In this document: piece after piece, positions 1-64,000 of the stretch
Numbering within the stretch: the stretch's first letter is position 1
How the letters are laid out: every line of letters starts with the position of its first letter
From: Spirochaetales bacterium
GTDB taxonomy: Bacteria; Spirochaetota; Spirochaetia; Treponematales; Treponemataceae
DNA length: 64,000 bases
Assembly: GCA_003252395.1 (NCBI GenBank)
Contig: QKEL01000009.1
Coordinates: forward strand, 496,001 to 560,000
Direction of reading: 5' to 3'
The notes under the pieces: generated by a model
Databases searched by the model: none
What the model saw: the letters and a program-made list of their open reading frames with translations, nothing else
Told to the model about the DNA's origin: nothing
Position numbers and translations under genes: made by a program

Positions 1-266
1 ACGTCGTCTCCCAGACCGATCGTCACTGGGATGAGGAGCGCCGGGAAATCGCGAGGGAGACCAGGACGGGAAAGACGACGACGCGCGAGGAATGGCAGTA
101 CGCCGATGACGGGGCGCTTACCGCCAGAAAGCTTTACAAGAACGGCGTCTGCGTTTTTACGGCGGACTACGAAACCGAAACGGTCTGGACGGAGACCGTA
201 TACTCGGACGGATCGCCGCTTCACTCGCAGCGGTTCGTAGACGGTAAAAAGGCGGCAAAACCGTGA
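1..266 (+). CDS. C-terminal end of an unidentified protein (5' end outside window)
   Basis: An open frame enters from the left edge (codons in phase with position 3) and stops at the TGA at 264-266. About 87 residues are visible. The part with EEWQYADDGALTARKLYKNG and later SDGSPLHSQRF resembles the short Y-x-x-G-x-L-x-x repeats of MORN/YwqK-like proteins, but this is too little to name a family. The stop overlaps the GTG start of the next gene (GTGA), so it is probably the upstream member of the exporter operon. Confidence 0.6.
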   Translation, partial: VVSQTDRHWDEERREIARETRTGKTTTREEWQYADDGALTARKLYKNGVCVFTADYETETVWTETVYSDGSPLHSQRFVDGKKAAKP

Positions 267-1540
267 AGAACAATAACGCCTGGCTTCTCTTCGTGGCTTC
301 CCGATTCGGTTCGGTGGACCGCAAGGGCCGTTCGGCCGCGACCAACCTGCTTTCTTCGCTCGGAATCGCCTTTGGCGTCACGGCGCTTATCGTTATCCTC
401 GCGGTGATGAACGGCTTTCAACAGGGCTATATCAAAAGCATTTTGGAGACCAGCTCGTACCACGCCCGGCTTAACCTTCCCTCCGGCGCGGTCGAACAGG
501 TACTGGGCATGGACGGGGTTAGGGCGGCGGTTCCCTTTCGGGACATACAAACGCTGATACTGGGGAATTTTTCGCGGCAGTCCGGATGCGTGCTTCGCGC
601 CCTTCCACCCGATACGGAAGCCCGGGACCCTGCTTTCGCGGCGGAAACGTCCATGGTCTCGGGCGCGTTCGACCTTGACGACGATCATTCCATCGTCCTC
701 GGATACGAACTGGCCTGGGCCTTGCGGTCCAAGGTTGGCGATACGGTATCCCTCGTCGCGGTTGCCGGCGGCGCCGACGCGGACCTTTTCCCCGCCGACG
801 CGGACATGACGGTGCGGGGAATCTTTAAGACGGGGTACGGCCCTATCGACGCGGGCTACGCATACGTTTCGACCGATGCCGGAATACGGCTCTCGGGCGA
901 ACTCGATACGAGGGTGATCGGGGTGAAGCTGGAAAATCCTGACAACGATTCCCGTTTTTTGCGGGAAGCGGAAAGGGCGTTCCCCCAAAGCGCGCCGGAG
1001 TCGTGGAGGGTATTCAACCGCGCGTACTTCGGCGCGTTGAAGATCGAGAAAAACATGCTGATGTTCCTGGTCATTCTCATATTCGCCGTCGTGGCAGTGA
1101 ACATATTCCATGGCATGCGCCGTTCGGTGCTAGAAAGGAAGGAGGAAATCGCGGTGCTTTCCGCGCTGGGCGCCCGTCCCCTTTCCATTCGCCTGGTTTT
1201 CCTTTTAAACGGGCTCGGTACGGGCCTTGCGGGAAGCTTTCTCGGGCTTATCGCGGGGCTGTTCATTTCGGTGCATATCAACGGGGTTTTTTCGCTGGCT
1301 GAACAGGCCGTGAACTTCGCGAACCTGATCGCAGCCGCGGTGGCGGGCACGGATCCCAAGACGGATTTCGCGCTTTTCAGTCCCCAGTACTTTTATATGG
1401 ATTTCATTCCGATCCGTATCTTCCTTTCGGAGACGGTCGCGGTGTTTACTTTCGGAATTCTTTCGGCGGCGGGTGCCGCATGGTTCGCGAGCGGCTCCGT
1501 GCTCCGAATGAAACCCGCGGAGGTAATGCGTTATGAGTGA
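263..1540 (+). CDS. lolC: LolC/LolE-type ABC transporter permease (first permease)
   Basis: This 425-residue FtsX/MacB-fold permease has one N-terminal membrane helix (about residues 29-52), a large periplasmic domain, and three C-terminal helices (about 265-285, 310-337 and 388-412). The GTG start at 263 overlaps the preceding stop by four bases. It is followed by an ATPase and a second permease of the same fold. That permease-ATPase-permease order is typical of the Lol exporter, which extracts lipoproteins from the inner membrane for transfer to the outer membrane. Lipoprotein export is inferred from family and gene order; a MacB-like export role is the alternative. Confidence 0.85.
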   Translation: MKNNNAWLLFVASRFGSVDRKGRSAATNLLSSLGIAFGVTALIVILAVMNGFQQGYIKSILETSSYHARLNLPSGAVEQVLGMDGVRAAVPFRDIQTLILGNFSRQSGCVLRALPPDTEARDPAFAAETSMVSGAFDLDDDHSIVLGYELAWALRSKVGDTVSLVAVAGGADADLFPADADMTVRGIFKTGYGPIDAGYAYVSTDAGIRLSGELDTRVIGVKLENPDNDSRFLREAERAFPQSAPESWRVFNRAYFGALKIEKNMLMFLVILIFAVVAVNIFHGMRRSVLERKEEIAVLSALGARPLSIRLVFLLNGLGTGLAGSFLGLIAGLFISVHINGVFSLAEQAVNFANLIAAAVAGTDPKTDFALFSPQYFYMDFIPIRIFLSETVAVFTFGILSAAGAAWFASGSVLRMKPAEVMRYE

Positions 1541-2213
1541 GACCGCGCTTTCCGTTTCTAACCTTTCAAAACGATTCCATACGGGTTTCGAGGAATTGGT
1601 TATTTTCGAGAACCTGAACTTCAGCGTGCCCCGCGCCAGTAAAATTGCCATAACCGGGGAATCGGGGTGCGGAAAAAGCACGCTGCTAAACATTCTCGGT
1701 GGACTGGAATCGCCCAGCGAGGGGACGGTGCGCTCGGGGCCCTACGAGGTTTCATCCCTCGACGAAAAGGGCCTTACCGCCTATCGAGGAGGGTATCTCG
1801 GGCTCGTTTTTCAGTTCCATTATCTGCTGAAGGATTTTACCGCCCTGGAAAACGTCATGCTTCCCGCGCTGATGGCGGGGCTAAGCCGCCGAGAGGCGAC
1901 GGAACGCGCCAGACAGCTCCTCTCGGACGTCAGGCTGGAGCATCGTCTCGACCATCTGCCGTCGCGGATGAGCGGCGGCGAGCGGCAAAGGGCGGCCGTC
2001 GCGCGCTCGCTGGTCAATTCCCCATCCCTCATACTCGCGGACGAGCCGACGGGAAACCTGGATCCGGAAAATTCCGCCCTGGTCAGGGATATACTGTTCG
2101 AAGTGGTAACCAGGTACGGCAAAACACTGATCCTCGTCACCCACGACCGGGAAATCGCGGGACTGGCCGATCACGCCTGGCGGCTCACCAAAGAAGGCTT
2201 GGTTACCCCATGA
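1533..2213 (+). CDS. lolD: LolD-type ABC transporter ATP-binding protein
   Basis: The 226-residue ABC ATPase has a complete motif set: Walker A GESGCGKST at residues 42-50, Q-loop Gln at about 94, signature SGGERQ at about 147-152 and Walker B LILADEP at about 166-172, followed by the GNLD of the LolD/MacB subfamily. Its ATG lies inside the 3' end of the upstream permease gene (8-base overlap), and its stop overlaps the next start. The three genes are therefore surely co-translated. It should power the two flanking permeases. Confidence 0.92.
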   Translation: MSETALSVSNLSKRFHTGFEELVIFENLNFSVPRASKIAITGESGCGKSTLLNILGGLESPSEGTVRSGPYEVSSLDEKGLTAYRGGYLGLVFQFHYLLKDFTALENVMLPALMAGLSRREATERARQLLSDVRLEHRLDHLPSRMSGGERQRAAVARSLVNSPSLILADEPTGNLDPENSALVRDILFEVVTRYGKTLILVTHDREIAGLADHAWRLTKEGLVTP

Positions 2214-3544
2214 GGCTTTCGCTCTCTATTACGTTGTCCTTGCGGTTCCTCGGGTTCGGGGCCGGCTCGTCCGAGTCGAACGCCCGCAGAAGCCTCTACG
2301 GGGCCATGGCGGGCATTGGGCTGAGCCTCGTTCCCCTTATCGTGGTCCTCGTGGTCGCCAACGGCATGATCGAGGGAATATCCGCCAGGATCATCGAGCT
2401 CTCGACCTCCCATCTACGGCTAACGGATTACGCTGCCATTTCGCCGATCGCCGATAATCCCGCGTCTTTGCAGCGTTTTGCCGAATCGCTCGTCGCCAAC
2501 GACGGAACCGGCCAAATTACCGGCGCGTGGGCGGAGCGAAACGGAACGGGTATCGTCATAGGTCCAAAGGGAAGGAGCGGGGGAACGGTACGGGCGATAC
2601 AGCCCGATTTTATCGCCGATCCGGCCGTGGCCGGCCTCTTTCGGGCGGTGGGCGGCGACCTCTCCCTTGCCGGACCCCGCGACGCGCTGTTGGGCGAAAA
2701 GCTCGCCGAGGAAACGGGATTGGGCGTGGGAGATCGATTTCGGCTGCTCACCCTTTCCCTTCGTCCCGACGGGACGAAAATTCCCCGCTTTACCTCATGG
2801 ACCGTCACGGGCATCGTTTCCTCAGGCTACCGCGAATTGGACGCGTTATGGGTTTTCCTTCCCTACGAGACGGGCTTCGCGGCCATGTCGCGCGAATCGT
2901 CCTCGACCTTCATAAGCGTAAGGACCCGCGACGCCTTCGGGAAACTCGACGCCGTCCGGTACGGGCTCATGCGGTCGGCCCCGGAAGGCTTCAACGTTTT
3001 AAGCTGGGACGAATTGAACCGCGGGCAATTCCAGACCTTCAATACCACGCGCACCCTGTTGCTCTTCATCATGTTCCTCATCGTGCTGGTAGCGACGGTG
3101 AACGTCTCCTCGGCGGTGGTCATGCTCGTCATGGAACGGCGCCGGGACACGGCCATTTTAAAAAGCACCGGAACCGATGCGGCGACCATTTCGTTCGCCT
3201 TCGTTCTCGCGGGCTTTATGACGGGGCTCGGGGGCGTTCTGGTCGGCATACCGTTGGGAACCCTTGCCGCGCTCCACGTCAACGGGCTTTTTTCCGCGAT
3301 GGAATGGGGACTTAACCTCGCGAACCGGTTGTGGTATATACTGTTCCCGTCGGGCCTCGCCTCTCCGCCAAACATACACGTCCTTGACCCGGAGTATTAT
3401 TTACAGGTAATTCCCGTGACCTTGAGCTTGAGGGACTTAGTCTTGATCGCGTGCGGTACGCTCCTTCTGTCGGTTATCGTATCCCTCGTCCCGGCGGCGA
3501 AGGGGGCGGGAGAAAAGCCCATCGAGACGATGAGGAAATTCTGA
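2210..3544 (+). CDS. lolE: LolC/LolE-type ABC transporter permease (second permease)
   Basis: A 444-residue permease with the same layout as the first: an N-terminal helix around residues 30-55, a periplasmic domain, then three C-terminal helices. The ATG at 2210 overlaps the lolD stop as ATGA; a much longer open frame upstream is only the shadow of lolD. The last base of its stop codon is the first base of the next start (TGATG). Together with the two preceding genes it forms a LolCDE-like exporter with two distinct permeases rather than a homodimer. Confidence 0.86.
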   Translation: MRLSLSITLSLRFLGFGAGSSESNARRSLYGAMAGIGLSLVPLIVVLVVANGMIEGISARIIELSTSHLRLTDYAAISPIADNPASLQRFAESLVANDGTGQITGAWAERNGTGIVIGPKGRSGGTVRAIQPDFIADPAVAGLFRAVGGDLSLAGPRDALLGEKLAEETGLGVGDRFRLLTLSLRPDGTKIPRFTSWTVTGIVSSGYRELDALWVFLPYETGFAAMSRESSSTFISVRTRDAFGKLDAVRYGLMRSAPEGFNVLSWDELNRGQFQTFNTTRTLLLFIMFLIVLVATVNVSSAVVMLVMERRRDTAILKSTGTDAATISFAFVLAGFMTGLGGVLVGIPLGTLAALHVNGLFSAMEWGLNLANRLWYILFPSGLASPPNIHVLDPEYYLQVIPVTLSLRDLVLIACGTLLLSVIVSLVPAAKGAGEKPIETMRKF

Positions 3545-4032
3545 TGAAATGCGATATTTGCCGGCAGCGTCCCGCCGTGATTTTCGTTCAGCAAGTGAGC
3601 CGAGGCTCCTCCGTGGAACTCCATTTATGCGAGCTTTGCGCCAAGGAACGGGGCTATAAAATCAACGAGGACCGAATCGATATTTCCCTGGGAGGCCTCT
3701 TCTCCGAGGCGCTTTCGGGAGACCGCAAAAAAGAAAGCGTGCCTTCATGCCCGGATTGCGGCACGACCCTTGAGGACATACGAAGGAAAAAACAGGTAGG
3801 CTGCGCTTCTTGCTACCGGGAATTCCGCGCCGAGATAAGCGCCTTGATGCGGTCCGAGGGCTTTGAGTCGGGCTACGAGGGAACCTTGCCGGAAAAGCTG
3901 GAGGCCTTCAGGCAAACGCCTCCCGATCCGGAAAACCTCCGAAAGGAGCTTCAGCGCGCCATTGACGCCGAAGATTACGAACTGGCGGCGTACTATCGCG
4001 ACAGGATCCGGGCCCTGGGAGGAAATTCGTGA
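3544..4032 (+). CDS. mcsA: McsA-like zinc-finger activator of the protein arginine kinase
   Basis: A 162-residue protein with two CxxC zinc-binding pairs at the N-terminus (Cys 3/6 and 29/32), a second set at Cys 69/72 and 87/90, and a C-terminal UVR-type helical motif (about residues 133-160). This is the standard McsA architecture. McsA binds and activates McsB. The start at 3544 follows the exporter operon with a one-base stop/start overlap. No ctsR gene lies between the exporter genes and mcsA, unlike Bacillus, so heat-shock control by CtsR is not evident here. Confidence 0.92.
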   Translation: MKCDICRQRPAVIFVQQVSRGSSVELHLCELCAKERGYKINEDRIDISLGGLFSEALSGDRKKESVPSCPDCGTTLEDIRRKKQVGCASCYREFRAEISALMRSEGFESGYEGTLPEKLEAFRQTPPDPENLRKELQRAIDAEDYELAAYYRDRIRALGGNS

Positions 4033-5114
4033 ACGCTTCCACCCGAGATACCTGGTACGTGCAAGAAGGGCCGCAAAACGACGTTATCCTCTCCAGTCGC
4101 GTACGGCTTTCCCGAAACCTCTCCGGTTTCGTCTTTCCCGCCGCCATAAAATCAGACGACGCCGAACGGGTGGAATCGCTCGTTTTCGACGCCTTTAACC
4201 AGAGCGCGGAAAAGGAACGCTACCAGATGGTCCGCATGTCCGCCCTGGATCCCCTCGGGAAGCGCATTCTCGCCGAACGGGGCATCGTCGCCGCCGAATC
4301 GGGCAACGAACCGTGGCGGGGCATCGTGATTCGGTCGGACGGCATGCTGTCGGCCACCGTCAATATGACCGATCACGTAAAGGTCTCCTGCTTTACCGCG
4401 GGGCTGGACCTGCGCAAGGCGCTTGCCGAGGTCGTCGCCGCCGAGGCTGAATTGGCCTCGCGCCTCCAGTTTTCCGCTACCAGGGATTTCGGCTATCTGA
4501 CCGCGCGCATCGAGGACGTGGGTTCCGGCATGAAGGTTTCGGCCCTTCTGTGCCTGCCGGCGCTCTGCGCGAGCGGCCTCATCGACCGGGCGATCCGGGA
4601 CTGTCTCGGAAACGGGTTCGCCGTCCAGGGGTATTATGCCCAGGGCGGGGAAAAATCCCTGGGATTCCTGTATCGGCTCTCCCTTTTCTCGGCCTCGGGC
4701 GGGGATCAGGAAAGCCAGCTCGCCCGGGTGGAGCAGGGCGCTTCGCGGCTCGCTGAGCTGGAACGCAAAACGCGGAAGGAACTTTTTTCGCAACGGCCGA
4801 CCCTGGTGGAAGACACCGTTTACCGCGCCATCGTAACGGCGAAATACGCGCGTTATTTGCCGTTCGCGGAGGCGGTGGAGCTTTTGGGAAACATTCGGTA
4901 CGGCGCCGACCTGGGCCTCGTGACGGGCATAGGGAACGTGGACCTCACGGCCCTCCTGTATCGGGTCCAAAACGCGCATCTCGGCTTTGTTATTTTGGGC
5001 GGAAGTATTATCATTGAAGGAGACGTTCAATCCGAGGAATCGAGATTGGACCGTCTCCGCGCGATGGTTATCCAGGAAGTCCTCAAGGATGCCGATATAC
5101 GCGAGAGGAGATAA
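4029..5114 (+). CDS. mcsB: Protein arginine kinase McsB
   Basis: This 361-residue member of the ATP:guanido phosphotransferase family opens with the nucleotide-binding LSSRVRLSRNLSGFVFP segment (about residues 20-36). McsB phosphorylates arginine on damaged proteins, which marks them for ClpC-ClpP. The GTG start at 4029 overlaps the mcsA stop by four bases, and clpC starts six bases after the mcsB stop. The three products form one protein-quality module. Confidence 0.93.
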   Translation: MNASTRDTWYVQEGPQNDVILSSRVRLSRNLSGFVFPAAIKSDDAERVESLVFDAFNQSAEKERYQMVRMSALDPLGKRILAERGIVAAESGNEPWRGIVIRSDGMLSATVNMTDHVKVSCFTAGLDLRKALAEVVAAEAELASRLQFSATRDFGYLTARIEDVGSGMKVSALLCLPALCASGLIDRAIRDCLGNGFAVQGYYAQGGEKSLGFLYRLSLFSASGGDQESQLARVEQGASRLAELERKTRKELFSQRPTLVEDTVYRAIVTAKYARYLPFAEAVELLGNIRYGADLGLVTGIGNVDLTALLYRVQNAHLGFVILGGSIIIEGDVQSEESRLDRLRAMVIQEVLKDADIRERR

Positions 5115-5120
5115 CGCAAA

Positions 5121-7646
5121 GTGTTCAAGGGTTTATCGCAACGCGCGCAAAAGCTGCTTACCATACAGAGCCAGGAAGAGGCGAAGCGTTCCAACGCGGA
5201 TCAGCTCCTGCCCGAGCACGTCCTTCTCGCCGTGATACAGGGCGCGGACAGCACCGCGTTTTCGGTTTTGCAAGCCCTGAAGGTGAATCTTCTGTCCCTT
5301 CAGCTCCAGCTTGAACAGTCCCTTCCCCCCCGGTCCGGAACCATCGTATTCGGGGACATACCGCCGTCCCGCCGGCTGAGGGCCATGCTCGACGCGGCCT
5401 CCATCGAGGCGCGGTCGCTTCGGCACGATTATATCGGAACGGAACATATCCTTTTGGCCTGCATCCGGGAAAACCAGAGCGTGGCCCATCAGTTTTTCGA
5501 GAAAGAATCGCTGTCGGTGGACGAGGTACGGAAAGCGGTGCAGGACGCCACGGTCTCCCGGGATACCTCCCTCGTGACGCGGCAACGCCGGGTACAGGGC
5601 CCGGAAACGCCGCCGGTCGCGAAGAACGCGAGCCTTTTGGCGGAATACAGCAAGGACCTCACCGCCATGAGCCGCGAGGGAAAGCTTGACCCCGTCGTGG
5701 GCCGCCAGCACGAGATACAGCGCGTTATCCAGATTCTTTCCCGAAGGAACAAGAACAATCCCGTGCTCATCGGCGAACCGGGGGTCGGTAAAACCGCCAT
5801 CGTCGAGGGCCTGGCGGAACGCATCGTTTCCGAGCAGATTCCCCGGAACCTGGTGGGAAAGCGACTTTTGGTACTGGACCTCGCGTCGGTGATCGCCGGG
5901 ACTAAATACCGGGGAGAATTCGAGGAACGGCTCAAGAAAATAATGAAAGAAATCGGCGAGGCGGGAAACATAATCCTGTTTATCGACGAGCTCCATACGA
6001 TAATCGGCGCCGGCGGCGCGGAAGGCGCCATGGACGCCTCGAATATGCTCAAGCCCGCCCTGGCCCGGGGCGACCTGCAGTGCATCGGCGCCACGACACT
6101 GGCGGAATACCGGAAGTACTTCGAGAAAGACGCCGCGCTGGAACGGAGGTTCCAGACCGTTCTCGTGAAGGAACCCGACGCTGAGGCGACCCTGCGGATT
6201 CTGGAGGGCATTAAGGCCCGCTATGAATCGCACCATAACGTGCGCTATACCGAGGAAACGCTGAAAACCATCGTTGACCTGTCCCGCCGGTATCTCACCG
6301 ACCGTTTCTTTCCCGACAAGGCCATCGACGTTCTGGACGAGGCCGGCGCCATGAAGAAGATAGAAGGCGACGTTCGTCCCTCGGAAATCTCTTCCCTCGA
6401 AGAGAGGATCGTCGGCCTCGGCGAGGAGAAAAAAGAGCTCGTGCTCACGCAGAACTACGAGCGGGCCGCCCTGGTCCGCGACGAGGTGAGGCGGCTTAGG
6501 CAGGAAGTGGAGGATATCCGCAAGCGCTGGCAAAACCCGGAACCGGGCGACGCGAACGTGGTTACCCCCCAGGACGTGTGCGCCATCCTTTCCGTCATGA
6601 CCGGAATTCCCGCCAGCTCGCTGAGCGAAACCGAGGCGGCGCGCCTGGTGAATCTCGAGAACGAGCTCCACAAGACGGTCATCGGCCAGGAAGACGCCAT
6701 CGCGTCCATATCCAGCGCCATACGAAGGTCCCGCGCGGGCATTTCGTCTACCCGACGTCCGCTGGGCTCATTCATCTTCCTCGGGCCGACCGGCGTGGGT
6801 AAGACCCTGTTGGCCAAAACCCTCGCGAAGTTCCTCTTCGGCTCCGAGGAATCCCTGGTGCGGATCGATATGAGCGACTACATGGAAAAGCACAACGCGT
6901 CTCGGCTGGTGGGCGCGCCCCCCGGTTACGTCGGTTTCGAGGACGGCGGCGTGCTTACGGAAAAGATCCGCCGCAACCCCTACGCGGTGGTATTGCTCGA
7001 CGAGATAGAAAAGGCCCATCCCGACGTCTTTAACCTGCTCCTCCAGGTCTTGGAGGAAGGCGAGCTTAAGGATAACCTGGGGCATACGGTTAACTTTCGC
7101 AACACGGTAATCATCATGACGAGCAACGCCGGTTCGCGCGCGATCTCGAAGGAAAACCGGTTGGGATTCTCCGTGGGCGAATCCGGAATCCTCGACTACG
7201 CCGATATCCGCTCGGGCGCCCTGGAAGAACTCAAGCGCATGTTCAATCCCGAATTCATCAACCGGGTAGACGATATTATCGTGTTCAACGCCCTGGACCG
7301 CAAAGAGGTCTCGGCCATTCTCGATATACAGATCGCCGAACTGGCCTCGCGGCTGGCGGAGCAGCGGATCGACTTGGTCATCCGCCCGGCGGCGCGCAAT
7401 TACCTCGTCGAGAACGGCTATGAGCCCGTTTTCGGGGCCCGGCCCATGCGCCGCCTTATCCAAAGGGAAATCGAGGACCCCGCGTCATTCCTTATCATTT
7501 CCGGAAAGGTCGGCCCCGGGGACACCCTTCGGGTGGATTCAAAATCCGGCGTCCTATCGGTACGGGTAAAAAAAGCTGAGCCAATACGCATAATGGCGGA
7601 AATACCGCGGGAAGAGACCCGCGAAACCTGCGAGAAACAACAGTGA
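5121..7646 (+). CDS. clpC: ClpC AAA+ unfoldase
   Basis: An 841-residue class-1 Hsp100. It has the double Clp N-domain (about 1-145), a first AAA+ module with Walker A GEPGVGKT near residue 218 and FIDELH Walker B, a UVR/M-domain coiled coil around 440-475, and a second AAA+ module with GPTGVGKT near 554 and LLDEIEKAHPDV. The M-domain separates ClpC from ClpA and is what McsA/McsB-type adaptors engage. The start is GTG at 5121. It works with ClpP, which is not in this window. Confidence 0.95.
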   Translation: MFKGLSQRAQKLLTIQSQEEAKRSNADQLLPEHVLLAVIQGADSTAFSVLQALKVNLLSLQLQLEQSLPPRSGTIVFGDIPPSRRLRAMLDAASIEARSLRHDYIGTEHILLACIRENQSVAHQFFEKESLSVDEVRKAVQDATVSRDTSLVTRQRRVQGPETPPVAKNASLLAEYSKDLTAMSREGKLDPVVGRQHEIQRVIQILSRRNKNNPVLIGEPGVGKTAIVEGLAERIVSEQIPRNLVGKRLLVLDLASVIAGTKYRGEFEERLKKIMKEIGEAGNIILFIDELHTIIGAGGAEGAMDASNMLKPALARGDLQCIGATTLAEYRKYFEKDAALERRFQTVLVKEPDAEATLRILEGIKARYESHHNVRYTEETLKTIVDLSRRYLTDRFFPDKAIDVLDEAGAMKKIEGDVRPSEISSLEERIVGLGEEKKELVLTQNYERAALVRDEVRRLRQEVEDIRKRWQNPEPGDANVVTPQDVCAILSVMTGIPASSLSETEAARLVNLENELHKTVIGQEDAIASISSAIRRSRAGISSTRRPLGSFIFLGPTGVGKTLLAKTLAKFLFGSEESLVRIDMSDYMEKHNASRLVGAPPGYVGFEDGGVLTEKIRRNPYAVVLLDEIEKAHPDVFNLLLQVLEEGELKDNLGHTVNFRNTVIIMTSNAGSRAISKENRLGFSVGESGILDYADIRSGALEELKRMFNPEFINRVDDIIVFNALDRKEVSAILDIQIAELASRLAEQRIDLVIRPAARNYLVENGYEPVFGARPMRRLIQREIEDPASFLIISGKVGPGDTLRVDSKSGVLSVRVKKAEPIRIMAEIPREETRETCEKQQ

Positions 7647-8941
7647 TTTTTTCTTCATTCGGAACCAAACTCACCGCAGAATCGGGGATTTTGCAATTGA
7701 TGGACGATCTCGGGCGCCCCTTGCCCGAAGGCGTGACGCCCTACCGGCTGGGCGGCGGAAACCCGGCCAGGGTTCCCGCCGTGGAAGCGGCCTACCGCCG
7801 CGCGATGGAGCGGCTGCTTTCCGACGGCGATTCGTTCGAGCGGGCTATCAGCCAATATGACCCGCCTCAGGGGCGTTTGCGCTTTATCGAGTCCTTGGCG
7901 GAATTCTTCAATCGGGAATACGGCTGGAACGTCGGTCCCAAGAACATCGCCATAACCAACGGCAGCCAAAGCGCCTTCTTTTTTCTGTTTAACCTTCTTT
8001 CGGGCGACGGCCCGAAACGCCGAACCATACTGTTCCCCCTCGTGCCCGAGTATATCGGCTACGCGGATCAGGGCATCGAGCCCGATACCTTCGTGACCCT
8101 TCCGTCGCGGGTGGAGATTCTGGGTGACCATGAATTCAAGTATCGGCTCGACGTGGACCTGGTTCGTTCCTATATGGCCGAGCACCCCGAGGTGGCGGCG
8201 ATATGCGTTTCCCGTCCGACCAACCCCACCGGCAACGTTTTGACCAACGGGGAAATTGCGGCGCTTTCGGATATCGCCCAGGGTCACGGCGTTCCGCTCA
8301 TGGTGGATAACGCCTACGGCATGCCCTTCCCGGACATTATCTTTCCCGAATATATCGAGGGTACTCCGGCGCCCGCCTGGAACGAAAACACCATCCTTTC
8401 CATGAGCCTTTCCAAAATCGGGCTCCCCGCCCTCAGGACCGGTATCGTGGTGGCGAACGAAAGAATCGTAGAATCCCTCGCTGCCCTCAATTCCATCGTT
8501 TCCCTCGCCTCCGGCTCCCTGGGGCAGGTGCTGGCGGAGGATCTGGTGCATAGCGGCGAATTGAAACGGCTCGCGACAAACGAAGTGCAGCCTTTTTACC
8601 GCGCAAAGTCCCTTGCTGCCCAGGAATACCTCCACGGGGCCATGGAGGGGCGCGCGTACATGTGCCATAGAAACGAGGGATCCATGTTTTTATGGCTTTA
8701 CTTCGACGATCTCGCGAGCGGGACCAGGGACCTATACCTGCGGCTGAAGGAGCGGGGCGTGGTCGTGGTTCCGGGAGAGTATTTTTTCTTCGGCTCGGAA
8801 AAGGGCTCAGGGGCGGAAATAGCCTGGAAGGAGCACCCGCACCGGCATAAATGCGTGCGCATAAATTACGCGCGCCCCGAAGGGGAAGTGCGGGACGGCC
8901 TCCGGATAATCGCCGAGGTATCGGCTTCGCTTCGCCGATAA
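7643..8941 (+). CDS. avtA: Valine-pyruvate aminotransferase, AvtA type
   Basis: A 432-residue fold-type I PLP aminotransferase matching the AvtA signature from the first residues (IFSSFGTKLTAESGI, then LGGGNPA, AITNGSQSAFFFLFNL, VSRPTNPTGNV). The PLP lysine is in MSLSKIG at about residue 258. AvtA transfers an amino group between valine and pyruvate or alanine. The GTG start overlaps the clpC stop by four bases, so it rides on the quality-control operon although no functional link is obvious. A strong terminator follows. Confidence 0.9.
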   Translation: MIFSSFGTKLTAESGILQLMDDLGRPLPEGVTPYRLGGGNPARVPAVEAAYRRAMERLLSDGDSFERAISQYDPPQGRLRFIESLAEFFNREYGWNVGPKNIAITNGSQSAFFFLFNLLSGDGPKRRTILFPLVPEYIGYADQGIEPDTFVTLPSRVEILGDHEFKYRLDVDLVRSYMAEHPEVAAICVSRPTNPTGNVLTNGEIAALSDIAQGHGVPLMVDNAYGMPFPDIIFPEYIEGTPAPAWNENTILSMSLSKIGLPALRTGIVVANERIVESLAALNSIVSLASGSLGQVLAEDLVHSGELKRLATNEVQPFYRAKSLAAQEYLHGAMEGRAYMCHRNEGSMFLWLYFDDLASGTRDLYLRLKERGVVVVPGEYFFFGSEKGSGAEIAWKEHPHRHKCVRINYARPEGEVRDGLRIIAEVSASLRR

Positions 8942-8968
8942 CGCGGTTTTTTTAACTCCCTAGAACGC

Positions 8969-9014
8969 AAAAAAAAGCCCGGCTTCCGCCTACGGAACGC
9001 CGGGACTTTTTTTT
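8969..9014. terminator. Bidirectional intrinsic terminator between avtA and glgC
   Basis: An A-tract (8969-8976), a GC-rich stem (AGCCCGGC pairing with GCCGGGACT, one mismatch), an inner TTCCG/CGGAA stem and a T8 tract at 9007-9014 form a hairpin that can terminate transcription in both directions. It sits between two convergent genes, as expected. Confidence 0.9.
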
Positions 9015-9028
9015 GTGGGGCTTTCCCG

Positions 9029-10300
9029 TCAGATCACGGTTCCGTCGGGAACGACGGCGTTTTTCGTGATAACGTAAATGCCGTCGACCACGTGGTACCA
9101 CCCGTAGTCGCCGTCTTCGGGTATGCGTCCCATGCCGATGGAAACGTCGTTTCCGATACGGGCGTTTTTATCGATAATCGCCCTTCGTATGACGCAGCGT
9201 TGGCCGATGCCTATGGGCGGAATGCCCTTGCCCGCGTTTTCGCGCCGTTCGCTTTCCGTTTCATAGGTATCCGCGCCCATGCAAATCACGCCCTCGAGAT
9301 ACGCGCCCGACTCTATGGTGGAACGTATCCCGATCACGGAGCGCTTAATGGTCGCGTTAGTGATGACGCACCCCTCGCTGGTGTTTACCTGGTCGAGCGA
9401 CGCTTGGTTGATCTTGGAGGAGGGAAGATTCCGGTTATGCGTGTATATGGGCCGCCCCTCGTCGTAGAAGTTGAACTTCGGCTTGATGCTCGTCAGGTCC
9501 AGGGTCGCCTCATAGAAGCTCCGTATGGTACCGATGTCTTCCCAATAGCCGTCGTACACGTAGGCGGCAACGTTGAACCGGGAAATGGCCTCTGGAATGA
9601 CTTCCTTCCCGAAGTCGGTAAGGGTATTGTTGAGCGACTCCTCCATGGCCTTGGCGCTGAAAATGTAGATGCCCATGGACGCGAGATAGTCCTTGCCGTT
9701 AACGGCCGCGGGAGTGCGGGTTTCGTCGGGAATGAGCCATTCGTCGATGTTTTTGGTCGGGCCCGGCTTTTCCATGAATTCCGTAATTCGTCCGCTTTTA
9801 TCCGTCTTCATGATGCCGAGACCGGAAGCGTCGGCCCTCGTAACGGGCGTGCACGCAATCGTTATTTCCGCCCCCGATTCCTCGTGCATGCGAAGGTATT
9901 CGGCGAGGTCCATGCGATACAGCTGGTCGCCGGACAGTATGATGTAATGCGTCGGCTTTTGGGTCTTGAAATGGAGAAAGTTCTTGCGTACGGCGTCGGC
10001 CGTTCCCTCATACCAGCCGGAGTGCTCGAAGGTTTGCTCCGCCGCGAGTATCTCGACGTAGCCGCCCGAGAATGCGTCGAAATTATACGCCCGGGCGATA
10101 TGGAGATGGAGCGAAGCGGAGTTGAACTGGGTCAGGATATAAATCTGATTGAAACCCGAATTGATACAGTTCGAGATCGGGATATCGACGATACGGTGTT
10201 TCCCCCCGAAAGGGACTGCGGGTTTGGAACGTTCTTTGGTGAGCGGATAAAGGCGCGTGCCCTTTCCGCCTCCGAGGATGATTGAAAGTACCCTAGACAC
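9029..10300 (-). CDS. glgC: Glucose-1-phosphate adenylyltransferase GlgC
   Basis: A 423-residue ADP-glucose pyrophosphorylase. The N-terminal nucleotidyltransferase begins ILGGGKGTRLYPLTKERSKPAVPFGGK, containing both the triphosphate loop and the activator-site lysine region. A C-terminal left-handed beta-helix follows. The enzyme makes ADP-glucose, the committed step of glycogen synthesis. The GTG start (10298-10300) is supported by an AAGGAG ribosome-binding site about nine bases upstream. It is monocistronic and divergent from the helicase operon. Confidence 0.95.
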   Translation of the reverse strand: MSRVLSIILGGGKGTRLYPLTKERSKPAVPFGGKHRIVDIPISNCINSGFNQIYILTQFNSASLHLHIARAYNFDAFSGGYVEILAAEQTFEHSGWYEGTADAVRKNFLHFKTQKPTHYIILSGDQLYRMDLAEYLRMHEESGAEITIACTPVTRADASGLGIMKTDKSGRITEFMEKPGPTKNIDEWLIPDETRTPAAVNGKDYLASMGIYIFSAKAMEESLNNTLTDFGKEVIPEAISRFNVAAYVYDGYWEDIGTIRSFYEATLDLTSIKPKFNFYDEGRPIYTHNRNLPSSKINQASLDQVNTSEGCVITNATIKRSVIGIRSTIESGAYLEGVICMGADTYETESERRENAGKGIPPIGIGQRCVIRRAIIDKNARIGNDVSIGMGRIPEDGDYGWYHVVDGIYVITKNAVVPDGTVI

Positions 10301-10371
10301 GGTGTGAACTCCTTGCGACTTCGCATTTCTTGAGAATGCCGGAAGACGAAATAATGGTGTGATTACCCTGA

Positions 10372-10377
10372 AGTATA
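10372..10377 (-). promoter_or_regulatory. Probable -10 box for glgC
   Basis: On the minus strand TATACT occupies 10377-10372, about 72 bases before the glgC GTG. No convincing -35 hexamer is seen at 16-18 bases, so the assignment is tentative. Confidence 0.4.
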
Positions 10378-10450
10378 AACTGCCCCTTGAACATCTTCCA
10401 CAGAAAAAATAAAGTTAAACCGGTTTACGGATTTCATTTTTCCGACCCTG

Positions 10451-10459
10451 TGATATACT
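10451..10459 (+). promoter_or_regulatory. Extended -10 promoter of the mrfA operon, implying a leaderless mRNA
   Basis: TGATATACT is an extended -10 element (TG-n-TATACT) that ends six bases before the ATG at 10466. Transcription would normally start 6-7 bases after the -10, which is at the ATG itself. There is no Shine-Dalgarno sequence between them. The identical nonamer precedes hexokinase at 20304-20312. Confidence 0.65.
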
Positions 10460-10465
10460 GCCGCC

Positions 10466-12805
10466 ATGGACCAGGCTGAGCGATTGCAAACCATACTTGA
10501 CGATCCTTCGTTCGCGCCCTTTATCGCCGACGTGAAGGTGTTTACTCCCAAACCGGGGAACTACGCGGAGTTCCCCCGGGACCTCGACGAGCGGCTCCTC
10601 GCGGCGTGCAGGGACCGCGGCATGGATAGGCTTTATTCCCATCAGGCCGAAAGCTATGCCGCGGCGCGCTCGGGCAAAAACACGGTGGTCGTGACGCCCA
10701 CCGCCTCGGGAAAAACCCTGTGCTACAACCTGCCGGTCATGCAGACCCTTTTGGAAGACCCCGACGGGAGGGCCCTCTATCTCTTTCCGACCAAGGCGCT
10801 CAGCCAGGATCAACAGAGCGAGATAAACGGAATGGTGGGCGAGGGGGAACGTTCCGGGCGAATACCGCTCAAGGTCGGCGTTTACGACGGGGATACGCCC
10901 CAGTCGGTGCGCTCCGAGGCCCGCGACAAGGGGCGCATCATCATCTCGAACCCCGACATGCTCCACGCGGGAATCCTTCCGAACCATACGAAATGGGTCC
11001 GCTTCTTTTCGAAACTCCGTTTCGTCGTTATCGACGAAATGCACACCTATCGCGGGGTATTCGGCAGCCACGTGGCGAACCTCATACGGCGTATCAAAAG
11101 GATTGCCCGTTTTTACGGTTCGGATCCCGTGTTCATCCTCTGTTCCGCCACCATCGGCAACCCGAAGGAATTGGCTGAGCGTCTTATCGGAAGCGAGGCC
11201 GTCCTCATTGAACGCAGCGGCGCACCCTCCGGAAAGAAAACCGTGGTGCTTTACAACCCCCCGCTGGTGGATTCGGTTCAGGGAATCAGGCGCAGCGTCA
11301 TGAACGAGAGCCAACGATGGGCCCTGGCCTTTTTGAAGGGAGGGGTGAAAACCATACTCTTCGCGCATTCCCGGGTGAGAACCGAAGTCATAGCCTCATA
11401 CGTGAACGACTCCCTGCGAAATATGTATAACGACAATCACGGGATAACGGTGGTTCCCTACCGGGGCGGCCTTTTGCCCAACGAGCGCCGAAAGATCGAA
11501 AAGGGCCTCAGGGAAGGCGATATACAGGGGGTGGTCTCGACGAACGCACTGGAATTGGGCATCGATATCGGCGGCCTCGACGCCTCCGTGGTCGCCGGCT
11601 TTCCCGGTTCTTTCGCCTCGTTCTGGCAACAGGCGGGCCGCGCCGGAAGAAGGCAAACCGAATCGGTAGCCGTCTTCATCGCCTCGGCCTCGCCCCTGGA
11701 CCAGTTTATCATTTCCCACCCCGATTATTTTTTCGACCGTCCCCAGGAAACCGCGCAAATCGACCCGGATAACCCGTTCGTTTTGACCGACCACATAAAA
11801 TGCGCCGCCTTCGAGCTTCCCTTCACGGATCAGGGCCTGCCTTCCGACCCCTTCCCCGAGGAGGGCACCGCCGAAATCCTCGAATGGCTGCAGGAAGACG
11901 GCATCCTTCGCCATACCGCCGGGCGCTGGCATTGGTCGGATCGTGCCTATCCCGCGGAGGCGGTTAGCCTTCGCTCCGCCACCGTCGACAACGTCGTGAT
12001 CGTGGACGTTACCAAGGGAAAGAACGAGGTAATCGGCGAGATGGACCGGCCCTCCGCGAAGGAACTCATTTTCCCCAACGCGATCTACATCCACCTCGGC
12101 AAGCAATTCGTGGTGAAAACCCTGGACATACCGAACCGAAGGGCGGAAGTCGAGGAAACGGAATCGAACTATTTCACCGACGCGGTCGTAAAAACCGACA
12201 TACAGGTGCTCTCCGAGGACGAGCGGAGCGAGGGTATCGCGCCGGGAACGACCCTCGTGGTGGGCGATCTTTTAGTGCGGACCCAAGTGTCCAAATTCAA
12301 GAAGCTCAGGTTTCATACGCACGAAAACCTCGGATTCGGCGAGATTGCCCTCGACGCCGAGGAACGCGAAACCCGCGGCCTTATCCTGCTCTTGGACGGA
12401 ATCGAACGGCGCGGCAACAAAGACGCGGCAGACCTTTTGGAAGAATTGGACGAGGCAGCCCAGGCAGAAACCCTTGGCGGAATCGCCTCGATAATTCGGT
12501 CCGTCGCTCCCTTTTTTCTCCTGTGCGACCGCCGGGACATCGGCGTGGCGCCCCGCGTACGGGATCTCCATTTTGGCTGTCCGGCCCTCTACGTGTACGA
12601 TTCGGCTCCCGGGGGTACGGGCCTTTCCGAGGCTCTGGCCGCGCGGATTCACGACGTGTTCGCGGCGGCGGCCGGTCGGGTAGGGGCCTGCGAATGCGAG
12701 TGTGGATGCCCCTCCTGCATCGGCGTAAGCGCCACCGGAAAGATCGTGAAGGATACCGCGCGACTAGTCATGACGGCCCTCTCCGAGCGAACGGAGACGC
12801 CGTGA
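10466..12805 (+). CDS. mrfA: MrfA/YprA-like DEAD-box DNA repair helicase
   Basis: A 779-residue SF2 helicase with Walker A TPTASGKT (77-84), DEMH box (189-192), CSAT motif III and a C-terminal domain carrying the cysteine cluster CECECGCPSC (about 742-751), as in the MrfA/YprA family with its DUF1998 zinc region. MrfA in Bacillus is a 3'-5' helicase acting in mitomycin C lesion repair. The next gene encodes the DEDD exonuclease partner, as in the Bacillus mrfAB pair. The start is set by the family's conserved N-terminal PxxYxxFP...LYxHQ region and by the promoter immediately upstream. Confidence 0.9.
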   Translation: MDQAERLQTILDDPSFAPFIADVKVFTPKPGNYAEFPRDLDERLLAACRDRGMDRLYSHQAESYAAARSGKNTVVVTPTASGKTLCYNLPVMQTLLEDPDGRALYLFPTKALSQDQQSEINGMVGEGERSGRIPLKVGVYDGDTPQSVRSEARDKGRIIISNPDMLHAGILPNHTKWVRFFSKLRFVVIDEMHTYRGVFGSHVANLIRRIKRIARFYGSDPVFILCSATIGNPKELAERLIGSEAVLIERSGAPSGKKTVVLYNPPLVDSVQGIRRSVMNESQRWALAFLKGGVKTILFAHSRVRTEVIASYVNDSLRNMYNDNHGITVVPYRGGLLPNERRKIEKGLREGDIQGVVSTNALELGIDIGGLDASVVAGFPGSFASFWQQAGRAGRRQTESVAVFIASASPLDQFIISHPDYFFDRPQETAQIDPDNPFVLTDHIKCAAFELPFTDQGLPSDPFPEEGTAEILEWLQEDGILRHTAGRWHWSDRAYPAEAVSLRSATVDNVVIVDVTKGKNEVIGEMDRPSAKELIFPNAIYIHLGKQFVVKTLDIPNRRAEVEETESNYFTDAVVKTDIQVLSEDERSEGIAPGTTLVVGDLLVRTQVSKFKKLRFHTHENLGFGEIALDAEERETRGLILLLDGIERRGNKDAADLLEELDEAAQAETLGGIASIIRSVAPFFLLCDRRDIGVAPRVRDLHFGCPALYVYDSAPGGTGLSEALAARIHDVFAAAAGRVGACECECGCPSCIGVSATGKIVKDTARLVMTALSERTETP

Positions 12806-13902
12806 GGTCGGGAAAGCTCTCTTCACGCCTATCGCGCATTCGGGAGAACCAAAAAGCGAACGATTCCCCGCCGAGCGAGGCCCGCGGCCCGGCCATGGGC
12901 GAACGCGCCGCGGTTAGGGCGGAAATCGATTCCGTGGAGGGCGCCGGGACCGCCCTCCCGGGATGGCGGCAGACGGCCGAGAACCTATTCGAGCGAACCC
13001 TTCTTTCCCCGGCAACGAATTGCCGCGCGGAGCTCTCTCCGCGCTTTCCCCTTCTTTTTCCCCGCGAGCGCGAAGCCCTCTCCCGATTGGGTTCCTTCTC
13101 CGGCTGGAAAGGCCGCCTCGTCTTTTTTGACCTGGAGACAACGGGCCTATCCCACGGCGCGGGAACGGTCGCCTTTATGGCCGCGGTGGGCAGGATGGAG
13201 GAACCGGGCCAATTCGCGGTTACCCAGCTATTGATCGACGACTATCCCGGCGAGCCCGCCTTCCTCTCCCGGTTCTCGGAACTCGTCGGGGAATCCCCCG
13301 TGTTGGCGTCCTTCAACGGGAAGGGCTTTGACGCGCAGATCCTGCAGACCCGCTTTCTCATGAACGCCATGAGACCGGGTTTTCTGTCCTCGGTCCACCT
13401 AGACCTCCTCTATCCCGCCCGAAGGCTTTGGAAACGAGAGTTGGGAAACTGCCGGCTCGGAACCCTTGAGGCGGAAATTTTCAACGCTCCCCGCGTGGAC
13501 GACCTTCCCGGCAGCGAGGCTCCCGACGCCTGGTTCGAATACCTTCGCGGCGGATCCCCGGAAAGGCTTCTCGCGGTGGGCGAGCATAATCTCGAAGACG
13601 TGAAAACCCTCTGTACCCTCCTTTTCGAGCTCGATTCGAGGATCGATTCGGGCGAGGGCAGGGCGGCCCTCATCGTGGCGCTTGAGATGCGCTCGCGGAG
13701 GGACTATGAGGGCGCGCGGGCCTTTCTTGAACCCCTCGCGCGTGCGGGCGACCCCATCGCCGCAAGGCTCCTCGCCATCGACGCGGAACACCGCCTGGAC
13801 CGTTTGGACATGGCGCTCGACCTGGCTACGGGCCTCGGGGACGAAAAGCGGGCCGCGCGGATTAAGGAGAAGATCGCGCGCCGGGAGGATCCCCTCTTTT
13901 GA
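12802..13902 (+). CDS. mrfB: MrfB/YprB-like DEDD exonuclease
   Basis: A 366-residue ribonuclease-H-like 3'-5' exonuclease. Acidic motif I FFDLETTG is at about residues 108-115, the middle aspartate is in FNGKGFDAQIL, and motif III is EHNLEDVKTL. A helical, TPR-like C-terminus follows. In Bacillus the homologue acts with the MrfA helicase on mitomycin adducts. The GTG start at 12802 overlaps the helicase stop by four bases; the open frame upstream of it is a shadow of mrfA. Confidence 0.87.
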   Translation: MRSGKLSSRLSRIRENQKANDSPPSEARGPAMGERAAVRAEIDSVEGAGTALPGWRQTAENLFERTLLSPATNCRAELSPRFPLLFPREREALSRLGSFSGWKGRLVFFDLETTGLSHGAGTVAFMAAVGRMEEPGQFAVTQLLIDDYPGEPAFLSRFSELVGESPVLASFNGKGFDAQILQTRFLMNAMRPGFLSSVHLDLLYPARRLWKRELGNCRLGTLEAEIFNAPRVDDLPGSEAPDAWFEYLRGGSPERLLAVGEHNLEDVKTLCTLLFELDSRIDSGEGRAALIVALEMRSRRDYEGARAFLEPLARAGDPIAARLLAIDAEHRLDRLDMALDLATGLGDEKRAARIKEKIARREDPLF

Positions 13903-16262
13903 GCGCGAACGCCCTTCCGATAATCCCCTATCTCGATTCAATCGTGGGCGATACCCTCTCGTCGCCTTCCCGCTCCCTGGTGCTTACCGCGGAGACGGGC
14001 GCCGGAAAATCGACCGCCGTGCCGCAGGCCTTCCTGGGGCGCGTCCCGGGGAAGATACTCGTTTTGGAACCCCGGAGGGTGGCGGCCGCCGCGGTAGCCT
14101 CCCGCATTGCGGAATTGTTGGGCTGCGAAATCGGCGAGACGGTCGGTTGGCGCATGCGTCTCGACACTCGAGCGTCGGCCGCGACGCGGATCGAGATTAT
14201 CACCGAGGCGATACTCACCAGGATGCTGCAGTCGGACCCCGGCCTCGCCGGCGTTTCGGTAGTGATACTCGACGAGTTCCACGAGCGTTCCGTTCATTCG
14301 GATTTGGGCCTCGCGCTCCTCAACGACGTGATGTCCCTCAGGGACGATCTCTATCTCCTGGTCATGTCCGCGACCATCGATTCCGAGCGGCTTTCCTCTT
14401 TCCTTTCCGCCCCCGCCATACGCGTTCCCGGTAGGACCTTTCCCGTCGACATACGCTACCGACCGGTACCGCCTTCCCGGGACGGGCGGCAAGTCCGAAT
14501 CGAGGCGGCCGTGGCGCAGGCGATAATTGACGCGCTCAACGATACCGGCTTATCGGGCGACGTGCTCGCGTTCTTGCCGGGCATCGCCGAGTTGCGCCGC
14601 TGCGCCGAGCGCCTTACCGGAATCGACGCGGACGTTTTTATCCTTCACAGTTCCGTTCCGCTTTCGGAACAGCGTGCCGTGCTCTCGGGCGGGAGTGGGA
14701 GGGGCGGGGCGCAGGTCAGGAGGCGGGTGATCCTTTCTTCCTCCATCGCGGAAACCAGCGTTACCGTGCCCGGCGTATCCATAGTGGTGGATTCCGGCCT
14801 TTCCCGAACCGGCCGGCTCGACGTGCCCACGGGCATGTACCGCCTGGTCACGGGACTCGAAAGCGAATTTTCGGCCGCGCAACGGGCCGGCCGCGCGGGG
14901 CGCACGGGGCCGGGAACCTGCATTCGGCTGTGGGCCCCCAACGATCCGCGGATCGCGAACCCTCCTCCCGAAATTCTCGTGTCCGACCTGGACGCGGTCG
15001 TGCTCGAGTGCGCCCTGTGGGGCGTGACCGAAAGCGACGGGCTCCGCTGGCTGGACCCTCCCAAGAGGGAATCGTGGGCCGCCGCCCGCGAGCTGCTGAA
15101 CGCCATGGGCGCCCTAGACGGCGAGGGAAAAATCACGGCAAAAGGGAAGCATATCCTCCGGCTCGGTCTTCACCCGCGCCTTGCCGCGGTCGCCCTGGCA
15201 GGGAGCGTTTCCCTCGCGGTGAAATATTCGGGGACCGACCCCGCGTCGTACGAGGGAAAACGGCTCGCCGACGACCTAACCAGGAAGATCGGCAAAGAAA
15301 CGATCCGCTCGGCGAGTCAGTCTTCTCCTGACACCGTCGCCGCCCCATCCCCCTTGCTCGCCGGCTTTCCCGACCGCCTCGCGCGCCATGCCGGGGAAGG
15401 GCGCTACCGGTTCCCCTCGGGCCGGATCGCGGCGCTGCCCCCGGACGAATTGCGCGCGACCAACGCGTTTCCCGAATGGATAGTCGCCCCCGAAACCGAT
15501 CCGGGAGAGCGGGAAGGGCGTATCAGAACCTGGGAACCCCTCAATACGGACAAAACCCTGCAATGGCTCAACCAACGTTTATCCGTGCGGGTTTCGGTAT
15601 CGTTCGCCGGCGGCGAGTGGAAAAGCGGGGGCAGGGTCGAGAAACGGGAAACGGGAAGCTACGGTAAAATCGAGGTGTATTCACGTCGGCTCGAAAGCGG
15701 CGGAGACGACGTTTCGAAGGCGGTTTGCGAAGCCATACGGACGGCAGGGCTCGACGCGTTGCCCTGGGGCGCGGAAGCGGCAGCCTACCTCAATCGGGCC
15801 CGTTTCGCGAATCCCGAACGGTTCGCCTCGGAAGCGCTGTTGGCTACCCTCGAGGAATGGCTCGCGCCCTTCGTGAGCCCGAACGGGCGCCTTACCGAGG
15901 ACGCGCTACTCGAGGCGCTCCGGTTCGCGGCCCCGTCCCGCGAAATCGACCGCGACGCGCCGGCGAAAATCAGGTTGCAAAACGGCCTTGAGCGAAAGCT
16001 TGCGTACGAGCCCCTCGATCCCGGAAAGCCCCCCGAGCCCGTCCTGGATATTCGCGTGCAGGAACTGTTCGGTTGTCCCGAAAGCCCGCGAATTCGGGGC
16101 GTTCCCGTGCTTCTCCGGCTCCTTTCGCCGGCCCGGCGACCGCTCCAGGTAACCCGGGACCTTGCGGGTTTCTGGAAAAATACCTGGCCCGAAGTCAGGA
16201 AGGAAATGCGCGGCAGGTACCCGAAGCATAAATGGCCGGAGGATCCCTTCTCCCTCACCTAG
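13899..16262 (+). CDS. hrpB: HrpB-type DEAH-box ATP-dependent helicase
   Basis: A 787-residue DExH helicase of the HrpB family: GAGKST Walker A near residue 34, DEFHER box near 124, helicase core, ratchet/HA2-like region and the HrpB C-terminal domain ending near RGRYPKHKWPEDP. The TTG start overlaps the exonuclease stop by four bases (TTGA). HrpB's substrate is poorly known. Its 3' end overlaps the convergent pabBC stop by eight bases. Confidence 0.92.
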   Translation: MSANALPIIPYLDSIVGDTLSSPSRSLVLTAETGAGKSTAVPQAFLGRVPGKILVLEPRRVAAAAVASRIAELLGCEIGETVGWRMRLDTRASAATRIEIITEAILTRMLQSDPGLAGVSVVILDEFHERSVHSDLGLALLNDVMSLRDDLYLLVMSATIDSERLSSFLSAPAIRVPGRTFPVDIRYRPVPPSRDGRQVRIEAAVAQAIIDALNDTGLSGDVLAFLPGIAELRRCAERLTGIDADVFILHSSVPLSEQRAVLSGGSGRGGAQVRRRVILSSSIAETSVTVPGVSIVVDSGLSRTGRLDVPTGMYRLVTGLESEFSAAQRAGRAGRTGPGTCIRLWAPNDPRIANPPPEILVSDLDAVVLECALWGVTESDGLRWLDPPKRESWAAARELLNAMGALDGEGKITAKGKHILRLGLHPRLAAVALAGSVSLAVKYSGTDPASYEGKRLADDLTRKIGKETIRSASQSSPDTVAAPSPLLAGFPDRLARHAGEGRYRFPSGRIAALPPDELRATNAFPEWIVAPETDPGEREGRIRTWEPLNTDKTLQWLNQRLSVRVSVSFAGGEWKSGGRVEKRETGSYGKIEVYSRRLESGGDDVSKAVCEAIRTAGLDALPWGAEAAAYLNRARFANPERFASEALLATLEEWLAPFVSPNGRLTEDALLEALRFAAPSREIDRDAPAKIRLQNGLERKLAYEPLDPGKPPEPVLDIRVQELFGCPESPRIRGVPVLLRLLSPARRPLQVTRDLAGFWKNTWPEVRKEMRGRYPKHKWPEDPFSLT

Positions 16263-18045
16263 AGACGTCGATCCTTCTGCATTCGACGGAACCCCTGACG
16301 GAATTGATCATGAATAGTTTCTCCGCCGACCGGTAATCTTCCTCGTAGAGGACGCGCTCGCGCAAACGGCCCCGGTCGATCATTTCGGCCCTCATGGTCC
16401 CGCTCAGGGCCCCGCAGGACAAGGGAGGCGTATAGAGCCCTCCGTCAAGAAGAACGGCGATGTTGCCGCGGGTCGTTTCGGTAAGTTCCCCCCGTTCGTT
16501 CATGAGTATCAAGTCGGCGCTGCCTGGTCGCGCGGCCAACGCCTCTTCGATAAAGTACCTGCGGGAGGTTTTATGGCCCGTGAAGGGGTCGTCAGATCGT
16601 GTCGCGTTACGCGCGAGCGCGACGGTATAGTCAGCCGGTAGCGGGGGAACGCCCTCGACCGCTATTTCGCAATCGGTTCCCGGGCCGTCTTCCGGGCGAA
16701 CCGTTACGCGAACCTTGTATCGCCCCTTCTGTAGGTCATCGGCAACGCCTTTGAGCCGGGCGGAAAGCTCCCCCATAAAAACGTCGACGTCGTACCCGTC
16801 ACGGTTTGGTCCCAGACGGTCGAGACCGAAAAAGCGGATCGCGCGCGCGAGCCGTTCCAGATGTCGCCCCAGTAGATAAACGACTCCTTCCTCGAGGAGC
16901 AGGCTTTCGAACACGTAAAAACCCGGCTCCTCGCGCAGCGCCGCGGCCTTAACCAGGGTTTCCTCGAATTCCCCGTCCCGTTTTGACTCCCAGACAATCC
17001 CCCCGCCGACCCCGTACCGAACGATGCGCGATTTTTCGGCGAACAGGGCCGTGCGGATCGCCACCGAAAACCGCGCGAACCCGTCGGGTTGGATATATCC
17101 GAGGGTACCGGTATAGATGCCGCGTGGCTTCGTTTCCAACTCCGCGATTATGTCCATGCTGCGCCTTTTCGGCGCGCCGGTAATCGAGGCGCAGGGGAAC
17201 AGGGCGCCGAAGATTTCCGATAGCCCCGCGTTCGTCTTCGCCTCGACGGTCGAAGTCATCTGGATGACGGTCGGGTAGGCTTCCGTTTGAAAGAGCGACG
17301 GAACGGTAACGGAGCCGGGAATCGCGATCCTGCCCGCGTCGTTTCGCGCCATGTCTACGATCATGAGGTTTTCGGCCCTGTTTTTGGGGTCGTTGCGCAA
17401 GAACTCGGAGAGCTCCCTTTCCCTTCCTTCTTCGTTTCGAACCGTACCCTTCATGGGTTTCAGTATCAGGGTCTGAGGGGCCGCTCCCGCCTGGCGCTCG
17501 AAGAAAAGTTCCGGCGATAGGGAACAAATCGCGTACCCATCCCATTCCAAATACGCCGGATACCCCCGGGGATTCCCGCGTACCCGTTCCGCGAACCAGC
17601 CGTAAGGATCGCCCGAATAACGGGCTTCAAGTAGGTACGAAAGATTAACCTGATAGGAATCGCCCGCGCCGAGGCATTCACGTACCCGATCGAACGAACG
17701 ATCGTAGAACGCCCGCGATATCGTCGGAGCGAAGGGGGATACCCGGCAGGGAAGGGGATCGCCTTGAACGGGTAGGTCAACGAGCCGCCTTGAGTCGCGA
17801 AAGAGGCCGAAACAGGCGAGGGGCAGCCCCGGCTGTGGCGTCCGCGCGCGCAGCGAAGGATCGAACGCGGGGGCCGACTCATAGGAGAGAAAACCGGCCG
17901 CGAATAGCCCCTCTTCCCGAACGCGCCTTTCGATTTCCGGAACGAGTCCCGCCGCGTCTTTCGCGCATCGCGCCTCGACGATACGCTCCGGGTTCTCAAA
18001 AAGCGTCCAGCTCATTCCGTTCGGATCATAAAAAAGGGCTCTCAT
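16255..18045 (-). CDS. pabBC: Aminodeoxychorismate synthase component I fused to aminodeoxychorismate lyase (PabB-PabC)
   Basis: A two-domain protein of 596 residues from the ATG at 18045. The N-terminal chorismate-utilising half contains the TGAPKRRSMDII and YTGTLGYI motifs of PabB. The last third is a branched-chain-aminotransferase-like PabC with ELTETTRGNIAVL. The fusion would carry chorismate to p-aminobenzoate, given ammonia from a PabA/TrpG glutaminase not present here. A TTG 15 bases upstream is in frame but overlaps the -10 box, so the ATG is preferred. FolC, further right, is another folate gene. Confidence 0.9.
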   Translation of the reverse strand: MRALFYDPNGMSWTLFENPERIVEARCAKDAAGLVPEIERRVREEGLFAAGFLSYESAPAFDPSLRARTPQPGLPLACFGLFRDSRRLVDLPVQGDPLPCRVSPFAPTISRAFYDRSFDRVRECLGAGDSYQVNLSYLLEARYSGDPYGWFAERVRGNPRGYPAYLEWDGYAICSLSPELFFERQAGAAPQTLILKPMKGTVRNEEGRERELSEFLRNDPKNRAENLMIVDMARNDAGRIAIPGSVTVPSLFQTEAYPTVIQMTSTVEAKTNAGLSEIFGALFPCASITGAPKRRSMDIIAELETKPRGIYTGTLGYIQPDGFARFSVAIRTALFAEKSRIVRYGVGGGIVWESKRDGEFEETLVKAAALREEPGFYVFESLLLEEGVVYLLGRHLERLARAIRFFGLDRLGPNRDGYDVDVFMGELSARLKGVADDLQKGRYKVRVTVRPEDGPGTDCEIAVEGVPPLPADYTVALARNATRSDDPFTGHKTSRRYFIEEALAARPGSADLILMNERGELTETTRGNIAVLLDGGLYTPPLSCGALSGTMRAEMIDRGRLRERVLYEEDYRSAEKLFMINSVRGSVECRRIDVSR

Positions 18046-18051
18046 CCGCCC

Positions 18052-18057
18052 ACTATA
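18052..18057 (-). promoter_or_regulatory. -10 box of pabBC, six bases before the ATG
   Basis: On the minus strand TATAGT (18057-18052) is followed by GGGCGG and then the ATG at 18045. This repeats the -10/N6/ATG spacing seen at mrfA, folC and murC and predicts a leaderless transcript. A good -35 is not visible. Confidence 0.5.
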
Positions 18058-18072
18058 CAAAAAACAAAAGTC

Positions 18073-18100
18073 TAATTACCACCCCTTCAAGAGCCGATAA
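18073..18100 (+). promoter_or_regulatory. Sigma-28 (FliA)-type promoter of the flagellar rod operon
   Basis: GCCGATAA at 18093-18100 is a perfect match to the FliA -10 consensus. TAATTACC at 18073-18080, twelve bases upstream, is an acceptable -35. Transcription would start near 18107, just before the AGAGGAG ribosome-binding site of the flgF-like gene. It overlaps the divergent pabBC promoter region. Confidence 0.75.
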
Positions 18101-18121
18101 ACAATGCAAGAGGAGTGAATC

Positions 18122-18937
18122 ATGGTACGTGGATGGTACACCGGCGCGAGCGGAATGAACGCCCAGCAGAACCGGCTCGACGCAATCTCGAACAATCTCG
18201 CGAACGTGGATACCACCAGCTACAAGCGCGATATCACGGTCAGCAAAAACTTTCCCGAGCTTCTCCTTCGGCGCATGGGCGACGACGGGGTCTACAAAAC
18301 CCCCTTCGGCTCCGCGGACGTCGCGCCGATCATCGGGAAAATAGGCTTAGGGGTAGAACTGAACGAGCTTTTTACCGATTTTTCCCAGGGTTCGTTCAAG
18401 CCGACGTCCGGCGATTCCGATATGGCCCTTGAAGGCAACGGGTTCTTCGCGGTGGAAACTCCCTACGGCGAGCGGTACACCAGAAACGGAAACTTCACCG
18501 TCGGCGTGGAAGGCTATCTCGAGACCAAGGAAGGCTATCCTGTCCTGGGGGAGAACGGCCGGCTATTCCTGCAGGGCCAGAAATTTACCGTGAATAAAAA
18601 CGGCGAGGTCTGGGTACGGCCCGTTTCCAATACCGACGCCGACCCGATCCTCCTCGATCGCATGAAACTCGTCAATTTCGAAAACGATCGCTACCTTTCC
18701 AAACAGGGCTCGAGCCTGTATAAGGACACGCCCGTATCCGGTCCCGCGCTCCCCGCGGAAGGTTCGTCCCGGCCCAGAATTCAACAGGGCTTCGTCGAGG
18801 CTTCCAACGTAAACGTGGTAAACGAAATGGTGCAAATGATCGAAGTTAACCGCGCCTACGAGGCAAACCAGAAGTCCATCCAGTCGGAAGACACGATGAT
18901 GCAAAAACTCTGGGGCGAAACCGTTCGCCTAAAATAA
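18122..18937 (+). CDS. flgF: Flagellar basal-body rod protein, FlgF/FlgG family
   Basis: A 271-residue axial protein. The N-terminal rod motif GMNAQQNRLDAISNNLANVDTT (residues 11-32) and the C-terminal heptad segment ending NEMVQMIEVNRAYEANQKSIQ form the coiled coil shared by rod and hook proteins. It is the first of two paralogues; the second is the better FlgG match, so this is likely the proximal rod protein FlgF (FlhO-like). A strong ribosome-binding site precedes the ATG. Confidence 0.88.
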   Translation: MVRGWYTGASGMNAQQNRLDAISNNLANVDTTSYKRDITVSKNFPELLLRRMGDDGVYKTPFGSADVAPIIGKIGLGVELNELFTDFSQGSFKPTSGDSDMALEGNGFFAVETPYGERYTRNGNFTVGVEGYLETKEGYPVLGENGRLFLQGQKFTVNKNGEVWVRPVSNTDADPILLDRMKLVNFENDRYLSKQGSSLYKDTPVSGPALPAEGSSRPRIQQGFVEASNVNVVNEMVQMIEVNRAYEANQKSIQSEDTMMQKLWGETVRLK

Positions 18938-18950
18938 GGGGATTGAATAA

Positions 18951-19745
18951 ATGGTAAGAAGCCTATGGACCGCGGCGACGGGAATGAACGGGCAGCAAGC
19001 GAATATCGATACCGTCGCGAATAACCTCGCCAACGTGAACACCACCGGGTTCAAGAAGCAGCGCACCGAATTCGAGGACCTTCTCTATCAGACCGTCAGG
19101 ACGGCCGGGACCCCCGCCACCGAGGATACCATTACCCCCGTGGGCGTTCAGATGGGCCACGGCGTTAAGGTCGCCTCGACGCTTCGCATGTTCGATCAGG
19201 GATCGCTCCAAAACACCGGAAATACCAGCGACGTCGCGATACAGGGCGAGGGCTTTTTCCGCGTCCTCCAATACGACGGCTCGTACGCCTATACCCGCGA
19301 CGGTTCCTTCAAGATCGACGCGGACCGGCAGCTCGTAACCTCCAACGGGCTGAAAGTCCTGCCGGAAATCACCTTCCCCGAAGGCTACCGGCAAGAAACG
19401 GTGAACATAAGCCAGGACGGGCGCGTATCGGTCCGGGTGGCGGACCTCGACGATCCCGTGGAAGTGGGGCAGATCGAGCTTTACCGCTTCGAGAATCCCG
19501 CGGGCCTTTCGGCGACGGGAGAGAACCTCTTTAAGCAAACCCCCGCGTCGGGAGAATCCATGACCGGACGGCCCGGTTTCAACGGATACGGGAAAACGAT
19601 ACATAAATTCCTCGAGATGTCGAACGTTTCCACCGTTAGCGAGATGGTGAACATGATCGTGGCCCAGCGGGCGTACGAGTTTAACTCCAAGGCGATCCAG
19701 ACCAGCGACAGCATGCTGCAGACCGCGGCGTCGCTCAAGCGCTGA
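18951..19745 (+). CDS. flgG: Flagellar distal rod protein FlgG
   Basis: A 264-residue protein with the FlgG N-terminus RSLWTAATGMNGQQANIDT, NNLANVNTTGFKK, and the C-terminus SEMVNMIVAQRAYEFNSKAIQTSD. Its length is typical for FlgG (about 260). It starts 13 bases after the flgF stop behind an AAGGGGA ribosome-binding site. It polymerises as the distal rod inside the periplasmic flagellar basal body. Confidence 0.94.
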   Translation: MVRSLWTAATGMNGQQANIDTVANNLANVNTTGFKKQRTEFEDLLYQTVRTAGTPATEDTITPVGVQMGHGVKVASTLRMFDQGSLQNTGNTSDVAIQGEGFFRVLQYDGSYAYTRDGSFKIDADRQLVTSNGLKVLPEITFPEGYRQETVNISQDGRVSVRVADLDDPVEVGQIELYRFENPAGLSATGENLFKQTPASGESMTGRPGFNGYGKTIHKFLEMSNVSTVSEMVNMIVAQRAYEFNSKAIQTSDSMLQTAASLKR

Positions 19746-19766
19746 CCCTAGGGAGAAGGCAGGACC

Positions 19767-20276
19767 ATGTCGGACTTTGTAGCGTCGGTTAGCGGCTTTT
19801 CGGGGATTACCCAAACGGGTTCCCTCCTGGCGAACAACGCGAAGGCGAAAGAAACGGAACGCCGTTTCGCGTCGCTGATGGACGGCGTATCGGCGGGTAT
19901 GGACGGGGCGTCCGGAACCCTTGCCGATACCCGGCTGAACGGGGACTATATCAGCTCCCTCGCGTACGATCCCCACACGCCCGCGAACCGGGCGGCCTCG
20001 GTCAGCGGGGCCGCGGCCAACGCGGGACAGTCCGGCACCATCGACAAGACGAGCAAACTGTACGAGCAGTCCATGGAACTCGAGTCCCTCGTCGTCAAGA
20101 TCATGCTCGATTCGATGAAGGGGACGGTCGTGAAAAGCGGGCTGGGCGGCAACACCGGCTTCGCCGCGAAAATGTACGAAGACATGCTATACGACGAATT
20201 GGCGCGCGATATGACGCGGAACGCGGGATTCGGCCTGGCTGACCAAATATACCTGCAGCTTTCCTCCGGGGAATAG
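19767..20276 (+). CDS. flgJ: Flagellar rod-binding protein (FlgJ N-terminal domain only)
   Basis: A 169-residue protein with the rod-binding domain: LESLVVKIMLDSMKGT, then a Gly-rich turn and YEDMLYDELARDMTRNAGFGLADQIYLQL. It has no muramidase domain, unlike enteric FlgJ, so peptidoglycan opening must be done by another enzyme. It follows flgG by 21 bases in the sigma-28 operon. Confidence 0.85.
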   Translation: MSDFVASVSGFSGITQTGSLLANNAKAKETERRFASLMDGVSAGMDGASGTLADTRLNGDYISSLAYDPHTPANRAASVSGAAANAGQSGTIDKTSKLYEQSMELESLVVKIMLDSMKGTVVKSGLGGNTGFAAKMYEDMLYDELARDMTRNAGFGLADQIYLQLSSGE

Positions 20277-20303
20277 GCCTAACTGGTACAAGATTTCGTT
20301 TCA

Positions 20304-20312
20304 TGATATACT
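20304..20312 (+). promoter_or_regulatory. Extended -10 promoter of hexokinase
   Basis: TGATATACT (TG-n-TATACT) is identical to the mrfA element. Here it lies 34 bases before the ATG, leaving room for an ordinary leader with an AAGAGG ribosome-binding site. Confidence 0.6.
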
Positions 20313-20346
20313 TTTTTTCGACAATAAGACCGAAAAGAGGTGTTTC

Positions 20347-21681
20347 ATGAATCCCAAGCACGCCGTCCACGCGTTTCTCGGCCGCAACGATTTTTCCGCA
20401 GGCGGTCCCGACGTAGATTCCGTAATCGAGACCATGATGTTCGATATAGAAGAGGGGCTCGTTCGCGATCCCTCGAATCCCCCGGGAGACGGGCCTTCGC
20501 TGGACATGATTCCCACCTGGGCGACCCCGCCCGAATCCGCGCCGAAAAACAAGAAAGTAATCGTTATCGACGCGGGCGGAACCAATTTCAGGTCCTGCCT
20601 CGTGTCCTTCGACGGCGACGGCAAACCCACGATCAGCGATATGCAAAAAACCGCCATGCCGGCCACCGACCGCGAGTATTCAAAAAAGGAATTCTTCGAG
20701 ACCATCGCCTCTTTTCTCGATCACGTTAAAAACAAGGCGGACCGCATCGGCTTTTGTTTCTCCTACGCCATGACCATCACGCCCGAGGGCGACGGAAAGG
20801 TAATCCAGTTTTCCAAGGAAATCAAGGCGAAAGAGGTAATCGGTTCCCTCGTGGGCGCGAGTCTCTCGGACGCGTTGGTCGCCAGGGGCTGGAACCGTCC
20901 GGAAAAAATCGTGCTCCTTAACGATACCACCGCTGCCTTGCTCGCGGGCGCTTCCGCGGCGACGGGCGGCAAGGCTTACGATTCGTACGTCGGCTTTATT
21001 CTCGGTACCGGCATGAACGCGGCGTATATCGAGTCGGGCGCCATCGCGAAGATCGCGGGCCTGCCCTTCAAGGCGCCGGATTCGCAAATAGTCGTCTGCG
21101 AATCGGGAAAATGCAATAAAATTCCCCGAAGCGCCTTCGATATCGCGCTCGATTCAACCACCAACTCCCCCGGGCTGTACGGCTACGAAAAGATGTGTTC
21201 CGGAGCCTATCTCGGCCCGCTCGGAAAGCTGGCCCTTACCCGCGCCGCCTCTGCCGGCCTTTTTAGCGCGCCCGTAAACGAGCGCCTCTCGAAACTCGAC
21301 GGCCTTGAGCTCAAGGACATGGATCAATTCTTTTACGGGCCGTACCGAACCGATACGAAACTCGGCGCCCTGCTCGCTTCGGGCACCGAAGAAGACCGTG
21401 AGAAAGCCTTCCGCTTGCTCGACGCCTTCGTGGAGCGCTCCGCGAGGCTCGCCGCGGCCAATATCGCCGCGGTAATCATAAAGAGCGGGAAGGGCAAGAA
21501 TCCCGCCCGCCCGGTGAGCGTTCTCTGCGAGGGAACGACCTTCCTCCGTACCCACAACCTCCGCGAGCGGGTAACCGGCTACCTGAACCGCGTTCTCACC
21601 GAAGAACGCGGCATCTGGTACGAAATCGTGACCATGGACAACGCGGTTACGCTCGGTTCAGCCGTAGCCGGGTTGATCTGA
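20347..21681 (+). CDS. hxk: Eukaryote-type hexokinase
   Basis: A 444-residue member of the hexokinase family common in eukaryotes and spirochaetes, not the short bacterial glucokinase. The phosphate-1 loop DAGGTNFR is at about residues 76-83. The small-domain sugar-binding segment LNDTTAALLAG is near 195, followed by GFILGTGMNAAYIE. It phosphorylates glucose for glycolysis and supplies glucose 6-phosphate upstream of GlgC. It has its own promoter after the flagellar operon. Confidence 0.92.
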   Translation: MNPKHAVHAFLGRNDFSAGGPDVDSVIETMMFDIEEGLVRDPSNPPGDGPSLDMIPTWATPPESAPKNKKVIVIDAGGTNFRSCLVSFDGDGKPTISDMQKTAMPATDREYSKKEFFETIASFLDHVKNKADRIGFCFSYAMTITPEGDGKVIQFSKEIKAKEVIGSLVGASLSDALVARGWNRPEKIVLLNDTTAALLAGASAATGGKAYDSYVGFILGTGMNAAYIESGAIAKIAGLPFKAPDSQIVVCESGKCNKIPRSAFDIALDSTTNSPGLYGYEKMCSGAYLGPLGKLALTRAASAGLFSAPVNERLSKLDGLELKDMDQFFYGPYRTDTKLGALLASGTEEDREKAFRLLDAFVERSARLAAANIAAVIIKSGKGKNPARPVSVLCEGTTFLRTHNLRERVTGYLNRVLTEERGIWYEIVTMDNAVTLGSAVAGLI

Positions 21682-21694
21682 CGGAGACTCATTC

Positions 21695-22864
21695 ATGACG
21701 ATCGTGGCGCTGTCTCTCGTGGCCATTCCCGTTCTCCTCATCGTCGCGCTGATGATGACCGACAAGGGCACGCGGGTCAAGGAATTTTTCCGCTTCGCCA
21801 TGACCGGGCTGGATTCCGGTTTCTCCCTTCCGCAAATCATGATGCTTGGGAAAATCGGAAAAACGGCCGGACTCGAGGACCTGACCACCCTCTTCTGGTC
21901 CGTTCCGGCGCTGGATTCGTGCATTTCCAATATCGTTCAGATAACGAAAAGCACGGGCACCGAGAACGAGGCCTCCAACCAGAAGATACTCACGCAGCTT
22001 TACGATTACCGAACGAAGATAGAGCTTGAGCAATCCCAAAAAAGGCACGGCCTCGACTCGACCAGGGATATCTCCGTGGGTCAGCGCGTCAGGATCCTCC
22101 TTCGCGGCATCGGGCTTTTCAGCTCCAAAGTGATCAGGAACGGCCCCCGTCATCTCGTGCTCGAGTATCCCATGGGTACCCGAGTTCCCGGCACGTCCAT
22201 CGAGTGGGTCAACAAAAAAATATCGGTATACTTTTGGAGACAGGACGACGCCGGATACGTTTTCGATACGGCCGTCGTTCCCGATCCCTCCGGCTCCAAT
22301 AATGCCGTGCTTCACCTGGCCCATTCCTATATGCTTATACGCTCGCAAAAACGGCGTTCCATTCGGGTAAAATGCTCGATTTACGCGCAGCTATATATCT
22401 TTCGACCGGGAGATCCCATCGATAGCGCGCTGGAGCCCGAACCCGGCATGAAATGCCTTTTAGAGGACCTTTCCGAGGACGGCGCCATGATCCTTATCGG
22501 CGGCAAAGCCGAGAAGGGCATGAAGATAAAGCTGCAATTCATGCTCCGCGACGTGCTGATCGTTATGTGCGGGAGCATCAAGGCGGTCGATTTTAACCGA
22601 GAAACCAACCAGTCCCGCATCCATTTCGAGAGCAACGAGCTGAATCCCCGAATGAGGAACGCGGTGCTCACCTTCGTGTACAACGTGCTTCCCCAGGAAG
22701 AAAAGGAAGAGCTGGACGCCATCCGATTGAGCGAGGAAGACGGTATTCTCGACGCGGAATCCGCGGAACCGGATTCGTCCGGAACCACCGCTTTGGGACC
22801 GGACGTGGACAAGCTGGAAAACATGCCGGATTTACCGGATTTTGCCGAAAGGAGTCCTTTATGA
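21695..22864 (+). CDS. PilZ-domain c-di-GMP-binding membrane protein
   Basis: A 389-residue protein with an N-terminal membrane helix (residues 2-22). A central domain of about 90 residues precedes a PilZ domain whose two c-di-GMP signatures are visible: RSQKRRSIR from about residue 216, and DLSEDGAMI near 258. The C-terminal tail is acidic. Location next to flagellar genes suggests a c-di-GMP effector of motility, which is inference. It starts 13 bases after hexokinase and its stop overlaps the next ATG. Confidence 0.85.
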   Translation: MTIVALSLVAIPVLLIVALMMTDKGTRVKEFFRFAMTGLDSGFSLPQIMMLGKIGKTAGLEDLTTLFWSVPALDSCISNIVQITKSTGTENEASNQKILTQLYDYRTKIELEQSQKRHGLDSTRDISVGQRVRILLRGIGLFSSKVIRNGPRHLVLEYPMGTRVPGTSIEWVNKKISVYFWRQDDAGYVFDTAVVPDPSGSNNAVLHLAHSYMLIRSQKRRSIRVKCSIYAQLYIFRPGDPIDSALEPEPGMKCLLEDLSEDGAMILIGGKAEKGMKIKLQFMLRDVLIVMCGSIKAVDFNRETNQSRIHFESNELNPRMRNAVLTFVYNVLPQEEKEELDAIRLSEEDGILDAESAEPDSSGTTALGPDVDKLENMPDLPDFAERSPL

Positions 22865-24063
22865 TCACGCGATTCGATTCAAAGGCACGAGCGCTCGTCT
22901 TGGCCTTTCTTTCCTTCCTTTCCGTTCCCGGCCTTTTCGGTCAATCGCCCGACCCCGTCATACTCTCCTATCAGCGTAATTTCATTCGCGCCAGCATGAG
23001 CACCAAAATCGAGCTTTTGGGCGACGCGACGAGGATAACGACCATCAATATGGCGCCGCTTTTCAACGATGCCTTCGATTTCGTTTTGCAGTACCGTCCG
23101 GTACTCGGCAATGACAGCCAATTGATCGATCTGGCGGTCATGGCCGCGTCGAAATGCGGTCAATGGAACGATCCTTCCATTTTACCGAAAGTCCTGAAAA
23201 CCTTTCTCGAATATCCGGATTCCCGCGTGAGAATCGCCTGTTTGGAGACCTTCGCCGCGCTTTCACCCGGAAAGGCCGAGGACATAAAGCCCCTGAACGA
23301 TTGGTTCGGTTCGCAGTTAGGCGCCGCTCCCTCGGGCGGGGATTCGGCGACCCTAATCGCCTGCGCCAAAACGCTGGGAAAGATCGGGAGCGGCACCTCT
23401 TTTTCGGTTCTATTCAAGGCCGCAACCTCTCCCTTGGATTCAGGCCTCGTTCTCGCTTCCAAAAAGGCGATCAATTCGTTAAAGGACGGATACGCGGACC
23501 AAATCTTGGGCATTTTCGCCTCTCGCAAGCTACAAGACTCGTACGCGGCCTTCGCCCTTTCCCGAGAACGGACCGATCTGCCTACGGAAACCCGGGGCAC
23601 CATCGCCCAGTCGGCTTTTTCGCTTGCCCTCGAATCGGTGGCGACCGCGAAGGGAGCGGAGGCTCAGACGGGCAAGAACCTGCTCGCCGAATCGCTTGAG
23701 GCGCTGACGGAACTGTCGTGGTCACCGTCCTCGCCCGAGGTGGTTAAGTACTTTTATCAAGTACAGGGCGACTATAAAAACGGAAACGCCGACGTGGCGG
23801 CCCTCATTCCCGTGATTCGGGCAATGGGATCGCTGGGCACTACCGAGTCGGCGCAAGCCCTGTCCATTTTCCTCGGATTGCTCAATTCCGAAACCGAACA
23901 GAAAAAAACATATAACGAGCAATTGATGCTCGCCATAATCCAGGCGTTGGGAGACCTTGGAGACAAGACGGCGTTTGACTATCTCCTGTACGTTGGCTAC
24001 CTGGACTATCCCGAAACCGTGAAAAAGGCCTCTCGCGACGCGCTCGCGAGGTTGCAGTGGTAG
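22861..24063 (+). CDS. Secreted HEAT-like repeat protein
   Basis: A 400-residue protein with an N-terminal signal peptide (about residues 1-27, cleavage after GLFGQ). The rest is almost wholly alpha-helical, with recurrent helix pairs such as RIACLETFAALSPG and LIACAKTLGKIGS, typical of HEAT repeats. Such proteins act as periplasmic scaffolds, but no partner is evident. Its ATG overlaps the PilZ gene's stop, and its 3' end overlaps comEC. Confidence 0.7.
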   Translation: MITRFDSKARALVLAFLSFLSVPGLFGQSPDPVILSYQRNFIRASMSTKIELLGDATRITTINMAPLFNDAFDFVLQYRPVLGNDSQLIDLAVMAASKCGQWNDPSILPKVLKTFLEYPDSRVRIACLETFAALSPGKAEDIKPLNDWFGSQLGAAPSGGDSATLIACAKTLGKIGSGTSFSVLFKAATSPLDSGLVLASKKAINSLKDGYADQILGIFASRKLQDSYAAFALSRERTDLPTETRGTIAQSAFSLALESVATAKGAEAQTGKNLLAESLEALTELSWSPSSPEVVKYFYQVQGDYKNGNADVAALIPVIRAMGSLGTTESAQALSIFLGLLNSETEQKKTYNEQLMLAIIQALGDLGDKTAFDYLLYVGYLDYPETVKKASRDALARLQW

Positions 24064-25571
24064 GAAAAAAGCACTATTTCCCCTTTCTTTTAGCGTTCGG
24101 TTCCTTTTCCGGCTTCATTGCCGCTAACGCAATAAAGCCGGATGGGTTCGCCTCCTTCATCGTTTTTTCGTTTCTCGCCGCGGCTTTAATCGCGGTCAAT
24201 GCCGCGCGAACCCGCGAAATACGCGCGAGCGCGGCCCTCATCGTCCTTGCCGGCGCGTGCGCGGGACTGTGCGCGTATCAAGCGCGCTCCCTTTCGGAAG
24301 CAAATCCGATTACCCTCGCTGAAATCTCAAAGGTCATAACCGTAGATTGCGTCGTGTCCGGTGAGCCCCAATCCTTCGGATCGGATGGAAGGCGCATTCC
24401 GGTGCGGTTAAGGCGCGTTACCACCGCGGACGGCTACCGGTACAGCGCCTCGGGCAACGCGTCGGTCATACTCCCGGAACCGTACGCGTTGGGCAATATG
24501 CCCGGCCGGGCGACCCTGGCGGGGCAATACGCCATCGGTAAGGGCTTACGCACGGAATTTTCTGGCCGGTTTCTCGCGGAGCGAAACGGCTCGGGAACGC
24601 TTTTCATCGCGAACGCCTGGGACGGGAACGGGACCAGCCCCGGGGCGGATGCGGGCGTTCGCCTTTCTCTACGCCATTCCCTGATCCGCGCAATCATGTC
24701 ACGCGGGGCGACGGGCGGTTTGCTTTTGGCGCTCCTTTCCGGAAATCGCGAATACCTCGAAGGGGGATTGGCCGACGCCTTTCGCGAAGCGGGGCTTTCG
24801 CATATTCTCGCGCTTTCCGGCATGCACCTCAGTATAATCGGCCTCCTGGTCCTCCGGTTCGGCCGCGGAATGGCCGGAGAGCGATTTTCGATACGGCTAT
24901 CCCTAATCGCGATCGTTTTTTTCGTATGGTTTGCCGGTCCCTCCCCGTCGTTGATTCGGGCGGTCCTGATGGCATTCCTCCTTTTCGCGGCCAAATCGCT
25001 CGGGCTCACCGTTTCGCCCCTCGCGGTCCTGGCTTTCTCGGCGTCCGTCCAGCTATTTCTCCTTCCGCTCGACGCGGTTTCGCCAGCCTTCGCGCTTTCG
25101 TACGGAGCCCTCGCGGGCATACTTTCCCTTTCCGGCCCCCTTACCGCTCTTTTACCGTCGGTAATCCCGCTGCCTCTCAGAAGCTGCTTGAGCGCCTCGA
25201 TCGGGGCGCAACTAGCGACCGTCGGGTACGCCGCGGCGGTATTCGGTTCATTCGTTCCCTGCGGGTTTCTCGCCGCCGTTGCGGTCGGCCCCTTGGCGAC
25301 GCTTTTCCTTTCGAGCGGAATCGTTTGGGTCGCCCTCTACGCCGTATCTCCCGCGATAGGAATCGCCGCCTTCCCGGTTATGGAATTCCAATACCGGATC
25401 ATCGCGCGGATCGTCAGGCTCTTCGCCTCCTTTCCCTCATTCCAAACCAAGGACTTGTCCGGCATTCTGCTCACCGTTATAATATCATTCGCTTCGGCGG
25501 CGTTTATCCTCGCCGCCCATCACGTGACCCGGAAGGGGAGGCTACCCGATGCCGGTTTTGCCGGATTATGA
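24057..25571 (+). CDS. comEC: ComEC/Rec2-family DNA-uptake channel lacking the nuclease domain
   Basis: A 504-residue polytopic membrane protein. An N-terminal helix pair and OB-like extracellular segment (about 80-200) precede the ComEC competence core with the hallmark HILALSGMHLSIIG (about 245-258). At least seven hydrophobic segments follow. The C-terminal metallo-beta-lactamase domain of full-length ComEC (about 750 residues) is absent. The GTG start lies within the HEAT gene's 3' end. Its 3' end overlaps rsmA by 23 bases. Whether it imports DNA is unknown. Confidence 0.85.
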   Translation: MVGKKHYFPFLLAFGSFSGFIAANAIKPDGFASFIVFSFLAAALIAVNAARTREIRASAALIVLAGACAGLCAYQARSLSEANPITLAEISKVITVDCVVSGEPQSFGSDGRRIPVRLRRVTTADGYRYSASGNASVILPEPYALGNMPGRATLAGQYAIGKGLRTEFSGRFLAERNGSGTLFIANAWDGNGTSPGADAGVRLSLRHSLIRAIMSRGATGGLLLALLSGNREYLEGGLADAFREAGLSHILALSGMHLSIIGLLVLRFGRGMAGERFSIRLSLIAIVFFVWFAGPSPSLIRAVLMAFLLFAAKSLGLTVSPLAVLAFSASVQLFLLPLDAVSPAFALSYGALAGILSLSGPLTALLPSVIPLPLRSCLSASIGAQLATVGYAAAVFGSFVPCGFLAAVAVGPLATLFLSSGIVWVALYAVSPAIGIAAFPVMEFQYRIIARIVRLFASFPSFQTKDLSGILLTVIISFASAAFILAAHHVTRKGRLPDAGFAGL

Positions 25572-26439
25572 TTCACCCACGGCCCTTAAAAAATTCCTCG
25601 ATGACCGGGGAATGGCCATGCAGAAAAAATTCGGCCAAAATTTCATGGTCAACCGGTCTCACCGAAATCGCCTCGTCGATGCCCTCCGCCTTGAACCCGA
25701 TATGGCGGTCTGGGAAATCGGGCCGGGGCTCGGCGCCATAACCGAAGAACTGCTCAATCGCGGCGCCCGACTGTCCGTTTTCGAGATAGACCGGGGCTTC
25801 GCCGCCGTTCTGCGGGATATTTTCGCCGATCGAGAACGGTTTACGCTTATCGAAGGCGACGTGCTCAAGACCTGGAAACGGGCCGCTTCGGAAGGGGTGC
25901 CGCCCCGACTGTTCGGCAACTTACCCTATAATATCGCCGCGACGATCATCGCCGATACCATTTCCGCCGGCGTGCGATTCGAGCGTTCTGTTTTTACCGT
26001 TCAGAAGGAAGTCGCGCTCCGCATGGCCGCCGTGCCTTCCAGCGAGGATTATTCTTCGTTTTCCGTGCTATGCCAGTGGGCGTATAAGGTTACGCCGCTT
26101 ATGGACTTGGCGGCTGGCTCCTTTTGGCCTAGACCTAACGTTACGTCGAAAGCGGTAGCCCTGGACCGACGCGGGGACTGGCCCTCGTGCGAGTCTCCGG
26201 CACTGTTTATGTCGCTGCTTCGGGGCCTTTTTTCCTCGCGAAGAAAAACCATCAAGAATAACCTAACGCCGTGGCTGGGCGCTGGTTCGCGGCTCGCTCC
26301 CGGCTCAGAGCCGCAGGAAATCATGGAGCGATGCTTTGAGCGCACGGGGATTCAACCCCTCGCGAGGGCGGAAACCCTCTCCGTGGAAGACTTCCTTCGC
26401 TTCTCGGACGCGCTGTACGAACTCGGGGTAACGCCGTGA
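25549..26439 (+). CDS. rsmA: 16S rRNA dimethyladenosine transferase RsmA (KsgA)
   Basis: A 296-residue class I methyltransferase. It has the KsgA opening KKFGQNFMVN (about residues 26-35), SAM motif I IGPGLGAITEELL (about 56-68) and the catalytic NLPYNIAA (about 124-131). It dimethylates two adjacent adenines near the 3' end of 16S rRNA. The ATG at 25549 agrees with the family's pre-motif helix and overlaps comEC. Confidence 0.95.
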   Translation: MPVLPDYDSPTALKKFLDDRGMAMQKKFGQNFMVNRSHRNRLVDALRLEPDMAVWEIGPGLGAITEELLNRGARLSVFEIDRGFAAVLRDIFADRERFTLIEGDVLKTWKRAASEGVPPRLFGNLPYNIAATIIADTISAGVRFERSVFTVQKEVALRMAAVPSSEDYSSFSVLCQWAYKVTPLMDLAAGSFWPRPNVTSKAVALDRRGDWPSCESPALFMSLLRGLFSSRRKTIKNNLTPWLGAGSRLAPGSEPQEIMERCFERTGIQPLARAETLSVEDFLRFSDALYELGVTP

Positions 26440-27128
26440 GTATCGCGGAAAATCTCGAACGCGTAACGGCTTCCGTTCGCGAGGCGGAGCTGAAGGCCGG
26501 CAGAAAGCCCGGTTCCGTCGAGCTTCTCGCCGTAAGTAAATTTAACCCGGCGGAATCGGTGCTGGCGGCCCTTCGCGCGGGCCAATGCCTTTTCGGGGAA
26601 AACCGCGTTCAGGAAGCGCGCGAGAAATTCGAAGGCCTCCGCCGCGACAATCCCGCGCTTCGCCTCCATTTGATCGGAACCCTGCAAAGAAACAAGGTGC
26701 GCCACATTCTCCCCATGGTGGAATGCGTCCAGTCGGTCGATCGGGTCGAGCTGTTATCGGAAATCGGGAAACGGGCCGCCGAAACCAAAAAAAGCGTGGA
26801 CGTACTGTTCGAGTTTCACACCGGGGAACAGTCGAAGGCCGGCTTTCCCGACGAAACAAGCCTTTTGAAGGCGATAGACCTCCTGGCCGGGATGGAATAC
26901 GTACGGTGCAGGGGGCTCATGACCATGGCTCCGTGGTCGACCGATGAGAAAGCCGTTCGCGCGTCTTTCCGCGCCCTCGCCGCGATGGGAGAGTCCTGTT
27001 CCCGGCGTTATCCGAATCTGGACTTTTCGACCCTTTCCATGGGCATGTCGGGGGATTACCGGATCGCGATAGAGGAAGGCTCAACCTTGATCAGGATCGG
27101 TACGGCGATTTTCGGAGAAAGAACGTGA
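26436..27128 (+). CDS. yggS: YggS/PLPBP-family pyridoxal-phosphate homeostasis protein
   Basis: A 230-residue single-domain TIM-barrel PLP protein. It has the PLP lysine in LLAVSKFNP (about residue 35), FGENRVQEA, and the C-terminal phosphate-binding LSMGMSGDYRIAIEEGSTLIRIGTAIFG. The family buffers intracellular PLP and has no established catalytic activity. The GTG start overlaps the rsmA stop. Confidence 0.93.
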   Translation: MSIAENLERVTASVREAELKAGRKPGSVELLAVSKFNPAESVLAALRAGQCLFGENRVQEAREKFEGLRRDNPALRLHLIGTLQRNKVRHILPMVECVQSVDRVELLSEIGKRAAETKKSVDVLFEFHTGEQSKAGFPDETSLLKAIDLLAGMEYVRCRGLMTMAPWSTDEKAVRASFRALAAMGESCSRRYPNLDFSTLSMGMSGDYRIAIEEGSTLIRIGTAIFGERT

Positions 27129-27610
27129 ACAATCCCGGCCGACGTTTCCTTCTATTCGTCGTCCTCGCCTGTTTCCTTTTCCCCGCGTCGGGGCAAACGG
27201 CTTCCCAGGGGCCTGACGACGGCGTCCCCGTCCCCTACGGTCCGGCGGAATTTCCCGACTGGCAAAAGGACCTCAGGCGCGCTGAAATCATTTCTTTCGG
27301 CGCGCTGCCCTTCGTGACGTTCATGGCCTCCGTCTATTACGACGTCTTTCGGTACTATGATCATGGTCAAGACGAGGCATATCTTCCGTGGCCGCTGAAG
27401 AAGCAGAATATCGCGGTACCCTTCTCGGAAAGCGAACAGAAAAACGTTTTTTTCGCGGCCGTCGGCATTTCCGTCGGGGTGGCGGTTTTTGACTTTGCCT
27501 GGCATTCCGTCGGCCGCCTCCGATCGCGGGGCATACGGGACCGGGAAATAAGAAGACGCCCAAAACCGATACAGATTTCCCCCCTCCCCGAGGATAATCC
27601 CGATGAGTGA
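27125..27610 (+). CDS. Small secreted/membrane protein of unknown function
   Basis: A 161-residue protein with a signal-peptide-like N-terminus (about 7-23), a hydrophobic helix around residues 55-70 (ISFGALPFVTFMASVYYD), a second around 105-122, and a basic C-terminus rich in Arg. I recognise it only as resembling a treponemal conserved hypothetical. The GTG start overlaps yggS, and its 3' end overlaps the next gene by eight bases, so it is translationally linked to both. Confidence 0.7.
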   Translation: MNNPGRRFLLFVVLACFLFPASGQTASQGPDDGVPVPYGPAEFPDWQKDLRRAEIISFGALPFVTFMASVYYDVFRYYDHGQDEAYLPWPLKKQNIAVPFSESEQKNVFFAAVGISVGVAVFDFAWHSVGRLRSRGIRDREIRRRPKPIQISPLPEDNPDE

Positions 27611-28526
27611 GCTTCGGCTGACCGTTTCGGGCGTTTCCGCGGAAGGAATGAGACTTGATCGCTATTGCGCCAACCATGCCGGGGCGGTGAGCCGTTCTCG
27701 CCTGAAAAACGGAGCGTTGGGCGTAACCGTTAACGGCAAGTCGGCGAAGCTTTCGCGTACGGTAAAAAACGGCGACGAGATTGTCCTCGCCTGGGAAGAC
27801 CCCGTGCCCGAGAGGATCGAGGGGGAAGACATACCGCTTTCGGTCATCTACGAGGACGATAACGTCACCGTGATAGATAAGGCCCAGGGAATGGTCACCC
27901 ATCCGGCGGCCGGAAACTGGACGGGAACCCTCGTCAACGCCCTTATGTGGCGCTGGGGCATTGAATGTCCGGGCGCAAGCCTACGGCCGGGCATCGTTCA
28001 CCGATTGGATAAGGATACCTCCGGCGTTATCATTACCGCGCGAAATCCCGAGACCGAAACGTTCTTACAGGAACGGTTCCGGACGAGGCAAACCCGTAAG
28101 GTGTACGTGGCGGTCCTTCAAGGAGTGCCACGTACGGCAAGGGGCGAAATACGGACCAGGATCGCGCGGGACCCAAAAAACCGGAAGCGCTTCACCTGGA
28201 CCGACGACGAAAGCCGCGGAAAGCCCGCCCATACGGGGTATCGGGTAATTAAAACCTATGGCGGCTATTCCTTGGTCCTCTTTCGGCTTTACACCGGCAG
28301 AACCCATCAGCTAAGGGTTCACAGTAAATACCTGGGCTGCCCGATCCTGGGAGATCCGATATACGGAAAGAAAGATAGAAATTTTCCCGACTCGACCCTC
28401 ATGCTCCACGCGAGAAGGCTCACTATCGCCTTGCCTGACTCGAAAGGGGTTATGACCTTTCGCGCGCCCCTGCCAGACCGATTCAAGGCCGTAATCGGGC
28501 GCTTAGGGGAAATGTACCTTGAGTAG
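27603..28526 (+). CDS. rluD: RluD-type 23S rRNA pseudouridine synthase with S4 domain
   Basis: A 307-residue enzyme with an N-terminal S4 RNA-binding domain (about 1-70) and an RluA-family catalytic domain with GIVHRLDKDTSGVIITARN around residue 135, where the Asp of HRLD is the nucleophile. The GRTHQLRVH and GDPIYG motifs follow. This layout is that of RluD. Which uridines it modifies cannot be read from sequence. Confidence 0.88.
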   Translation: MSELRLTVSGVSAEGMRLDRYCANHAGAVSRSRLKNGALGVTVNGKSAKLSRTVKNGDEIVLAWEDPVPERIEGEDIPLSVIYEDDNVTVIDKAQGMVTHPAAGNWTGTLVNALMWRWGIECPGASLRPGIVHRLDKDTSGVIITARNPETETFLQERFRTRQTRKVYVAVLQGVPRTARGEIRTRIARDPKNRKRFTWTDDESRGKPAHTGYRVIKTYGGYSLVLFRLYTGRTHQLRVHSKYLGCPILGDPIYGKKDRNFPDSTLMLHARRLTIALPDSKGVMTFRAPLPDRFKAVIGRLGEMYLE

Positions 28527-29244
28527 CGCGGAGTCCCTGATTGAAAGCCCCTTCGTCGTACAGGACGCTCCCGGCTGGTCGGCGGTTTTCAAGCCGCACG
28601 GCATGCCTACCGCCCCCTTGCGCGCCGGGGAAAACGGAACCTTGCTTGCCTGGTTCCTCGCCTTGGCGCCAGAAGCCGCTTCGGTACGGGGAAAAAAAAG
28701 CGTTGAGAACGGGCTCATACACCGATTGGACACGCCTACGGAGGGGTTGGTACTCATCGCGAAGGACCAGTCGGCCTATGACGCGCTACAGGAATCGCAA
28801 AACGCGGATTTGATCAGGAAAACGTACCGAGCCATTTGCGATCCGGAAAGCCGGGCCGAATTGGATCGAATCGTAAAGGGCCTGCCTTTGGCGATCGAAA
28901 GTCGCTTTCGCGCCTGGGGCCCGGGTGGCAGGGAAGTCAGGCCCGTTTTCCCCGCCGACAGGCGATACGACGCGGCGGGAAGGGATTACCGAACAGTCCT
29001 TGTATCCGCGGAATTTACGGAGGGGGAAGGGGTCCGTTGCGCGTGCGAACTCACCCGGGGCTATCGGCATCAGGTTCGCGCGCACCTCGCCTCTATCGGC
29101 TTGCCCATTCAGGGCGACGATTTGTATAATCGCCGCTATACCGGTAGCGATACGGGTTCGCTCCGCATTCTCGCCCTGTCCGCCGTTGGCCTTTCGTTTC
29201 CCGACCCTATTACGAAGGCGCCAATAACGATTTCGCTTCCGTGA
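28519..29244 (+). CDS. RluA-family pseudouridine synthase without S4 domain
   Basis: A 241-residue second synthase directly after the first, with a TTG start overlapping the previous stop by eight bases. HRLDTPTEGLVLIAK carries the catalytic Asp. RGYRHQVRAHLASIGLPIQGDDLYN is the C-terminal motif set. It lacks the S4 domain and is shorter, as in RluA/TruC-like enzymes. Its 3' end overlaps the convergent folC end by 35 bases. The TTG start is supported by the tight overlap. Confidence 0.82.
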   Translation: MSSAESLIESPFVVQDAPGWSAVFKPHGMPTAPLRAGENGTLLAWFLALAPEAASVRGKKSVENGLIHRLDTPTEGLVLIAKDQSAYDALQESQNADLIRKTYRAICDPESRAELDRIVKGLPLAIESRFRAWGPGGREVRPVFPADRRYDAAGRDYRTVLVSAEFTEGEGVRCACELTRGYRHQVRAHLASIGLPIQGDDLYNRRYTGSDTGSLRILALSAVGLSFPDPITKAPITISLP

Positions 29245-30556
29245 CGAGATAAAAGGAACCGGTGATGAGGAGCGGAACCCCAGCCGATTTTGCGTTGGCG
29301 ACCGCGGCGAGAATCGCCCGGTCGAACCGTTCGTCCACCGCGAGTTCCGCGCCGCCGCGCGCCGTCTGAAACGCCGAAACCGCACGGTCCAAGTCGCTCG
29401 TCTTCTTTATCCCCGGCTTGGTAAGGGTCACCCGCTCAAAGGCCGGCACGATGATTCCCGCCATGGATTCCACGTCCTTATCCGCGGCGCAGGCGAAAAG
29501 GATATGGGCCTGGCCGGGAAAAACCCTTTTGAACGTTTCCACGGTCAGGGTGAGGCTGCGCACCGTATGGGCGCCGTCCAGCACGATGGCGGGTTCCCGT
29601 CCCAGTATCTCGAACCGGCCCGGGAGCCAAGCCCGCGAAAGCCCGCGCTCGATGGTTGCCTCGTCTAGGTCCGGAATCAGGTATTTGCTTACGTAGGCGG
29701 CAAGGGCGGCGTTTCTCGCCTGTATGGCGTTGGGCATGGGAATGAGCGCCTTGATTGGCCTTTCGAACGACGGCCCGCCGTTGAGTCGATTAAAGGATAA
29801 CGTCACGTCAAGGCCGCGGACCGAGGATTCTGCCTCCATTGAACGCACGGCGTCTTCCATGGAAAAGGCGATTGCCCTTCGCTTTCTCGCCGTCTCTTCC
29901 AGTACGGTTCTCGCTTCCGCCGTCTGTTCGGAAAGGAACACGGGAACGCCTTCCTTGATTATTCCGGCCTTCTCGCCCGCGATCAGGGCGACGGTGGAGC
30001 CGAGGTATTCCGTATGCTCAAGCTCGATGGGCGTTATTACCGCTGCCTCGGGGATTATGACGTTCGTCGCGTCCAGCCGGCCACCCAAGCCCGTTTCTAT
30101 AACGGCCCAATCCAGGCCCGCCTCACGAAACGCCACGAAGGCGAAAAGGGTAACGAGCTCGAACCAGGTGGGTTCGGCGTTGCCGGGTACGTTCGAGGGT
30201 ATTATCGATTCCACCAGCGGTACCACGATATCCGCGGCCCGCCCGTACAGTTCATCGTCGAAGGCGCCGGAGGGCCGTGCTACCCGTTCGGTGAAATCGA
30301 GCATATGGGGCGAGGTATACAGTCCGGTAGAACGGCCCGACGCCTCGAAAATGCGGCCTATCATGGCGGAAACGGAGCCTTTCCCCTTGGATCCTGCCAC
30401 GTGAACGGATTTAAATGCCCGTTCCGGATGCCGAAAGCGTTCCACGAGATACCTCATGGTATCCAGGCTGAACTCGTCTTTTTTCTTGATTCGTTCGTAG
30501 TCAATATAGTTTTCAAGCCAGTCCGAAAACAGCTCGCTTTGCCGTTTTTTCACCAT
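29210..30556 (-). CDS. folC: Folylpolyglutamate synthase/dihydrofolate synthase FolC
   Basis: A Mur-ligase-family enzyme of about 448 residues. It has FolC P-loop VAGSKGKGSVSAMIG near residue 55, WAVIETGLGGRLDATNV, and IELEHTEYLGSTVALIAGEKAGIIKEG. It adds glutamate to folates. Two in-frame ATGs are separated by one codon (30562 and 30556). The second lies exactly six bases after a CATAAT -10 box with a TTTACC -35 at 17 bases, so it is chosen as start of a probably leaderless mRNA. Confidence 0.92.
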   Translation of the reverse strand: MVKKRQSELFSDWLENYIDYERIKKKDEFSLDTMRYLVERFRHPERAFKSVHVAGSKGKGSVSAMIGRIFEASGRSTGLYTSPHMLDFTERVARPSGAFDDELYGRAADIVVPLVESIIPSNVPGNAEPTWFELVTLFAFVAFREAGLDWAVIETGLGGRLDATNVIIPEAAVITPIELEHTEYLGSTVALIAGEKAGIIKEGVPVFLSEQTAEARTVLEETARKRRAIAFSMEDAVRSMEAESSVRGLDVTLSFNRLNGGPSFERPIKALIPMPNAIQARNAALAAYVSKYLIPDLDEATIERGLSRAWLPGRFEILGREPAIVLDGAHTVRSLTLTVETFKRVFPGQAHILFACAADKDVESMAGIIVPAFERVTLTKPGIKKTSDLDRAVSAFQTARGGAELAVDERFDRAILAAVANAKSAGVPLLITGSFYLVTEAKSLLAPS

Positions 30557-30562
30557 CGCCAT

Positions 30563-30591
30563 ATTATGGGGGAAAAGGTTCTTGCGGTAAA
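30563..30591 (-). promoter_or_regulatory. folC promoter
   Basis: Minus strand: TTTACC (30591-30586), 17-base spacer, CATAAT (30568-30563), then six bases to the ATG at 30556. It overlaps the divergent murC promoter, so the two promoters likely compete. Confidence 0.7.
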
Positions 30592-30611
30592 GTACCTTCT
30601 TTGGTTATTAT
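30582..30611 (+). promoter_or_regulatory. murC promoter
   Basis: TTGCGG (30582-30587), 18-base spacer, TATTAT (30606-30611), then GTTCCA and the ATG at 30618. There is no ribosome-binding site between the -10 box and the start codon. Confidence 0.65.
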
Positions 30612-30617
30612 GTTCCA

Positions 30618-32060
30618 ATGACGAAGTTTACCATGCCCGACGATTTCCGGGGTTTTCGGATCCATATGGTCGGGATCAAGGGAACCGGCATGGCAGCGCT
30701 CGCGGAGCTCCTCTCCGCCCGTGGCGCTGTTTTGAGCGGCAGTGACCGCCCTGAGGTATTTTATACCGATGCCATCCTCGCCCGTTTGGGAATCGTTCCT
30801 TTTACCGAATTTGACGGCGCCAACGTCTCCTCGGACGTACGGCTCGTCATATATTCCTCCGCCTATCGGCGCGACGCGAATCCGGAACTCCTCGAAGCGG
30901 ATCGCCGGGGCATTCCCGTGCTCATGTACACCGAGGCTCTCGGCGAATTTTCCGCAAAGAGCTATTCCTGCGGCATCGCGGGGGTTCACGGGAAGACCAC
31001 TACCACCGGAATGGCGGGCACCATCCTGCGTAAGCTCGATTTCAACGCCTCAGCCCTTGCCGGCAGCGTCATTTCCGGCTTTGGCGACCGTTCCACCATG
31101 ATCAACGGCGATAAGTATTTCGTCGCCGAAACCTGCGAGTACCATCGCCATTTTTTAAGCTTTCATCCCCGAAAGATCCTCCTTACCAGCATAGAAAGCG
31201 ACCATCAAGACTGTTTTCCGACCTATGAATCCATTCTCGCGGCTTTCATGCAATACATCGATTTACTGCCCCAATTCGGCGAGCTCATCTATTGTACCGA
31301 CGATCCCGGGGCGGTCGAGGCGGCGCGCTTGGTGTTTCAAAGCAGGCCCGACCTGATTTTCACGCCTTACGGGGAAAAGGCTACCGGCGAGTTCGCCCTC
31401 CGCATCAAGGGGATTCGCGAGGAACGCCTCGTCTTTTCCCTGAAGGGCTTTGCCGGCGAATTCAAGCTTCGCGTACCCGGCCACCATAACGCCCGCAACG
31501 CGGCCGGCGCCATCGCGCTCGCGGTAAGCCTTATCCGCGAGGAAAAGGGCGAGCTCTCGGTGGGCGACCTGGGCTTGATCCGCGAGGGCGTTGAGCTATT
31601 CGCCGGCTCCAAGCGGCGAGCCGAGATTATCGGCGAGGCAGGCGGCGTTTTGGTTATGGACGACTACGGCCACCATCCTACGGCCATCAAAACCACCATC
31701 GCCGGGCTCAAGGAATTCTATCCCGGCCGCCGCATCGTGGTAGATTTCATGTCCCATACGTACAGCCGTACCGCGGCGCTCCTCGGCGATTTTGCCGCCT
31801 CGCTTCGGGGCGCGGACGAGATTATACTCCATAAAATTTACGCCTCCGCCCGGGAAACCTACGATGGGACCGTCAGCGGGGAAACCCTGTATCAGGCCAC
31901 CAAGGCGAGGCACAAAAACGTTCGGTACTTTGACGAGGTAATGGACGCCAGGGAATACCTCGCGAAAAACCTGAGGAAAGGGGATCTTTTCGTGACCATG
32001 GGCGCGGGAGACAACTGGCAACTGGGCAAAACCGTTCTGGAGGACAGAAAAAAAGCATGA
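30618..32060 (+). CDS. murC: UDP-N-acetylmuramate--L-alanine ligase MurC
   Basis: A 480-residue Mur ligase with the N-terminal Rossmann motif GIKGTGMAALAELL, P-loop GVHGKTTTTGMAG (about 121-133), central-domain ETCEYHRHFLSF and the C-terminal DDYGHHPTAIKTT. MurC adds the first amino acid of the peptidoglycan stem in the cytoplasm. It leads a run of tightly spaced genes (yicC, cmk, mutY-like). Confidence 0.93.
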   Translation: MTKFTMPDDFRGFRIHMVGIKGTGMAALAELLSARGAVLSGSDRPEVFYTDAILARLGIVPFTEFDGANVSSDVRLVIYSSAYRRDANPELLEADRRGIPVLMYTEALGEFSAKSYSCGIAGVHGKTTTTGMAGTILRKLDFNASALAGSVISGFGDRSTMINGDKYFVAETCEYHRHFLSFHPRKILLTSIESDHQDCFPTYESILAAFMQYIDLLPQFGELIYCTDDPGAVEAARLVFQSRPDLIFTPYGEKATGEFALRIKGIREERLVFSLKGFAGEFKLRVPGHHNARNAAGAIALAVSLIREEKGELSVGDLGLIREGVELFAGSKRRAEIIGEAGGVLVMDDYGHHPTAIKTTIAGLKEFYPGRRIVVDFMSHTYSRTAALLGDFAASLRGADEIILHKIYASARETYDGTVSGETLYQATKARHKNVRYFDEVMDAREYLAKNLRKGDLFVTMGAGDNWQLGKTVLEDRKKA

Positions 32061-32923
32061 AGAGCATGACCGGCTACGGATACCGCGAATCGGTGACCGA
32101 AACCATGACCGTTTCCGTGGAAATAAAGAGCTATAACTCCCGTTTCTTGGACCTTTCGGTAAACCAACCCTATTGGCTGGGGCGGCTTGAAAGCCGGCTT
32201 CGGGAATACGCGTCCGCCCGTATACAGCGCGGAAAGGTCGAGGTGAACCTGAGAATCCGCGAGAAAAACGCGAACCTTCAGGTCACTTCCGATCCCGAGG
32301 CGGCCCGCGCCTATATGGGCGCGGTGGTGGAAATCGCCGACGCCCTCGGCCATAGCGGCGAAATTCCCCTTTCGCTCATCATCGCGCAGGAAGGGGTGCT
32401 CAAATCGGAGCGGCTTACCGATCCCGAAAGCTATTGGGCCGCGGTGGAACCGGTCCTCGAGGCGGCCTTCGCCGATTTCGAGGCCTCCCGCGTCGCGGAG
32501 GGGAAGGCGCTCGAGCGCGATATCCTGGAAATGACCGCCCGCATCGAAAAAGTCGCCGAACTCGTCGCCTCAAAGGTCCCCGAAATGGAAGCCATGTTCA
32601 AGGAAAACGTGAGGACCCGTTTCGCGGAGATGCTCGACAACCAGATCGACGAAGCGCGCGTCCTCCAGGAAACGGCGTCGCTCATGGTCAAATACACCAT
32701 CAACGAGGAACTGGTGCGTCTCCGCGCCCACCTGAAGAGCCTCCGCAAGGAACTGGCCGAAAACCCCTCCCCCGGGCGTAAAACGGACTTTATCTGCCAG
32801 GAGATAAACCGGGAAGTGAACACCATCGGCTCGAAGAACCAGATGCTGGAAATAGGGCAATCCGTTATCGAGGCGAAAGACGCGCTCGAGAACGTCCGGG
32901 AACAGTTACGTAACATAGAATAA
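32057..32923 (+). CDS. yicC: YicC-family endoribonuclease
   Basis: A 288-residue protein with the diagnostic opening MKSMTGYG, then EIKSYNSRFLDL and RGKVEVNLRI. The C-terminal half (GRKTDFICQEINREVNTIGSK) is the conserved DUF1732 region. E. coli YicC cleaves RNA. The ATG overlaps the murC stop by four bases. Confidence 0.93.
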   Translation: MKSMTGYGYRESVTETMTVSVEIKSYNSRFLDLSVNQPYWLGRLESRLREYASARIQRGKVEVNLRIREKNANLQVTSDPEAARAYMGAVVEIADALGHSGEIPLSLIIAQEGVLKSERLTDPESYWAAVEPVLEAAFADFEASRVAEGKALERDILEMTARIEKVAELVASKVPEMEAMFKENVRTRFAEMLDNQIDEARVLQETASLMVKYTINEELVRLRAHLKSLRKELAENPSPGRKTDFICQEINREVNTIGSKNQMLEIGQSVIEAKDALENVREQLRNIE

Positions 32924-32932
32924 GGAACGGTC

Positions 32933-33511
32933 ATGGAGTCTACTGATAAACCGCGTTATTACGTGAAGGAAGGCAAGGAACTCCGCGTCGCCATATCGGG
33001 CAGTTCCGGTTGCGGCAATACGACGGTTTCGCGCCTTCTGGCGGAAACCCTCGATATTTCGCTGATTAATTACACGTTCCGAACCCTTTCCCAGGAACAG
33101 CATATTCCCCTGGAAGAGATAATCGAACGCGCCAAGAGCGACGATTCCTTCGATCGCGTGGTCGACACCAAACAGGTGGAGCTCGCCCGCGAGTCCTCCT
33201 GCGTTTTGGGGTCGCGTTTGGCGGTCTGGATGCTTTCGGAAGCGGACTTGAAGGTATTCCTCACCGCGTCGCCCGAAGTGCGCGCAAGGCGCATTCTCAA
33301 CCGCGAGGGAGGGGATTTAGAGGCGATCCGCGCGTTTACGGAGCTGCGGGACCGAGAGGATACCCGCAGGTACCGGGAATTGTACGGCATAGACAACACG
33401 GATTTCAGTTTTGTCGATCTGGTCATAGACACCGAGAGGGAACTTCCCGAGGAAATAGTCGCCCGCATTCTTGACGCCCTGGAGGAGAGAGGCTTCATTG
33501 CCCGGGAATAG
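32933..33511 (+). CDS. cmk: Cytidylate-kinase-like protein with altered P-loop
   Basis: A 192-residue P-loop kinase of the short CMP-kinase type. The P-loop reads GSSGCGNTT (about residues 23-31): the invariant Lys of GKS/T is replaced by Asn. LID-type arginines are present (ARRILNREGG, RDREDTRRYRELYGI). The same Asn variant is, as I recall, usual in spirochaete members, so it is probably functional or specialised rather than decayed. Cmk would phosphorylate CMP/dCMP. It overlaps the next gene. Confidence 0.8.
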   Translation: MESTDKPRYYVKEGKELRVAISGSSGCGNTTVSRLLAETLDISLINYTFRTLSQEQHIPLEEIIERAKSDDSFDRVVDTKQVELARESSCVLGSRLAVWMLSEADLKVFLTASPEVRARRILNREGGDLEAIRAFTELRDREDTRRYRELYGIDNTDFSFVDLVIDTERELPEEIVARILDALEERGFIARE

Positions 33512-34328
33512 CGCCCTCACGGAACGCGAGATCGACTCCTTCAAGGATTCGATCATGGACAACTACCGCTCGGCCGGAAGGCGGTTTCCCTGGAGGGAGT
33601 CCCGAGACCCGTACGAAATCATGGTATCGGAGTTTATGCTTCAGCAAACCCAGACCGAGCGGGTTATCCCGAAATACGAGGCCTGGCTGAATCGCTTCCC
33701 CGATATCGCTTCGGTAGCCGAAGCGGGCCTAGCCGAGGTCCTTTCCCTCTGGGTCGGCCTGGGCTATAACCGGAGGGCCCGTTACCTGCGTGAAACCTGC
33801 GTCGCCCTCAGGGATTCCCATCGTTCGCGCATACCGGATGATCCCGAAACGCTCGTCCTCCTTCCGGGTATCGGGCCGTATACCGCAGCGGCGATTACCA
33901 CGTTCGCGTACGGCCGCGCAAACGCCTTTATCGAAACGAATATACGATCGGTCTATTTGCATTTCTTTTTTCAGGGAAAAAAGAACGTCACCGACAAAGA
34001 GATTCTCGAGTTGGTCAGGGAAACCCTCGACCGGTCGAATCCGCGCGAATGGTACTATGCCCTCATGGATTACGGGGCGGAACTGAAACGGAAGTTCGGG
34101 AACCCCAATCGTTCCGCCTCGGGCTATGCCCGCCAAGCGGCCTTTAAGGGCTCTAACCGCGAGGCCCGTGGGGCGATTATCCGTTATTTGGGTTCCGCTA
34201 GCCCCGCCTCTCCGCAGGAAATCGCGAAGGCGGAAAGCATAGAAACCGATAGGATACGTCGGGCCCTTGAGGGACTGGTCAAGGAAGGGCTCATAGCCGA
34301 GCGGGGCGGCAGGTACGGTCTCCCTTAA
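33498..34328 (+). CDS. mutY: MutY-like HhH-GPD adenine glycosylase without iron-sulfur cluster
   Basis: A 276-residue glycosylase with catalytic-Glu segment SEFMLQQTQT near residue 44 and hairpin LLPGIGPYTAAAITTFAYG. The usual catalytic Asp position reads IETNIRSV, so Glu replaces Asp. The C-terminal four-cysteine [4Fe-4S] motif is absent, and so is the NUDIX-like domain. A winged-helix-like C-terminus follows. The TTG at 33498 is chosen because GGAGGAG lies about ten bases upstream; a TTG at 33471 is an alternative. MutY removes A opposite 8-oxoG. Confidence 0.78.
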   Translation: MPGNSALTEREIDSFKDSIMDNYRSAGRRFPWRESRDPYEIMVSEFMLQQTQTERVIPKYEAWLNRFPDIASVAEAGLAEVLSLWVGLGYNRRARYLRETCVALRDSHRSRIPDDPETLVLLPGIGPYTAAAITTFAYGRANAFIETNIRSVYLHFFFQGKKNVTDKEILELVRETLDRSNPREWYYALMDYGAELKRKFGNPNRSASGYARQAAFKGSNREARGAIIRYLGSASPASPQEIAKAESIETDRIRRALEGLVKEGLIAERGGRYGLP

Positions 34329-34345
34329 AAATTGCCTCCCGCTTC

Positions 34346-34375
34346 TTGACATCCCGGCCCCTTTTTTGGTATAAA
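34346..34375 (+). promoter_or_regulatory. Promoter of tRNA-Gly
   Basis: Perfect TTGACA (34346-34351), 18-base spacer and TATAAA (34370-34375), placing the transcription start about 20 bases before the tRNA. Confidence 0.85.
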
Positions 34376-34391
34376 TTGCCTGTCAGCGAAG

Positions 34392-34488
34392 CCCCGATGG
34401 AGCGGATGTCGTATAACGGCTATTACCCCAGCCTTCCAAGCTGGAGACGAGGGTTCGACTCCCTTCATCCGCTCTATCGGGGTTTTTT
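34392..34488 (+). terminator. Terminator formed around the tRNA-Gly
   Basis: CCCCGAT (34392-34398) just before the tRNA pairs with ATCGGGG (34476-34482) just after it, followed by T6. The pre-tRNA acceptor stem is thereby extended into a terminator-like structure that encloses the tRNA. Confidence 0.7.
34402..34473 (+). tRNA. tRNA-Gly (anticodon TCC)
   Basis: A 72-base cloverleaf: acceptor GCGGATG/CATCCGC, anticodon stem CCAGC/GCTGG with loop CTTCCAA (TCC), and T-arm AGGG-TTCGACT-CCCT. CCA is not encoded. It is the likely attachment site of the adjacent prophage, whose integrase begins 95 bases downstream. Confidence 0.95.
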
Positions 34489-34530
34489 ATTTCTTTATCC
34501 CGTAATGGCTTAAATCGTCGAAGCCCAACA

Positions 34531-34550
34531 GTGTAGCCAGAGTGTAGCCA
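34531..34550 (+). repeat. Two direct copies of GTGTAGCCA beside the attachment site
   Basis: GTGTAGCCA occurs at 34531-34539 and 34542-34550, eleven bases apart, between the tRNA and the integrase start. Short direct repeats in this position are typical of integrase arm-type binding sites. Confidence 0.5.
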
Positions 34551-34567
34551 AAGAATTGCATTTTATT

Positions 34568-35725
34568 ATGGCACACGGAAATTACGATCTTTACAAAAGA
34601 AAAACCTCAAAGAAAACAATTTATTACTATCGCGCATATCGAAGCGACGGAAGCCGAACCTCGGGGAGGTCAACCGGCCAAACCTCAGAGCGCGCGGCGC
34701 GGAAGTATTGCGAAGACCTATATAAATCGGGACTTCTCGTTCCGACGCCTTCAGTTCTATTTTCGACCTACGCACGCCCCTGGTTCAAGTGGGATGAATG
34801 CCCCTATGTGAAAGATCGACGTGCCTCCGGGACCCAGCGGCGCCCCGGAATAACGGCTGACTATGCCCGGCAGATGCGCGGGTATCTTACGAACCACATC
34901 CTACCATATTTCGCTTCTATACCGGTATCGAAGATCAACCCGGTCATGATCAGAAAATGGCGCCTATGGCTCAAGGAGGGGCGAGAGGAGGCCGGGAAAC
35001 CGGTCCCGGGGTTAACCAACAAATCAATAAACAACGTCGCCTCTGCGCTGAAAATCATGCTCGACTGGGCCCTAGCCGATGAGGTCATCCATAAGGACCC
35101 GTTCCGCGGGGTGAGCCAGCTCCTCGTGGACGACGATACCCGCGGAGCGTTTACCCTGGAACAAGTCGAAACCATTTTTCACGCGCCCTGGTCCTCATAC
35201 GATGCCTGGCTCTTTGCGCTCACGGCCGCTACTACCGGGATGCGCGAAGCCGAGGTGCGGGCGATCAGGCGCGAGACCCTGCACGAGCGATATATCGACG
35301 TCAATCTGCAATATAAGGCCGGCAAGGGCCTCGCGCCTCTAAAAACAAAGGATGAGCGCAAAGTGCCGATCTGCGACGCGTTATACCGGCTCCTTGATGC
35401 GCACACGGCGAATAAACGCTTTACCTTCGACGTCGGGGAAGGCGTTCCGATAGGGGTAAAATTCGCTACCACGAGATTCAGTGAAATAGTGAACGCGAAT
35501 TACAAAGAGGAAAAAGAGGAGGGCGGGCTTGTCTTCCATTCCCTCAGGCACTTCTTCAATACCTACCTCCAAGCCGAAAATGTCCCTGTAAACAAAGTTG
35601 ACGCCGTGATAGGGCATTCGAGCGGGAAGGGCAGCATGACGGCGCGATATACGGATTGGCGCCCCGAAATGTTCCCGGAAGTCTATGAGGCCCAAGAAAA
35701 ACTTTTAAATACCCTCTTGACATAA
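34568..35725 (+). CDS. int: Prophage tyrosine integrase
   Basis: A 385-residue phage integrase. It has an N-terminal arm-binding domain (basic, aromatic KKTIYYYRAY), a SAM-like core-binding domain (about 95-175), and a catalytic domain with Arg in TGMREAEV (about 225), HSLRH (about 330), GHSS and the nucleophile Tyr in ARYTDW. It inserts and excises the prophage at the adjacent tRNA. ATG 34568 is used; a TTG at 34556 is in frame. The last two sense codons (TTG ACA) double as the -35 of the next promoter. Confidence 0.93.
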   Translation: MAHGNYDLYKRKTSKKTIYYYRAYRSDGSRTSGRSTGQTSERAARKYCEDLYKSGLLVPTPSVLFSTYARPWFKWDECPYVKDRRASGTQRRPGITADYARQMRGYLTNHILPYFASIPVSKINPVMIRKWRLWLKEGREEAGKPVPGLTNKSINNVASALKIMLDWALADEVIHKDPFRGVSQLLVDDDTRGAFTLEQVETIFHAPWSSYDAWLFALTAATTGMREAEVRAIRRETLHERYIDVNLQYKAGKGLAPLKTKDERKVPICDALYRLLDAHTANKRFTFDVGEGVPIGVKFATTRFSEIVNANYKEEKEEGGLVFHSLRHFFNTYLQAENVPVNKVDAVIGHSSGKGSMTARYTDWRPEMFPEVYEAQEKLLNTLLT

Positions 35726-35745
35726 AGGGCCATTGGCCCTATACT
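35717..35745 (+). promoter_or_regulatory. Near-consensus prophage promoter with palindromic spacer
   Basis: TTGACA (35717-35722), exactly 17 bases, TATACT (35740-35745). The spacer carries the perfect palindrome AGGGCC-ATT-GGCCCT, a likely operator. It drives the small genes at 35802-36754 and overlaps the integrase stop. Confidence 0.85.
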
Positions 35746-35801
35746 AATAACATAAAGACCGGCCGCATGGCATGGTTAACCCCTCCAGATAGGAGATGCA
35801 A

Positions 35802-36116
35802 ATGAATCACTACTACCGACTGATGGTCCCAACGACCATCTACAACGAACCCGCTCCGGCCGACCTGGTCGATGAGGTTCGATCCAGCGTGAAGCTGGCG
35901 CTGGCCGAAGCGTTCGGCGGGTACACTGAGACCCGATCGACCGGAGGCTACCGGGCCGAGTCCGGCGAGCTGATCGAGGAAACGGTCTACCAGATCGAGG
36001 CCTCCTACAGCGAGCCGAACGACGAGTTGGTCTGGAAGCTGGCGGCCGAGATCAAGGGCCGGCTCTCTCAAGAGTCGGTGATGATCCGGAAGGACCACGA
36101 GGTAACCTTCCTGTAA
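35802..36116 (+). CDS. Small prophage protein of unknown function
   Basis: A 104-residue soluble protein (MNHYYRLMVPTTIYNEPAPAD...). Its acidic/amphipathic pattern matches no family I recognise. The ATG at 35802 is set by AGGAG at 35791-35795; an ATG two codons earlier abuts that site and is rejected. First gene after the strong early promoter. Confidence 0.7.
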   Translation: MNHYYRLMVPTTIYNEPAPADLVDEVRSSVKLALAEAFGGYTETRSTGGYRAESGELIEETVYQIEASYSEPNDELVWKLAAEIKGRLSQESVMIRKDHEVTFL

Positions 36117-36122
36117 GGAACC

Positions 36123-36140
36123 GGCCCCCGAAAGGGGGCC
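36123..36140 (+). other. GAAA-tetraloop hairpin between small genes
   Basis: GGCCCCC-GAAA-GGGGGCC forms a perfect seven-pair stem with a stable tetraloop. No T-tract follows, so it is more likely an mRNA stabiliser or processing site than a terminator. Confidence 0.6.
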
Positions 36141-36159
36141 ACTCAAAGGAGTATGCAAC

Positions 36160-36372
36160 ATGAAAGCAATTATCAGGACCATAGAGAACGGGAAGCGCAT
36201 AGCGCTAGAACAGGTAGAGAATAAGCGGCGCTCGATCAAGGATAAAATCCTTGAAACAGGTATGCAATACATCGAAACCGAGTCAACGCTCGGGTCATTT
36301 AATGCGATGGGGCAGCGAGTCGAGGAACAGGTATTTATAATCGAGGACGTGTCGGAGGGAAACTATGTATAA
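36160..36372 (+). CDS. Small prophage protein
   Basis: A 70-residue protein of unknown function (MKAIIRTIENGKRIALEQVENKRRS...), with an AAAGGAG ribosome-binding site eight bases upstream. Both this and the gene at 35802 contain an ETxSTxG...ExVEEQVFxIE-like stretch (here ESTLGSFNAMGQRVEEQVFI), so the two may be distantly related. Confidence 0.65.
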   Translation: MKAIIRTIENGKRIALEQVENKRRSIKDKILETGMQYIETESTLGSFNAMGQRVEEQVFIIEDVSEGNYV

Positions 36373-36754
36373 AACGCCCACTCCGGAAGAATTCCGAGCC
36401 TTCCTCAAGGAGCGAGGCTTATCCGGATCCCAGGCCGCGCGGCTTGTGGGGAAGGATTCTCGCGCGATTAGGCGATACACCGCCCCGGATGACCAGAAGG
36501 GTGCAAGGTCGATGCAATGGGATACCTGGGCGCTGATAAGGATCCTTTCCGGGGCAGCCTCGGTCGACGCCGTTATTGCCGAGATTTCGCGGGTCTCCAT
36601 GGAAATTGAGACGACGGACGGCAAGGTGGAAAAGCGTGATTTTGAGAGCGAGGAAGCGTTTCGAGCCTATCTAAAGGCTCATGACGGTGAGATAGTCGGT
36701 TTTATGGAGCTTTCCCCGGGTCAACTGGATTCCCCGTCGGGAATTCAAGCTTGA
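36365..36754 (+). CDS. Putative helix-turn-helix DNA-binding prophage protein
   Basis: A 129-residue protein. PEEFRAFLKERGLSGSQAARLVGKDSRAIRRYTA (about 6-40) is a helix-turn-helix of the phage regulator type. The rest is acidic and without a known domain. It starts eight bases inside the preceding gene with GGAGGG upstream, and its end overlaps a convergent gene by 53 bases. Confidence 0.65.
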   Translation: MYKTPTPEEFRAFLKERGLSGSQAARLVGKDSRAIRRYTAPDDQKGARSMQWDTWALIRILSGAASVDAVIAEISRVSMEIETTDGKVEKRDFESEEAFRAYLKAHDGEIVGFMELSPGQLDSPSGIQA

Positions 36755-36935
36755 TATCGATATCCCGCGGAGTAGCCGCGGGGTCCCCGGCGAGGTAGGG
36801 CGGTTCTCTTCCATTGTTTTCGTCGATGAAATCTGCCTTAGCCTTCGCGAGGGCCTCGCTCGTCGTGTTCGCGAGCACCTTCACCTTTTTAACCCATGTT
36901 TCCAATATTTCGATCGTGTAAATTGATGGCGGCAT
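36702..36935 (-). CDS. Small DpnD/PcfM-like prophage protein
   Basis: A 77-residue protein whose opening IYTIEILETWVKKVKVLANTTSEALAKAKADF resembles the DpnD/PcfM-like small proteins (beta hairpin plus helix). The ribosome-binding site is weak. The 53-base overlap with the opposite-strand gene lowers confidence slightly. Confidence 0.55.
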   Translation of the reverse strand: MPPSIYTIEILETWVKKVKVLANTTSEALAKAKADFIDENNGREPPYLAGDPAATPRDIDIKLEFPTGNPVDPGKAP

Positions 36936-36938
36936 GGG

Positions 36939-37646
36939 TTAATTTATCCTTGAAAACCCGATATACGGATTAAACCCATAGCTGTAAAAATCTACCTCTT
37001 TGAAGTCGGTTGATTCTGAGTCGTATTTCGTTTTGATGCTAAATCGCTCTTTCCTGTAGAACGTATAGAACGCGGATAATCCCGCCAGAAACGAACATTT
37101 TTCGAGCACCTTATACCTTATTCCGATATCACCAACTAGACCCATATTCGTAGAATTTACCGTTGCGTTTGTGTCAATTTTTGTAGGGTAGAAAATGCCT
37201 CCAGAAACATAACCCGAATTGATAGTCCCTGTAATAAATTCATAGTCAGACGAGAGCCTCGCGCCTATGTTTGAAAAAAGAACCGTTCTTTTCTCTGGAT
37301 TTGAGCGGAACGTAAAGCCAACTTTTCCGTTTAACCCGAGCACCCTATCATCATTTATCGAAACCGACGCCCCGACATCTTCAAATAGTGGACCATAATC
37401 ATCTTGCGAGCCCGCAACCTGAAGAGAGTCGAAACCGATTCCAAAGAATAATCCGAAAGATCCTCCAAAATATGAGGCGTAATTAAATCCGGCGCCTATG
37501 CCGATAATTGATCTATCAACCGCCGGAGGCTCAGTATACGAATCCCTTCTCGGTGCTAGTCCGAAAAAGAAATCGGCGTTTGATTGCGAAAAAACAAAAC
37601 CAGAGAAAAAGAGAACAAAAAATGTAAAAGCAACCTTTTTTGCCAC
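36939..37646 (-). CDS. Prophage-carried outer-membrane beta-barrel-like protein (cargo gene)
   Basis: A 235-residue protein with a signal peptide (KKVAFTFFVLFFSGFVFSQ). Amphipathic beta strands rich in Gly and aromatic residues follow (FGLFFGIGF, NGKVGFTFRS, LVGDIGIRYKV), ending SYGFNPYIGFSRIN with an aromatic near the C-terminus. This looks like a small outer-membrane barrel. GTG 37646 is chosen because GGAG lies seven bases upstream and it places the signal peptide at the N-terminus. It is AT-rich and transcribed with the repressor, which fits a lysogenic-conversion gene. Confidence 0.7.
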   Translation of the reverse strand: MAKKVAFTFFVLFFSGFVFSQSNADFFFGLAPRRDSYTEPPAVDRSIIGIGAGFNYASYFGGSFGLFFGIGFDSLQVAGSQDDYGPLFEDVGASVSINDDRVLGLNGKVGFTFRSNPEKRTVLFSNIGARLSSDYEFITGTINSGYVSGGIFYPTKIDTNATVNSTNMGLVGDIGIRYKVLEKCSFLAGLSAFYTFYRKERFSIKTKYDSESTDFKEVDFYSYGFNPYIGFSRIN

Positions 37647-37725
37647 GTAAAACTCCACAAAAATAATATTCTCGCGACCAATGACCATTATAGGCCAATG
37701 TTAGCGGAAAACATGATAAATTATC

Positions 37726-38112
37726 TTAGGCCTGTCTCTTTTTTTGTTCATCCTGTAAGGTAGATGCTTTTAGATGAAGCATTTCACCTACAACCTTCCG
37801 CGTTTGTTCATCAAGACAATCAAAATCTTCAAGAAATTTACGATATTTTAAAGCTAATTGTAACAGAAAGCGATTTTCCTTATGACTTTTTTCATCGATT
37901 TCGGGAAAGAAGCGCTCAACGCTCACCCCGAAGTATTCTGCAATCTGTATCGCGATATTAACCGGGGGAAATCTTCCACCATTTTTCCAGGAAGAAATAG
38001 TCGAAGTAGAAATTCCTAAGTGCAAAGCGAGGGCTGCTTCCTTGGTTTCTCCAAGTAAATTTGAGTAGATATTCCAGTATGTTTCGGCTCCGGTATTCCT
38101 TCCTCTGCCCAT
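37726..38112 (-). CDS. CI-like prophage repressor (XRE family)
   Basis: A 128-residue repressor with HTH ETKEAALALHLGISTSTISSWKNGGRFPPVNIAIQIAEYFGVSVERFF and a helical C-terminal part that may dimerise. It has no LexA-like protease domain, so RecA-triggered self-cleavage is not expected. The frame extends upstream to 38187 but would run through the operators; the ATG at 38112 lies six bases after a GATACT -10-like box. It should keep the adjacent promoters off in the lysogen. Confidence 0.8.
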   Translation of the reverse strand: MGRGRNTGAETYWNIYSNLLGETKEAALALHLGISTSTISSWKNGGRFPPVNIAIQIAEYFGVSVERFFPEIDEKSHKENRFLLQLALKYRKFLEDFDCLDEQTRKVVGEMLHLKASTLQDEQKKRQA

Positions 38113-38127
38113 ATTATTAGTATCGTA

Positions 38128-38209
38128 CGTATTTACGAAAAAAACTGAAAAATTTCTCTTGACAGGTTCGTAAATAGGCTTTACCATGGCCTCATGAAAC
38201 GTAAATACG
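38128..38209. promoter_or_regulatory. Operator region of the first lysogeny switch
   Basis: Three copies of the palindrome CGTA-WW-TACG: 38128-38137, 38169-38178 (CGTAAATAGG, one mismatch) and 38200-38209. Centre distances are 41 and 31 bases, close to four and three helical turns. The rightward promoter TTGACA (38159-38164)-N17-TACCAT (38182-38187) has the middle site in its spacer. The -10 ends six bases before the ATG at 38194. Confidence 0.8.
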
Positions 38210-38400
38210 AATTCAGGAACATATCAGTGCCTATGAACCCCGAAAGAAGGGCTTATATCGAGAACAGGGTCAAAGGCGGCGGATTCAAGCTTGGTGGCTA
38301 TGTCGCATCTTTGATCGATTCCGACATGGTCCAAAACGGGGCTAAAAAACCGTCGCGCCAGTGGGATGATACCGAATCGTCATCCAGGGAGGCCAAATGA
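38194..38400 (+). CDS. Cro-like small regulator, possible ribbon-helix-helix protein
   Basis: A 68-residue basic protein. FRNISVPMNPERRAYIENRVKGGGFKLGGYVASLIDSDM has the strand-helix-helix pattern of CopG/RHH DNA-binding proteins. It is the first gene of the rightward transcript, divergent from the repressor, which is where a Cro-type protein is expected. The third operator lies inside its first codons. No ribosome-binding site precedes the ATG. Confidence 0.65.
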   Translation: MKRKYEFRNISVPMNPERRAYIENRVKGGGFKLGGYVASLIDSDMVQNGAKKPSRQWDDTESSSREAK

Positions 38401-38657
38401 GCGATCTTCGCGAAACCGTGAAAGTAATTGAGCATATCGATTCCGCAATTGCCGTGCTTACCGAAACCCGTCAGCGTCTTACCGGCGGCGATCTCGAGCC
38501 CCTCCTTACCGTCCGCGACGTGGCTAGTCACCTCAAAAGCACCAAGCAGCATGTCTACAACCTAATCACGAACGGATCGCTTCGAGTCGCGAGAATCGGA
38601 AGCGCGATCCGCGTCACGAAATCCGATCTCATAGCCTATATCGAGGCATCAAAGTGA
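38397..38657 (+). CDS. xis: Excisionase-like helix-turn-helix protein
   Basis: An 86-residue protein whose C-terminal half LLTVRDVASHLKSTKQHVYNLITNGSLRVARIGSAIRVTKSDLIAYIE is a MerR-like HTH_17 domain as in excisionases and AlpA. The N-terminal half is a short coiled coil. It overlaps the preceding gene by four bases. Excisionase is the likely role. Confidence 0.75.
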   Translation: MSDLRETVKVIEHIDSAIAVLTETRQRLTGGDLEPLLTVRDVASHLKSTKQHVYNLITNGSLRVARIGSAIRVTKSDLIAYIEASK

Positions 38658-38836
38658 AAGGGGCAAGGGAGATTCACTATCGGCGCGCGGCAAACAATAA
38701 AAAATGCGCGCTCTGCGGGTATCGATGCCCGGGTTCGCTCCTTACGGTTATTCCTAATCATGGTGAGGTTAAATGCCTGCTTTTCGGTGAAGACGTCAAA
38801 GAAGAAAACACGTGCGACAAATGGCGGCACGACTAA
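38654..38836 (+). CDS. Small cysteine-containing prophage protein
   Basis: A 60-residue basic protein with CALCGYRC and a later KCLL...NTC, which could bind one zinc. The GTG start overlaps the excisionase-like stop (GTGA). Function unknown. Confidence 0.6.
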   Translation: MKGAREIHYRRAANNKKCALCGYRCPGSLLTVIPNHGEVKCLLFGEDVKEENTCDKWRHD

Positions 38837-39076
38837 ATAGCATCAGGTTCTTTTAGGGTGGAAATTCGGGCCCGTATGAGCCCGGAATACTAAACGTTAG
38901 GAGGTGCGGTTCGTGGCTCACTGAAGCTACGCAAATGGCTTTTTCGACGTTTCAAGCTGTCGATTGTGAGCGATTCCTACGGTTAAAGATTCTTGGAAGG
39001 CATCTTGAAGCTGGGCGGGGGATTGCGTGACGGATAGGGAAGGAAAGGGCCGGCGCCGAATCAGCGGGCCCGTCGT
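38837..39076 (+). other. Noncoding leader of the prophage tRNA block
   Basis: No gene is seen. A hairpin TTCGGGC...GCCCGGAA (38866-38887, one bulge) lies near the left end, followed by a purine-rich stretch and a CGAC...GTCG stem with a TTTCAAGC loop near 38945-38963. Some of this may be part of a structured transcript leading into the tRNAs. Confidence 0.4.
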
Positions 39077-39148
39077 GGTTGGGTAGAGCAGCGGTAGCTT
39101 GGCGGCCTCATAAGCCGTAGGTCAGTGGCTCGAATCCACTCCCAGCCC
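39077..39148 (+). tRNA. tRNA with anticodon CAT (Met or Ile2)
   Basis: Acceptor GGTTGGG/CCCAGCC, D-arm GAGC/GCTT with GG in the loop, anticodon stem GCGGC/GCCGT with loop CTCATAA (CAT), and T-arm AGTGG-CTCGAAT-CCACT. The T-loop begins with C instead of T. Whether it reads AUG or, after lysidine modification, AUA cannot be told from sequence. Confidence 0.85.
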
Positions 39149-39186
39149 GGAGCGGGCATTTAACCAGGTAGTATGGGAAATGTGTT

Positions 39187-39280
39187 ATCGGAGTGGCTAC
39201 ACACTCGCGGGTAACTGGTGCGCTGAATCAGTAGCGCGTGTACTAGGCGATAGGTGGTCCAAGTACCGCAACTCCTCGAT
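39187..39280 (+). ncRNA. Structured segment between the two canonical tRNAs
   Basis: Three perfect or near-perfect hairpins in a row: GAGTG/CACTC (39191-39206), GCGCT/AGCGC (about 39221-39238), and GTACTAGG/CCAAGTAC (about 39239-39265, one mismatch). The last two are enclosed by GCGG (39207) and CCGC (39266). It does not fold as a standard tRNA by eye. Confidence 0.4.
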
Positions 39281-39298
39281 GCGTGAAACGGGGAATAC

Positions 39299-39372
39299 GC
39301 CAATTTAGCTCAGCTGGCCAGAGCACGTGATTTGTAATCTCGGGGTCCAGGGTTCGAATCCCTGAGTTGGCT
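39299..39372 (+). tRNA. tRNA-Thr (anticodon TGT)
   Basis: A canonical 74-base cloverleaf: acceptor GCCAATT/AGTTGGC, D-arm GCTC/GAGC, anticodon stem CGTGA/TCTCG (one T-T mismatch) with loop TTTGTAA, and T-arm CAGGG-TTCGAAT-CCCTG. Confidence 0.93.
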
Positions 39373-39594
39373 AGAAGGTCGGTTCAATCCCGACTCGCTC
39401 GTCGAGGTCAAGGTGACTAACTAAACGAGGTTCAACTCCTCTGAAAACCAGCGGTACTGGTAGACGCGCGTTTTCCCGGCGATACGGGATTCAAGGAGTC
39501 GGGAGGAGTTGGTAACTCGCCCAGGCACGCGTGGCGCAAGAAGGTCGCTCCTTAAGCGCAGATCAGGGAAAGCGGTTCAAGTCCGCACGATTCC
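39373..39594 (+). ncRNA. Run of tRNA-like hairpins without complete cloverleaves
   Basis: T-arm look-alikes GTCGG-TTCAATC-CCGAC (39379-39395), GAGG-TTCAACT-CCTC (39427-39441) and GCGG-TTCAAGT-CCGC (about 39572-39586) alternate with D-arm-like hairpins such as CCAG-CGGTA-CTGG and GCG-GTACTGGTAGA-CGC. The last unit has a perfect seven-pair acceptor (GGAGTCG 39495-39501, CGATTCC 39588-39594) and an extra GCGC/AAGG hairpin, 100 bases in all. No convincing anticodon arms were found, so these are tRNA-derived or tRNA-mimicking rather than confirmed tRNAs. Confidence 0.45.
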
Positions 39595-39678
39595 ATAGTC
39601 TCGTTGCTTGACGTAATAAAAAAATGCAACCAGTTGCCAGACTGTAACACTGGACGGCGCCGAACGACTCGGTAGACA

Positions 39679-39726
39679 GTCCCGGGCGATTGCTTCGTCC
39701 TTAATCAATCGCTCGGGGCTTTTTTT
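39679..39726 (+). terminator. Intrinsic terminator after the tRNA block
   Basis: A 14-pair stem (39679-39692 with 39706-39719, two G-T wobbles, core GCGATTG/CAATCGC) is followed by T7. It closes the RNA block before the next protein operon. Confidence 0.88.
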
Positions 39727-39741
39727 GAAAGGGGAAATTCC

Positions 39742-39935
39742 ATGGATGATAAAAAACAGGCTGTAGCGCAAGCATACCAACCGGAACGCTTTTTCTTATC
39801 TTCATCGTTCTAAAGCTCACGGGGCTTATTACATGGCCTTGGATTTGGGTTTTTTCGCCCCTTTGGCTTCCGTTTGCCTTTATTCTTATCTGCCTGGTGG
39901 CGCTTGGAATAATCGCCTTTTTCGCGAGCCTATGA
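39742..39935 (+). pseudogene. Frameshifted small membrane protein (TM_Fragile-X-F-like)
   Basis: The ATG at 39742 has a good AAGGGG ribosome-binding site but its frame stops after 23 codons. In the -1 frame, the sequence from about 39783 to the TGA at 39933-39935 encodes FIVLKLTGLITWPWIWVFSP then a membrane helix, matching small phage membrane proteins of this type. That stop overlaps the next ATG (ATGA), as in an intact operon. An indel, a sequencing error or programmed frameshifting could explain it. Confidence 0.65.
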
Positions 39936-40285
39936 AAAACGCAAATGCGCTCGAATCAGAAGTCCTCGAATCCTCCGTCGTTCGCGAAGTGCAGAACATC
40001 ATCGACCTTTACCGACTTCCGATCTACCGGACGAATACCGGCGCGGTGAAAGTTGAAAAACGCCTCGTTCGCTTCGGGAAAACCGGAACAGGCGATTTTA
40101 CCGGATGGTGCCCGAATTCTGGCCGCCACGTCGAGATCGAGTGTAAGAGGCCGGTCGGTGGCGTTCTTTCGGAAGCACAGCGTCGCCGCCTCGACGCGAT
40201 AAACAAGGCGGGCGGCGTCGGAATAGTGGTTATGAGCGGGGCGGACTGCCTCGCACAACTTAAAGAAGCGGGGGTAATACGGTGA
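39932..40285 (+). CDS. VRR-NUC domain nuclease
   Basis: A 117-residue single-domain protein of the PD-(D/E)xK superfamily: TGDFTGWCPNSGRHVEIECKRPVGG (about 49-73) contains the GD, E-x-K core, then LSEAQRRRLDAINKAGGVGIVV. VRR-NUC proteins are phage-type structure-specific nucleases. ATG 39932 is preferred over an in-frame ATG at 39833 because upstream codons belong to the preceding gene read in another frame. Confidence 0.85.
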   Translation: MKNANALESEVLESSVVREVQNIIDLYRLPIYRTNTGAVKVEKRLVRFGKTGTGDFTGWCPNSGRHVEIECKRPVGGVLSEAQRRRLDAINKAGGVGIVVMSGADCLAQLKEAGVIR

Positions 40286-40620
40286 GCGAAATGAAGAAAT
40301 TACGGTTAGACACGTTTCAGCACGGTGCTGTCGTGGACCTGTTTGACGAGGAGCTTCGCAAAGTCCTTGACAATATCGCAGACCAGAACACGAAGCCGAA
40401 TGAAGAGCGAGTAATCATCATCAAGTTTTCGATCAAGCCGGACAAGACGCGTTCGACCGCTGAAACGACGCTCGATGTGAAATCGAAACTAGCAGGAATC
40501 AAGCCGCAAAACTCATTCCTCTTTTTCGACCACCAGGAGCGCGGCGAAGGAATCGAGGCTTTTGAAGATGACCCCGGACCGGAGCTTCCGTTCGTGGTTA
40601 AGCAAGAAGTGGCGAAGTAA
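40282..40620 (+). CDS. Conserved phage protein (often labelled replication terminator protein)
   Basis: A 112-residue acidic protein. ELRKVLDNIADQNTKPNEERVIIIKFSIKPDKTRSTAETTLDVKSKLA matches a conserved pattern I know from phages of Firmicutes where it carries that label without functional proof. GTG start overlapping the nuclease stop. Confidence 0.65.
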   Translation: MSEMKKLRLDTFQHGAVVDLFDEELRKVLDNIADQNTKPNEERVIIIKFSIKPDKTRSTAETTLDVKSKLAGIKPQNSFLFFDHQERGEGIEAFEDDPGPELPFVVKQEVAK

Positions 40621-40634
40621 GGAGCGCCTTAGCA

Positions 40635-41369
40635 ATGGATAAGCAGACTATCGAAAAAATCGAGGAAATGGCGAACGCCAAACACCTCGTTCAATCTGGG
40701 GGCCGCGAATGGACTCCATCGTCTCTCAAGCCGATCATTTTCAATCCACTCGCGCAGACGATCGAGGTTCATACCCTTTCAGGTCTCGTCGATTTCATTT
40801 CGAACGATATCGATAAGGCCGAAATCGCAGAGAAGTATTTCATCCACGTCGTCAATCCCGAGAAAGTCGAGCTCGTTTCGGCGATTAAGGGCGACGACCG
40901 TAAGCGCGAAGTGCTTCTTCAGTCGGTTATCGACAAGGAACTCGACACGTTCCCGTTCGGAACCTTCATGTCTCAGGAAGAATTCGCGATCCGCTTCAGG
41001 TCGATGTTCGAGGTGCAGAAAGGCGATGATTCAGAATACGTGCTTTCCTTCACCTCCAAGTTGACCGGGGGTACCAATATCGACGTTCAGGACGATGGCG
41101 TCACCCAGAACGTCGGTGTTAAGAAAGGCCTTTCCGGTGCGCTCAAGGCAACCGAAGCCGCGAAACCGATCGTTCTTCTCGCTCCTTTCAGGACGTTCCG
41201 CGACATCAAACAACCAGCGAGTCAATTCCTGCTCCGTATTCGTCTGAGTGGCGATACTCCGACCGTCGCGCTTTTCGAAGCTGACGGCGGACGCTGGCGG
41301 AATGAAGCGGTCAAATCGATCGCTGAATACATCAGCTCAAGGCTTCAAAACGTTAGGGTAATCGCATGA
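40635..41369 (+). CDS. Phage protein resembling the DUF2303 family
   Basis: A 244-residue protein with IIFNPLAQTIEVHTLSGLVDFI near the N-terminus and LLAPFRTFRDIKQPASQFLLRI in the C-terminal half. The pattern recalls DUF2303 proteins of early phage regions. AAGGAG lies about twelve bases before the ATG. No catalytic motif is seen. Confidence 0.6.
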   Translation: MDKQTIEKIEEMANAKHLVQSGGREWTPSSLKPIIFNPLAQTIEVHTLSGLVDFISNDIDKAEIAEKYFIHVVNPEKVELVSAIKGDDRKREVLLQSVIDKELDTFPFGTFMSQEEFAIRFRSMFEVQKGDDSEYVLSFTSKLTGGTNIDVQDDGVTQNVGVKKGLSGALKATEAAKPIVLLAPFRTFRDIKQPASQFLLRIRLSGDTPTVALFEADGGRWRNEAVKSIAEYISSRLQNVRVIA

Positions 41370-41473
41370 AAAAGCTGCACGTTCTAAACTTTTTCCTTTT
41401 CGCGGCAATTGCTTGGAACGTGCTCTTTTTCCTCATGGTCGCGACTGAAAACGTTCCCGGGTGGTTAAGGTGA
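41366..41473 (+). CDS. Tiny membrane protein
   Basis: 35 residues (MKKLHVLNFFLFAAIAWNVLFFLMV...) with one hydrophobic helix. It overlaps its neighbours by four bases on both sides (ATGA and GTGA), which is the best evidence that it is translated. Confidence 0.6.
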   Translation: MKKLHVLNFFLFAAIAWNVLFFLMVATENVPGWLR

Positions 41474-41589
41474 AAAAGGTAAAGCTTCGAAGAATAGCGC
41501 GCGAGGTTTTTGACTTCGCGGTAATCATACTCGCGGCCGGAATCGTTGTCGTAGTGCTTGCGGCTGAAACCATGGCGGTACTGGGATGA
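41470..41589 (+). CDS. Tiny membrane protein
   Basis: 39 residues with a basic N-terminus (MKKVKLRRIAREVFDF) and one membrane helix (AVIILAAGIVVVVLAAE). GTG start overlapping the preceding stop; stop overlapping the phosphatase ATG. Confidence 0.6.
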   Translation: MKKVKLRRIAREVFDFAVIILAAGIVVVVLAAETMAVLG

Positions 41590-42242
41590 ACCTGTTTCAG
41601 GAATACGAACCAAACAAAAAAGGCCGCGATTTTGTAGTTTCCGATATTCACGGATGCTATACCGATTTGCAAAATGAACTTGACCGATTGTCATTCGACG
41701 CCGTTAATGATCGTCTCTTTTCTGTTGGAGATCTCGCCGATCGCGGGCCTGAATCAAAAACCGCTCTCGAATTTATCAAGAACCCGTGGTTTTACCCCGT
41801 TCTCGGAAATCATGAAGAAATGTTTATACAATGCTGGATCGAACGGAACGAACCGATCGAATGGCATTGCCATAACGGAGGAGATTGGGCGCGTGAATTA
41901 TCTTTTTCAGAAAGAAAAGATTATGAAACAAGTTTATCAAAGCTTCCCTTGATTATTCGAATCGGGAAGGTTTTGATCTGCCACAGTCTGCTCCCTCGAC
42001 AAAAAATAGAGACCATTATCGCGAACATCGAACGTCTTCGCGAGTTCATTATCTGGCAGCGTGACGAAAGCTTTTTTGGTGGCCCTGATGGTTTTATTAC
42101 CTATGCCGGTCATACTATTCATTCTGAAATTACTCAATACGGAAACGTCCTTGATATTGATACCGGCGCTTTCTTGAAATATTGGCCCGGTCGTTCGGGA
42201 AAACTCACGATCGTTGAAATAACGAACGAGGAAACAAAATGA
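41586..42242 (+). CDS. Lambda-phosphatase-like serine/threonine metallophosphoesterase
   Basis: A 218-residue enzyme with all PPP-family metal motifs: SDIHGCY (about 19-25), GDLADRGPES (about 47-56), LGNHEE (about 73-78), and downstream His residues in VLICHSLL and YAGHTIHS. Phage lambda encodes a homologue in its early region. The substrate in the lysogen is unknown. Confidence 0.9.
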   Translation: MNLFQEYEPNKKGRDFVVSDIHGCYTDLQNELDRLSFDAVNDRLFSVGDLADRGPESKTALEFIKNPWFYPVLGNHEEMFIQCWIERNEPIEWHCHNGGDWARELSFSERKDYETSLSKLPLIIRIGKVLICHSLLPRQKIETIIANIERLREFIIWQRDESFFGGPDGFITYAGHTIHSEITQYGNVLDIDTGAFLKYWPGRSGKLTIVEITNEETK

Positions 42243-43792
42243 CCCCCCGCAAGCACCAGCGCGAAACCGCCGAACTCTGCCGAGAGATTCTTTCCGGCGC
42301 CCCGATTCGGGAAATCATCGAATCCGTCACTCCTGGCGGCGGGAAATCCTCACTTCCGGTTATCCTCGCGGAAAACCTAATCCCTGCGATCGCTGACCGG
42401 ATCTGCTGGATCGTTCCGCGCGACTCTCTCAAATACCAGGGAGAAGGCGAATTCCTCGAGCCGCGCTGGATGACGTCGAAGCGCATTCGCGCGGCCGATA
42501 ACGGAAACGACCTTTCACGGGGCACATGCGGCTATGTTACGACTTATCAGGCGGTCGGCGCGAATCCGGCTTGTCATGCCGAGGAATTCCGGAAGCATCG
42601 ATACATTCTTTTTCTCGACGAAGGTCATCATATCGCGCGCGGTTCCGAGTGGGAACGCGCCGTCGCGCCGCTCGTCGAGTCCGCGGTCCTCGTCGTCCAC
42701 GCCTCCGGGACACTTTCCCGCGGCGACGGCGAAAAGATCGCTTTCCTTCCGTACAAAAACGGAGAGCTTGACCTCGACGAGAGCGATTCCCGGCGCGTTA
42801 TCAAGTATTCCCGTTCTGACGCGATCCGCGACGGTGCGATCCTCAAGGTCGGATTTTCGCTTCTCGACGGTGAGGCAGAATGGGAAGAACTCGACGGAAT
42901 GAAGGGAACCTCGAGGCTTTCTGGCGAAGAATCCGCGAAGGCTCTTTTCACCGCACTGAGGACCGATTTCTCGAAACACCTAATCGACGCGACCATGCTC
43001 GATTTTCACAAGGAATTACTCGTCTATCCCGCGGCAAAAATGCTCGTCGTCGCACCGAATATCGAAGTAGCTCAAACCTACGCGAACTACCTTTTCGGGC
43101 TCGGAAAGGACGTTCAAATCGCAACGTCGGACGATGGAGTTATCGCGAAACGAAGAATCGACGACTTCAAGCGGGGCGTCTACAAGATCCTCGTAACGGT
43201 GGCCATGGCCTATGAAGGCCTCAACGTTCCGGAAATCACCCATATTTGCAGCTTGACCCATATTCGCTCGGTTCCCTGGCTCGAGCAAATGATCGCGCGC
43301 GCGAATCGTCTCGCGCCCGGAAAAACTCGCGCCGTCGTTTTCGCGCCGGCAGATCACCAGTTCAAACGCGCGCGGAAGATGATCGAGGCCGAGCAGCTTG
43401 TTCCCCTTGCAAACCCCGAGGATCAACTCGAACTTTCTTCTGAAACCAAAAAGCGAGGCGAGGGCTCAGGCGAAGCCCGGCCGTGGATCATTCCGGTCGG
43501 CTCGAAGGCTCTCGACGGCTCAACCCCGTCCGCAAGCGCGCCCGCGGCGACCAATGCGCCGCCCTGTAGCCACTCCGAAGCGGAAAAAATCCTCCGGAAG
43601 AACATTCACGCGCACATTACGGACGTTCTTGAGCCCGTAAATAACGGGTCGAAGCTCGCGATCCAGAAAATACTATACCGCCGCATGCGGCTTCAAGTTC
43701 CGAAGCCGGTAGCGGACATGAGCGTTAAAGAGCTCGAGAAGGTTTGGGTTTGGTTGAGAGAGGAATATCCGACTAAGGGAGGGATTTTATAA
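42239..43792 (+). CDS. Phage SF2 helicase
   Basis: A 517-residue DEAD/DEAH helicase: P-loop TPGGGKSS (about residues 30-37), DEGHH box (about 127-131), motif III VHASGT, and C-terminal helicase motifs VAMAYEGLNVPEITHICSLT and MIARANRLAPG. A Pro/Ser/Ala-rich linker separates a small helical C-terminal domain (about 450-517). It probably serves phage replication or repair. ATGA overlap with the phosphatase. Confidence 0.88.
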   Translation: MTPRKHQRETAELCREILSGAPIREIIESVTPGGGKSSLPVILAENLIPAIADRICWIVPRDSLKYQGEGEFLEPRWMTSKRIRAADNGNDLSRGTCGYVTTYQAVGANPACHAEEFRKHRYILFLDEGHHIARGSEWERAVAPLVESAVLVVHASGTLSRGDGEKIAFLPYKNGELDLDESDSRRVIKYSRSDAIRDGAILKVGFSLLDGEAEWEELDGMKGTSRLSGEESAKALFTALRTDFSKHLIDATMLDFHKELLVYPAAKMLVVAPNIEVAQTYANYLFGLGKDVQIATSDDGVIAKRRIDDFKRGVYKILVTVAMAYEGLNVPEITHICSLTHIRSVPWLEQMIARANRLAPGKTRAVVFAPADHQFKRARKMIEAEQLVPLANPEDQLELSSETKKRGEGSGEARPWIIPVGSKALDGSTPSASAPAATNAPPCSHSEAEKILRKNIHAHITDVLEPVNNGSKLAIQKILYRRMRLQVPKPVADMSVKELEKVWVWLREEYPTKGGIL

Positions 43793-43941
43793 TGACCATT
43801 TCAATCAGCATTGTCGATTTCGTGGTTTTACTTATCTGCATGTTCTGCCTCGGCGGCGGAACGGTTTGCGCTATCTGGCTTGTGCAGATCGAAAAAGAGG
43901 CGAAGGCCGCGGCTAAGGAAGACGAGGAGCGCGAGGCATGA
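43792..43941 (+). CDS. Small membrane protein
   Basis: 49 residues: one N-terminal helix (SIVDFVVLLICMFCLGGGTVCAIWLV) and a charged tail (KEAKAAAKEDEERE). Both ends overlap neighbouring genes. Confidence 0.6.
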   Translation: MTISISIVDFVVLLICMFCLGGGTVCAIWLVQIEKEAKAAAKEDEEREA

Positions 43942-44201
43942 CCCACGCCTACCACAACCCATGGGCGGGCCCGAACGACCACCAGGACTTCAAGCGCGAC
44001 GTTGAGCCCATCGAGCACTGCGACTGCCAGATTTTCCGCGTACATCAACACCAGTACGACGTCATTAAAGCGGGCGTTTGCATTTCTCAGCGCGGAGGGC
44101 TACAGGGCGCGAAGCTCGTCGCTGAAGCGGTCTCCGATCTCATTTTCCCGACGTACCACGACGTTCGCGATCGGATGCTCGAGAAGCACGGGTTTATATG
44201 A
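43938..44201 (+). CDS. Small prophage protein
   Basis: 87 residues, His-rich at the N-terminus (MTHAYHNPWAGPNDHQDF...HCDCQIFRVHQHQYDVI). A metal-binding role is possible but unproven. ATGA overlaps on both sides. Confidence 0.6.
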   Translation: MTHAYHNPWAGPNDHQDFKRDVEPIEHCDCQIFRVHQHQYDVIKAGVCISQRGGLQGAKLVAEAVSDLIFPTYHDVRDRMLEKHGFI

Positions 44202-44449
44202 GTATCCGTCGTGAAGTTTTCAAAATCCTTGATTCACTTCCGGAAGGAAATATCTCGGGCTGGAAGCTTCACGAAATGATTTATTTCAAAACTGGTCGCC
44301 GGCCGTATCCGCCGACGCTTTTGCAATACGCTCGCGATTACGCGGATATCTCGGGCGGTTCGTTTGACTGCGTTGATCCGCAAAAAAGCATTTACCGGTA
44401 CGTTCCTGGGTTCGGTGTTGGGAATGCGATTTTAGGGGGGAGTGAATGA
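44198..44449 (+). CDS. Small prophage protein
   Basis: 83 residues (MSIRREVFKILDSLPEGNISGWKLHEMIYFKTGRR...), likely a winged-helix fold by its helix/strand spacing (ISGWKLHEMI then RRPYPPTLLQYARDY). No family recognised. Overlaps both neighbours by four bases. Confidence 0.6.
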   Translation: MSIRREVFKILDSLPEGNISGWKLHEMIYFKTGRRPYPPTLLQYARDYADISGGSFDCVDPQKSIYRYVPGFGVGNAILGGSE

Positions 44450-44640
44450 ATAGGATTCCGATAAAACGAAAAACTGCTCAGATAATCGACTATACGCTTT
44501 GGGGCATAGCGGTTGTCCTTGCCTTCATGGTTGATTGGAAAGCAGGAGTTTCGCTCTTGTGTTTCGATTTGATGCGCGTTTTCGAGGATATTCAAAAAGA
44601 TATCGACAAAGAAAATGCGGAAAAGGAAAACCAAAAATGA
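44446..44640 (+). CDS. Small membrane protein
   Basis: 64 residues with two hydrophobic stretches (IIDYTLWGIAVVLAFMVDW and AGVSLLCFDLM) and a charged C-terminus. Overlaps both neighbours by four bases. Confidence 0.55.
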   Translation: MNRIPIKRKTAQIIDYTLWGIAVVLAFMVDWKAGVSLLCFDLMRVFEDIQKDIDKENAEKENQK

Positions 44641-45314
44641 AAGAGCGACCGATTCTGTTTTCCGCGCCGATGGTGCGAGCGATTCTCGAAGGCAGGAAGA
44701 CGATGACGCGGCGAATTATGAAAGTTCAGCCTTACGAATCGGAATATGAACCAGGACTTTTTCACATGATGTACCGCGCTCCTGAAACCGTTGTACGAGA
44801 AGGCAAGGTGTATGATCCGATCACCAAGGCATGGACCCCAGAAAAAAGCATCACCAGAAAGGGCGATATAATTTCCGCGTCCGGTGGAATTGGTATGTAT
44901 TTGCGATTCTGCCCATACGGACATACCGGTGATCGGCTTTGGGTTCGCGAGACGTTCGCAGTATCAAGCACGGGGGCTATTTATCGAGCCGACCCCATGT
45001 TCGATAGTTGCGCGAAGGGGGATATCTCATGGAAGTGGAAGCCGTCTATTTTCATGCCTCGGCAATTCTCCCGCATTACCCTTGAAATTACCAACGTACG
45101 CGTCGAGCGGTTGCAGAATATTAGCGAGGATGACGCGAGGGCGGAAGGCGTTGAGAAGTTCGCCTCCGGATGGAAAAACTATACCGATCCCGCTGTTGTG
45201 TGCCAAACCGCAAAGGCGTCGTTTCACACTCTTTGGGAATCCATCAACGGCCCCGGCTCCTGGGAAGCAAACCCGTGGGTATGGGTCGTCGAGTTTAAGG
45301 CCATACAAAAATGA
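44637..45314 (+). CDS. ASCH-like phage protein
   Basis: A 225-residue protein beginning KERPILFSAPMVRAILEGRKTMTRRIMKVQP. It later has GDRLWVRETFAV, RITLEITNVRVERLQNISEDDARAEG and FHTLWESINGPGSWEANPWVWVVEF. This is the common phage protein with an ASCH/PUA-like RNA-binding fold. ATG 44637 overlaps the previous stop; the longer frame from 44535 is a shadow. Confidence 0.8.
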   Translation: MKERPILFSAPMVRAILEGRKTMTRRIMKVQPYESEYEPGLFHMMYRAPETVVREGKVYDPITKAWTPEKSITRKGDIISASGGIGMYLRFCPYGHTGDRLWVRETFAVSSTGAIYRADPMFDSCAKGDISWKWKPSIFMPRQFSRITLEITNVRVERLQNISEDDARAEGVEKFASGWKNYTDPAVVCQTAKASFHTLWESINGPGSWEANPWVWVVEFKAIQK

Positions 45315-45499
45315 CTCCCGAAAAAATCCGCGCCGCGTATGTTCAAAAACTGTCCGTCGAGATTTACGGCGTTTTCCTTCCGTACCTCGACGAAGAAATG
45401 TCCGTTCGCGAACAAGCCGACGTTGAGCATCGTTTGAAGAAAATAATTGACCGAGAATATATTCCCGCAGAGGAAAGGAAAGAGGTGGTAGGCAAATGA
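45311..45499 (+). CDS. Small prophage protein
   Basis: 62 residues, mostly helical and charged (MTPEKIRAAYVQKLSVEIYGVFLPYLDEEM...). No family recognised. Overlaps both neighbours. Confidence 0.55.
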   Translation: MTPEKIRAAYVQKLSVEIYGVFLPYLDEEMSVREQADVEHRLKKIIDREYIPAEERKEVVGK

Positions 45500-45927
45500 A
45501 CTTCGAACAATTCATCAACGATCAGGCAATTCCGAAGAATTGGGAAATACTTTCCGCGAGGCTCGACATGAATAATCAGACGGTCGAAAAACAGCGCCGA
45601 AAAATCATTGGCGAAATTCTCGAATACTCCGAGGCAGCAGAGAACTTTCGAGCCTCAAATTCCGAGCAAGACTACCGCGAAATGTGCTTTGAGCTCGCGG
45701 ATATCGCACTTGCGATTTGCTCCCTACTTCATATCCAGGAGCGCCGGTACGTTCAAAGTAAGCACCCATTCGCGACCGACGCGGAATCGATGATTATGCG
45801 AATAATCTGCCGGGCCTCGAGCGAAGTGCTTTCCGGACTTCGCGAGTATACGCTTTTACTCAATATCGATCTCATTGGGTTTATGAAAGAGAAAATGGAA
45901 TACAACCGGACCCGGAAGGATTGGTAA
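45496..45927 (+). CDS. MazG-like nucleotide pyrophosphohydrolase
   Basis: 143 residues, all helical: KIIGEILEYSEAAENF (about 36-51) and MCFELADIALAICSLL (about 65-80) supply the ExxE...ExxD metal-binding pattern, and EKMEYNRTRKDW is the usual C-terminus. It would hydrolyse (d)NTPs to monophosphates, a common phage dNTP-pool function. Substrate not predictable. Confidence 0.72.
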   Translation: MNFEQFINDQAIPKNWEILSARLDMNNQTVEKQRRKIIGEILEYSEAAENFRASNSEQDYREMCFELADIALAICSLLHIQERRYVQSKHPFATDAESMIMRIICRASSEVLSGLREYTLLLNIDLIGFMKEKMEYNRTRKDW

Positions 45928-45928
45928 A

Positions 45929-46324
45929 ATGAACGGGCACGGAGCTTCGCTAGACACCTTAGAAGACCTCTGCAAGATGATGGAATACGGAGCAACTATC
46001 GAATTTATGTCAGATCAAATCGATAGATCAATGCGGACGGTACTGAATTACCTTGCAGTTTTAAACGAGGCTCATGTTTCCTACACTATTTTTGGGAAAG
46101 GAACGAAAGGAGATCCTAAAAGATACCAACTTGACATAACGCTTAATCGATCAAAAATACTTTTGAAAAAACATTTTTCGGCAAAATATAAAAAGCCGAA
46201 GAGCGAAAAGCCGAATCAAGTAAAACACGCTCCACTTGGGGTTGGAATATCGAGATGGCTTTTTCTTACTAGAGATAGGGCAATCGCATATGCTGATTGG
46301 AGTGGTCAGTGGACAAAAGACTAA
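45929..46324 (+). CDS. Prophage protein with possible helix-turn-helix
   Basis: 131 residues. MMEYGATIEFMSDQIDRSMRTVLNYLAVLNEA (about 16-47) resembles a helix-turn-helix; the C-terminal half is basic. It converges on the second repressor, overlapping its end by four bases. More AT-rich than its neighbours. Confidence 0.6.
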   Translation: MNGHGASLDTLEDLCKMMEYGATIEFMSDQIDRSMRTVLNYLAVLNEAHVSYTIFGKGTKGDPKRYQLDITLNRSKILLKKHFSAKYKKPKSEKPNQVKHAPLGVGISRWLFLTRDRAIAYADWSGQWTKD

Positions 46325-46608
46325 CCCTTCGCAATGCGAAGAGCTTCTTCAATTCTCGAAGCAACCTCAGAGAGCTTTTCCTGGGCGAAATTATGCGGGT
46401 TTTCGCCGGTTACAAGAAATTCGACAGAAACACCGAGCGCGGCCGCAATCCTTACGGATTCGTCGGCATCGGGGAGTCGCTTCCTTGTCATCCAGTTCTG
46501 GAAGGTCCGAAAGCTTACGCCGGCCGTGTTCGCTACCCACTCCTGCGTGGTGTTTTGATCCTTAATGCACTTTTTGACGTTTGTCCAAAATGTTTCCACG
46601 GTGTCCAT
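46321..46608 (-). CDS. Second XRE-family repressor
   Basis: A 95-residue helix-turn-helix protein: WTNVKKCIKDQNTTQEWVANTAGVSFRTFQNWMTRKRLPDADESVRIAAALGVSVEFLVTG, plus a helical tail. It resembles short CI/XRE repressors without a protease domain. It is divergent from the gene at 46835 across a region with three operators. Its ATG lies six bases after an extended -10 (TGATATTAT), so its mRNA is probably leaderless. Confidence 0.8.
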   Translation of the reverse strand: MDTVETFWTNVKKCIKDQNTTQEWVANTAGVSFRTFQNWMTRKRLPDADESVRIAAALGVSVEFLVTGENPHNFAQEKLSEVASRIEEALRIAKG

Positions 46609-46630
46609 TTCTCCATAATATCAGAAAAAT

Positions 46631-46711
46631 ATCGTCAAATGGCGTTTTATTCGCTTGACTATAACGCTGTACGGCGTTATAACTAATATAAAGATAACGT
46701 CAAATGACGTT
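46631..46711. promoter_or_regulatory. Three evenly spaced operators and rightward promoter of the second switch
   Basis: O1 ATCGTCAAATGGCGTT (46631-46646), O2 AACGCTGTACGGCGTT (46663-46678) and O3 AACGTCAAATGACGTT (46696-46711, perfect palindrome except the central AA). Centres are 32 and 33 bases apart, about three helical turns. The promoter TTGACT (46655-46660)-N17-TATAAC (46678-46683) has O2 filling its spacer. The leftward repressor promoter adjoins O1. Confidence 0.85.
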
Positions 46712-46727
46712 AAAAGTAAAGAGCCCA

Positions 46728-46815
46728 TACGAAAGACTGTCACCTTTCGTACCGGCTTTCAGGCCATTTAGCCGGAAAATCGCGGGTGACAGCGCGGGAT
46801 TTTCCGGCTTTTTTT
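46728..46815 (+). promoter_or_regulatory. Attenuator-like leader with mutually exclusive folds
   Basis: Fold 1: hairpin TACGAAAG (46728-46735)/CTTTCGTA (46744-46751), then a terminator with a perfect 12-pair stem (46770-46781 with 46798-46809) and T-tract to 46815. Fold 2: CTGTCACC (46737-46744) pairs with GGTGACAG (46785-46792), enclosing CCGGCT (46752-46757) paired with AGCCGG (46770-46775). Fold 2 uses bases from both fold-1 stems, so it would act as antiterminator. It lies between the promoter at 46655-46683 and the gene at 46835. Confidence 0.75.
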
Positions 46816-46834
46816 ATCAAAAAGGGGATGGATT

Positions 46835-47683
46835 ATGAAGGAAATAGAAGCCTTACGAGACGCCTTTCGACAGGCACACGCCGGTATGAGCTTTTCGCCG
46901 GACGCTCGCGCCGAGAGCCGCGTCCGGGAGTTCTCTGCCGAACTTGCGGCTGACATTTCGGAGCTGGGAGACAAGGCAGGAAACTATGCGCAAAAGTATG
47001 CCGAACACCTCAGAAACTGGACCGCGCGTATGTCGCGCTGTATGTCCCCGATGATAACCGGTCCCGCTAACTTCCCTGCTGAGGCAAACCGCAGGCGTAT
47101 GGAGTCCGCGCAAAGGGCTTGGGACGAGTTTCAGGCGTGGCGCGAGCGATACATCAAGCGCGCGAACAGGGTACCGACGAAGACCCCCGAGGAAGAAATC
47201 GACGACGCCGTGATCAAGCTCGAAAAAGAGCGGAACGCGCACACCCTAATGGTGGAGGTGAACAAGATATTCCGCAAGAAGATAAGCGATGAAGAAAAAA
47301 AGAATGAGCTTTTCATGGATTTAGAGCTTTCAAAAGAAATGGTTGAAAAACTAATGACCCCGGACTGCATGGGCCGCTTTGGGTTCGCCTCCTATGCGCT
47401 GACCAACTCGAACGCGCGAATCAAGTCACTTGAGGAAAAGGTTCTTGTAATGAAAAAGCGTATCGAGCGCCGCGATGCTTTCGAACCAATCCAGTTCAAC
47501 AGCGGGTCAGTTTCCATCGAGGACGACCGCGTAGTCATTAGGCACAACGAAAGGCCTCCGCGCGAGGTTATCGACGCGCTGAAGGGGCACGGGTTCCACT
47601 GGTCCCCGCGCGGCGGGTTCTGGTGCCGTAAACATACCGCGGCGGCTATCTACGCCGCAAAGTTAGTCTGCGGAATCAAATAA
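46835..47683 (+). CDS. Phage protein of unknown function with a C-terminal LKxHGFxWSP module
   Basis: 282 residues. The first 230 are helical with coiled-coil character. The C-terminal 60 (SIEDDRVVIRHNERPPREVIDALKGHGFHWSPRGGFWCRKHT) is a small module often found at the ends of phage and plasmid proteins. First gene of the operon controlled by the second switch and attenuator. AAGGGG ribosome-binding site. Confidence 0.65.
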   Translation: MKEIEALRDAFRQAHAGMSFSPDARAESRVREFSAELAADISELGDKAGNYAQKYAEHLRNWTARMSRCMSPMITGPANFPAEANRRRMESAQRAWDEFQAWRERYIKRANRVPTKTPEEEIDDAVIKLEKERNAHTLMVEVNKIFRKKISDEEKKNELFMDLELSKEMVEKLMTPDCMGRFGFASYALTNSNARIKSLEEKVLVMKKRIERRDAFEPIQFNSGSVSIEDDRVVIRHNERPPREVIDALKGHGFHWSPRGGFWCRKHTAAAIYAAKLVCGIK

Positions 47684-47722
47684 AACCGCCCGCCGGGAGC
47701 GCCCCGGCAAAGGAGCACTTTC

Positions 47723-47938
47723 ATGCTGAATCCTGAAATCTACAGAGACGGCGCCATCGCGCAGATCGCGAAGCTTTGCGAATCGGTAACCCCGGAGGAC
47801 GCAGAGATCATCGGAGACGTCTTCCAAAACATGATGACGCAGTACAAGGCCGACCTCATTGACCAGATCAGCCTTGATTGCGTCTCCGGCGTTCGCGACC
47901 GGCTGGAATCCGTGCTTTCCGCCGCGAGGAGCGCTTAA
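47723..47938 (+). CDS. Small prophage protein
   Basis: 71 acidic helical residues (MLNPEIYRDGAIAQIAKLCESVTPEDAEIIG...). A perfect AAAGGAG ribosome-binding site lies nine bases before the ATG. Function unknown. Confidence 0.6.
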   Translation: MLNPEIYRDGAIAQIAKLCESVTPEDAEIIGDVFQNMMTQYKADLIDQISLDCVSGVRDRLESVLSAARSA

Positions 47939-48064
47939 ATGTACGCCCTCGAAACGTTCGAAAACGGAAAATGGTCACCGGTCTTAAAGAGCAATCAGCG
48001 CGATTTCCTTGAAAACGTGCTTTCGAAAATGGAATCCTCCGGCTTTACATGCCGGATCGTATAG
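47939..48064 (+). CDS. Very small prophage protein
   Basis: 41 residues (MYALETFENGKWSPVLKSNQRDF...CRIV). The ATG directly follows the preceding TAA, suggesting translational coupling. Similar short proteins of this WxxV pattern are frequent in phages. Confidence 0.5.
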   Translation: MYALETFENGKWSPVLKSNQRDFLENVLSKMESSGFTCRIV

Positions 48065-48073
48065 AGAGGGATC

Positions 48074-48274
48074 ATGAGCGATCAGCAGAACGCGCGGACT
48101 CGGGCCAACATCAGCCTGACGTCGAAAGGTACGGTTCAGTTCGAGGTGACGGCGGAATACGACACCCCGGAGCTGATGGAGAAGAACCTCCGGGAAGGCA
48201 TCGAACGCGCCCGGAAGGTAATCTCGGATCTCGGCCTCAAGGAAGTTCCTTTGGTCGAGGAAAAAACGAAGTAA
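48074..48274 (+). CDS. Small prophage protein
   Basis: 66 residues: a beta-rich start (ANISLTSKGTVQFEVTAEYDT) followed by an amphipathic helix (PELMEKNLREGIERARKVISDLG). Function unknown. Confidence 0.6.
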   Translation: MSDQQNARTRANISLTSKGTVQFEVTAEYDTPELMEKNLREGIERARKVISDLGLKEVPLVEEKTK

Positions 48275-48303
48275 CCGCGGAAAGCGGTAAAGGAAACCAA
48301 GAT

Positions 48304-48495
48304 ATGGACGCGCGATCGGTAGAAATCTGGCTTGACGAAACTTTTCACGACGCTTCGAAGCTCACGCCAGACGAGGCGAAGGCGCTCGGAACGGTTCGCG
48401 GGATGCTCGTTGCAAGAATGGCTGCCGATTGCGCGTTTGTATCGCGGTTATTCGCGAGAGAAGAAGGAAATCGAGCGATGCTCGAAAGGAGATAA
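48304..48495 (+). CDS. Small prophage protein
   Basis: 63 residues (MDARSVEIWLDETFHDASKLTPDEAKALGTVRGML...), helical. AGGAAA upstream. The open frame continues upstream but only as a shadow of the previous gene. Confidence 0.55.
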   Translation: MDARSVEIWLDETFHDASKLTPDEAKALGTVRGMLVARMAADCAFVSRLFAREEGNRAMLERR

Positions 48496-48498
48496 ATC

Positions 48499-49515
48499 AT
48501 GGGTAATGAAAACGCACTTGCGATAATTGAGAGGGCGCAGAAATCCGGAGCCCTCGTATTCGTGAACCAGGAAAACTTTCAATCGAAGGTTGAGCTCTAC
48601 AAAACCGAGGCGACGGTCATTCAGGCGCGTCCTGACGAATTTCACAATCTCCAGGGAAAATTTATGCCGAATCGGCCCGTTACCGACAGGATCGGCGAAG
48701 CGGCAGGCGTTGAGTTCGTATCCGGGCACGTTCGCTCCGAGATGCGCGACGACGCGATCGCAGGGCGCCGTACGGTTTTCATCGGAACCGCCCAGGGCAA
48801 GGTCAGGATGCCCGATGGACACTGGCGTATGAGCGCGATCGAAGAGTACGAGTTCGATCCCGTTCTTCGCGCGATGCTCGATAAGAAAATCGACTACATC
48901 ACCGAAACAAATCGCTCCGTTTTCGCCCGCGCCGCCATGGAGTATACCAAGGTCGCGACTCAGCGTGCCGCCACCGGGGCCCGGCTTCGCGTGATACGCC
49001 AGCTCACCGGGATGCCGACAGCTTTCAGTGCCGAAGACATGAAGCGCCCGCTGGTTTTCACAAGGACCGTGCTCAACACCGAGCATATCCTCGACACCAA
49101 GGAGGGCCGGACTCTCGCGACTATGCAAGCCCTCGGGATGAACACGGAAGCCCTTTACGGGAAGCGCTCCGACCCTGAAGAGCACGTTGAGCAACTCCCG
49201 AAGAGCAGCGAACCCGAGGACGAAGACCTAAAACAAGCTGATACCTCGCTCTCCAGCGAAGAATTGGCCGCACTCGCTGACAAGGCCACCGGAGGGCAGG
49301 GGGGAATCCAGGGCGAATTCGAGGAACTGACCGTCCAGCTCGAAGCCCTGGTCGAATCGAATAAGGAGCTCCTCGACGTGACGCTCCCGAGTAAGATCAA
49401 CCCGTACCAGAAAGCGAAGGAAGAACTCGAGAACTTCGCCGCGGACGTGGAATCCCGCAGGGCCATGATCAAGCGGACGTCCGACTTTATCGAGAAAACG
49501 AGGAACAGACCGTGA
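48499..49515 (+). CDS. Candidate single-strand annealing protein (unproven)
   Basis: 338 residues, unknown family. After a mixed alpha/beta half, the segment AMEYTKVATQRAATGARLRVIRQLTGMPTAF (about 155-185) has the A-x-T-x-A-x-x-R-x-I-x-x-L-x-G pattern seen near the end of several phage annealing-protein cores. The last 100 residues are acidic and coiled-coil-like. It overlaps the SbcD-SbcC fusion, and SSB follows, which is the usual place for an annealing partner of a phage exonuclease. This is an inference only. A perfect AAAGGAG site precedes the ATG. Confidence 0.45.
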   Translation: MGNENALAIIERAQKSGALVFVNQENFQSKVELYKTEATVIQARPDEFHNLQGKFMPNRPVTDRIGEAAGVEFVSGHVRSEMRDDAIAGRRTVFIGTAQGKVRMPDGHWRMSAIEEYEFDPVLRAMLDKKIDYITETNRSVFARAAMEYTKVATQRAATGARLRVIRQLTGMPTAFSAEDMKRPLVFTRTVLNTEHILDTKEGRTLATMQALGMNTEALYGKRSDPEEHVEQLPKSSEPEDEDLKQADTSLSSEELAALADKATGGQGGIQGEFEELTVQLEALVESNKELLDVTLPSKINPYQKAKEELENFAADVESRRAMIKRTSDFIEKTRNRP

Positions 49516-52500
49516 AAATACTCCATACCGCGGACATTCACACCCGCAAGGAAAATGAGCGCGAGGTCATTACTTCGCTTCGCGAGATTCGGGAAGCCCA
49601 GGTCAAAAATCGCGTTGATCTCGTCGCAATTGCCGGAGACTGGGGCGACGCCGCTATCCAAAATACCGAGCAGGGCGGTCTTGACCGCTTCCTGGGAGAA
49701 CTCCAGGCGATGGCGAACGAATGCCCCGTAGTTATGGTCGAAGGAACACCGAGCCACGACGTAGACGGCTCGCTAGAGGTGATCAAACGCCTCGACACGA
49801 AGTACGGAATCACGATTCTCGAACCGGGAAAGCCGTATTTTCTCTCGAAACACAAAATTGAGGGATGTATCGGAGTTGTAGATCGTCTCGGCGAGTTCGA
49901 CGATCCTTCGCTCCTCATTCTCGGCATCCCTGAGCCTCGGAAGAAATACCTTCTCGCGAACGGTACGGCCGGGAAGGACGCTACCGAAGAGGCTATACGC
50001 ACCGCGATGAAGCAGTTTTGCTTCCAGCTTGCCGCAATCCGAAAGCAGTATGCCGACCTCCCGTGCCTCGTCGTCTACCACGGCGACGTCGCTGGAACGA
50101 CGCTACAGAACGACCAGACGATCGAGCGCGGGACGGGAATCGCGATCACGATCGACGACCTTGCCTCGATCGGCGCGGACTATTACGCGCTCGGCCACAT
50201 CCACAAGCCTCAGCAGATCGGGAGTCTCCCGGCGTATTACGCTGGATCGGCCTACGCGAAGAACTTCGGAGAAGCGCACAAGCCAGGATGCAACCTGGTG
50301 GAATTGATCGACAAAAGGTTTTCGCCCACCACTCCGAATGATCTTTTCAACTATGCGACGGGCTGGGAGGCGAAAGTCACCCGCATCGACTTCTCGCACC
50401 CGCAGAATATAAAAATCTGCCTGAAAAAGAACGAAAACTATTCTCTCGAGCAAGTAAAAGGAAAGCGCGTCTGGGTTGAAATCTCCTGCAAGAAGGAGGA
50501 TCAAGCGCTTTTCGATCCTGAACAGGTTCTTCGCGATGTTCTCGCCGCCGGCGCCGTCCAGGGCTCACGGGTGACCGTGGCGCTCGAGGCCGTCGAGACC
50601 GTGCGCGCGGCAGAAATTTCCGGGGTCCTTATAACCCCTGAGAAAAAGTTCGAGATTTGGGCTGAACAGTCCGCGCTTCCCGTAACCGCTTCGCTCCGAT
50701 CCAAGGTAAAGGACCTTTCCCTTGAATGCCAGCACTCGGGCGTATCGGTTTCGGGTGAATGGGCCCTCGTCTCGGTCCGGCTCCGAGGCTCAATCGGGAT
50801 CTGGAAGGGCATCCGTAAGGACGAGATTTTCGTCAACTTCGACGAGTTCGATGACGGCCTGATCGCGCTTTCCGGCAAAAACGGGAAGGGGAAGACGACC
50901 TTCATCGAAAACTGCCACTCCTACCCGCAGCTCCTTACCCGCAAGGGTACGCTCAAGGAGCACTTCCGGCTCCGCGACTCGTTCCGCGAGGTCATCTACC
51001 GCGACGTTTCTACCGGCGCCGAGAAGCGCTTCCTGATCCAGATCGACGGCTACACGAAGTCGGGCGGATCGAAATACTTCATCTTCGACCGGGCCCCGGG
51101 CGATACCGAGTGGACTCCCGCCGCGGGCATCGACGGAAACCTCGACCCATACAAGGAAGCCGTCCAGGCGGTCTTCGGGCCTCTCGAACTCTACCTCCGG
51201 ACCGCGTTCATCACGCAGCGCCCGAACAAGGACGCGCCCGACCTCACGGAAGCGACGAAAACCGAGAAGAAGATGCTATTCGCGAACCTCGCCGGCATCG
51301 ACTACCTCCAGAAATTCGCCGATACCGCGAAGGAAAACGCCGACAAGACGGCCGCGGAGAGCCACGACGCCGAGATAAAGATCGGGATGCTCGAGCTGTC
51401 GGTTGAAAGTAAATCGCGCGTCATGGAGGACATGGCAATCACGCAGGACTTCCACGATAAGACGGCAGAGACCATCGAAACCGTGAAAACCGACGGTACC
51501 GCGGCGAAGAACCTGGTCGAGAAGCTGCAGATCGCTGCCAATGCCGAGCGGGCCCGGGCGCAACGCGTGAACGAGGTCGAATTCTCTCTTAACCGCCTCG
51601 GACAGGAACTTGCCGAAACCGCGGCCTCGATTGAGGCTCTCACTGTCCTTTCGGAGCACCGGAGCGCGATAGAATCCGAAATATCCCGTTACGAGGCCCT
51701 CAAGGCGACGATTGAGACCGAAACCGAGAAGCTCCGCGCGGTTGAAAAGCGGAACCAGGACGCGACGACCAATTATCGCGAGAAACTCGACGCTTTCAAC
51801 GCAAAAAAGAGAGATATCGACGAAAAAATCGCCGCGGCCCGCCTTTCCATGACCAAGGCCGAGAACGAAGCGGATAAAATCACCAGGGTAATATCTTTCG
51901 CCCGCTCCGCTGCCCCCGAAATCGAAGACTCTTGCCCCACGTGCGGCCAAAAACTCCCCGCGGCGAAAATCGAAGAATTGACCAAGGCGCGCGAGGAAGC
52001 CCTACAACGCATCGAATTACTCGAAAACGATGCAAATACCAAAGACGCGGAAATTGCTTCAATTCGGGCCGCTCTCGACGAGCTCGTCGCGGATTTGGCT
52101 GGTATCGAGTATGAAGAACCGACAAAACCGGCGCCGATTCCCTTCGACGAAACGATCCTTTCGAGCGCACGTACCCAAGCCGGCGCAATCCGTATCGACG
52201 AGCTCCGCGCGAACCTCACCCGGGCGACCGAGGCTTCGGCCAGAATCGACGGATACAAGGCGCAGATCGCCGAAAAGAACCGGCAGATCGTTGAAAAGCA
52301 GGGCGAACTCGATGAGCTTCTTCGCAATGCGAACCCGGACGCGCTTACCGACCTCGAGCTCTCGAAAAAGGAGCTGGCCGACCTCACCGAGAAGTACCGG
52401 ACGCTTACGGCAGACCTCGCGTCGAGCGAAGCCTCTCTCGACGCGCAGAAGAAACGCCTTGCCGAGATCGAAGCGTCGGAAGCCGAGCTCAAATCGCTCC

Positions 52501-53078
52501 GGGAGTCGGTCAAAACCGCGAAAACGGAATTCGCCGAGTGGGACCTCCTTCGCCGCGCGTTCGGCCCGGACGGGATTCAAGCCCTCGAACTCGATGCCTT
52601 GGCGCCCGGGATCGCTCAGGTCGCGAACGATATTCTCATGGCGTCCTTCGGCGACCGCTTCCGGATCGAGTTCCAGACGACGCGCATGGCCGGCGCCGGT
52701 AAAAATACGAAACAGGTCGAGGACTTCCTGATTTACGTCATCGACACGCTCGATGGCGAGGCAACGCTCCTCGAGAACAAGTCGGGCGGCGAGGCGGTCT
52801 GGATCAAGCGGGCGATTTACTCCGCGTTCGCGATCATCAGGTCCAGGAATACTGGCTTCCGATTCCTCACGTCGTTCCAGGATGAAGCCGACGGCGCGCT
52901 CGACTCGGCTTCCAAGGTTGCGTATTGCGACATGCTCGGAGCGGAACACGAGACCGCGAAGCTCAAGCATACGATCATCATCACGCACTCGGAGGAAGTG
53001 AAGGCCATGATCGACCAGAAGATCGACATGGAATCGTTCGCGGAAGAGAAGGAGAAAGACGGGGAGGAAGTGGCATGA
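49512..53078 (+). CDS. Single-chain SbcD-SbcC (Mre11-Rad50) fusion
   Basis: 1188 residues. The N-terminal Mre11-like nuclease (1 to about 330) has DIH (8-10), GDWGD (about 46-50), GTPSHD in place of the usual GNHD, HGD and GHIH. Then an SMC/Rad50 ATPase: Walker A GKNGKGKTT (about 454-462), long coiled coils on both sides of a zinc hook CPTC (808-811), signature KSGGE (about 1090) and a Walker-B-like stretch ending QDEADGALD (about 1123). The two subunits of the usual complex are thus covalently joined. GTG start overlapping the preceding gene. It likely processes double-strand ends during phage replication. Confidence 0.88.
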   Translation: MKILHTADIHTRKENEREVITSLREIREAQVKNRVDLVAIAGDWGDAAIQNTEQGGLDRFLGELQAMANECPVVMVEGTPSHDVDGSLEVIKRLDTKYGITILEPGKPYFLSKHKIEGCIGVVDRLGEFDDPSLLILGIPEPRKKYLLANGTAGKDATEEAIRTAMKQFCFQLAAIRKQYADLPCLVVYHGDVAGTTLQNDQTIERGTGIAITIDDLASIGADYYALGHIHKPQQIGSLPAYYAGSAYAKNFGEAHKPGCNLVELIDKRFSPTTPNDLFNYATGWEAKVTRIDFSHPQNIKICLKKNENYSLEQVKGKRVWVEISCKKEDQALFDPEQVLRDVLAAGAVQGSRVTVALEAVETVRAAEISGVLITPEKKFEIWAEQSALPVTASLRSKVKDLSLECQHSGVSVSGEWALVSVRLRGSIGIWKGIRKDEIFVNFDEFDDGLIALSGKNGKGKTTFIENCHSYPQLLTRKGTLKEHFRLRDSFREVIYRDVSTGAEKRFLIQIDGYTKSGGSKYFIFDRAPGDTEWTPAAGIDGNLDPYKEAVQAVFGPLELYLRTAFITQRPNKDAPDLTEATKTEKKMLFANLAGIDYLQKFADTAKENADKTAAESHDAEIKIGMLELSVESKSRVMEDMAITQDFHDKTAETIETVKTDGTAAKNLVEKLQIAANAERARAQRVNEVEFSLNRLGQELAETAASIEALTVLSEHRSAIESEISRYEALKATIETETEKLRAVEKRNQDATTNYREKLDAFNAKKRDIDEKIAAARLSMTKAENEADKITRVISFARSAAPEIEDSCPTCGQKLPAAKIEELTKAREEALQRIELLENDANTKDAEIASIRAALDELVADLAGIEYEEPTKPAPIPFDETILSSARTQAGAIRIDELRANLTRATEASARIDGYKAQIAEKNRQIVEKQGELDELLRNANPDALTDLELSKKELADLTEKYRTLTADLASSEASLDAQKKRLAEIEASEAELKSLRESVKTAKTEFAEWDLLRRAFGPDGIQALELDALAPGIAQVANDILMASFGDRFRIEFQTTRMAGAGKNTKQVEDFLIYVIDTLDGEATLLENKSGGEAVWIKRAIYSAFAIIRSRNTGFRFLTSFQDEADGALDSASKVAYCDMLGAEHETAKLKHTIIITHSEEVKAMIDQKIDMESFAEEKEKDGEEVA

Positions 53079-53611
53079 GCGAGATAATCACGATTGATCC
53101 CCGTAGAATTAAGGCCGAAAGAGCCGCTTGCATCGGATTCACAACTGAAGAGCTTGAAGATGGTTTGCCCGGTAAATATCGAGAGGCCGCGTGTGTTTGG
53201 GAAAAAACGCACATTCAGGCAGTTGTCGAATCAATTGAGGCGATAAGAATTCAGCGCGATACTGCCTTGAGAGAACTCCGCGATATCCGGGAGGCGATCA
53301 AGGCCAACGAGAACGAATCGACAGCGGACGAAGTGAAGAGGCTGGTAGCGAAATACGATACCGCGCGCCGAACACTCGAAGACCACGGGCCAGAAGGTCA
53401 TAACGTCAAGAATCAGCAGTACGTAGATCTCAGGTTTAAGTGGATCGAAATGAAAGAGCGTCTCGCCGCTCTCGAAGATATCGCGACGGCAATTTACGAG
53501 AGAGAGTTCGGATCAGGTCAGCCAACAGGCTATTTCCATGACGATCTTTGCGCCGAACTCATTCGCGCAAGGAAGTCGCTCGGAAAATTACCGGAACAGG
53601 AGGATAAGTAA
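53075..53611 (+). CDS. Prophage protein with coiled coil
   Basis: 178 residues, predominantly helical and charged; about residues 45-135 have heptad character. No family recognised. ATG 53075 overlaps the SbcD-SbcC stop (ATGA); the longer frame from 52925 is a shadow. Confidence 0.65.
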   Translation: MSEIITIDPRRIKAERAACIGFTTEELEDGLPGKYREAACVWEKTHIQAVVESIEAIRIQRDTALRELRDIREAIKANENESTADEVKRLVAKYDTARRTLEDHGPEGHNVKNQQYVDLRFKWIEMKERLAALEDIATAIYEREFGSGQPTGYFHDDLCAELIRARKSLGKLPEQEDK

Positions 53612-53793
53612 TGAGCTGGGGAGAACGATCATGCACAGTTGCTCCGTGTTTAATCGCAAAAATTGAAACGTGCAACGTGCTTTGTCCAAAGTTTACATGG
53701 GATCAAAAAACAATTCCAGACAGCGCAGAATTGCTTACAAAGATTCAGCGCCGGATGATGGAAAAGCAAATCAAAAGGTGCCCGCGCACATAA
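53611..53793 (+). CDS. Small cysteine-containing prophage protein
   Basis: 60 residues (MSWGERSCTVAPCLIAKIETCNVLCPKFTWD...) with Cys at four N-terminal positions that might bind zinc. AGGAGG ribosome-binding site; ATG shares a base with the preceding TAA. Confidence 0.55.
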   Translation: MSWGERSCTVAPCLIAKIETCNVLCPKFTWDQKTIPDSAELLTKIQRRMMEKQIKRCPRT

Positions 53794-53812
53794 CAGCGGG
53801 AAAGGTGGGGGA

Positions 53813-54127
53813 ATGATAAAAGCAGAAACAGTGAGAGGTATCGACCGTATCTATCGCGAGATAGAAGCAGGAGAAAAACTCCTCGGCGAGGTCGATGAGC
53901 AAATAAGCAAGGCAACCGAAAGAATCGGATTCCATGGTGAACCGCAAACAACAGCACGTCCGTGTCAACTTGGATGGCCTGACCGTGACGGGTATCGAAT
54001 CTATAACGTCGAACCGATCATTGCTCGGGCCGTAATCGTTGCGCACCTCTCAGATCAGCGCGCGAAGCTCGAGAAACTGAACGAGATCGCGCGACTCGAG
54101 GTCCTGAGCGAGGATAACCATGGCTGA
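53813..54127 (+). CDS. Small prophage protein upstream of ssb
   Basis: 104 residues: a helical N-terminus (IDRIYREIEAGEKLLGEVDEQISKATERIG), a middle stretch with DRDGYRIYNVEPIIARAVI, and a helical C-terminus. Unknown. Its end overlaps ssb by eight bases. Confidence 0.6.
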   Translation: MIKAETVRGIDRIYREIEAGEKLLGEVDEQISKATERIGFHGEPQTTARPCQLGWPDRDGYRIYNVEPIIARAVIVAHLSDQRAKLEKLNEIARLEVLSEDNHG

Positions 54128-54572
54128 CGTAAACCACGTAATCCTGATCGGCCGGCTTACCCGAGACGCCGAACTCAAGTATACCTCAGGGGGGATGGCC
54201 GTTTGCAAGTTCGCTATCGCGGTCAACAAACGCCGGAAGCAAGGCGAGCAATGGGTCGAGGAAGCCAATTTCTTCGATATCGTCCTCTGGGGACGGTCAG
54301 GCGAATCCCTGAATCAGTACCTGGTGAAGGGAAAACAGGTTGCCGTCGAGGGTGAACTGCATCAGAACCGCTGGGAGCAGGACGGGCAAGCACGGTCAAA
54401 GATCGAGATCATGGCGAATAATGTGCAGCTTCTCGGAGGCCAAGGACAGCCGCAAACCGGCGCAAATGCTTCGGGATACCAGGGAACCTCGGGAAACGCA
54501 AATTCGGGCACGTCTCGTAGCGATCAGGGCGATTCCGGGCCGCCTGACTACCCGGATGATATTCCGTTTTAG
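54120..54572 (+). CDS. ssb: Single-stranded DNA-binding protein
   Basis: 150 residues: OB fold beginning NHVILIGRLTRDAELKYTSGG, then FFDIVLWGRSGESLNQYLVKGKQVAVEGELHQNRWEQDG (about 50-90). A Gly/Gln/Ser-rich linker follows, and the acidic tip DYPDDIPF that recruits partner proteins. It is a phage copy, distinct in context from the chromosomal ssb. A terminator follows. Confidence 0.95.
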   Translation: MADVNHVILIGRLTRDAELKYTSGGMAVCKFAIAVNKRRKQGEQWVEEANFFDIVLWGRSGESLNQYLVKGKQVAVEGELHQNRWEQDGQARSKIEIMANNVQLLGGQGQPQTGANASGYQGTSGNANSGTSRSDQGDSGPPDYPDDIPF

Positions 54573-54577
54573 GGGTT

Positions 54578-54607
54578 AAACCCTCGGCGCATTTTGCCGG
54601 GGGTTTT
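54578..54607 (+). terminator. Intrinsic terminator after ssb
   Basis: AAACCCTCGGC (54578-54588) pairs with GCCGGGGGTTT (54596-54606) with one wobble; a short T-run ends the element. It closes the recombination operon. Confidence 0.8.
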
Positions 54608-54647
54608 ATCCGGAACCGTAGAAACGGAGTTAGCCGGATTCTTTAGC

Positions 54648-54674
54648 AGTCTACCGCGCTTCGCGCACTAGACT
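54648..54674. repeat. Nested palindrome in an intergenic gap
   Basis: AGTCTA-cc-GCGC-TTC-GCGC-ac-TAGACT is a two-step inverted repeat. No T-tract follows. It may be a protein-binding site or an RNA hairpin between ssb and the next small gene. Confidence 0.5.
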
Positions 54675-54699
54675 GACACGAACCAAGCTGGAGGAAATC

Positions 54700-54942
54700 G
54701 TGGAAAAAATAAACCTCGACGAAGGTATAGAAAACGGAACAATCATAGTTCCGGAGTTTTTCCGGAAACGCTACCGACATGATTGCGTCGTTAAGTTTCG
54801 CGATGGATGGTACGGCCATCCGAATACGATTGTAAAAAGTGTCGATCAGGCGTACCGATACACTGAGTCCGAAGCAAAGGCACTTATCTCGAACATGGGC
54901 GGAGGAGAAATCCAGCGGCTAACAACTGCTTCAACTGGATAG
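54700..54942 (+). CDS. Small prophage protein
   Basis: 80 residues (MEKINLDEGIENGTIIVPEFFRKRYRHDCVVKFRDGWYG...). GTG start behind GGAGG. Function unknown. Confidence 0.6.
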   Translation: MEKINLDEGIENGTIIVPEFFRKRYRHDCVVKFRDGWYGHPNTIVKSVDQAYRYTESEAKALISNMGGGEIQRLTTASTG

Positions 54943-54993
54943 TCTGCTTCGCATCCTGCCAGTTAAGCAAATGTTAGACCGACAATCACGGCA

Positions 54994-55010
54994 TAAGCCC
55001 TACGGGCTTA
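54994..55010. repeat. Small perfect hairpin
   Basis: TAAGCCC-TAC-GGGCTTA, a perfect seven-pair stem 29 bases before the next gene. No T-tract. Confidence 0.45.
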
Positions 55011-55038
55011 CACCGATTGATTGCGAAAGGAGAAAGAT

Positions 55039-55275
55039 GTGAAGAAGAGTTTTACTATTGAGATTTATGTCGACGTTGAAATACCCGACGATAAGATAGA
55101 GAAAGCGGTTAAGGATTACCGCGAGTGTATCAATGAAACTGCCGACATAAACGATGTCATGGCTCAAGTCGCATGGAACGAGGCGCGGTACGGCGGGTTC
55201 TGTGAGGGTGTCGGCGAGAATGGTGAAGACTTCACGGCAACCGTAACCGGAGACAATACATCGGAAGATGTCTAA
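55039..55275 (+). CDS. Small prophage protein
   Basis: 78 residues (MKKSFTIEIYVDVEIPDDKIEKAVKDYREC...NDVMAQVAWNEARYGG), a beta-then-helix pattern of unknown function. GTG 55039 is chosen because AAGGAG lies seven bases upstream; a TTG at 55021 would start before that site. Confidence 0.62.
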   Translation: MKKSFTIEIYVDVEIPDDKIEKAVKDYRECINETADINDVMAQVAWNEARYGGFCEGVGENGEDFTATVTGDNTSEDV

Positions 55276-55570
55276 CAACAGCTTCGACCTGACACGCTAT
55301 GGTTCTCAATAAAACCTATGATACCTGAAATTGATTTTACAAAATAAACCGCATTGTATCGGGTTGTAAAGCCTAACGGAAATGAAGTCCACCAATACAA
55401 TCCGTTTATAACGGTATTCTTAAATGTATATCTAAAATTGATTTTACTGGCAAAAATGCCCAAACATTTGTTCTTGATTGATTTTGATTCTCGTGATGAT
55501 TATGTATTCGATCAATCGATTCTGGCGGACCGGTTGACGAAAAACGCGTAAGGCGCGTAATTTTATGAGA
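55276..55570. other. AT-rich intergenic stretch with a direct repeat
   Basis: About 295 bases without a convincing gene. AAATTGATTTTAC occurs twice (about 55329-55341 and 55435-55447) with a related ATTGATTTTGATT near 55477. A 65-codon TTG frame at 55354-55551 has no ribosome-binding site. This may be a control region ahead of the replication gene. Confidence 0.4.
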
Positions 55571-55646
55571 GGATTTCACGATACCAGGGCGGCGCCTTAC
55601 GCCTCCCGAACACCCCGCCAGGTGGGTATCGTGAAGTCCTTTTTTT
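55571..55646 (+). terminator. Long-stem terminator before the replication gene
   Basis: GGATTTCACGATACC (55571-55585) pairs with GGTATCGTGAAGTCC (55625-55639) in a 15-pair stem with one wobble, followed by T7. The 39-base loop is GC-rich and can fold further (GGGCGG with CCCGCC). It separates the AT-rich region from the O-like gene. Confidence 0.85.
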
Positions 55647-55678
55647 ATGTCAGAAATTATTTTCCGTGGGAGGGAAAC

Positions 55679-56647
55679 ATGGCAACACAGCGATATATTT
55701 CAACATCGTTTTGGGATGATGAATGGGTCCATAAGCTCGATCCTTCAGAGAAATTGCTTTACATGTACTTCATGACGAACACCCTTACCAACATTGCCGG
55801 GGTGTATAAAATATCGGTAAACCGCATTTCTTTTGATACCGGATTCAACGAAAACACCATCCAGCACATCATGGATAAGTTTGAAAAATCCGGAAAAGTA
55901 CACCGTCACAACGAATACGTCGCTCTTCCTTCTTGGCCGAAGCATCAGAAGTGGCAAGTCAAGAAAACCATTTGCGAAGGCATCGTAAGCATACTCAACG
56001 ACCTCGACGATGACACCTTCAAATGGCTTTTCCATACAGGATATAGATTTGATTTTTCCCTGACACGCCATTCAGGGGATATCCTACCCATACCATACCC
56101 ATATCCTACCCCTACCATACCCATACCACCCGATACCGCCTCATATGACCCGAGCTATTCTGATTTAAATTCTGATTTAAATTCTGATTTAAATTCTGAT
56201 TCTGATTTGGATATAGATTCTTCGCCGGAAAATCCGGCTCAGGAGTATTCTCATCAGAAACCTTTTCAACGTTTTAACATTCCGGCTAACGACGCAAGAT
56301 CGCGTATTGAGCCTCTTCGAAGAACATGGAACGCCCTCGGGCTTCCAGAATCTCGAATATCCGTTACTGCGTCGCCTGGCCAAAATTCAGAGAGCCTCGT
56401 CTTCTTGCAATACTATTCTGACGATGAGATTACAAAGGCCATGCAGAACTATAAGCGGATCATTTCAGAACCAGAGTTTGATCTTCCCGTTCAATTCCAG
56501 TACAAAACCTTTTATTCGTTCATGGGAAAAGGCGTTGAAAAATTTGCCGACGGAGCAAAGCCGTTTGAATATTATAAAAAACGAGAGTCACAAGGTAGCG
56601 TAAAAAAACAACACCTCGTAACGAATCTTGAAGGTATTGAGTTTTAG
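55679..56647 (+). CDS. Lambda-O-like replication initiator
   Basis: 322 residues. The N-terminal winged-helix-like domain (about 1-120: YISTSFWDDEWVHKLDPSEKLLYMYFMTN, then GVYKISVNRISFDTGF) is common in phage replication proteins. A low-complexity linker (about 135-185) encoded by tandem DNA repeats joins it to a C-terminal domain (about 200-322). As in lambda, the repeats may be the origin. ATG 55679 follows GGGAGGG; an upstream in-frame start lies inside the terminator and is rejected. Confidence 0.75.
   Translation: MATQRYISTSFWDDEWVHKLDPSEKLLYMYFMTNTLTNIAGVYKISVNRISFDTGFNENTIQHIMDKFEKSGKVHRHNEYVALPSWPKHQKWQVKKTICEGIVSILNDLDDDTFKWLFHTGYRFDFSLTRHSGDILPIPYPYPTPTIPIPPDTASYDPSYSDLNSDLNSDLNSDSDLDIDSSPENPAQEYSHQKPFQRFNIPANDARSRIEPLRRTWNALGLPESRISVTASPGQNSESLVFLQYYSDDEITKAMQNYKRIISEPEFDLPVQFQYKTFYSFMGKGVEKFADGAKPFEYYKKRESQGSVKKQHLVTNLEGIEF
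56081..56124 (+). repeat. Two 22-base tandem repeats inside the O-like gene
   Basis: Copies at 56081-56102 and 56103-56124 differ at one base (unit begins ATCCTACCC and ends ACCATACCCAT). One strand is C-rich. They encode the IPYPYPTPTIPIPP linker and are candidate initiator-binding iterons. Confidence 0.75.
56159..56208 (+). repeat. 12-base AT-rich tandem repeats inside the O-like gene
   Basis: TCTGATTTAAAT is repeated three times without error (56159-56194), followed by two partial copies to 56208. They encode SDLNSDLNSDLNSDSDLD. Lying 35 bases after the 22-base repeats, they would suit an easily melted origin segment. Confidence 0.75.
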
Positions 56648-56657
56648 GAGGCCATGA

Positions 56658-57113
56658 ATGCAAAATGCGAAAGAGTTTCTTCAGGAAATCGTTCTCTACT
56701 TTGGCGGATTCCCGAACGAACGCGTTATGCAGCTTTACGCGACCGAACTTCGTTACGTGAAACCCTCAGACCTTGATCGTCTTTTCAAGCAACTCATTAT
56801 CGATCAGCCGCAAGCGTTTTGCCCGGATTATAAAGCGCTTAGCGACGCAATAAAAAAATCAAAAATAGAGCTGCTTGACGAAGCGTTCCAGGAAGCTCGC
56901 ATTTGCAAGGTGTGCGGAAAGAAAAACTTTACCTCAGGAATATGCCCTGAATGCAAATACGACGGCGGCGTAAAAGACGGAACCCCTGAAGAATACCGAG
57001 CAATTTGGATTGACTGGAAAAATAACGGACCTCGGTATGATGTCGGGTCCATGATGAAAAACATCTTGAAAAAAAGGTCGGTACAGGCAATTAACTACCC
57101 AGCCGATTTCTGA
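56658..57113 (+). CDS. Zinc-ribbon protein in the helicase-loader position
   Basis: 151 residues: helical N-terminus (LQEIVLYFGGFPNERVMQLYATELRYVKPSDLDRLFKQLI) and a four-cysteine ribbon CKVCGKKNFTSGICPEC (about 82-98). It directly follows the O-like gene, where lambda P lies, so a helicase-loading or replication-accessory role is plausible but not shown. ATG 56658 is five bases after AGGAGG. Confidence 0.6.
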   Translation: MQNAKEFLQEIVLYFGGFPNERVMQLYATELRYVKPSDLDRLFKQLIIDQPQAFCPDYKALSDAIKKSKIELLDEAFQEARICKVCGKKNFTSGICPECKYDGGVKDGTPEEYRAIWIDWKNNGPRYDVGSMMKNILKKRSVQAINYPADF

Positions 57114-57189
57114 CCATGACCTCAAATCCCTGCTATTCCAAAACCTGAGCTTTGACTATTTGCGGCATTTGCTTGTAAAACGTGAGGTG

Positions 57190-57543
57190 ATGATACATGG
57201 AGAAAGCGCACTGATAGGCGAACAGCTCATGATCAAGCTCGACTTGAAAGGGATCAAGTCCTGCATGAAATGCTCGCTTTCCGGTTCTGCCTATGTGTTC
57301 ATCAAGGATTCGCAACAGGTCGTTCGTATTTCAAACCACGGGAAGCACCGCGGATGGTTCCGGTATAACATCAGGACCGACCTCAAGAAAAGCAGGACGT
57401 TTTACTTCAGCGGGGAGCGAATCTTTATTTTTACGAGCGACAAGATCGACAACGTATGCTTCCGGATTGACCAGGACGGAAAAAACAAAAAGGTCAAATA
57501 CGGAGAACCCATTGTCATGAAGAAACCAAGAAAGAGGAGGTAG
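57190..57543 (+). CDS. Prophage protein of unknown function
   Basis: About 117 residues, beta-rich and basic: SCMKCSLSGSAYVFIKDSQQVVRISNHGKHRGWFRYNI then FTSDKIDNVCFRIDQDG, ending MKKPRKRR. The start is uncertain; TTG 57160, GTG 57187 and ATG 57190 are in frame and none has a clear ribosome-binding site. It lies between replication and packaging genes. Confidence 0.55.
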   Translation: MIHGESALIGEQLMIKLDLKGIKSCMKCSLSGSAYVFIKDSQQVVRISNHGKHRGWFRYNIRTDLKKSRTFYFSGERIFIFTSDKIDNVCFRIDQDGKNKKVKYGEPIVMKKPRKRR

Positions 57544-57548
57544 GATTC

Positions 57549-58169
57549 ATGCCGGCACCGAAAACGACAAAAAAGGCTAAAAAGTCAACAAAAACGACGA
57601 AACCGGCAGGTAAGGCTTCGACGAAAGTGAAAAAGCCCGCGGTCGAGGAGAAGAAGAAGAGGGGAAGGCCGAGAACTCGCCCGATAAAACCTCCGCGGCC
57701 GGCAGAAGCAAAGCCTATTGGTTCCCCGACGAAATACCGCAAAGCATACGACGAACAGGCGTATAAGCTTTGTTTGCTTGGATGCGTTGATTCAGAACTC
57801 GCGGAATTCTTCGAAGTCGAGGAATCGACGATTAACAACTGGAAGCTCGAATTCCCGTCGTTTTTGGAGTCCTTACGGCGGGGTAAAAAAATTGCCAACG
57901 CCGAAGTCGCTGCTTCGCTTTTTAAGCGCGCTACAGGGTTTGAGAAAAAAGATTCGGTCAAGATTTTTATGCCGGCGAACTCGAAGACTCCGGTTTACGC
58001 GAAATACACCGAGTATTTTCCTCCCGATGCCTCAGCGGCCTTCCGCTTCCTCATGAACCGGGAACCAGAAAAATGGCGCGACAAACGTGAAGTGAAACTC
58101 GAAGGCATGCCTGAGATCGGCGTACTTCTCGATCTACCGAAAGACGGGGAATCGGATGATGGTCACTAA
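57549..58169 (+). CDS. terS: Terminase small subunit with a Lys-rich N-terminal tail
   Basis: 206 residues. Residues 1-60 are Lys/Thr/Pro-rich and include the AT-hook-like RGRPRTRP. The core PTKYRKAYDEQAYKLCLLGCVDSELAEFFEVEESTINNWKLEFPSFLESLRRGK (about 60-115) is the terminase-small HTH, followed by FLMNREPEKWRDKREVKLEG. It recognises the packaging site. Its end overlaps terL by 14 bases. Confidence 0.88.
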   Translation: MPAPKTTKKAKKSTKTTKPAGKASTKVKKPAVEEKKKRGRPRTRPIKPPRPAEAKPIGSPTKYRKAYDEQAYKLCLLGCVDSELAEFFEVEESTINNWKLEFPSFLESLRRGKKIANAEVAASLFKRATGFEKKDSVKIFMPANSKTPVYAKYTEYFPPDASAAFRFLMNREPEKWRDKREVKLEGMPEIGVLLDLPKDGESDDGH

Positions 58170-59430
58170 AACTGAAACGCAATCCCGTCGTGGGGAGGCT
58201 CCTAATCGAAAGCTCATGCGTCTTTCCAGGCCGCAATCCCTCGTGTTCGCGAATAAAGCGCGTTTCAAGGTTCTTAACGCGGGAAGGCGTTTCGGCAAAA
58301 CCTTCCTCGCGATCATCATGCTTTTCATCTGGGCGAATCAGCATGCGGGTGCGATCTGCTGGTATGTGGCGCCGACATATCGCATGGCCGAGCAAATTGC
58401 CTGGGACGAGCTGAAGCGCCAAGTTCCGGAGCAATACGTCTCGCATAAGGACGAATCGGACCTTTCGATTACGCTTTTGAATGGGTCCATAATTGCGCTC
58501 CGCGGTTCTGATAATCCCGACGCGCTCCGCGGGCCCGGGCTCGACGCCCTGGTGCTCGACGAGTGCGCGTTCCAAAAGCCCGAGGTTTGGAAGGTTCTCC
58601 GTGCGGCTCTTTCGGATAAAGAAGGCTGGTGCCTCTTTATCTCGACGCCAAAAGGATACAACTGGTTCTACGACCTCTATTGCGCGGCCGAGGATCGTAA
58701 GGGCTGGAAAAGGTTCCAGTTCACCACGCTCGACGGCGGAAACGTCAGCGCGGAAGAAGTTGAAGACGCGAAGGCCGAGCTCGATGATCGGACTTTTAAG
58801 CAGGAATACCTCGCGTCCTTTGAAACGCTCACCGGCAGGGTATACTACAACTTCTCGCGCGAGCTCAATAAGACCGAGTACGAGGTTACCCAGGCGCCCA
58901 TTCTCGTTGGTATGGATTTCAACGTAAACCCGATGACCGCAACGATCGCTCAGCGCGCCGGTACGCAGCTTATTTTCATCGACGAAATCGTGATAGCCGA
59001 CGGAAACACCGAAATGATGGCGCAGGAAATTAGGAAGCGATATCCAAAACACGCGATATCGGTCTACCCAGATCCAACCGGGAACCGAAGACAGACGAAT
59101 GCGCCAGCGGGCCAGACTGATTTTACGATTCTGCGATCTCATGGATTTACCGTTCTTGCGCCAACGAAGCCGTATTCTACCGCGGATAAAATAAACACGG
59201 TAAACGCAGCGCTGTGTAATGCGAAAGGCGTCCGACGGGTACTCGTGAAAAGCGGGACCTGTCCACTTCTTTGCAAGGGCTGGGACGGGTATTGCTATAA
59301 GGACAACACGGGGATACCGGATAAATCAGGCGGCCTTGATCACGAAACCGACGCGGCCGCGTATCTCATAAATTACGAGCTGCCTATTGTGGGGCGCGGA
59401 TTGACCGTCGGGTCATATACGGGAGCATAA
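58156..59430 (+). CDS. terL: Terminase large subunit
   Basis: 424 residues: ATPase with Walker A NAGRRFGKT (about 40-48) and Walker B ALVLDECAF (about 133-141). The nuclease domain carries metal-binding aspartates in LVGMDFNVNP (about 253-262), SVYPDPTGNR and GGLDHETDAAAYLINY. It cleaves and pumps DNA into the prohead. ATG 58156 and 58159 are both possible. Confidence 0.93.
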   Translation: MMVTKTETQSRRGEAPNRKLMRLSRPQSLVFANKARFKVLNAGRRFGKTFLAIIMLFIWANQHAGAICWYVAPTYRMAEQIAWDELKRQVPEQYVSHKDESDLSITLLNGSIIALRGSDNPDALRGPGLDALVLDECAFQKPEVWKVLRAALSDKEGWCLFISTPKGYNWFYDLYCAAEDRKGWKRFQFTTLDGGNVSAEEVEDAKAELDDRTFKQEYLASFETLTGRVYYNFSRELNKTEYEVTQAPILVGMDFNVNPMTATIAQRAGTQLIFIDEIVIADGNTEMMAQEIRKRYPKHAISVYPDPTGNRRQTNAPAGQTDFTILRSHGFTVLAPTKPYSTADKINTVNAALCNAKGVRRVLVKSGTCPLLCKGWDGYCYKDNTGIPDKSGGLDHETDAAAYLINYELPIVGRGLTVGSYTGA

Positions 59431-59433
59431 AGC

Positions 59434-59448
59434 CTTCGCATTGCGAAG
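59434..59448. repeat. Palindrome CTTCGCATTGCGAAG, one of three in the prophage
   Basis: A perfect seven-pair palindrome between terL and portal. The same 13-base core TTCGCA-W-TGCGAA occurs at 46328-46340 (end of the second repressor) and 52321-52333 (within the SbcD-SbcC gene). Confidence 0.55.
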
Positions 59449-59462
59449 AAACGGGGGAAACC

Positions 59463-60905
59463 ATGGGTGTTGATACAAAATGCGCGGAATATCTTAGAAA
59501 CTCGGGAATGTGGCAAAAGGTCCGGGATACGATCGCCGGAGAGGAAGCGATAAAGCTTCAGGGGACCAACTATCTCCCGCGGCCCGAGGGCATGTCCGAC
59601 TTGGAGTACAAAGCATACGGAGACAGGGCGCACTTTTTCGGGGCGACCGGAAGAACCGCGGAGGGTCTTCATGGCATGGTGTTCCAAAAGGCCCCGGTTC
59701 TTACGGATTGTCCCGATAAGCTCAAGGCCATCATCGAGGATATCGACCGCGGCGGGACGAACGTTGACCAGTTTGCATCGGATCTCATTTGGGATACCAT
59801 TCCGACGAACTGGGGCGGCATCCTCGTTGATTACCCACAAACCGCAGAAGAAACCGACCAGGCGACCGCCGAGCGCGCAGGGCTTAGGACCTACGCCGCA
59901 TGGTATTCCGCCGAATCCGTGATCAACTGGCGCAAGAAGACCGTGAATAATCGGCAAATGCTCACCCTCGTCGTGCTCCTCGAGCCCTACGAGGCTATCG
60001 GGAAAGACGAGTTTTCGACCGAGACGAAAAACAAGTACCGCGTCCTCGATCTCGACGAGAACGGAATTTACCGGCAACGCGTGTTTGACCAGGCGGCGCC
60101 TCAAGGCCTGTCCGTGCCCGTAAGCGAGTATTTCCCCAGGAAACAGAACCAAAACCTCGACTACATCCCGTTTTTTACGTTCCCTTCGCGCAATCCCGAA
60201 AAGTCGATGATCTTCGACCTTGCATGCGAAAACATCGGCCACTACCAGAAGACAGCCGACTACGAGAACGGCCTTCACCTCACCGGAATACCGACGCCCT
60301 ACGCGACGTGCAATCAGCCGCGAGATGATAAGGGCGAGCTCGTGAGCGTCAAGCTTGGGGGGAATACCTTCCTTTGGCTGGGAAGCCCCGAAACAAAAGC
60401 TGACTACCTCGAGTTCAAGGGGCAGGGCCTTGCCGCGTTGGAAAAAGCAATCCAGAGCTGCGAGGAGCGTATGGCGATTCTCGGCGCCAGGATCATATCG
60501 GCCGAAAAAAAGGGGATTGAGTCCGCGGAGGCCGCGCGCATTCACCGAGCCGGTGAGAACTCGGTCCTCGCGTCGTTTGCGCTCAACGCTTCGGACGTAC
60601 TTACCGCGATCATTCGCGAAATCGGCTCCTGGGAGAATATCCCGGGAAGCGATAAAGTAACCTACACCCTCAACACGGACTATGACGTCTCTGAGATGGA
60701 TCCGCAGCTTTTCACCGCGTGGACGAGCGCGCGGCTTAATGGCGAAATCCCGCGCGAGGTGTACTTCAACAAGCTTAAGACGAACGGCGACGTTCCCGCT
60801 GACATGACCTACGAAAATTGGCTCTTGGCTCTCGATTCTGACGGCATGGACCACGGAACTGACGGTGACGGAGCTGGAGCGAAGGGCGGAGAAAGGCAGA
60901 AATGA
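59463..60905 (+). CDS. Portal protein, DUF4055 family
   Basis: 480 residues with LRNSGMWQKVRDTIAGEEAI near the N-terminus, YKAYGDRAHFFGATGRTAEGLHGMVFQK, IPTNWGGILVDYP, and QSCEERMAILGARIISAEKKGIESAEAARIHRAGENSVL (about 340-380). This is the DUF4055 portal-like family found next to terL and MuF genes. It forms the dodecameric DNA entry ring. Confidence 0.85.
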   Translation: MGVDTKCAEYLRNSGMWQKVRDTIAGEEAIKLQGTNYLPRPEGMSDLEYKAYGDRAHFFGATGRTAEGLHGMVFQKAPVLTDCPDKLKAIIEDIDRGGTNVDQFASDLIWDTIPTNWGGILVDYPQTAEETDQATAERAGLRTYAAWYSAESVINWRKKTVNNRQMLTLVVLLEPYEAIGKDEFSTETKNKYRVLDLDENGIYRQRVFDQAAPQGLSVPVSEYFPRKQNQNLDYIPFFTFPSRNPEKSMIFDLACENIGHYQKTADYENGLHLTGIPTPYATCNQPRDDKGELVSVKLGGNTFLWLGSPETKADYLEFKGQGLAALEKAIQSCEERMAILGARIISAEKKGIESAEAARIHRAGENSVLASFALNASDVLTAIIREIGSWENIPGSDKVTYTLNTDYDVSEMDPQLFTAWTSARLNGEIPREVYFNKLKTNGDVPADMTYENWLLALDSDGMDHGTDGDGAGAKGGERQK

Positions 60906-62557
60906 GCGTTACTTACTTCGACCGCATGCTCACCCACGCGGTCTACTTCGAGCGTTATAAAACGCACGAGATTGACCAGCTCATAAAAGTCATCGACGCC
61001 GCAAATACGTCGTGTAAAGAGCTTATCGCGAAAACGAACGGTGCCGCAACGAAGGCTCGTTACGCCGAAATCATGCGGGCGATCACGAAGATCAAGGACG
61101 AGGCAATCGAGGTCATCGACGGTCAGCTCAAGCTCGACCTCGGAGAGCTCGTAAAGTCCGAGCTCGAGTCCACGGCCTCGATGCTCAAGAACGTTGGTGT
61201 TGATCTTGAACTCGTCATGCCGGCGCCCGAAAAGGTCTATGCCGCGGCCACGTTCATGCCATTCGCTGGATCCGTAACGTTCGAGAAGATGCTCAACGAT
61301 CTCGGAGACGGTGTTTACGACACTTGGGACATGGCCGTCAGGACCGGGTACCTTACCGGCCAGACCGCGCGCGAGATCAACCGCGCGGTGCTCGGATCCC
61401 TGAAGGGCCTACTCCCGGGAACCATGCAAAAAATCCGGAACGCGCTCGAGCGGAATACCAGGACTATGCTTTCCCATTACGCGGAACAGGCGAGAAACGC
61501 GCTTTACCGCGCGAACGAAGACCTTTTCCTCGGGTATCGCCGACTCGAAACGCTTGACGGCCGCACATGCCTTGAATGCGGTATCCAGGACGGGAAGGTG
61601 TACAAAACACTCGATGAGGCTCCTTCACTCCCGGCGCATTACAATTGCCGAGGGCTCTATCTTCCGCTGATCCGTGGAATCGACAATTACGAAGGCGAGC
61701 GCGCTTCGAAAGACGGGCCCGTTCCCGCGAAGACAACCTGGGAGGAATGGCTTAAATCTCAACCAGAATCACTGCAAAAAGACATCCTCGGGCCATCGAG
61801 ATACCAGCTTTTCAAGAATGGGGCCCCGCTTGGTGGATTCGTGCCCGACGGACGGAAGCTTTCCCTCGAGCAGTGGCGCGCGATCGAGGGTAATACTGCT
61901 TTTATACCAAAAATCGAGAAGCCAAACCTCACCGAAACAGAAATCACTTCCCGCGGGTCGAAAATACTTGCACGTTCCAGAGAAAATAAAACCGGAATCT
62001 TTGAAGAACTCCGGAAGGAGCGGGAGTTCGGATCTGCAGCAGCACATTCGTTTGTAAAAGGCTCGAGCCTTGAGGCTAAGGCCATGATAAAGGCCGCTCA
62101 AGAGTTCTATCCTCGGGAGTGGGTAAACGAATCTATAACGCGGTCGATTGATTCACCAATTAAGGCTAAAAAAACAACACGTGCTTATTTTAGAAACGGA
62201 AAAATCCCTGAGATCTCGGTAAGCGCTTCTCCAACGAGTGCCTTACATGAAATGGGTCACCGTTTCGAATCACGAATACCCGATATTGTAAGGCTCGAAA
62301 AGGAGTTTTTTGATCGACGAACAGGTGGTCAGAAATCAATCAAACTAAGGCAATTAACCGGAAACAGGGGATATAGGCCTGACGAGGTGACGAAACCAGA
62401 CAAATTCCTGAATCCTTATATCGGCAAACACTACACTGGCGATAAATACTTTGAGATTCTGAGCATGGGTGTTGAAAGATTGGCCGGGGCGAAATATAAT
62501 CAAGGTGTCGATGATGACTTTGATTCGTTCATAATTGGCCTATTGGCAGGGGTTTAA
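60902..62557 (+). CDS. MuF-type minor head protein with C-terminal HExxH metallopeptidase-like domain
   Basis: 551 residues. The N-terminal MuF head domain (about 1-270) includes GYRRLETLDGRTCLECGIQDGKVY and LPAHYNCRGLYLPLI. After a linker, the C-terminal 190 residues hold SALHEMGHRFE (HExxH at about 449-453) and a later Glu in YFEILSMGVERL, typical of zincins. DNA of this C-terminal part (from about 61950) is more AT-rich than the rest, suggesting a swapped module. MuF proteins with C-terminal toxin domains are a known polymorphic-toxin class delivered with phage heads; a head-maturation peptidase is the alternative. Confidence 0.82.
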   Translation: MSVTYFDRMLTHAVYFERYKTHEIDQLIKVIDAANTSCKELIAKTNGAATKARYAEIMRAITKIKDEAIEVIDGQLKLDLGELVKSELESTASMLKNVGVDLELVMPAPEKVYAAATFMPFAGSVTFEKMLNDLGDGVYDTWDMAVRTGYLTGQTAREINRAVLGSLKGLLPGTMQKIRNALERNTRTMLSHYAEQARNALYRANEDLFLGYRRLETLDGRTCLECGIQDGKVYKTLDEAPSLPAHYNCRGLYLPLIRGIDNYEGERASKDGPVPAKTTWEEWLKSQPESLQKDILGPSRYQLFKNGAPLGGFVPDGRKLSLEQWRAIEGNTAFIPKIEKPNLTETEITSRGSKILARSRENKTGIFEELRKEREFGSAAAHSFVKGSSLEAKAMIKAAQEFYPREWVNESITRSIDSPIKAKKTTRAYFRNGKIPEISVSASPTSALHEMGHRFESRIPDIVRLEKEFFDRRTGGQKSIKLRQLTGNRGYRPDEVTKPDKFLNPYIGKHYTGDKYFEILSMGVERLAGAKYNQGVDDDFDSFIIGLLAGV

Positions 62558-62827
62558 ATGTTTACGATCCGTGGAGAAATTGACAGGAAAGTATACTCGA
62601 TCAAATACCTTGACGGTAAGCTCTCTGGTGATGAGCTTGCAGTTTCAAGAGCCCTAGCAGAATCGAACCGTGATCATGGAATTGTTGGGCTCGGTCCAGA
62701 TGCCTTGATAGGCGACTATCTCTCGCAAGAGATTCCCGCTCATGAGCTTATTTCTAATTTCGTTTTTGACACCATAACCGCCGAAGAGAATGACTGGGAA
62801 AAAATACCTGATGACGCGATATTTTAA
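62558..62827 (+). CDS. Small acidic protein next to the MuF-metallopeptidase (possible immunity protein)
   Basis: 89 residues, acidic (MFTIRGEIDRKVYSIKYLDGKLSGDELAVSRALAESN...NDWEKIPDDAIF). Its ATG immediately follows the MuF stop and it shares that gene's AT-rich composition. Position and size fit an immunity partner of the C-terminal domain, but no known immunity family is recognised. Confidence 0.6.
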   Translation: MFTIRGEIDRKVYSIKYLDGKLSGDELAVSRALAESNRDHGIVGLGPDALIGDYLSQEIPAHELISNFVFDTITAEENDWEKIPDDAIF

Positions 62828-62851
62828 GCAGCACTATTTTTAGCAGACAAG

Positions 62852-62875
62852 GCGCTCAAAAAGAGCGCTTTTTTT
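62852..62875 (+). terminator. Intrinsic terminator after the MuF pair
   Basis: GCGCTC-AAAAA-GAGCGC (62852-62868) followed by T7 and a further T-rich stretch. Confidence 0.85.
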
Positions 62876-62885
62876 ATTTTTTTTT

Positions 62886-63120
62886 AATTTATCCAATTAT
62901 AAAGCATTTAATCCAGTCCCCGCAATAAAACAAACTGTTTATAACAGCGTATAACGAAGCACTTATACACTCCGTACAATTCCAAAACCCACTCATTGAT
63001 AGTTTTTATGCAATCTGTTACATCGCAAGGTGAATACTTTGTCAGCGCAGGAGCGCAACGGCAGGAGCCGCAAAAAGACAAGCAATTGCGAATTAACCCC
63101 AGGAGGGGACGGGAGACTTT
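62886..63120. other. Intergenic region before the scaffold gene
   Basis: 235 bases without a gene. AT-rich at first, then two short repeats of GCAGGAGC (about 63045-63070) flanked by small inverted repeats, and a strong AGGAGG site near 63103. TTGATA at 62996 with TACATC 17 bases on is a weak promoter candidate for the head genes. Confidence 0.4.
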
Positions 63121-63831
63121 ATGCCTATCAATGCAGAGTTTTTGAAGACCGTACTGTCAGGAGACGGAGAAGCGGACGCCAAGATTGCGAAGATCATGAC
63201 CGAGTACGAGGTTGACCTCAACGGCTTGAAGACGAACCGGGACACCATCCTTCGGGAAAAGGAAACCCTGGGAGAAAAGCTTAAGGCCCTCGAAGCCGAG
63301 AAAAGCGGATTCGATGCGAAGGTTAAGGACCTCGAGGACAAGATCAAGAAGGCCGGCAGCGAGGACACGAAAGCGTTCTACGAGGCCGAGCTCAAGAAAG
63401 CGACCGAGGCTCACGCGGCGGAACTCACGAAACTGCAGGGAGAACGGGATTCGGCACTCGCGGAAGCATCGCGCTACATCGCGAACGACGAATTTTCCAA
63501 GGCAATCAAGGATCTCAACATAAGGCCCGAACTTCGCGACGATCTTCGCGACGTACTCTACGCGCGGAACAAGTTCGAACGGAAGACGATCGACGGCGAG
63601 GCGAAGTACCTCAACGGAGAGAGTCGGAACGTGAAAGACGTTCTCGGGGCCTATCTCCAGACGGACGCCGGCAAGGCGTACCTGGTAAACGGAAACTCGG
63701 GCGGCGGGGCCGGCGGAAGCAAGACCCCGAACGGAGCCGGAGGGAAAACCATCAAGCGCGCTGACTTCGATGCACTCGAGCCGGCCGCACAAGCCCAGAC
63801 GATAGCCGACAAGGTCGTCGTCGTAGACTAA
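63121..63831 (+). CDS. Phage scaffolding protein
   Basis: 236 residues. Residues 25-125 form a long charged coiled coil ([33 protein letters not shown]...). A more globular helical part, a Gly/Ser-rich hinge ([18 protein letters not shown]) and a short C-terminal helix follow. Placement directly before the coat protein and the coiled-coil composition identify a head scaffold. Confidence 0.87.
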
Positions 63832-63844
63832 AAAGGAGCCAGTT

Positions 63845-64000
63845 ATGGCAAACACTTTGACCGGCCTTATTCCCACGCTATATGAGGCCATGAACACCGT
63901 TTCCCGCGAACTCGTCGGGGTTATTCCCGGTTGCCGCCGAGATTCGAACGCTGAGCGCGCCGCCGTTGACCAGGTGATCCGGGTCAACATCGGTGAAGCC
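63845..64000 (+). CDS. Major capsid protein, P22 coat type (3' end outside window)
   Basis: The first 52 residues ([30 protein letters not shown]...) match the N-terminus typical of P22-gp5-family coat proteins. AAGGAG lies seven bases upstream. The gene runs off the right edge. Confidence 0.85.

What the first reader, a model, noticed from the sequence alone, without database searches (positions are those of the whole stretch)
49512..53078. Prophage-encoded single-chain Mre11-Rad50 (SbcD-SbcC) fusion
The two subunits of the usual nuclease-ATPase complex are one 1188-residue protein with no internal stop. All expected parts are visible: nuclease motifs, Walker A, zinc hook CPTC and SGGE signature. 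The nuclease motif usually written GNHD reads GTPSHD, losing the metal-binding Asn position, so activity may differ from cellular SbcD. I know of phage systems with two separate genes (T4 46/47, T5 D12/D13) but not of a routine fusion.
Basis: partly seen in the sequence, partly recalled or inferred. Interest (0 to 1): 0.82.

Follow-up and report, generated by a model that had tools for sequence, protein, structure and literature searches.

The report
Phage single-chain SbcD-SbcC fusion module
A prophage in a spirochaete-group bacterium carries a DNA-end-processing nuclease and its ATPase motor as one protein, next to a probable DNA-annealing partner; fusions of this sort have been described since 2011, so this is a new branch of a known kind rather than a new kind of machine.

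Summary
Window 49512-53078 is one open 1188-codon frame joining an SbcD/Mre11 nuclease to an SbcC/Rad50 ATPase. It is no assembly accident: 28 distinct fused relatives were found and the junction is under purifying selection. It lies in a ~49.8 kb prophage with tRNA-Gly att repeats; the host has its own separate pair.

Fused Mre11/Rad50 proteins, one in a Bacillus phage, were described in 2011 (PMC3175470). And GTPSHD is no local lesion: GT[PK][STA]HD occurs in 28 of 29 fused proteins and GTxSH[DE] in the nearest unfused relatives.

Its predicted fold most resembles RAD52/ERF annealing proteins, weakly, and profile comparison gives no support. Best reading: a phage recombination module of resection nuclease, annealing protein and SSB. 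All evidence is computational; no activity is shown.

The parts
48499..49515 (+). Conserved upstream partner, 338 aa, phrog_13782 (no known function); predicted RAD52/ERF-like annealing protein
   Evidence: Upstream on the same strand in 28 of 29 distinct fused loci, the 29th (L047) having only 440 bases upstream; fold search; no profile support
49512..53078 (+). Single-chain SbcD-SbcC (Mre11-Rad50) fusion, 1188 aa, GTG start, overlaps the stop of the upstream gene by 4 bases
49512..50306 (+). Nuclease domain, residues 1-265
   Evidence: TIGR00619 matches 1-256; Foldseek to SbcD/Mre11
49743..49760 (+). Variant nuclease motif III GTPSHD, residues 78-83 (GNHD in canonical SbcD)
50307..50738 (+). 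Cap region and helix-loop-helix (model helices 376-386 and 393-409), residues 266-409
   Evidence: AlphaFold2 secondary structure; naming as cap/HLH is by analogy with SbcD
50739..50753 (+). Short linker, residues 410-414, between the last SbcD helix and the first SbcC strand
   Evidence: unfused relatives end and start their two genes at about the matching place
50754..51302 (+). ATPase N-lobe, residues 415-597, with Walker A 455-463 and Q-loop Q569
51303..52559 (+). Coiled-coil arms, residues 598-1016, about 200 residues each way
51933..51944 (+). Zinc-hook CPTC, residues 808-811
   Evidence: CxxC in 28 of 29 fused proteins, absent in L039
52575..53075 (+). ATPase C-lobe, residues 1022-1188, with SGGE 1091-1094, Walker B 1124-1125, H-loop 1158-1159
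54120..54572 (+). Single-strand DNA-binding protein (SSB)
   Evidence: Pfam PF00436 9.8e-33, phrog_44 2.2e-46
42239..43792 (+). ResIII/Helicase_C helicase; same family in 17 of 38 loci examined
55565..56647 (+). DnaD-like helicase loader / replisome organiser
   Evidence: phrog_6251 7.6e-19
34556..35725 (+). Tyrosine integrase
   Evidence: phrog_1 2.1e-42, PF00589 5.5e-13
34451..34482 (+). One att copy: 32-bp repeat over the 3' end of tRNA-Gly (34402-34474); the other copy is at C1:580229-580260, outside the window
57549..59430 (+). Terminase small (57549-58169) and large (58156-59430) subunits
   Evidence: phrog_309 1.8e-42, phrog_2 1.2e-52

Best explanation
The protein is a phage-lineage SbcD-SbcC whose two subunits became one chain, probably by loss of the stop/start overlap between two adjacent genes. 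It probably works as a dimer like SbcCD: the SbcC heads bind DNA ends and ATP, the hooked coiled coils tether, and the fused nuclease opens blocked, hairpin or broken phage DNA ends and resects them to single strands. The upstream gene product, probably a RAD52/ERF-type annealing protein made in step by translational coupling, then anneals the exposed strands with the phage SSB, giving RecA-independent recombination, concatemer formation and repair during lytic growth. Shown by computation: the fusion, its family, the gene pair, the prophage, the motif pattern. Inferred: dimerisation, nuclease activity, annealing activity, coupling, biological role. Metal site 1 looks intact; metal site 2 has Ser/Thr in place of Asn, so metal or substrate preference may differ.
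For: Frame and domains. Model with mean pLDDT 81.6: nuclease, cap, helix pair, 5-residue linker, Rad50 head and coils; Foldseek rows include 7zr1_D of the C. thermophilum Mre11-Rad50-Nbs1 complex (1.4e-16; 780 residues, taken to be Rad50), SbcD (7yzp_A 6.5e-13) and SbcC (7yzp_C 3.2e-8). Invariant in 28 aligned fused proteins (28 of the 29): D8, H10, D43, H82, H190, H231, K461, S1091-G1093, D1124, E1125. Partner upstream in 28 of 29, overlapping in 22 of 28. Partner fold: 20 of the 50 PDB rows shown are RAD52, including the first 7; of the 9 rows with a functional name among the first 30 BFVD rows, 8 are ERF, RAD52 or RecT. SSB and helicase nearby. Two-gene relatives with an ATGA overlap: L048, L060, L061, L134. 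SSAP genes beside exonuclease or ssb genes are common in phages, and sak4 with sbcC occurs in several streptococcal phages (PMC8093625, passages).
Against: Partner: best PDB E-value 7.0e-3, none at or below 0.001; RAD52 rows have TM 0.14-0.21 by query and the first three an rmsd of about 19; LptE chains also rank high. The six BFVD rows at or below 0.001 have no functional name. Profile comparison with ERF and RAD52 alignments scores no better than 11 other phage families. 0 of 23 members match an SSAP model in Pfam. One partner homologue (L152) is followed by another gene, not the fusion. Fusion: pTM 0.44, so domain arrangement is uncertain; several curated cut-offs not reached; canonical Asn absent, motif V His is Asp in 6 of 29. 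Weak Lamassu LmuB matches.
Confidence: 0.6

Rival explanations
1. The fusion is an SbcCD-like hairpin/palindrome or end-clearing enzyme acting alone (removing protein-blocked or folded ends at stalled phage forks); the upstream gene has another role and is linked only by shared expression.
For: All SbcCD parts present; an E. coli SbcCD hairpin-bound structure is among the best fold matches (7yzp); the partner's annealing role lacks profile support.
Against: Constant linkage and frequent stop/start overlap with one partner family over a deep tree, including unfused relatives L048, L050 and L061, suggests joint function.
Confidence: 0.2
2. The nuclease site is inactive or strongly reduced (motif III without Asn); the protein is mainly a DNA-end tether or clamp that recruits other enzymes.
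For: The residue before the motif III His is Ser in 20, Thr in 7, Ala in 1 and Arg in 1 of 29; motif V His is Asp in 6 of 29.
Against: The remaining ligand positions and the catalytic His (H82) are invariant in 28 aligned rows, and the nuclease domain is under purifying selection, pN/pS 0.227 against L021; a decaying site would not be expected to keep them.
Confidence: 0.12
3. It is a prophage-carried defence or superinfection-exclusion ATPase-nuclease, related in function to Lamassu-type SMC systems.
For: PADLOC matches to LmuB, best 1.6e-11, through the head and coiled coil; Lamassu and Wadjet chains among the Foldseek rows.
Against: Those matches lie in the SMC-like part; the SbcC PHROG is far stronger (2.8e-33); the gene sits in a block with SSB, helicase and DnaD-like genes. 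Neighbours other than the upstream gene were not scanned for defence genes.
Confidence: 0.06

Closest known systems
Mre11/Rad50 (SbcD/SbcC) fusion proteins of Yoshida, Claverie and Ogata 2011 (Mimivirus R555, C. kluyveri plasmid, Deferribacter megaplasmid, Bacillus phage 0305phi8-36)
   Same: Same order of domains in one chain; cap/HLH-length segment kept in most; found on viruses and plasmids; cellular hosts mostly keep a separate pair; R555 too has Asp for a motif V His (PMC3175470, parts 1-3 of 5 read)
   Different: A term search of its main text finds no spirochaete, prophage, GTPSHD, annealing or Rad52. The published fusions were not placed on my tree, so kinship is untested
Cellular SbcCD (E. 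coli, T. maritima)
   Same: Nuclease, cap, helix pair, ATPase, zinc hook and fold
   Different: Two genes; GNHD in 81 of 84 other nuclease ORFs examined against GT[PK][STA]HD in 28 of 29 here
Phage two-gene SbcC/SbcD pairs (phrog_77, phrog_100; T4 46/47 and T5 D12/D13 not compared here)
   Same: Phage-encoded; T4 46/47 act in recombination-dependent replication (as stated in PMC3175470)
   Different: Two chains there
Phage SSAP-exonuclease pairs (lambda Red, RecET; gene patterns in PMC8093625, passages)
   Same: Adjacent annealing protein and end-resecting nuclease
   Different: Nuclease here is an ATP-driven SbcCD type; the partner matches no SSAP sequence family
Leptospira phage LE1 gp76-gp75-gp74
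   Same: Partner homologue (1.3e-8), SbcD and SbcC in the same order, ATGA overlap
   Different: Unfused; GNHD motif

Membership tests
SbcD/Mre11 nuclease | Five phosphoesterase motifs with metal ligands | tested here: inconclusive
   DxH, GD, H190, H231 and the motif III His-Asp conserved; motif III Asn replaced by Ser/Thr/Ala/Arg in 29 of 29; H229 is Asp in 6 of 29
SbcD/Mre11 nuclease | Sequence-family score | tested here: inconclusive
   TIGR00619 9.1e-15 but 55.1 of 77.65 bits; PF00149 22.9 over 21.5; phrog_100 in 17 of 28 members
SbcD/Mre11 nuclease | Fold | tested here: met
   Foldseek 3thn TMt 0.73, 7yzp_A TMt 0.63
SbcC/Rad50 ATPase | Walker A, Q-loop, SGGE signature, Walker B, H-loop | tested here: met
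   K461, Q569, S1091-G1093, D1124, E1125 invariant in 28 rows; H-loop His is Gln in 3 of 29 (L004, L038, L039)
SbcC/Rad50 ATPase | Coiled coil with CxxC hook at its tip | tested here: met
   CxxC in 28 of 29, at the turn of the model's coils; Pfam hook model below cut-off
SbcC/Rad50 ATPase | Family score and fold | tested here: met
   phrog_77 2.8e-33, and 27 of 28 aligned members match it; 7yzp_C 3.2e-8, TMt 0.58; Pfam SMC_N below its cut-off
Mre11/Rad50 fusion proteins (2011) | Both parts in one uninterrupted chain, nuclease first | tested here: met
Mre11/Rad50 fusion proteins (2011) | Common descent with the published fusions | not tested
   The paper finds its fusions not monophyletic; none was put on the tree
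RAD52/ERF annealing proteins (upstream gene) | Fold | tested here: inconclusive
   RAD52/ERF rows lead, but E above 0.001 in PDB and TM low
RAD52/ERF annealing proteins (upstream gene) | Sequence-profile similarity | tested here: not met
   hhalign at background for ERF and RAD52 (Sak3 not compared); no SSAP Pfam model in 23 members
RAD52/ERF annealing proteins (upstream gene) | ssDNA annealing, ring or helix assembly | not testable with these tools
   needs biochemistry
Temperate tailed phage (prophage) | Integrase, att repeats at a tRNA, packaging genes | tested here: met
Lamassu (LmuB) defence ATPase | LmuB family together with LmuA/LmuC genes | tested here: inconclusive
   LmuB matches in the SMC-like part only, none in the upstream gene; other neighbours not scanned

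The most novel reading that the evidence does not exclude
phrog_13782 is an unrecognised RAD52-fold annealing-protein family that pairs almost obligately with a phage SbcD-SbcC, and the pair is a two-gene recombination machine in which fusion plus translational coupling fix the ratio of resection to annealing and in which metal site 2 of the nuclease (Ser/Thr instead of Asn) has been retuned for phage DNA ends.
Probability: 0.4. Interest if true: 0.6.

Novelty: new variant of a known kind. Interest (0 to 1): 0.42.

Why it matters
It offers a single-chain version of a near-universal DNA-break enzyme, with an active-site variant kept over a deep phage lineage, and a constant neighbour that may be a new annealing-protein family. 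Fixed stoichiometry would ease structural work on Mre11-Rad50 and on how end resection is handed over to strand annealing. The fusion itself is not new.

Tried and rejected
Assembly artefact or frameshift: rejected by 28 other distinct fused proteins and selection over the junction. Motif III as damage in this protein: rejected. Fusion replacing the host pair: rejected, the host has a 441-aa GNHD SbcD over the family cut-off and beside it a frame with CPVC that I take for SbcC by eye. RNA intron in L040: Rfam shows nothing up to E 0.1; the interruption is an HNH gene. Partner as PF18897 Gp3-like (the gene upstream on plasmid L132): hhalign gives no similarity. Partner to ERF or RAD52 by profile: no support. 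The Acinetobacter 'phage' match spanning both genes is two separate genes. Fusion arising more than once: L044 branches with unfused relatives, but holding all fused together is only marginally rejected (p-AU 0.0425) and L044 is a long branch. Paper searches for a characterised fusion enzyme, the motif or this lineage gave, besides PMC3175470, nothing on it that I recognised; the other papers were seen as listings only, apart from passages of PMC8093625. The partner finds no match by tblastn in 50,697 phage records.

Full report
Observation. The frame 49512-53078 is open for 1188 codons from a GTG that overlaps the TGA of the gene before it, with GAGGA a few bases upstream. Databases agree on SbcD followed by SbcC: phrog_100 8.6e-8 over residues 1-338 and phrog_77 2.8e-33 over 576-1174, TIGR00619 9.1e-15 though under its cut-off, Metallophos just over its cut-off, SMC_N and the zinc-hook model under theirs.

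Is it real? tblastn against 50,697 phage records gives 8 records, none covering 80% of the query; a second fused query gives 7 records, none at 80%. In IMG/VR a search with a four-member alignment gave 31 loci, of which 24 carry the full fusion (L022 is identical to the window's protein); the other 7 are split (L040, L048, L050, L051), cut at a contig end (L041, L043) or show the nuclease only (L052). Of 79 loci from bacterial genomes, 7 carry the fusion (L053-L059; 6 of the 7 bins are named as spirochaetes), two an adjacent pair (L060, L061), and the other 70 gave no fused ORF. With the window and the genome relatives there are 37 fused ORFs; 8 exact duplicates were dropped, leaving 29 distinct proteins. 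The host family holds it sporadically: 5 of 195 genomes at E <= 1e-30, the window's own included, as expected of a prophage gene. Uncorrected pN/pS is 0.29, 0.30 and 0.43 over the gene and 0.24, 0.30 and 0.43 over codons 330-450 against L021, L003 and L024; pS is high, so the ratios are rough.

Where it sits. A tRNA-Gly (34402-34474) is followed by a tyrosine integrase (34556-35725), and a 32-bp repeat over the tRNA's 3' end (34451-34482) recurs at C1:580229-580260; the window is C1:496001-560000, so the element is about 49.8 kb. It holds a helicase, SSB, DnaD-like loader, terminase and head genes. The organism is in the genus of Spirochaetales bin Spiro_09 (L003 and L053 are the same protein on contigs of equal length, 23,964 bases). 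Its own SbcD (441 aa, GNHD; 166.9 bits) and an adjacent frame with CPVC, taken for SbcC by eye, lie elsewhere on the same contig.

Active site. Motif III reads GT[PK][STA]HD in 28 of 29 fused proteins (residue before His: Ser 20, Thr 7, Ala 1) and GYRHD in one (the pattern missed L045, which one search shows). HMMER aligns GTPSHD to a canonical motif with a two-residue insertion. The nearest unfused relatives have GTPSHD or GTASHD (L048, L050, L060, L061) or GTFSHE (plasmids L132, L133); two large phages have GTKTHD and GTRTHD (L147, L148); L051, L052 and L134 have GNH[DE], and 81 of 84 other nuclease ORFs have GNHD. So the change marks a phage/plasmid lineage and probably precedes the fusion. 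From established knowledge of Mre11 (recalled), Asp8, His10, Asp43 and His231 would hold metal 1 and Asp43, the motif III Asn, His190 and His229 metal 2: the metal 1 set is invariant in 28 aligned rows, while metal 2 has lost Asn in 29 of 29 and His229 is Asp in 6 of 29. Mimivirus R555 also has an Asp for a motif V His (PMC3175470). Whether this changes activity is not known.

Structure and junction. The AlphaFold2 model (28 of the 29 proteins in its alignment; pLDDT 81.6, pTM 0.44) has nuclease, cap, two helices at 376-386 and 393-409, then only five residues to the first Rad50 strand at 415. Foldseek's leading rows are Mre11-Rad50 complex chains, SbcD and other SMC-type proteins. In the unfused relatives L048 and L061 the two genes meet in an ATGA overlap at about the matching place, as they do in L060 and L134. 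The tree (38 rows; L051 was left out) puts 28 of the 29 fused proteins, with L040, on one side of a branch (support 90/96, not starred) and L044 among the unfused ones. L040 is a secondary split by an HNH gene. The tree has long branches and an outgroup of one row.

The partner. The gene 48499-49515 belongs to phrog_13782 (23 of 23 members scanned match), with no Pfam domain worth naming. It is upstream of the fusion in 28 of 29, the exception L047 having only 440 bases upstream; 22 of 28 overlap its stop codon and 6 lie 17-517 bases away, some with a small ORF between. It also precedes the unfused pairs in L048, L050, L061 and Leptospira phage LE1 (1.3e-8). In 392 genomes of the phylum only 2 have it at E <= 1e-10, one being the window's own; the other (L152) is followed by a different gene. 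Its model (pLDDT 82.9) has a helix, a sheet of long strands and helices carrying the conserved K151, TGA 159-161 and R164. In PDB, RAD52 fills ranks 1-7 and 20 of the 50 rows shown, best E 7.0e-3, with low TM-scores and LptE as a competing hit. In BFVD, ERF, RAD52 or RecT names make up 8 of the 9 rows with a functional name among the first 30, though the six best rows are unnamed. Against it, profile comparison with ERF (14 members) and RAD52 (6 members) alignments from genomes of the same phylum is no better than with 11 other phage families. I therefore call it a probable annealing protein on fold and context only.

Mechanism and novelty. The simplest reading is a recombination module: an ATP-driven resection nuclease, an annealing protein and SSB. 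Annealing-protein genes beside exonuclease or ssb genes are common in phages (PMC8093625, passages). The fusion as such was described in 2011 (PMC3175470, parts 1-3 of 5 read); a term search of its text finds no spirochaete, prophage, annealing or RAD52. Searches for a characterised enzyme, the motif or this lineage in print showed nothing more that I recognised, in an open-licence library only. I rate it a new variant of a known kind.

Noticed in passing
L040:2819-3310: A phage copy of the fusion gene is interrupted near the end of the nuclease part by an HNH endonuclease gene (phrog_1271 4.5e-10, PF01844), so the fused gene has become two genes again.
   Followed up: partly
L132 and L133 (Burkholderia and Cupriavidus plasmids): 57 plasmid records match a fused query, the SbcC part being involved in all 25 rows shown. 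In the two loci read, SbcD (GTFSHE) and SbcC are separated by a 171-173-aa gene; the gene upstream in L132 is PF18897 Gp3-like.
   Followed up: partly
L149 (MT837445.1): An unannotated human-gut phage scaffold has a single 1156-codon frame, open at its 5' end, matching the fusion model from position 148 to 1162 with gaps.
   Followed up: partly
L134 (NC_048892.1): Leptospira phage LE1 gp76, annotated as a hypothetical protein with a peptidase note, is a homologue of the partner gene.
   Followed up: partly
L001 (CAKLQH020000030.1): A record named Acinetobacter phage MD-2021a holds hemB, dadA, pilT and an sbcD-sbcC pair in the stretch read; it looks like bacterial chromosome.
   Followed up: no
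window 41586-42242: NinI-like serine/threonine phosphatase (phrog_246 4.4e-55) beside the helicase in the prophage.
   Followed up: no
window 39077-39148 and 39299-39372: Two tRNA genes (Met, Thr) inside the prophage.
   Followed up: no
L152:984-1616: A partner-gene homologue at the start of a contig is followed, with a 4-base overlap, by a gene that looks like a homing endonuclease by eye instead of the fusion.
   Followed up: no
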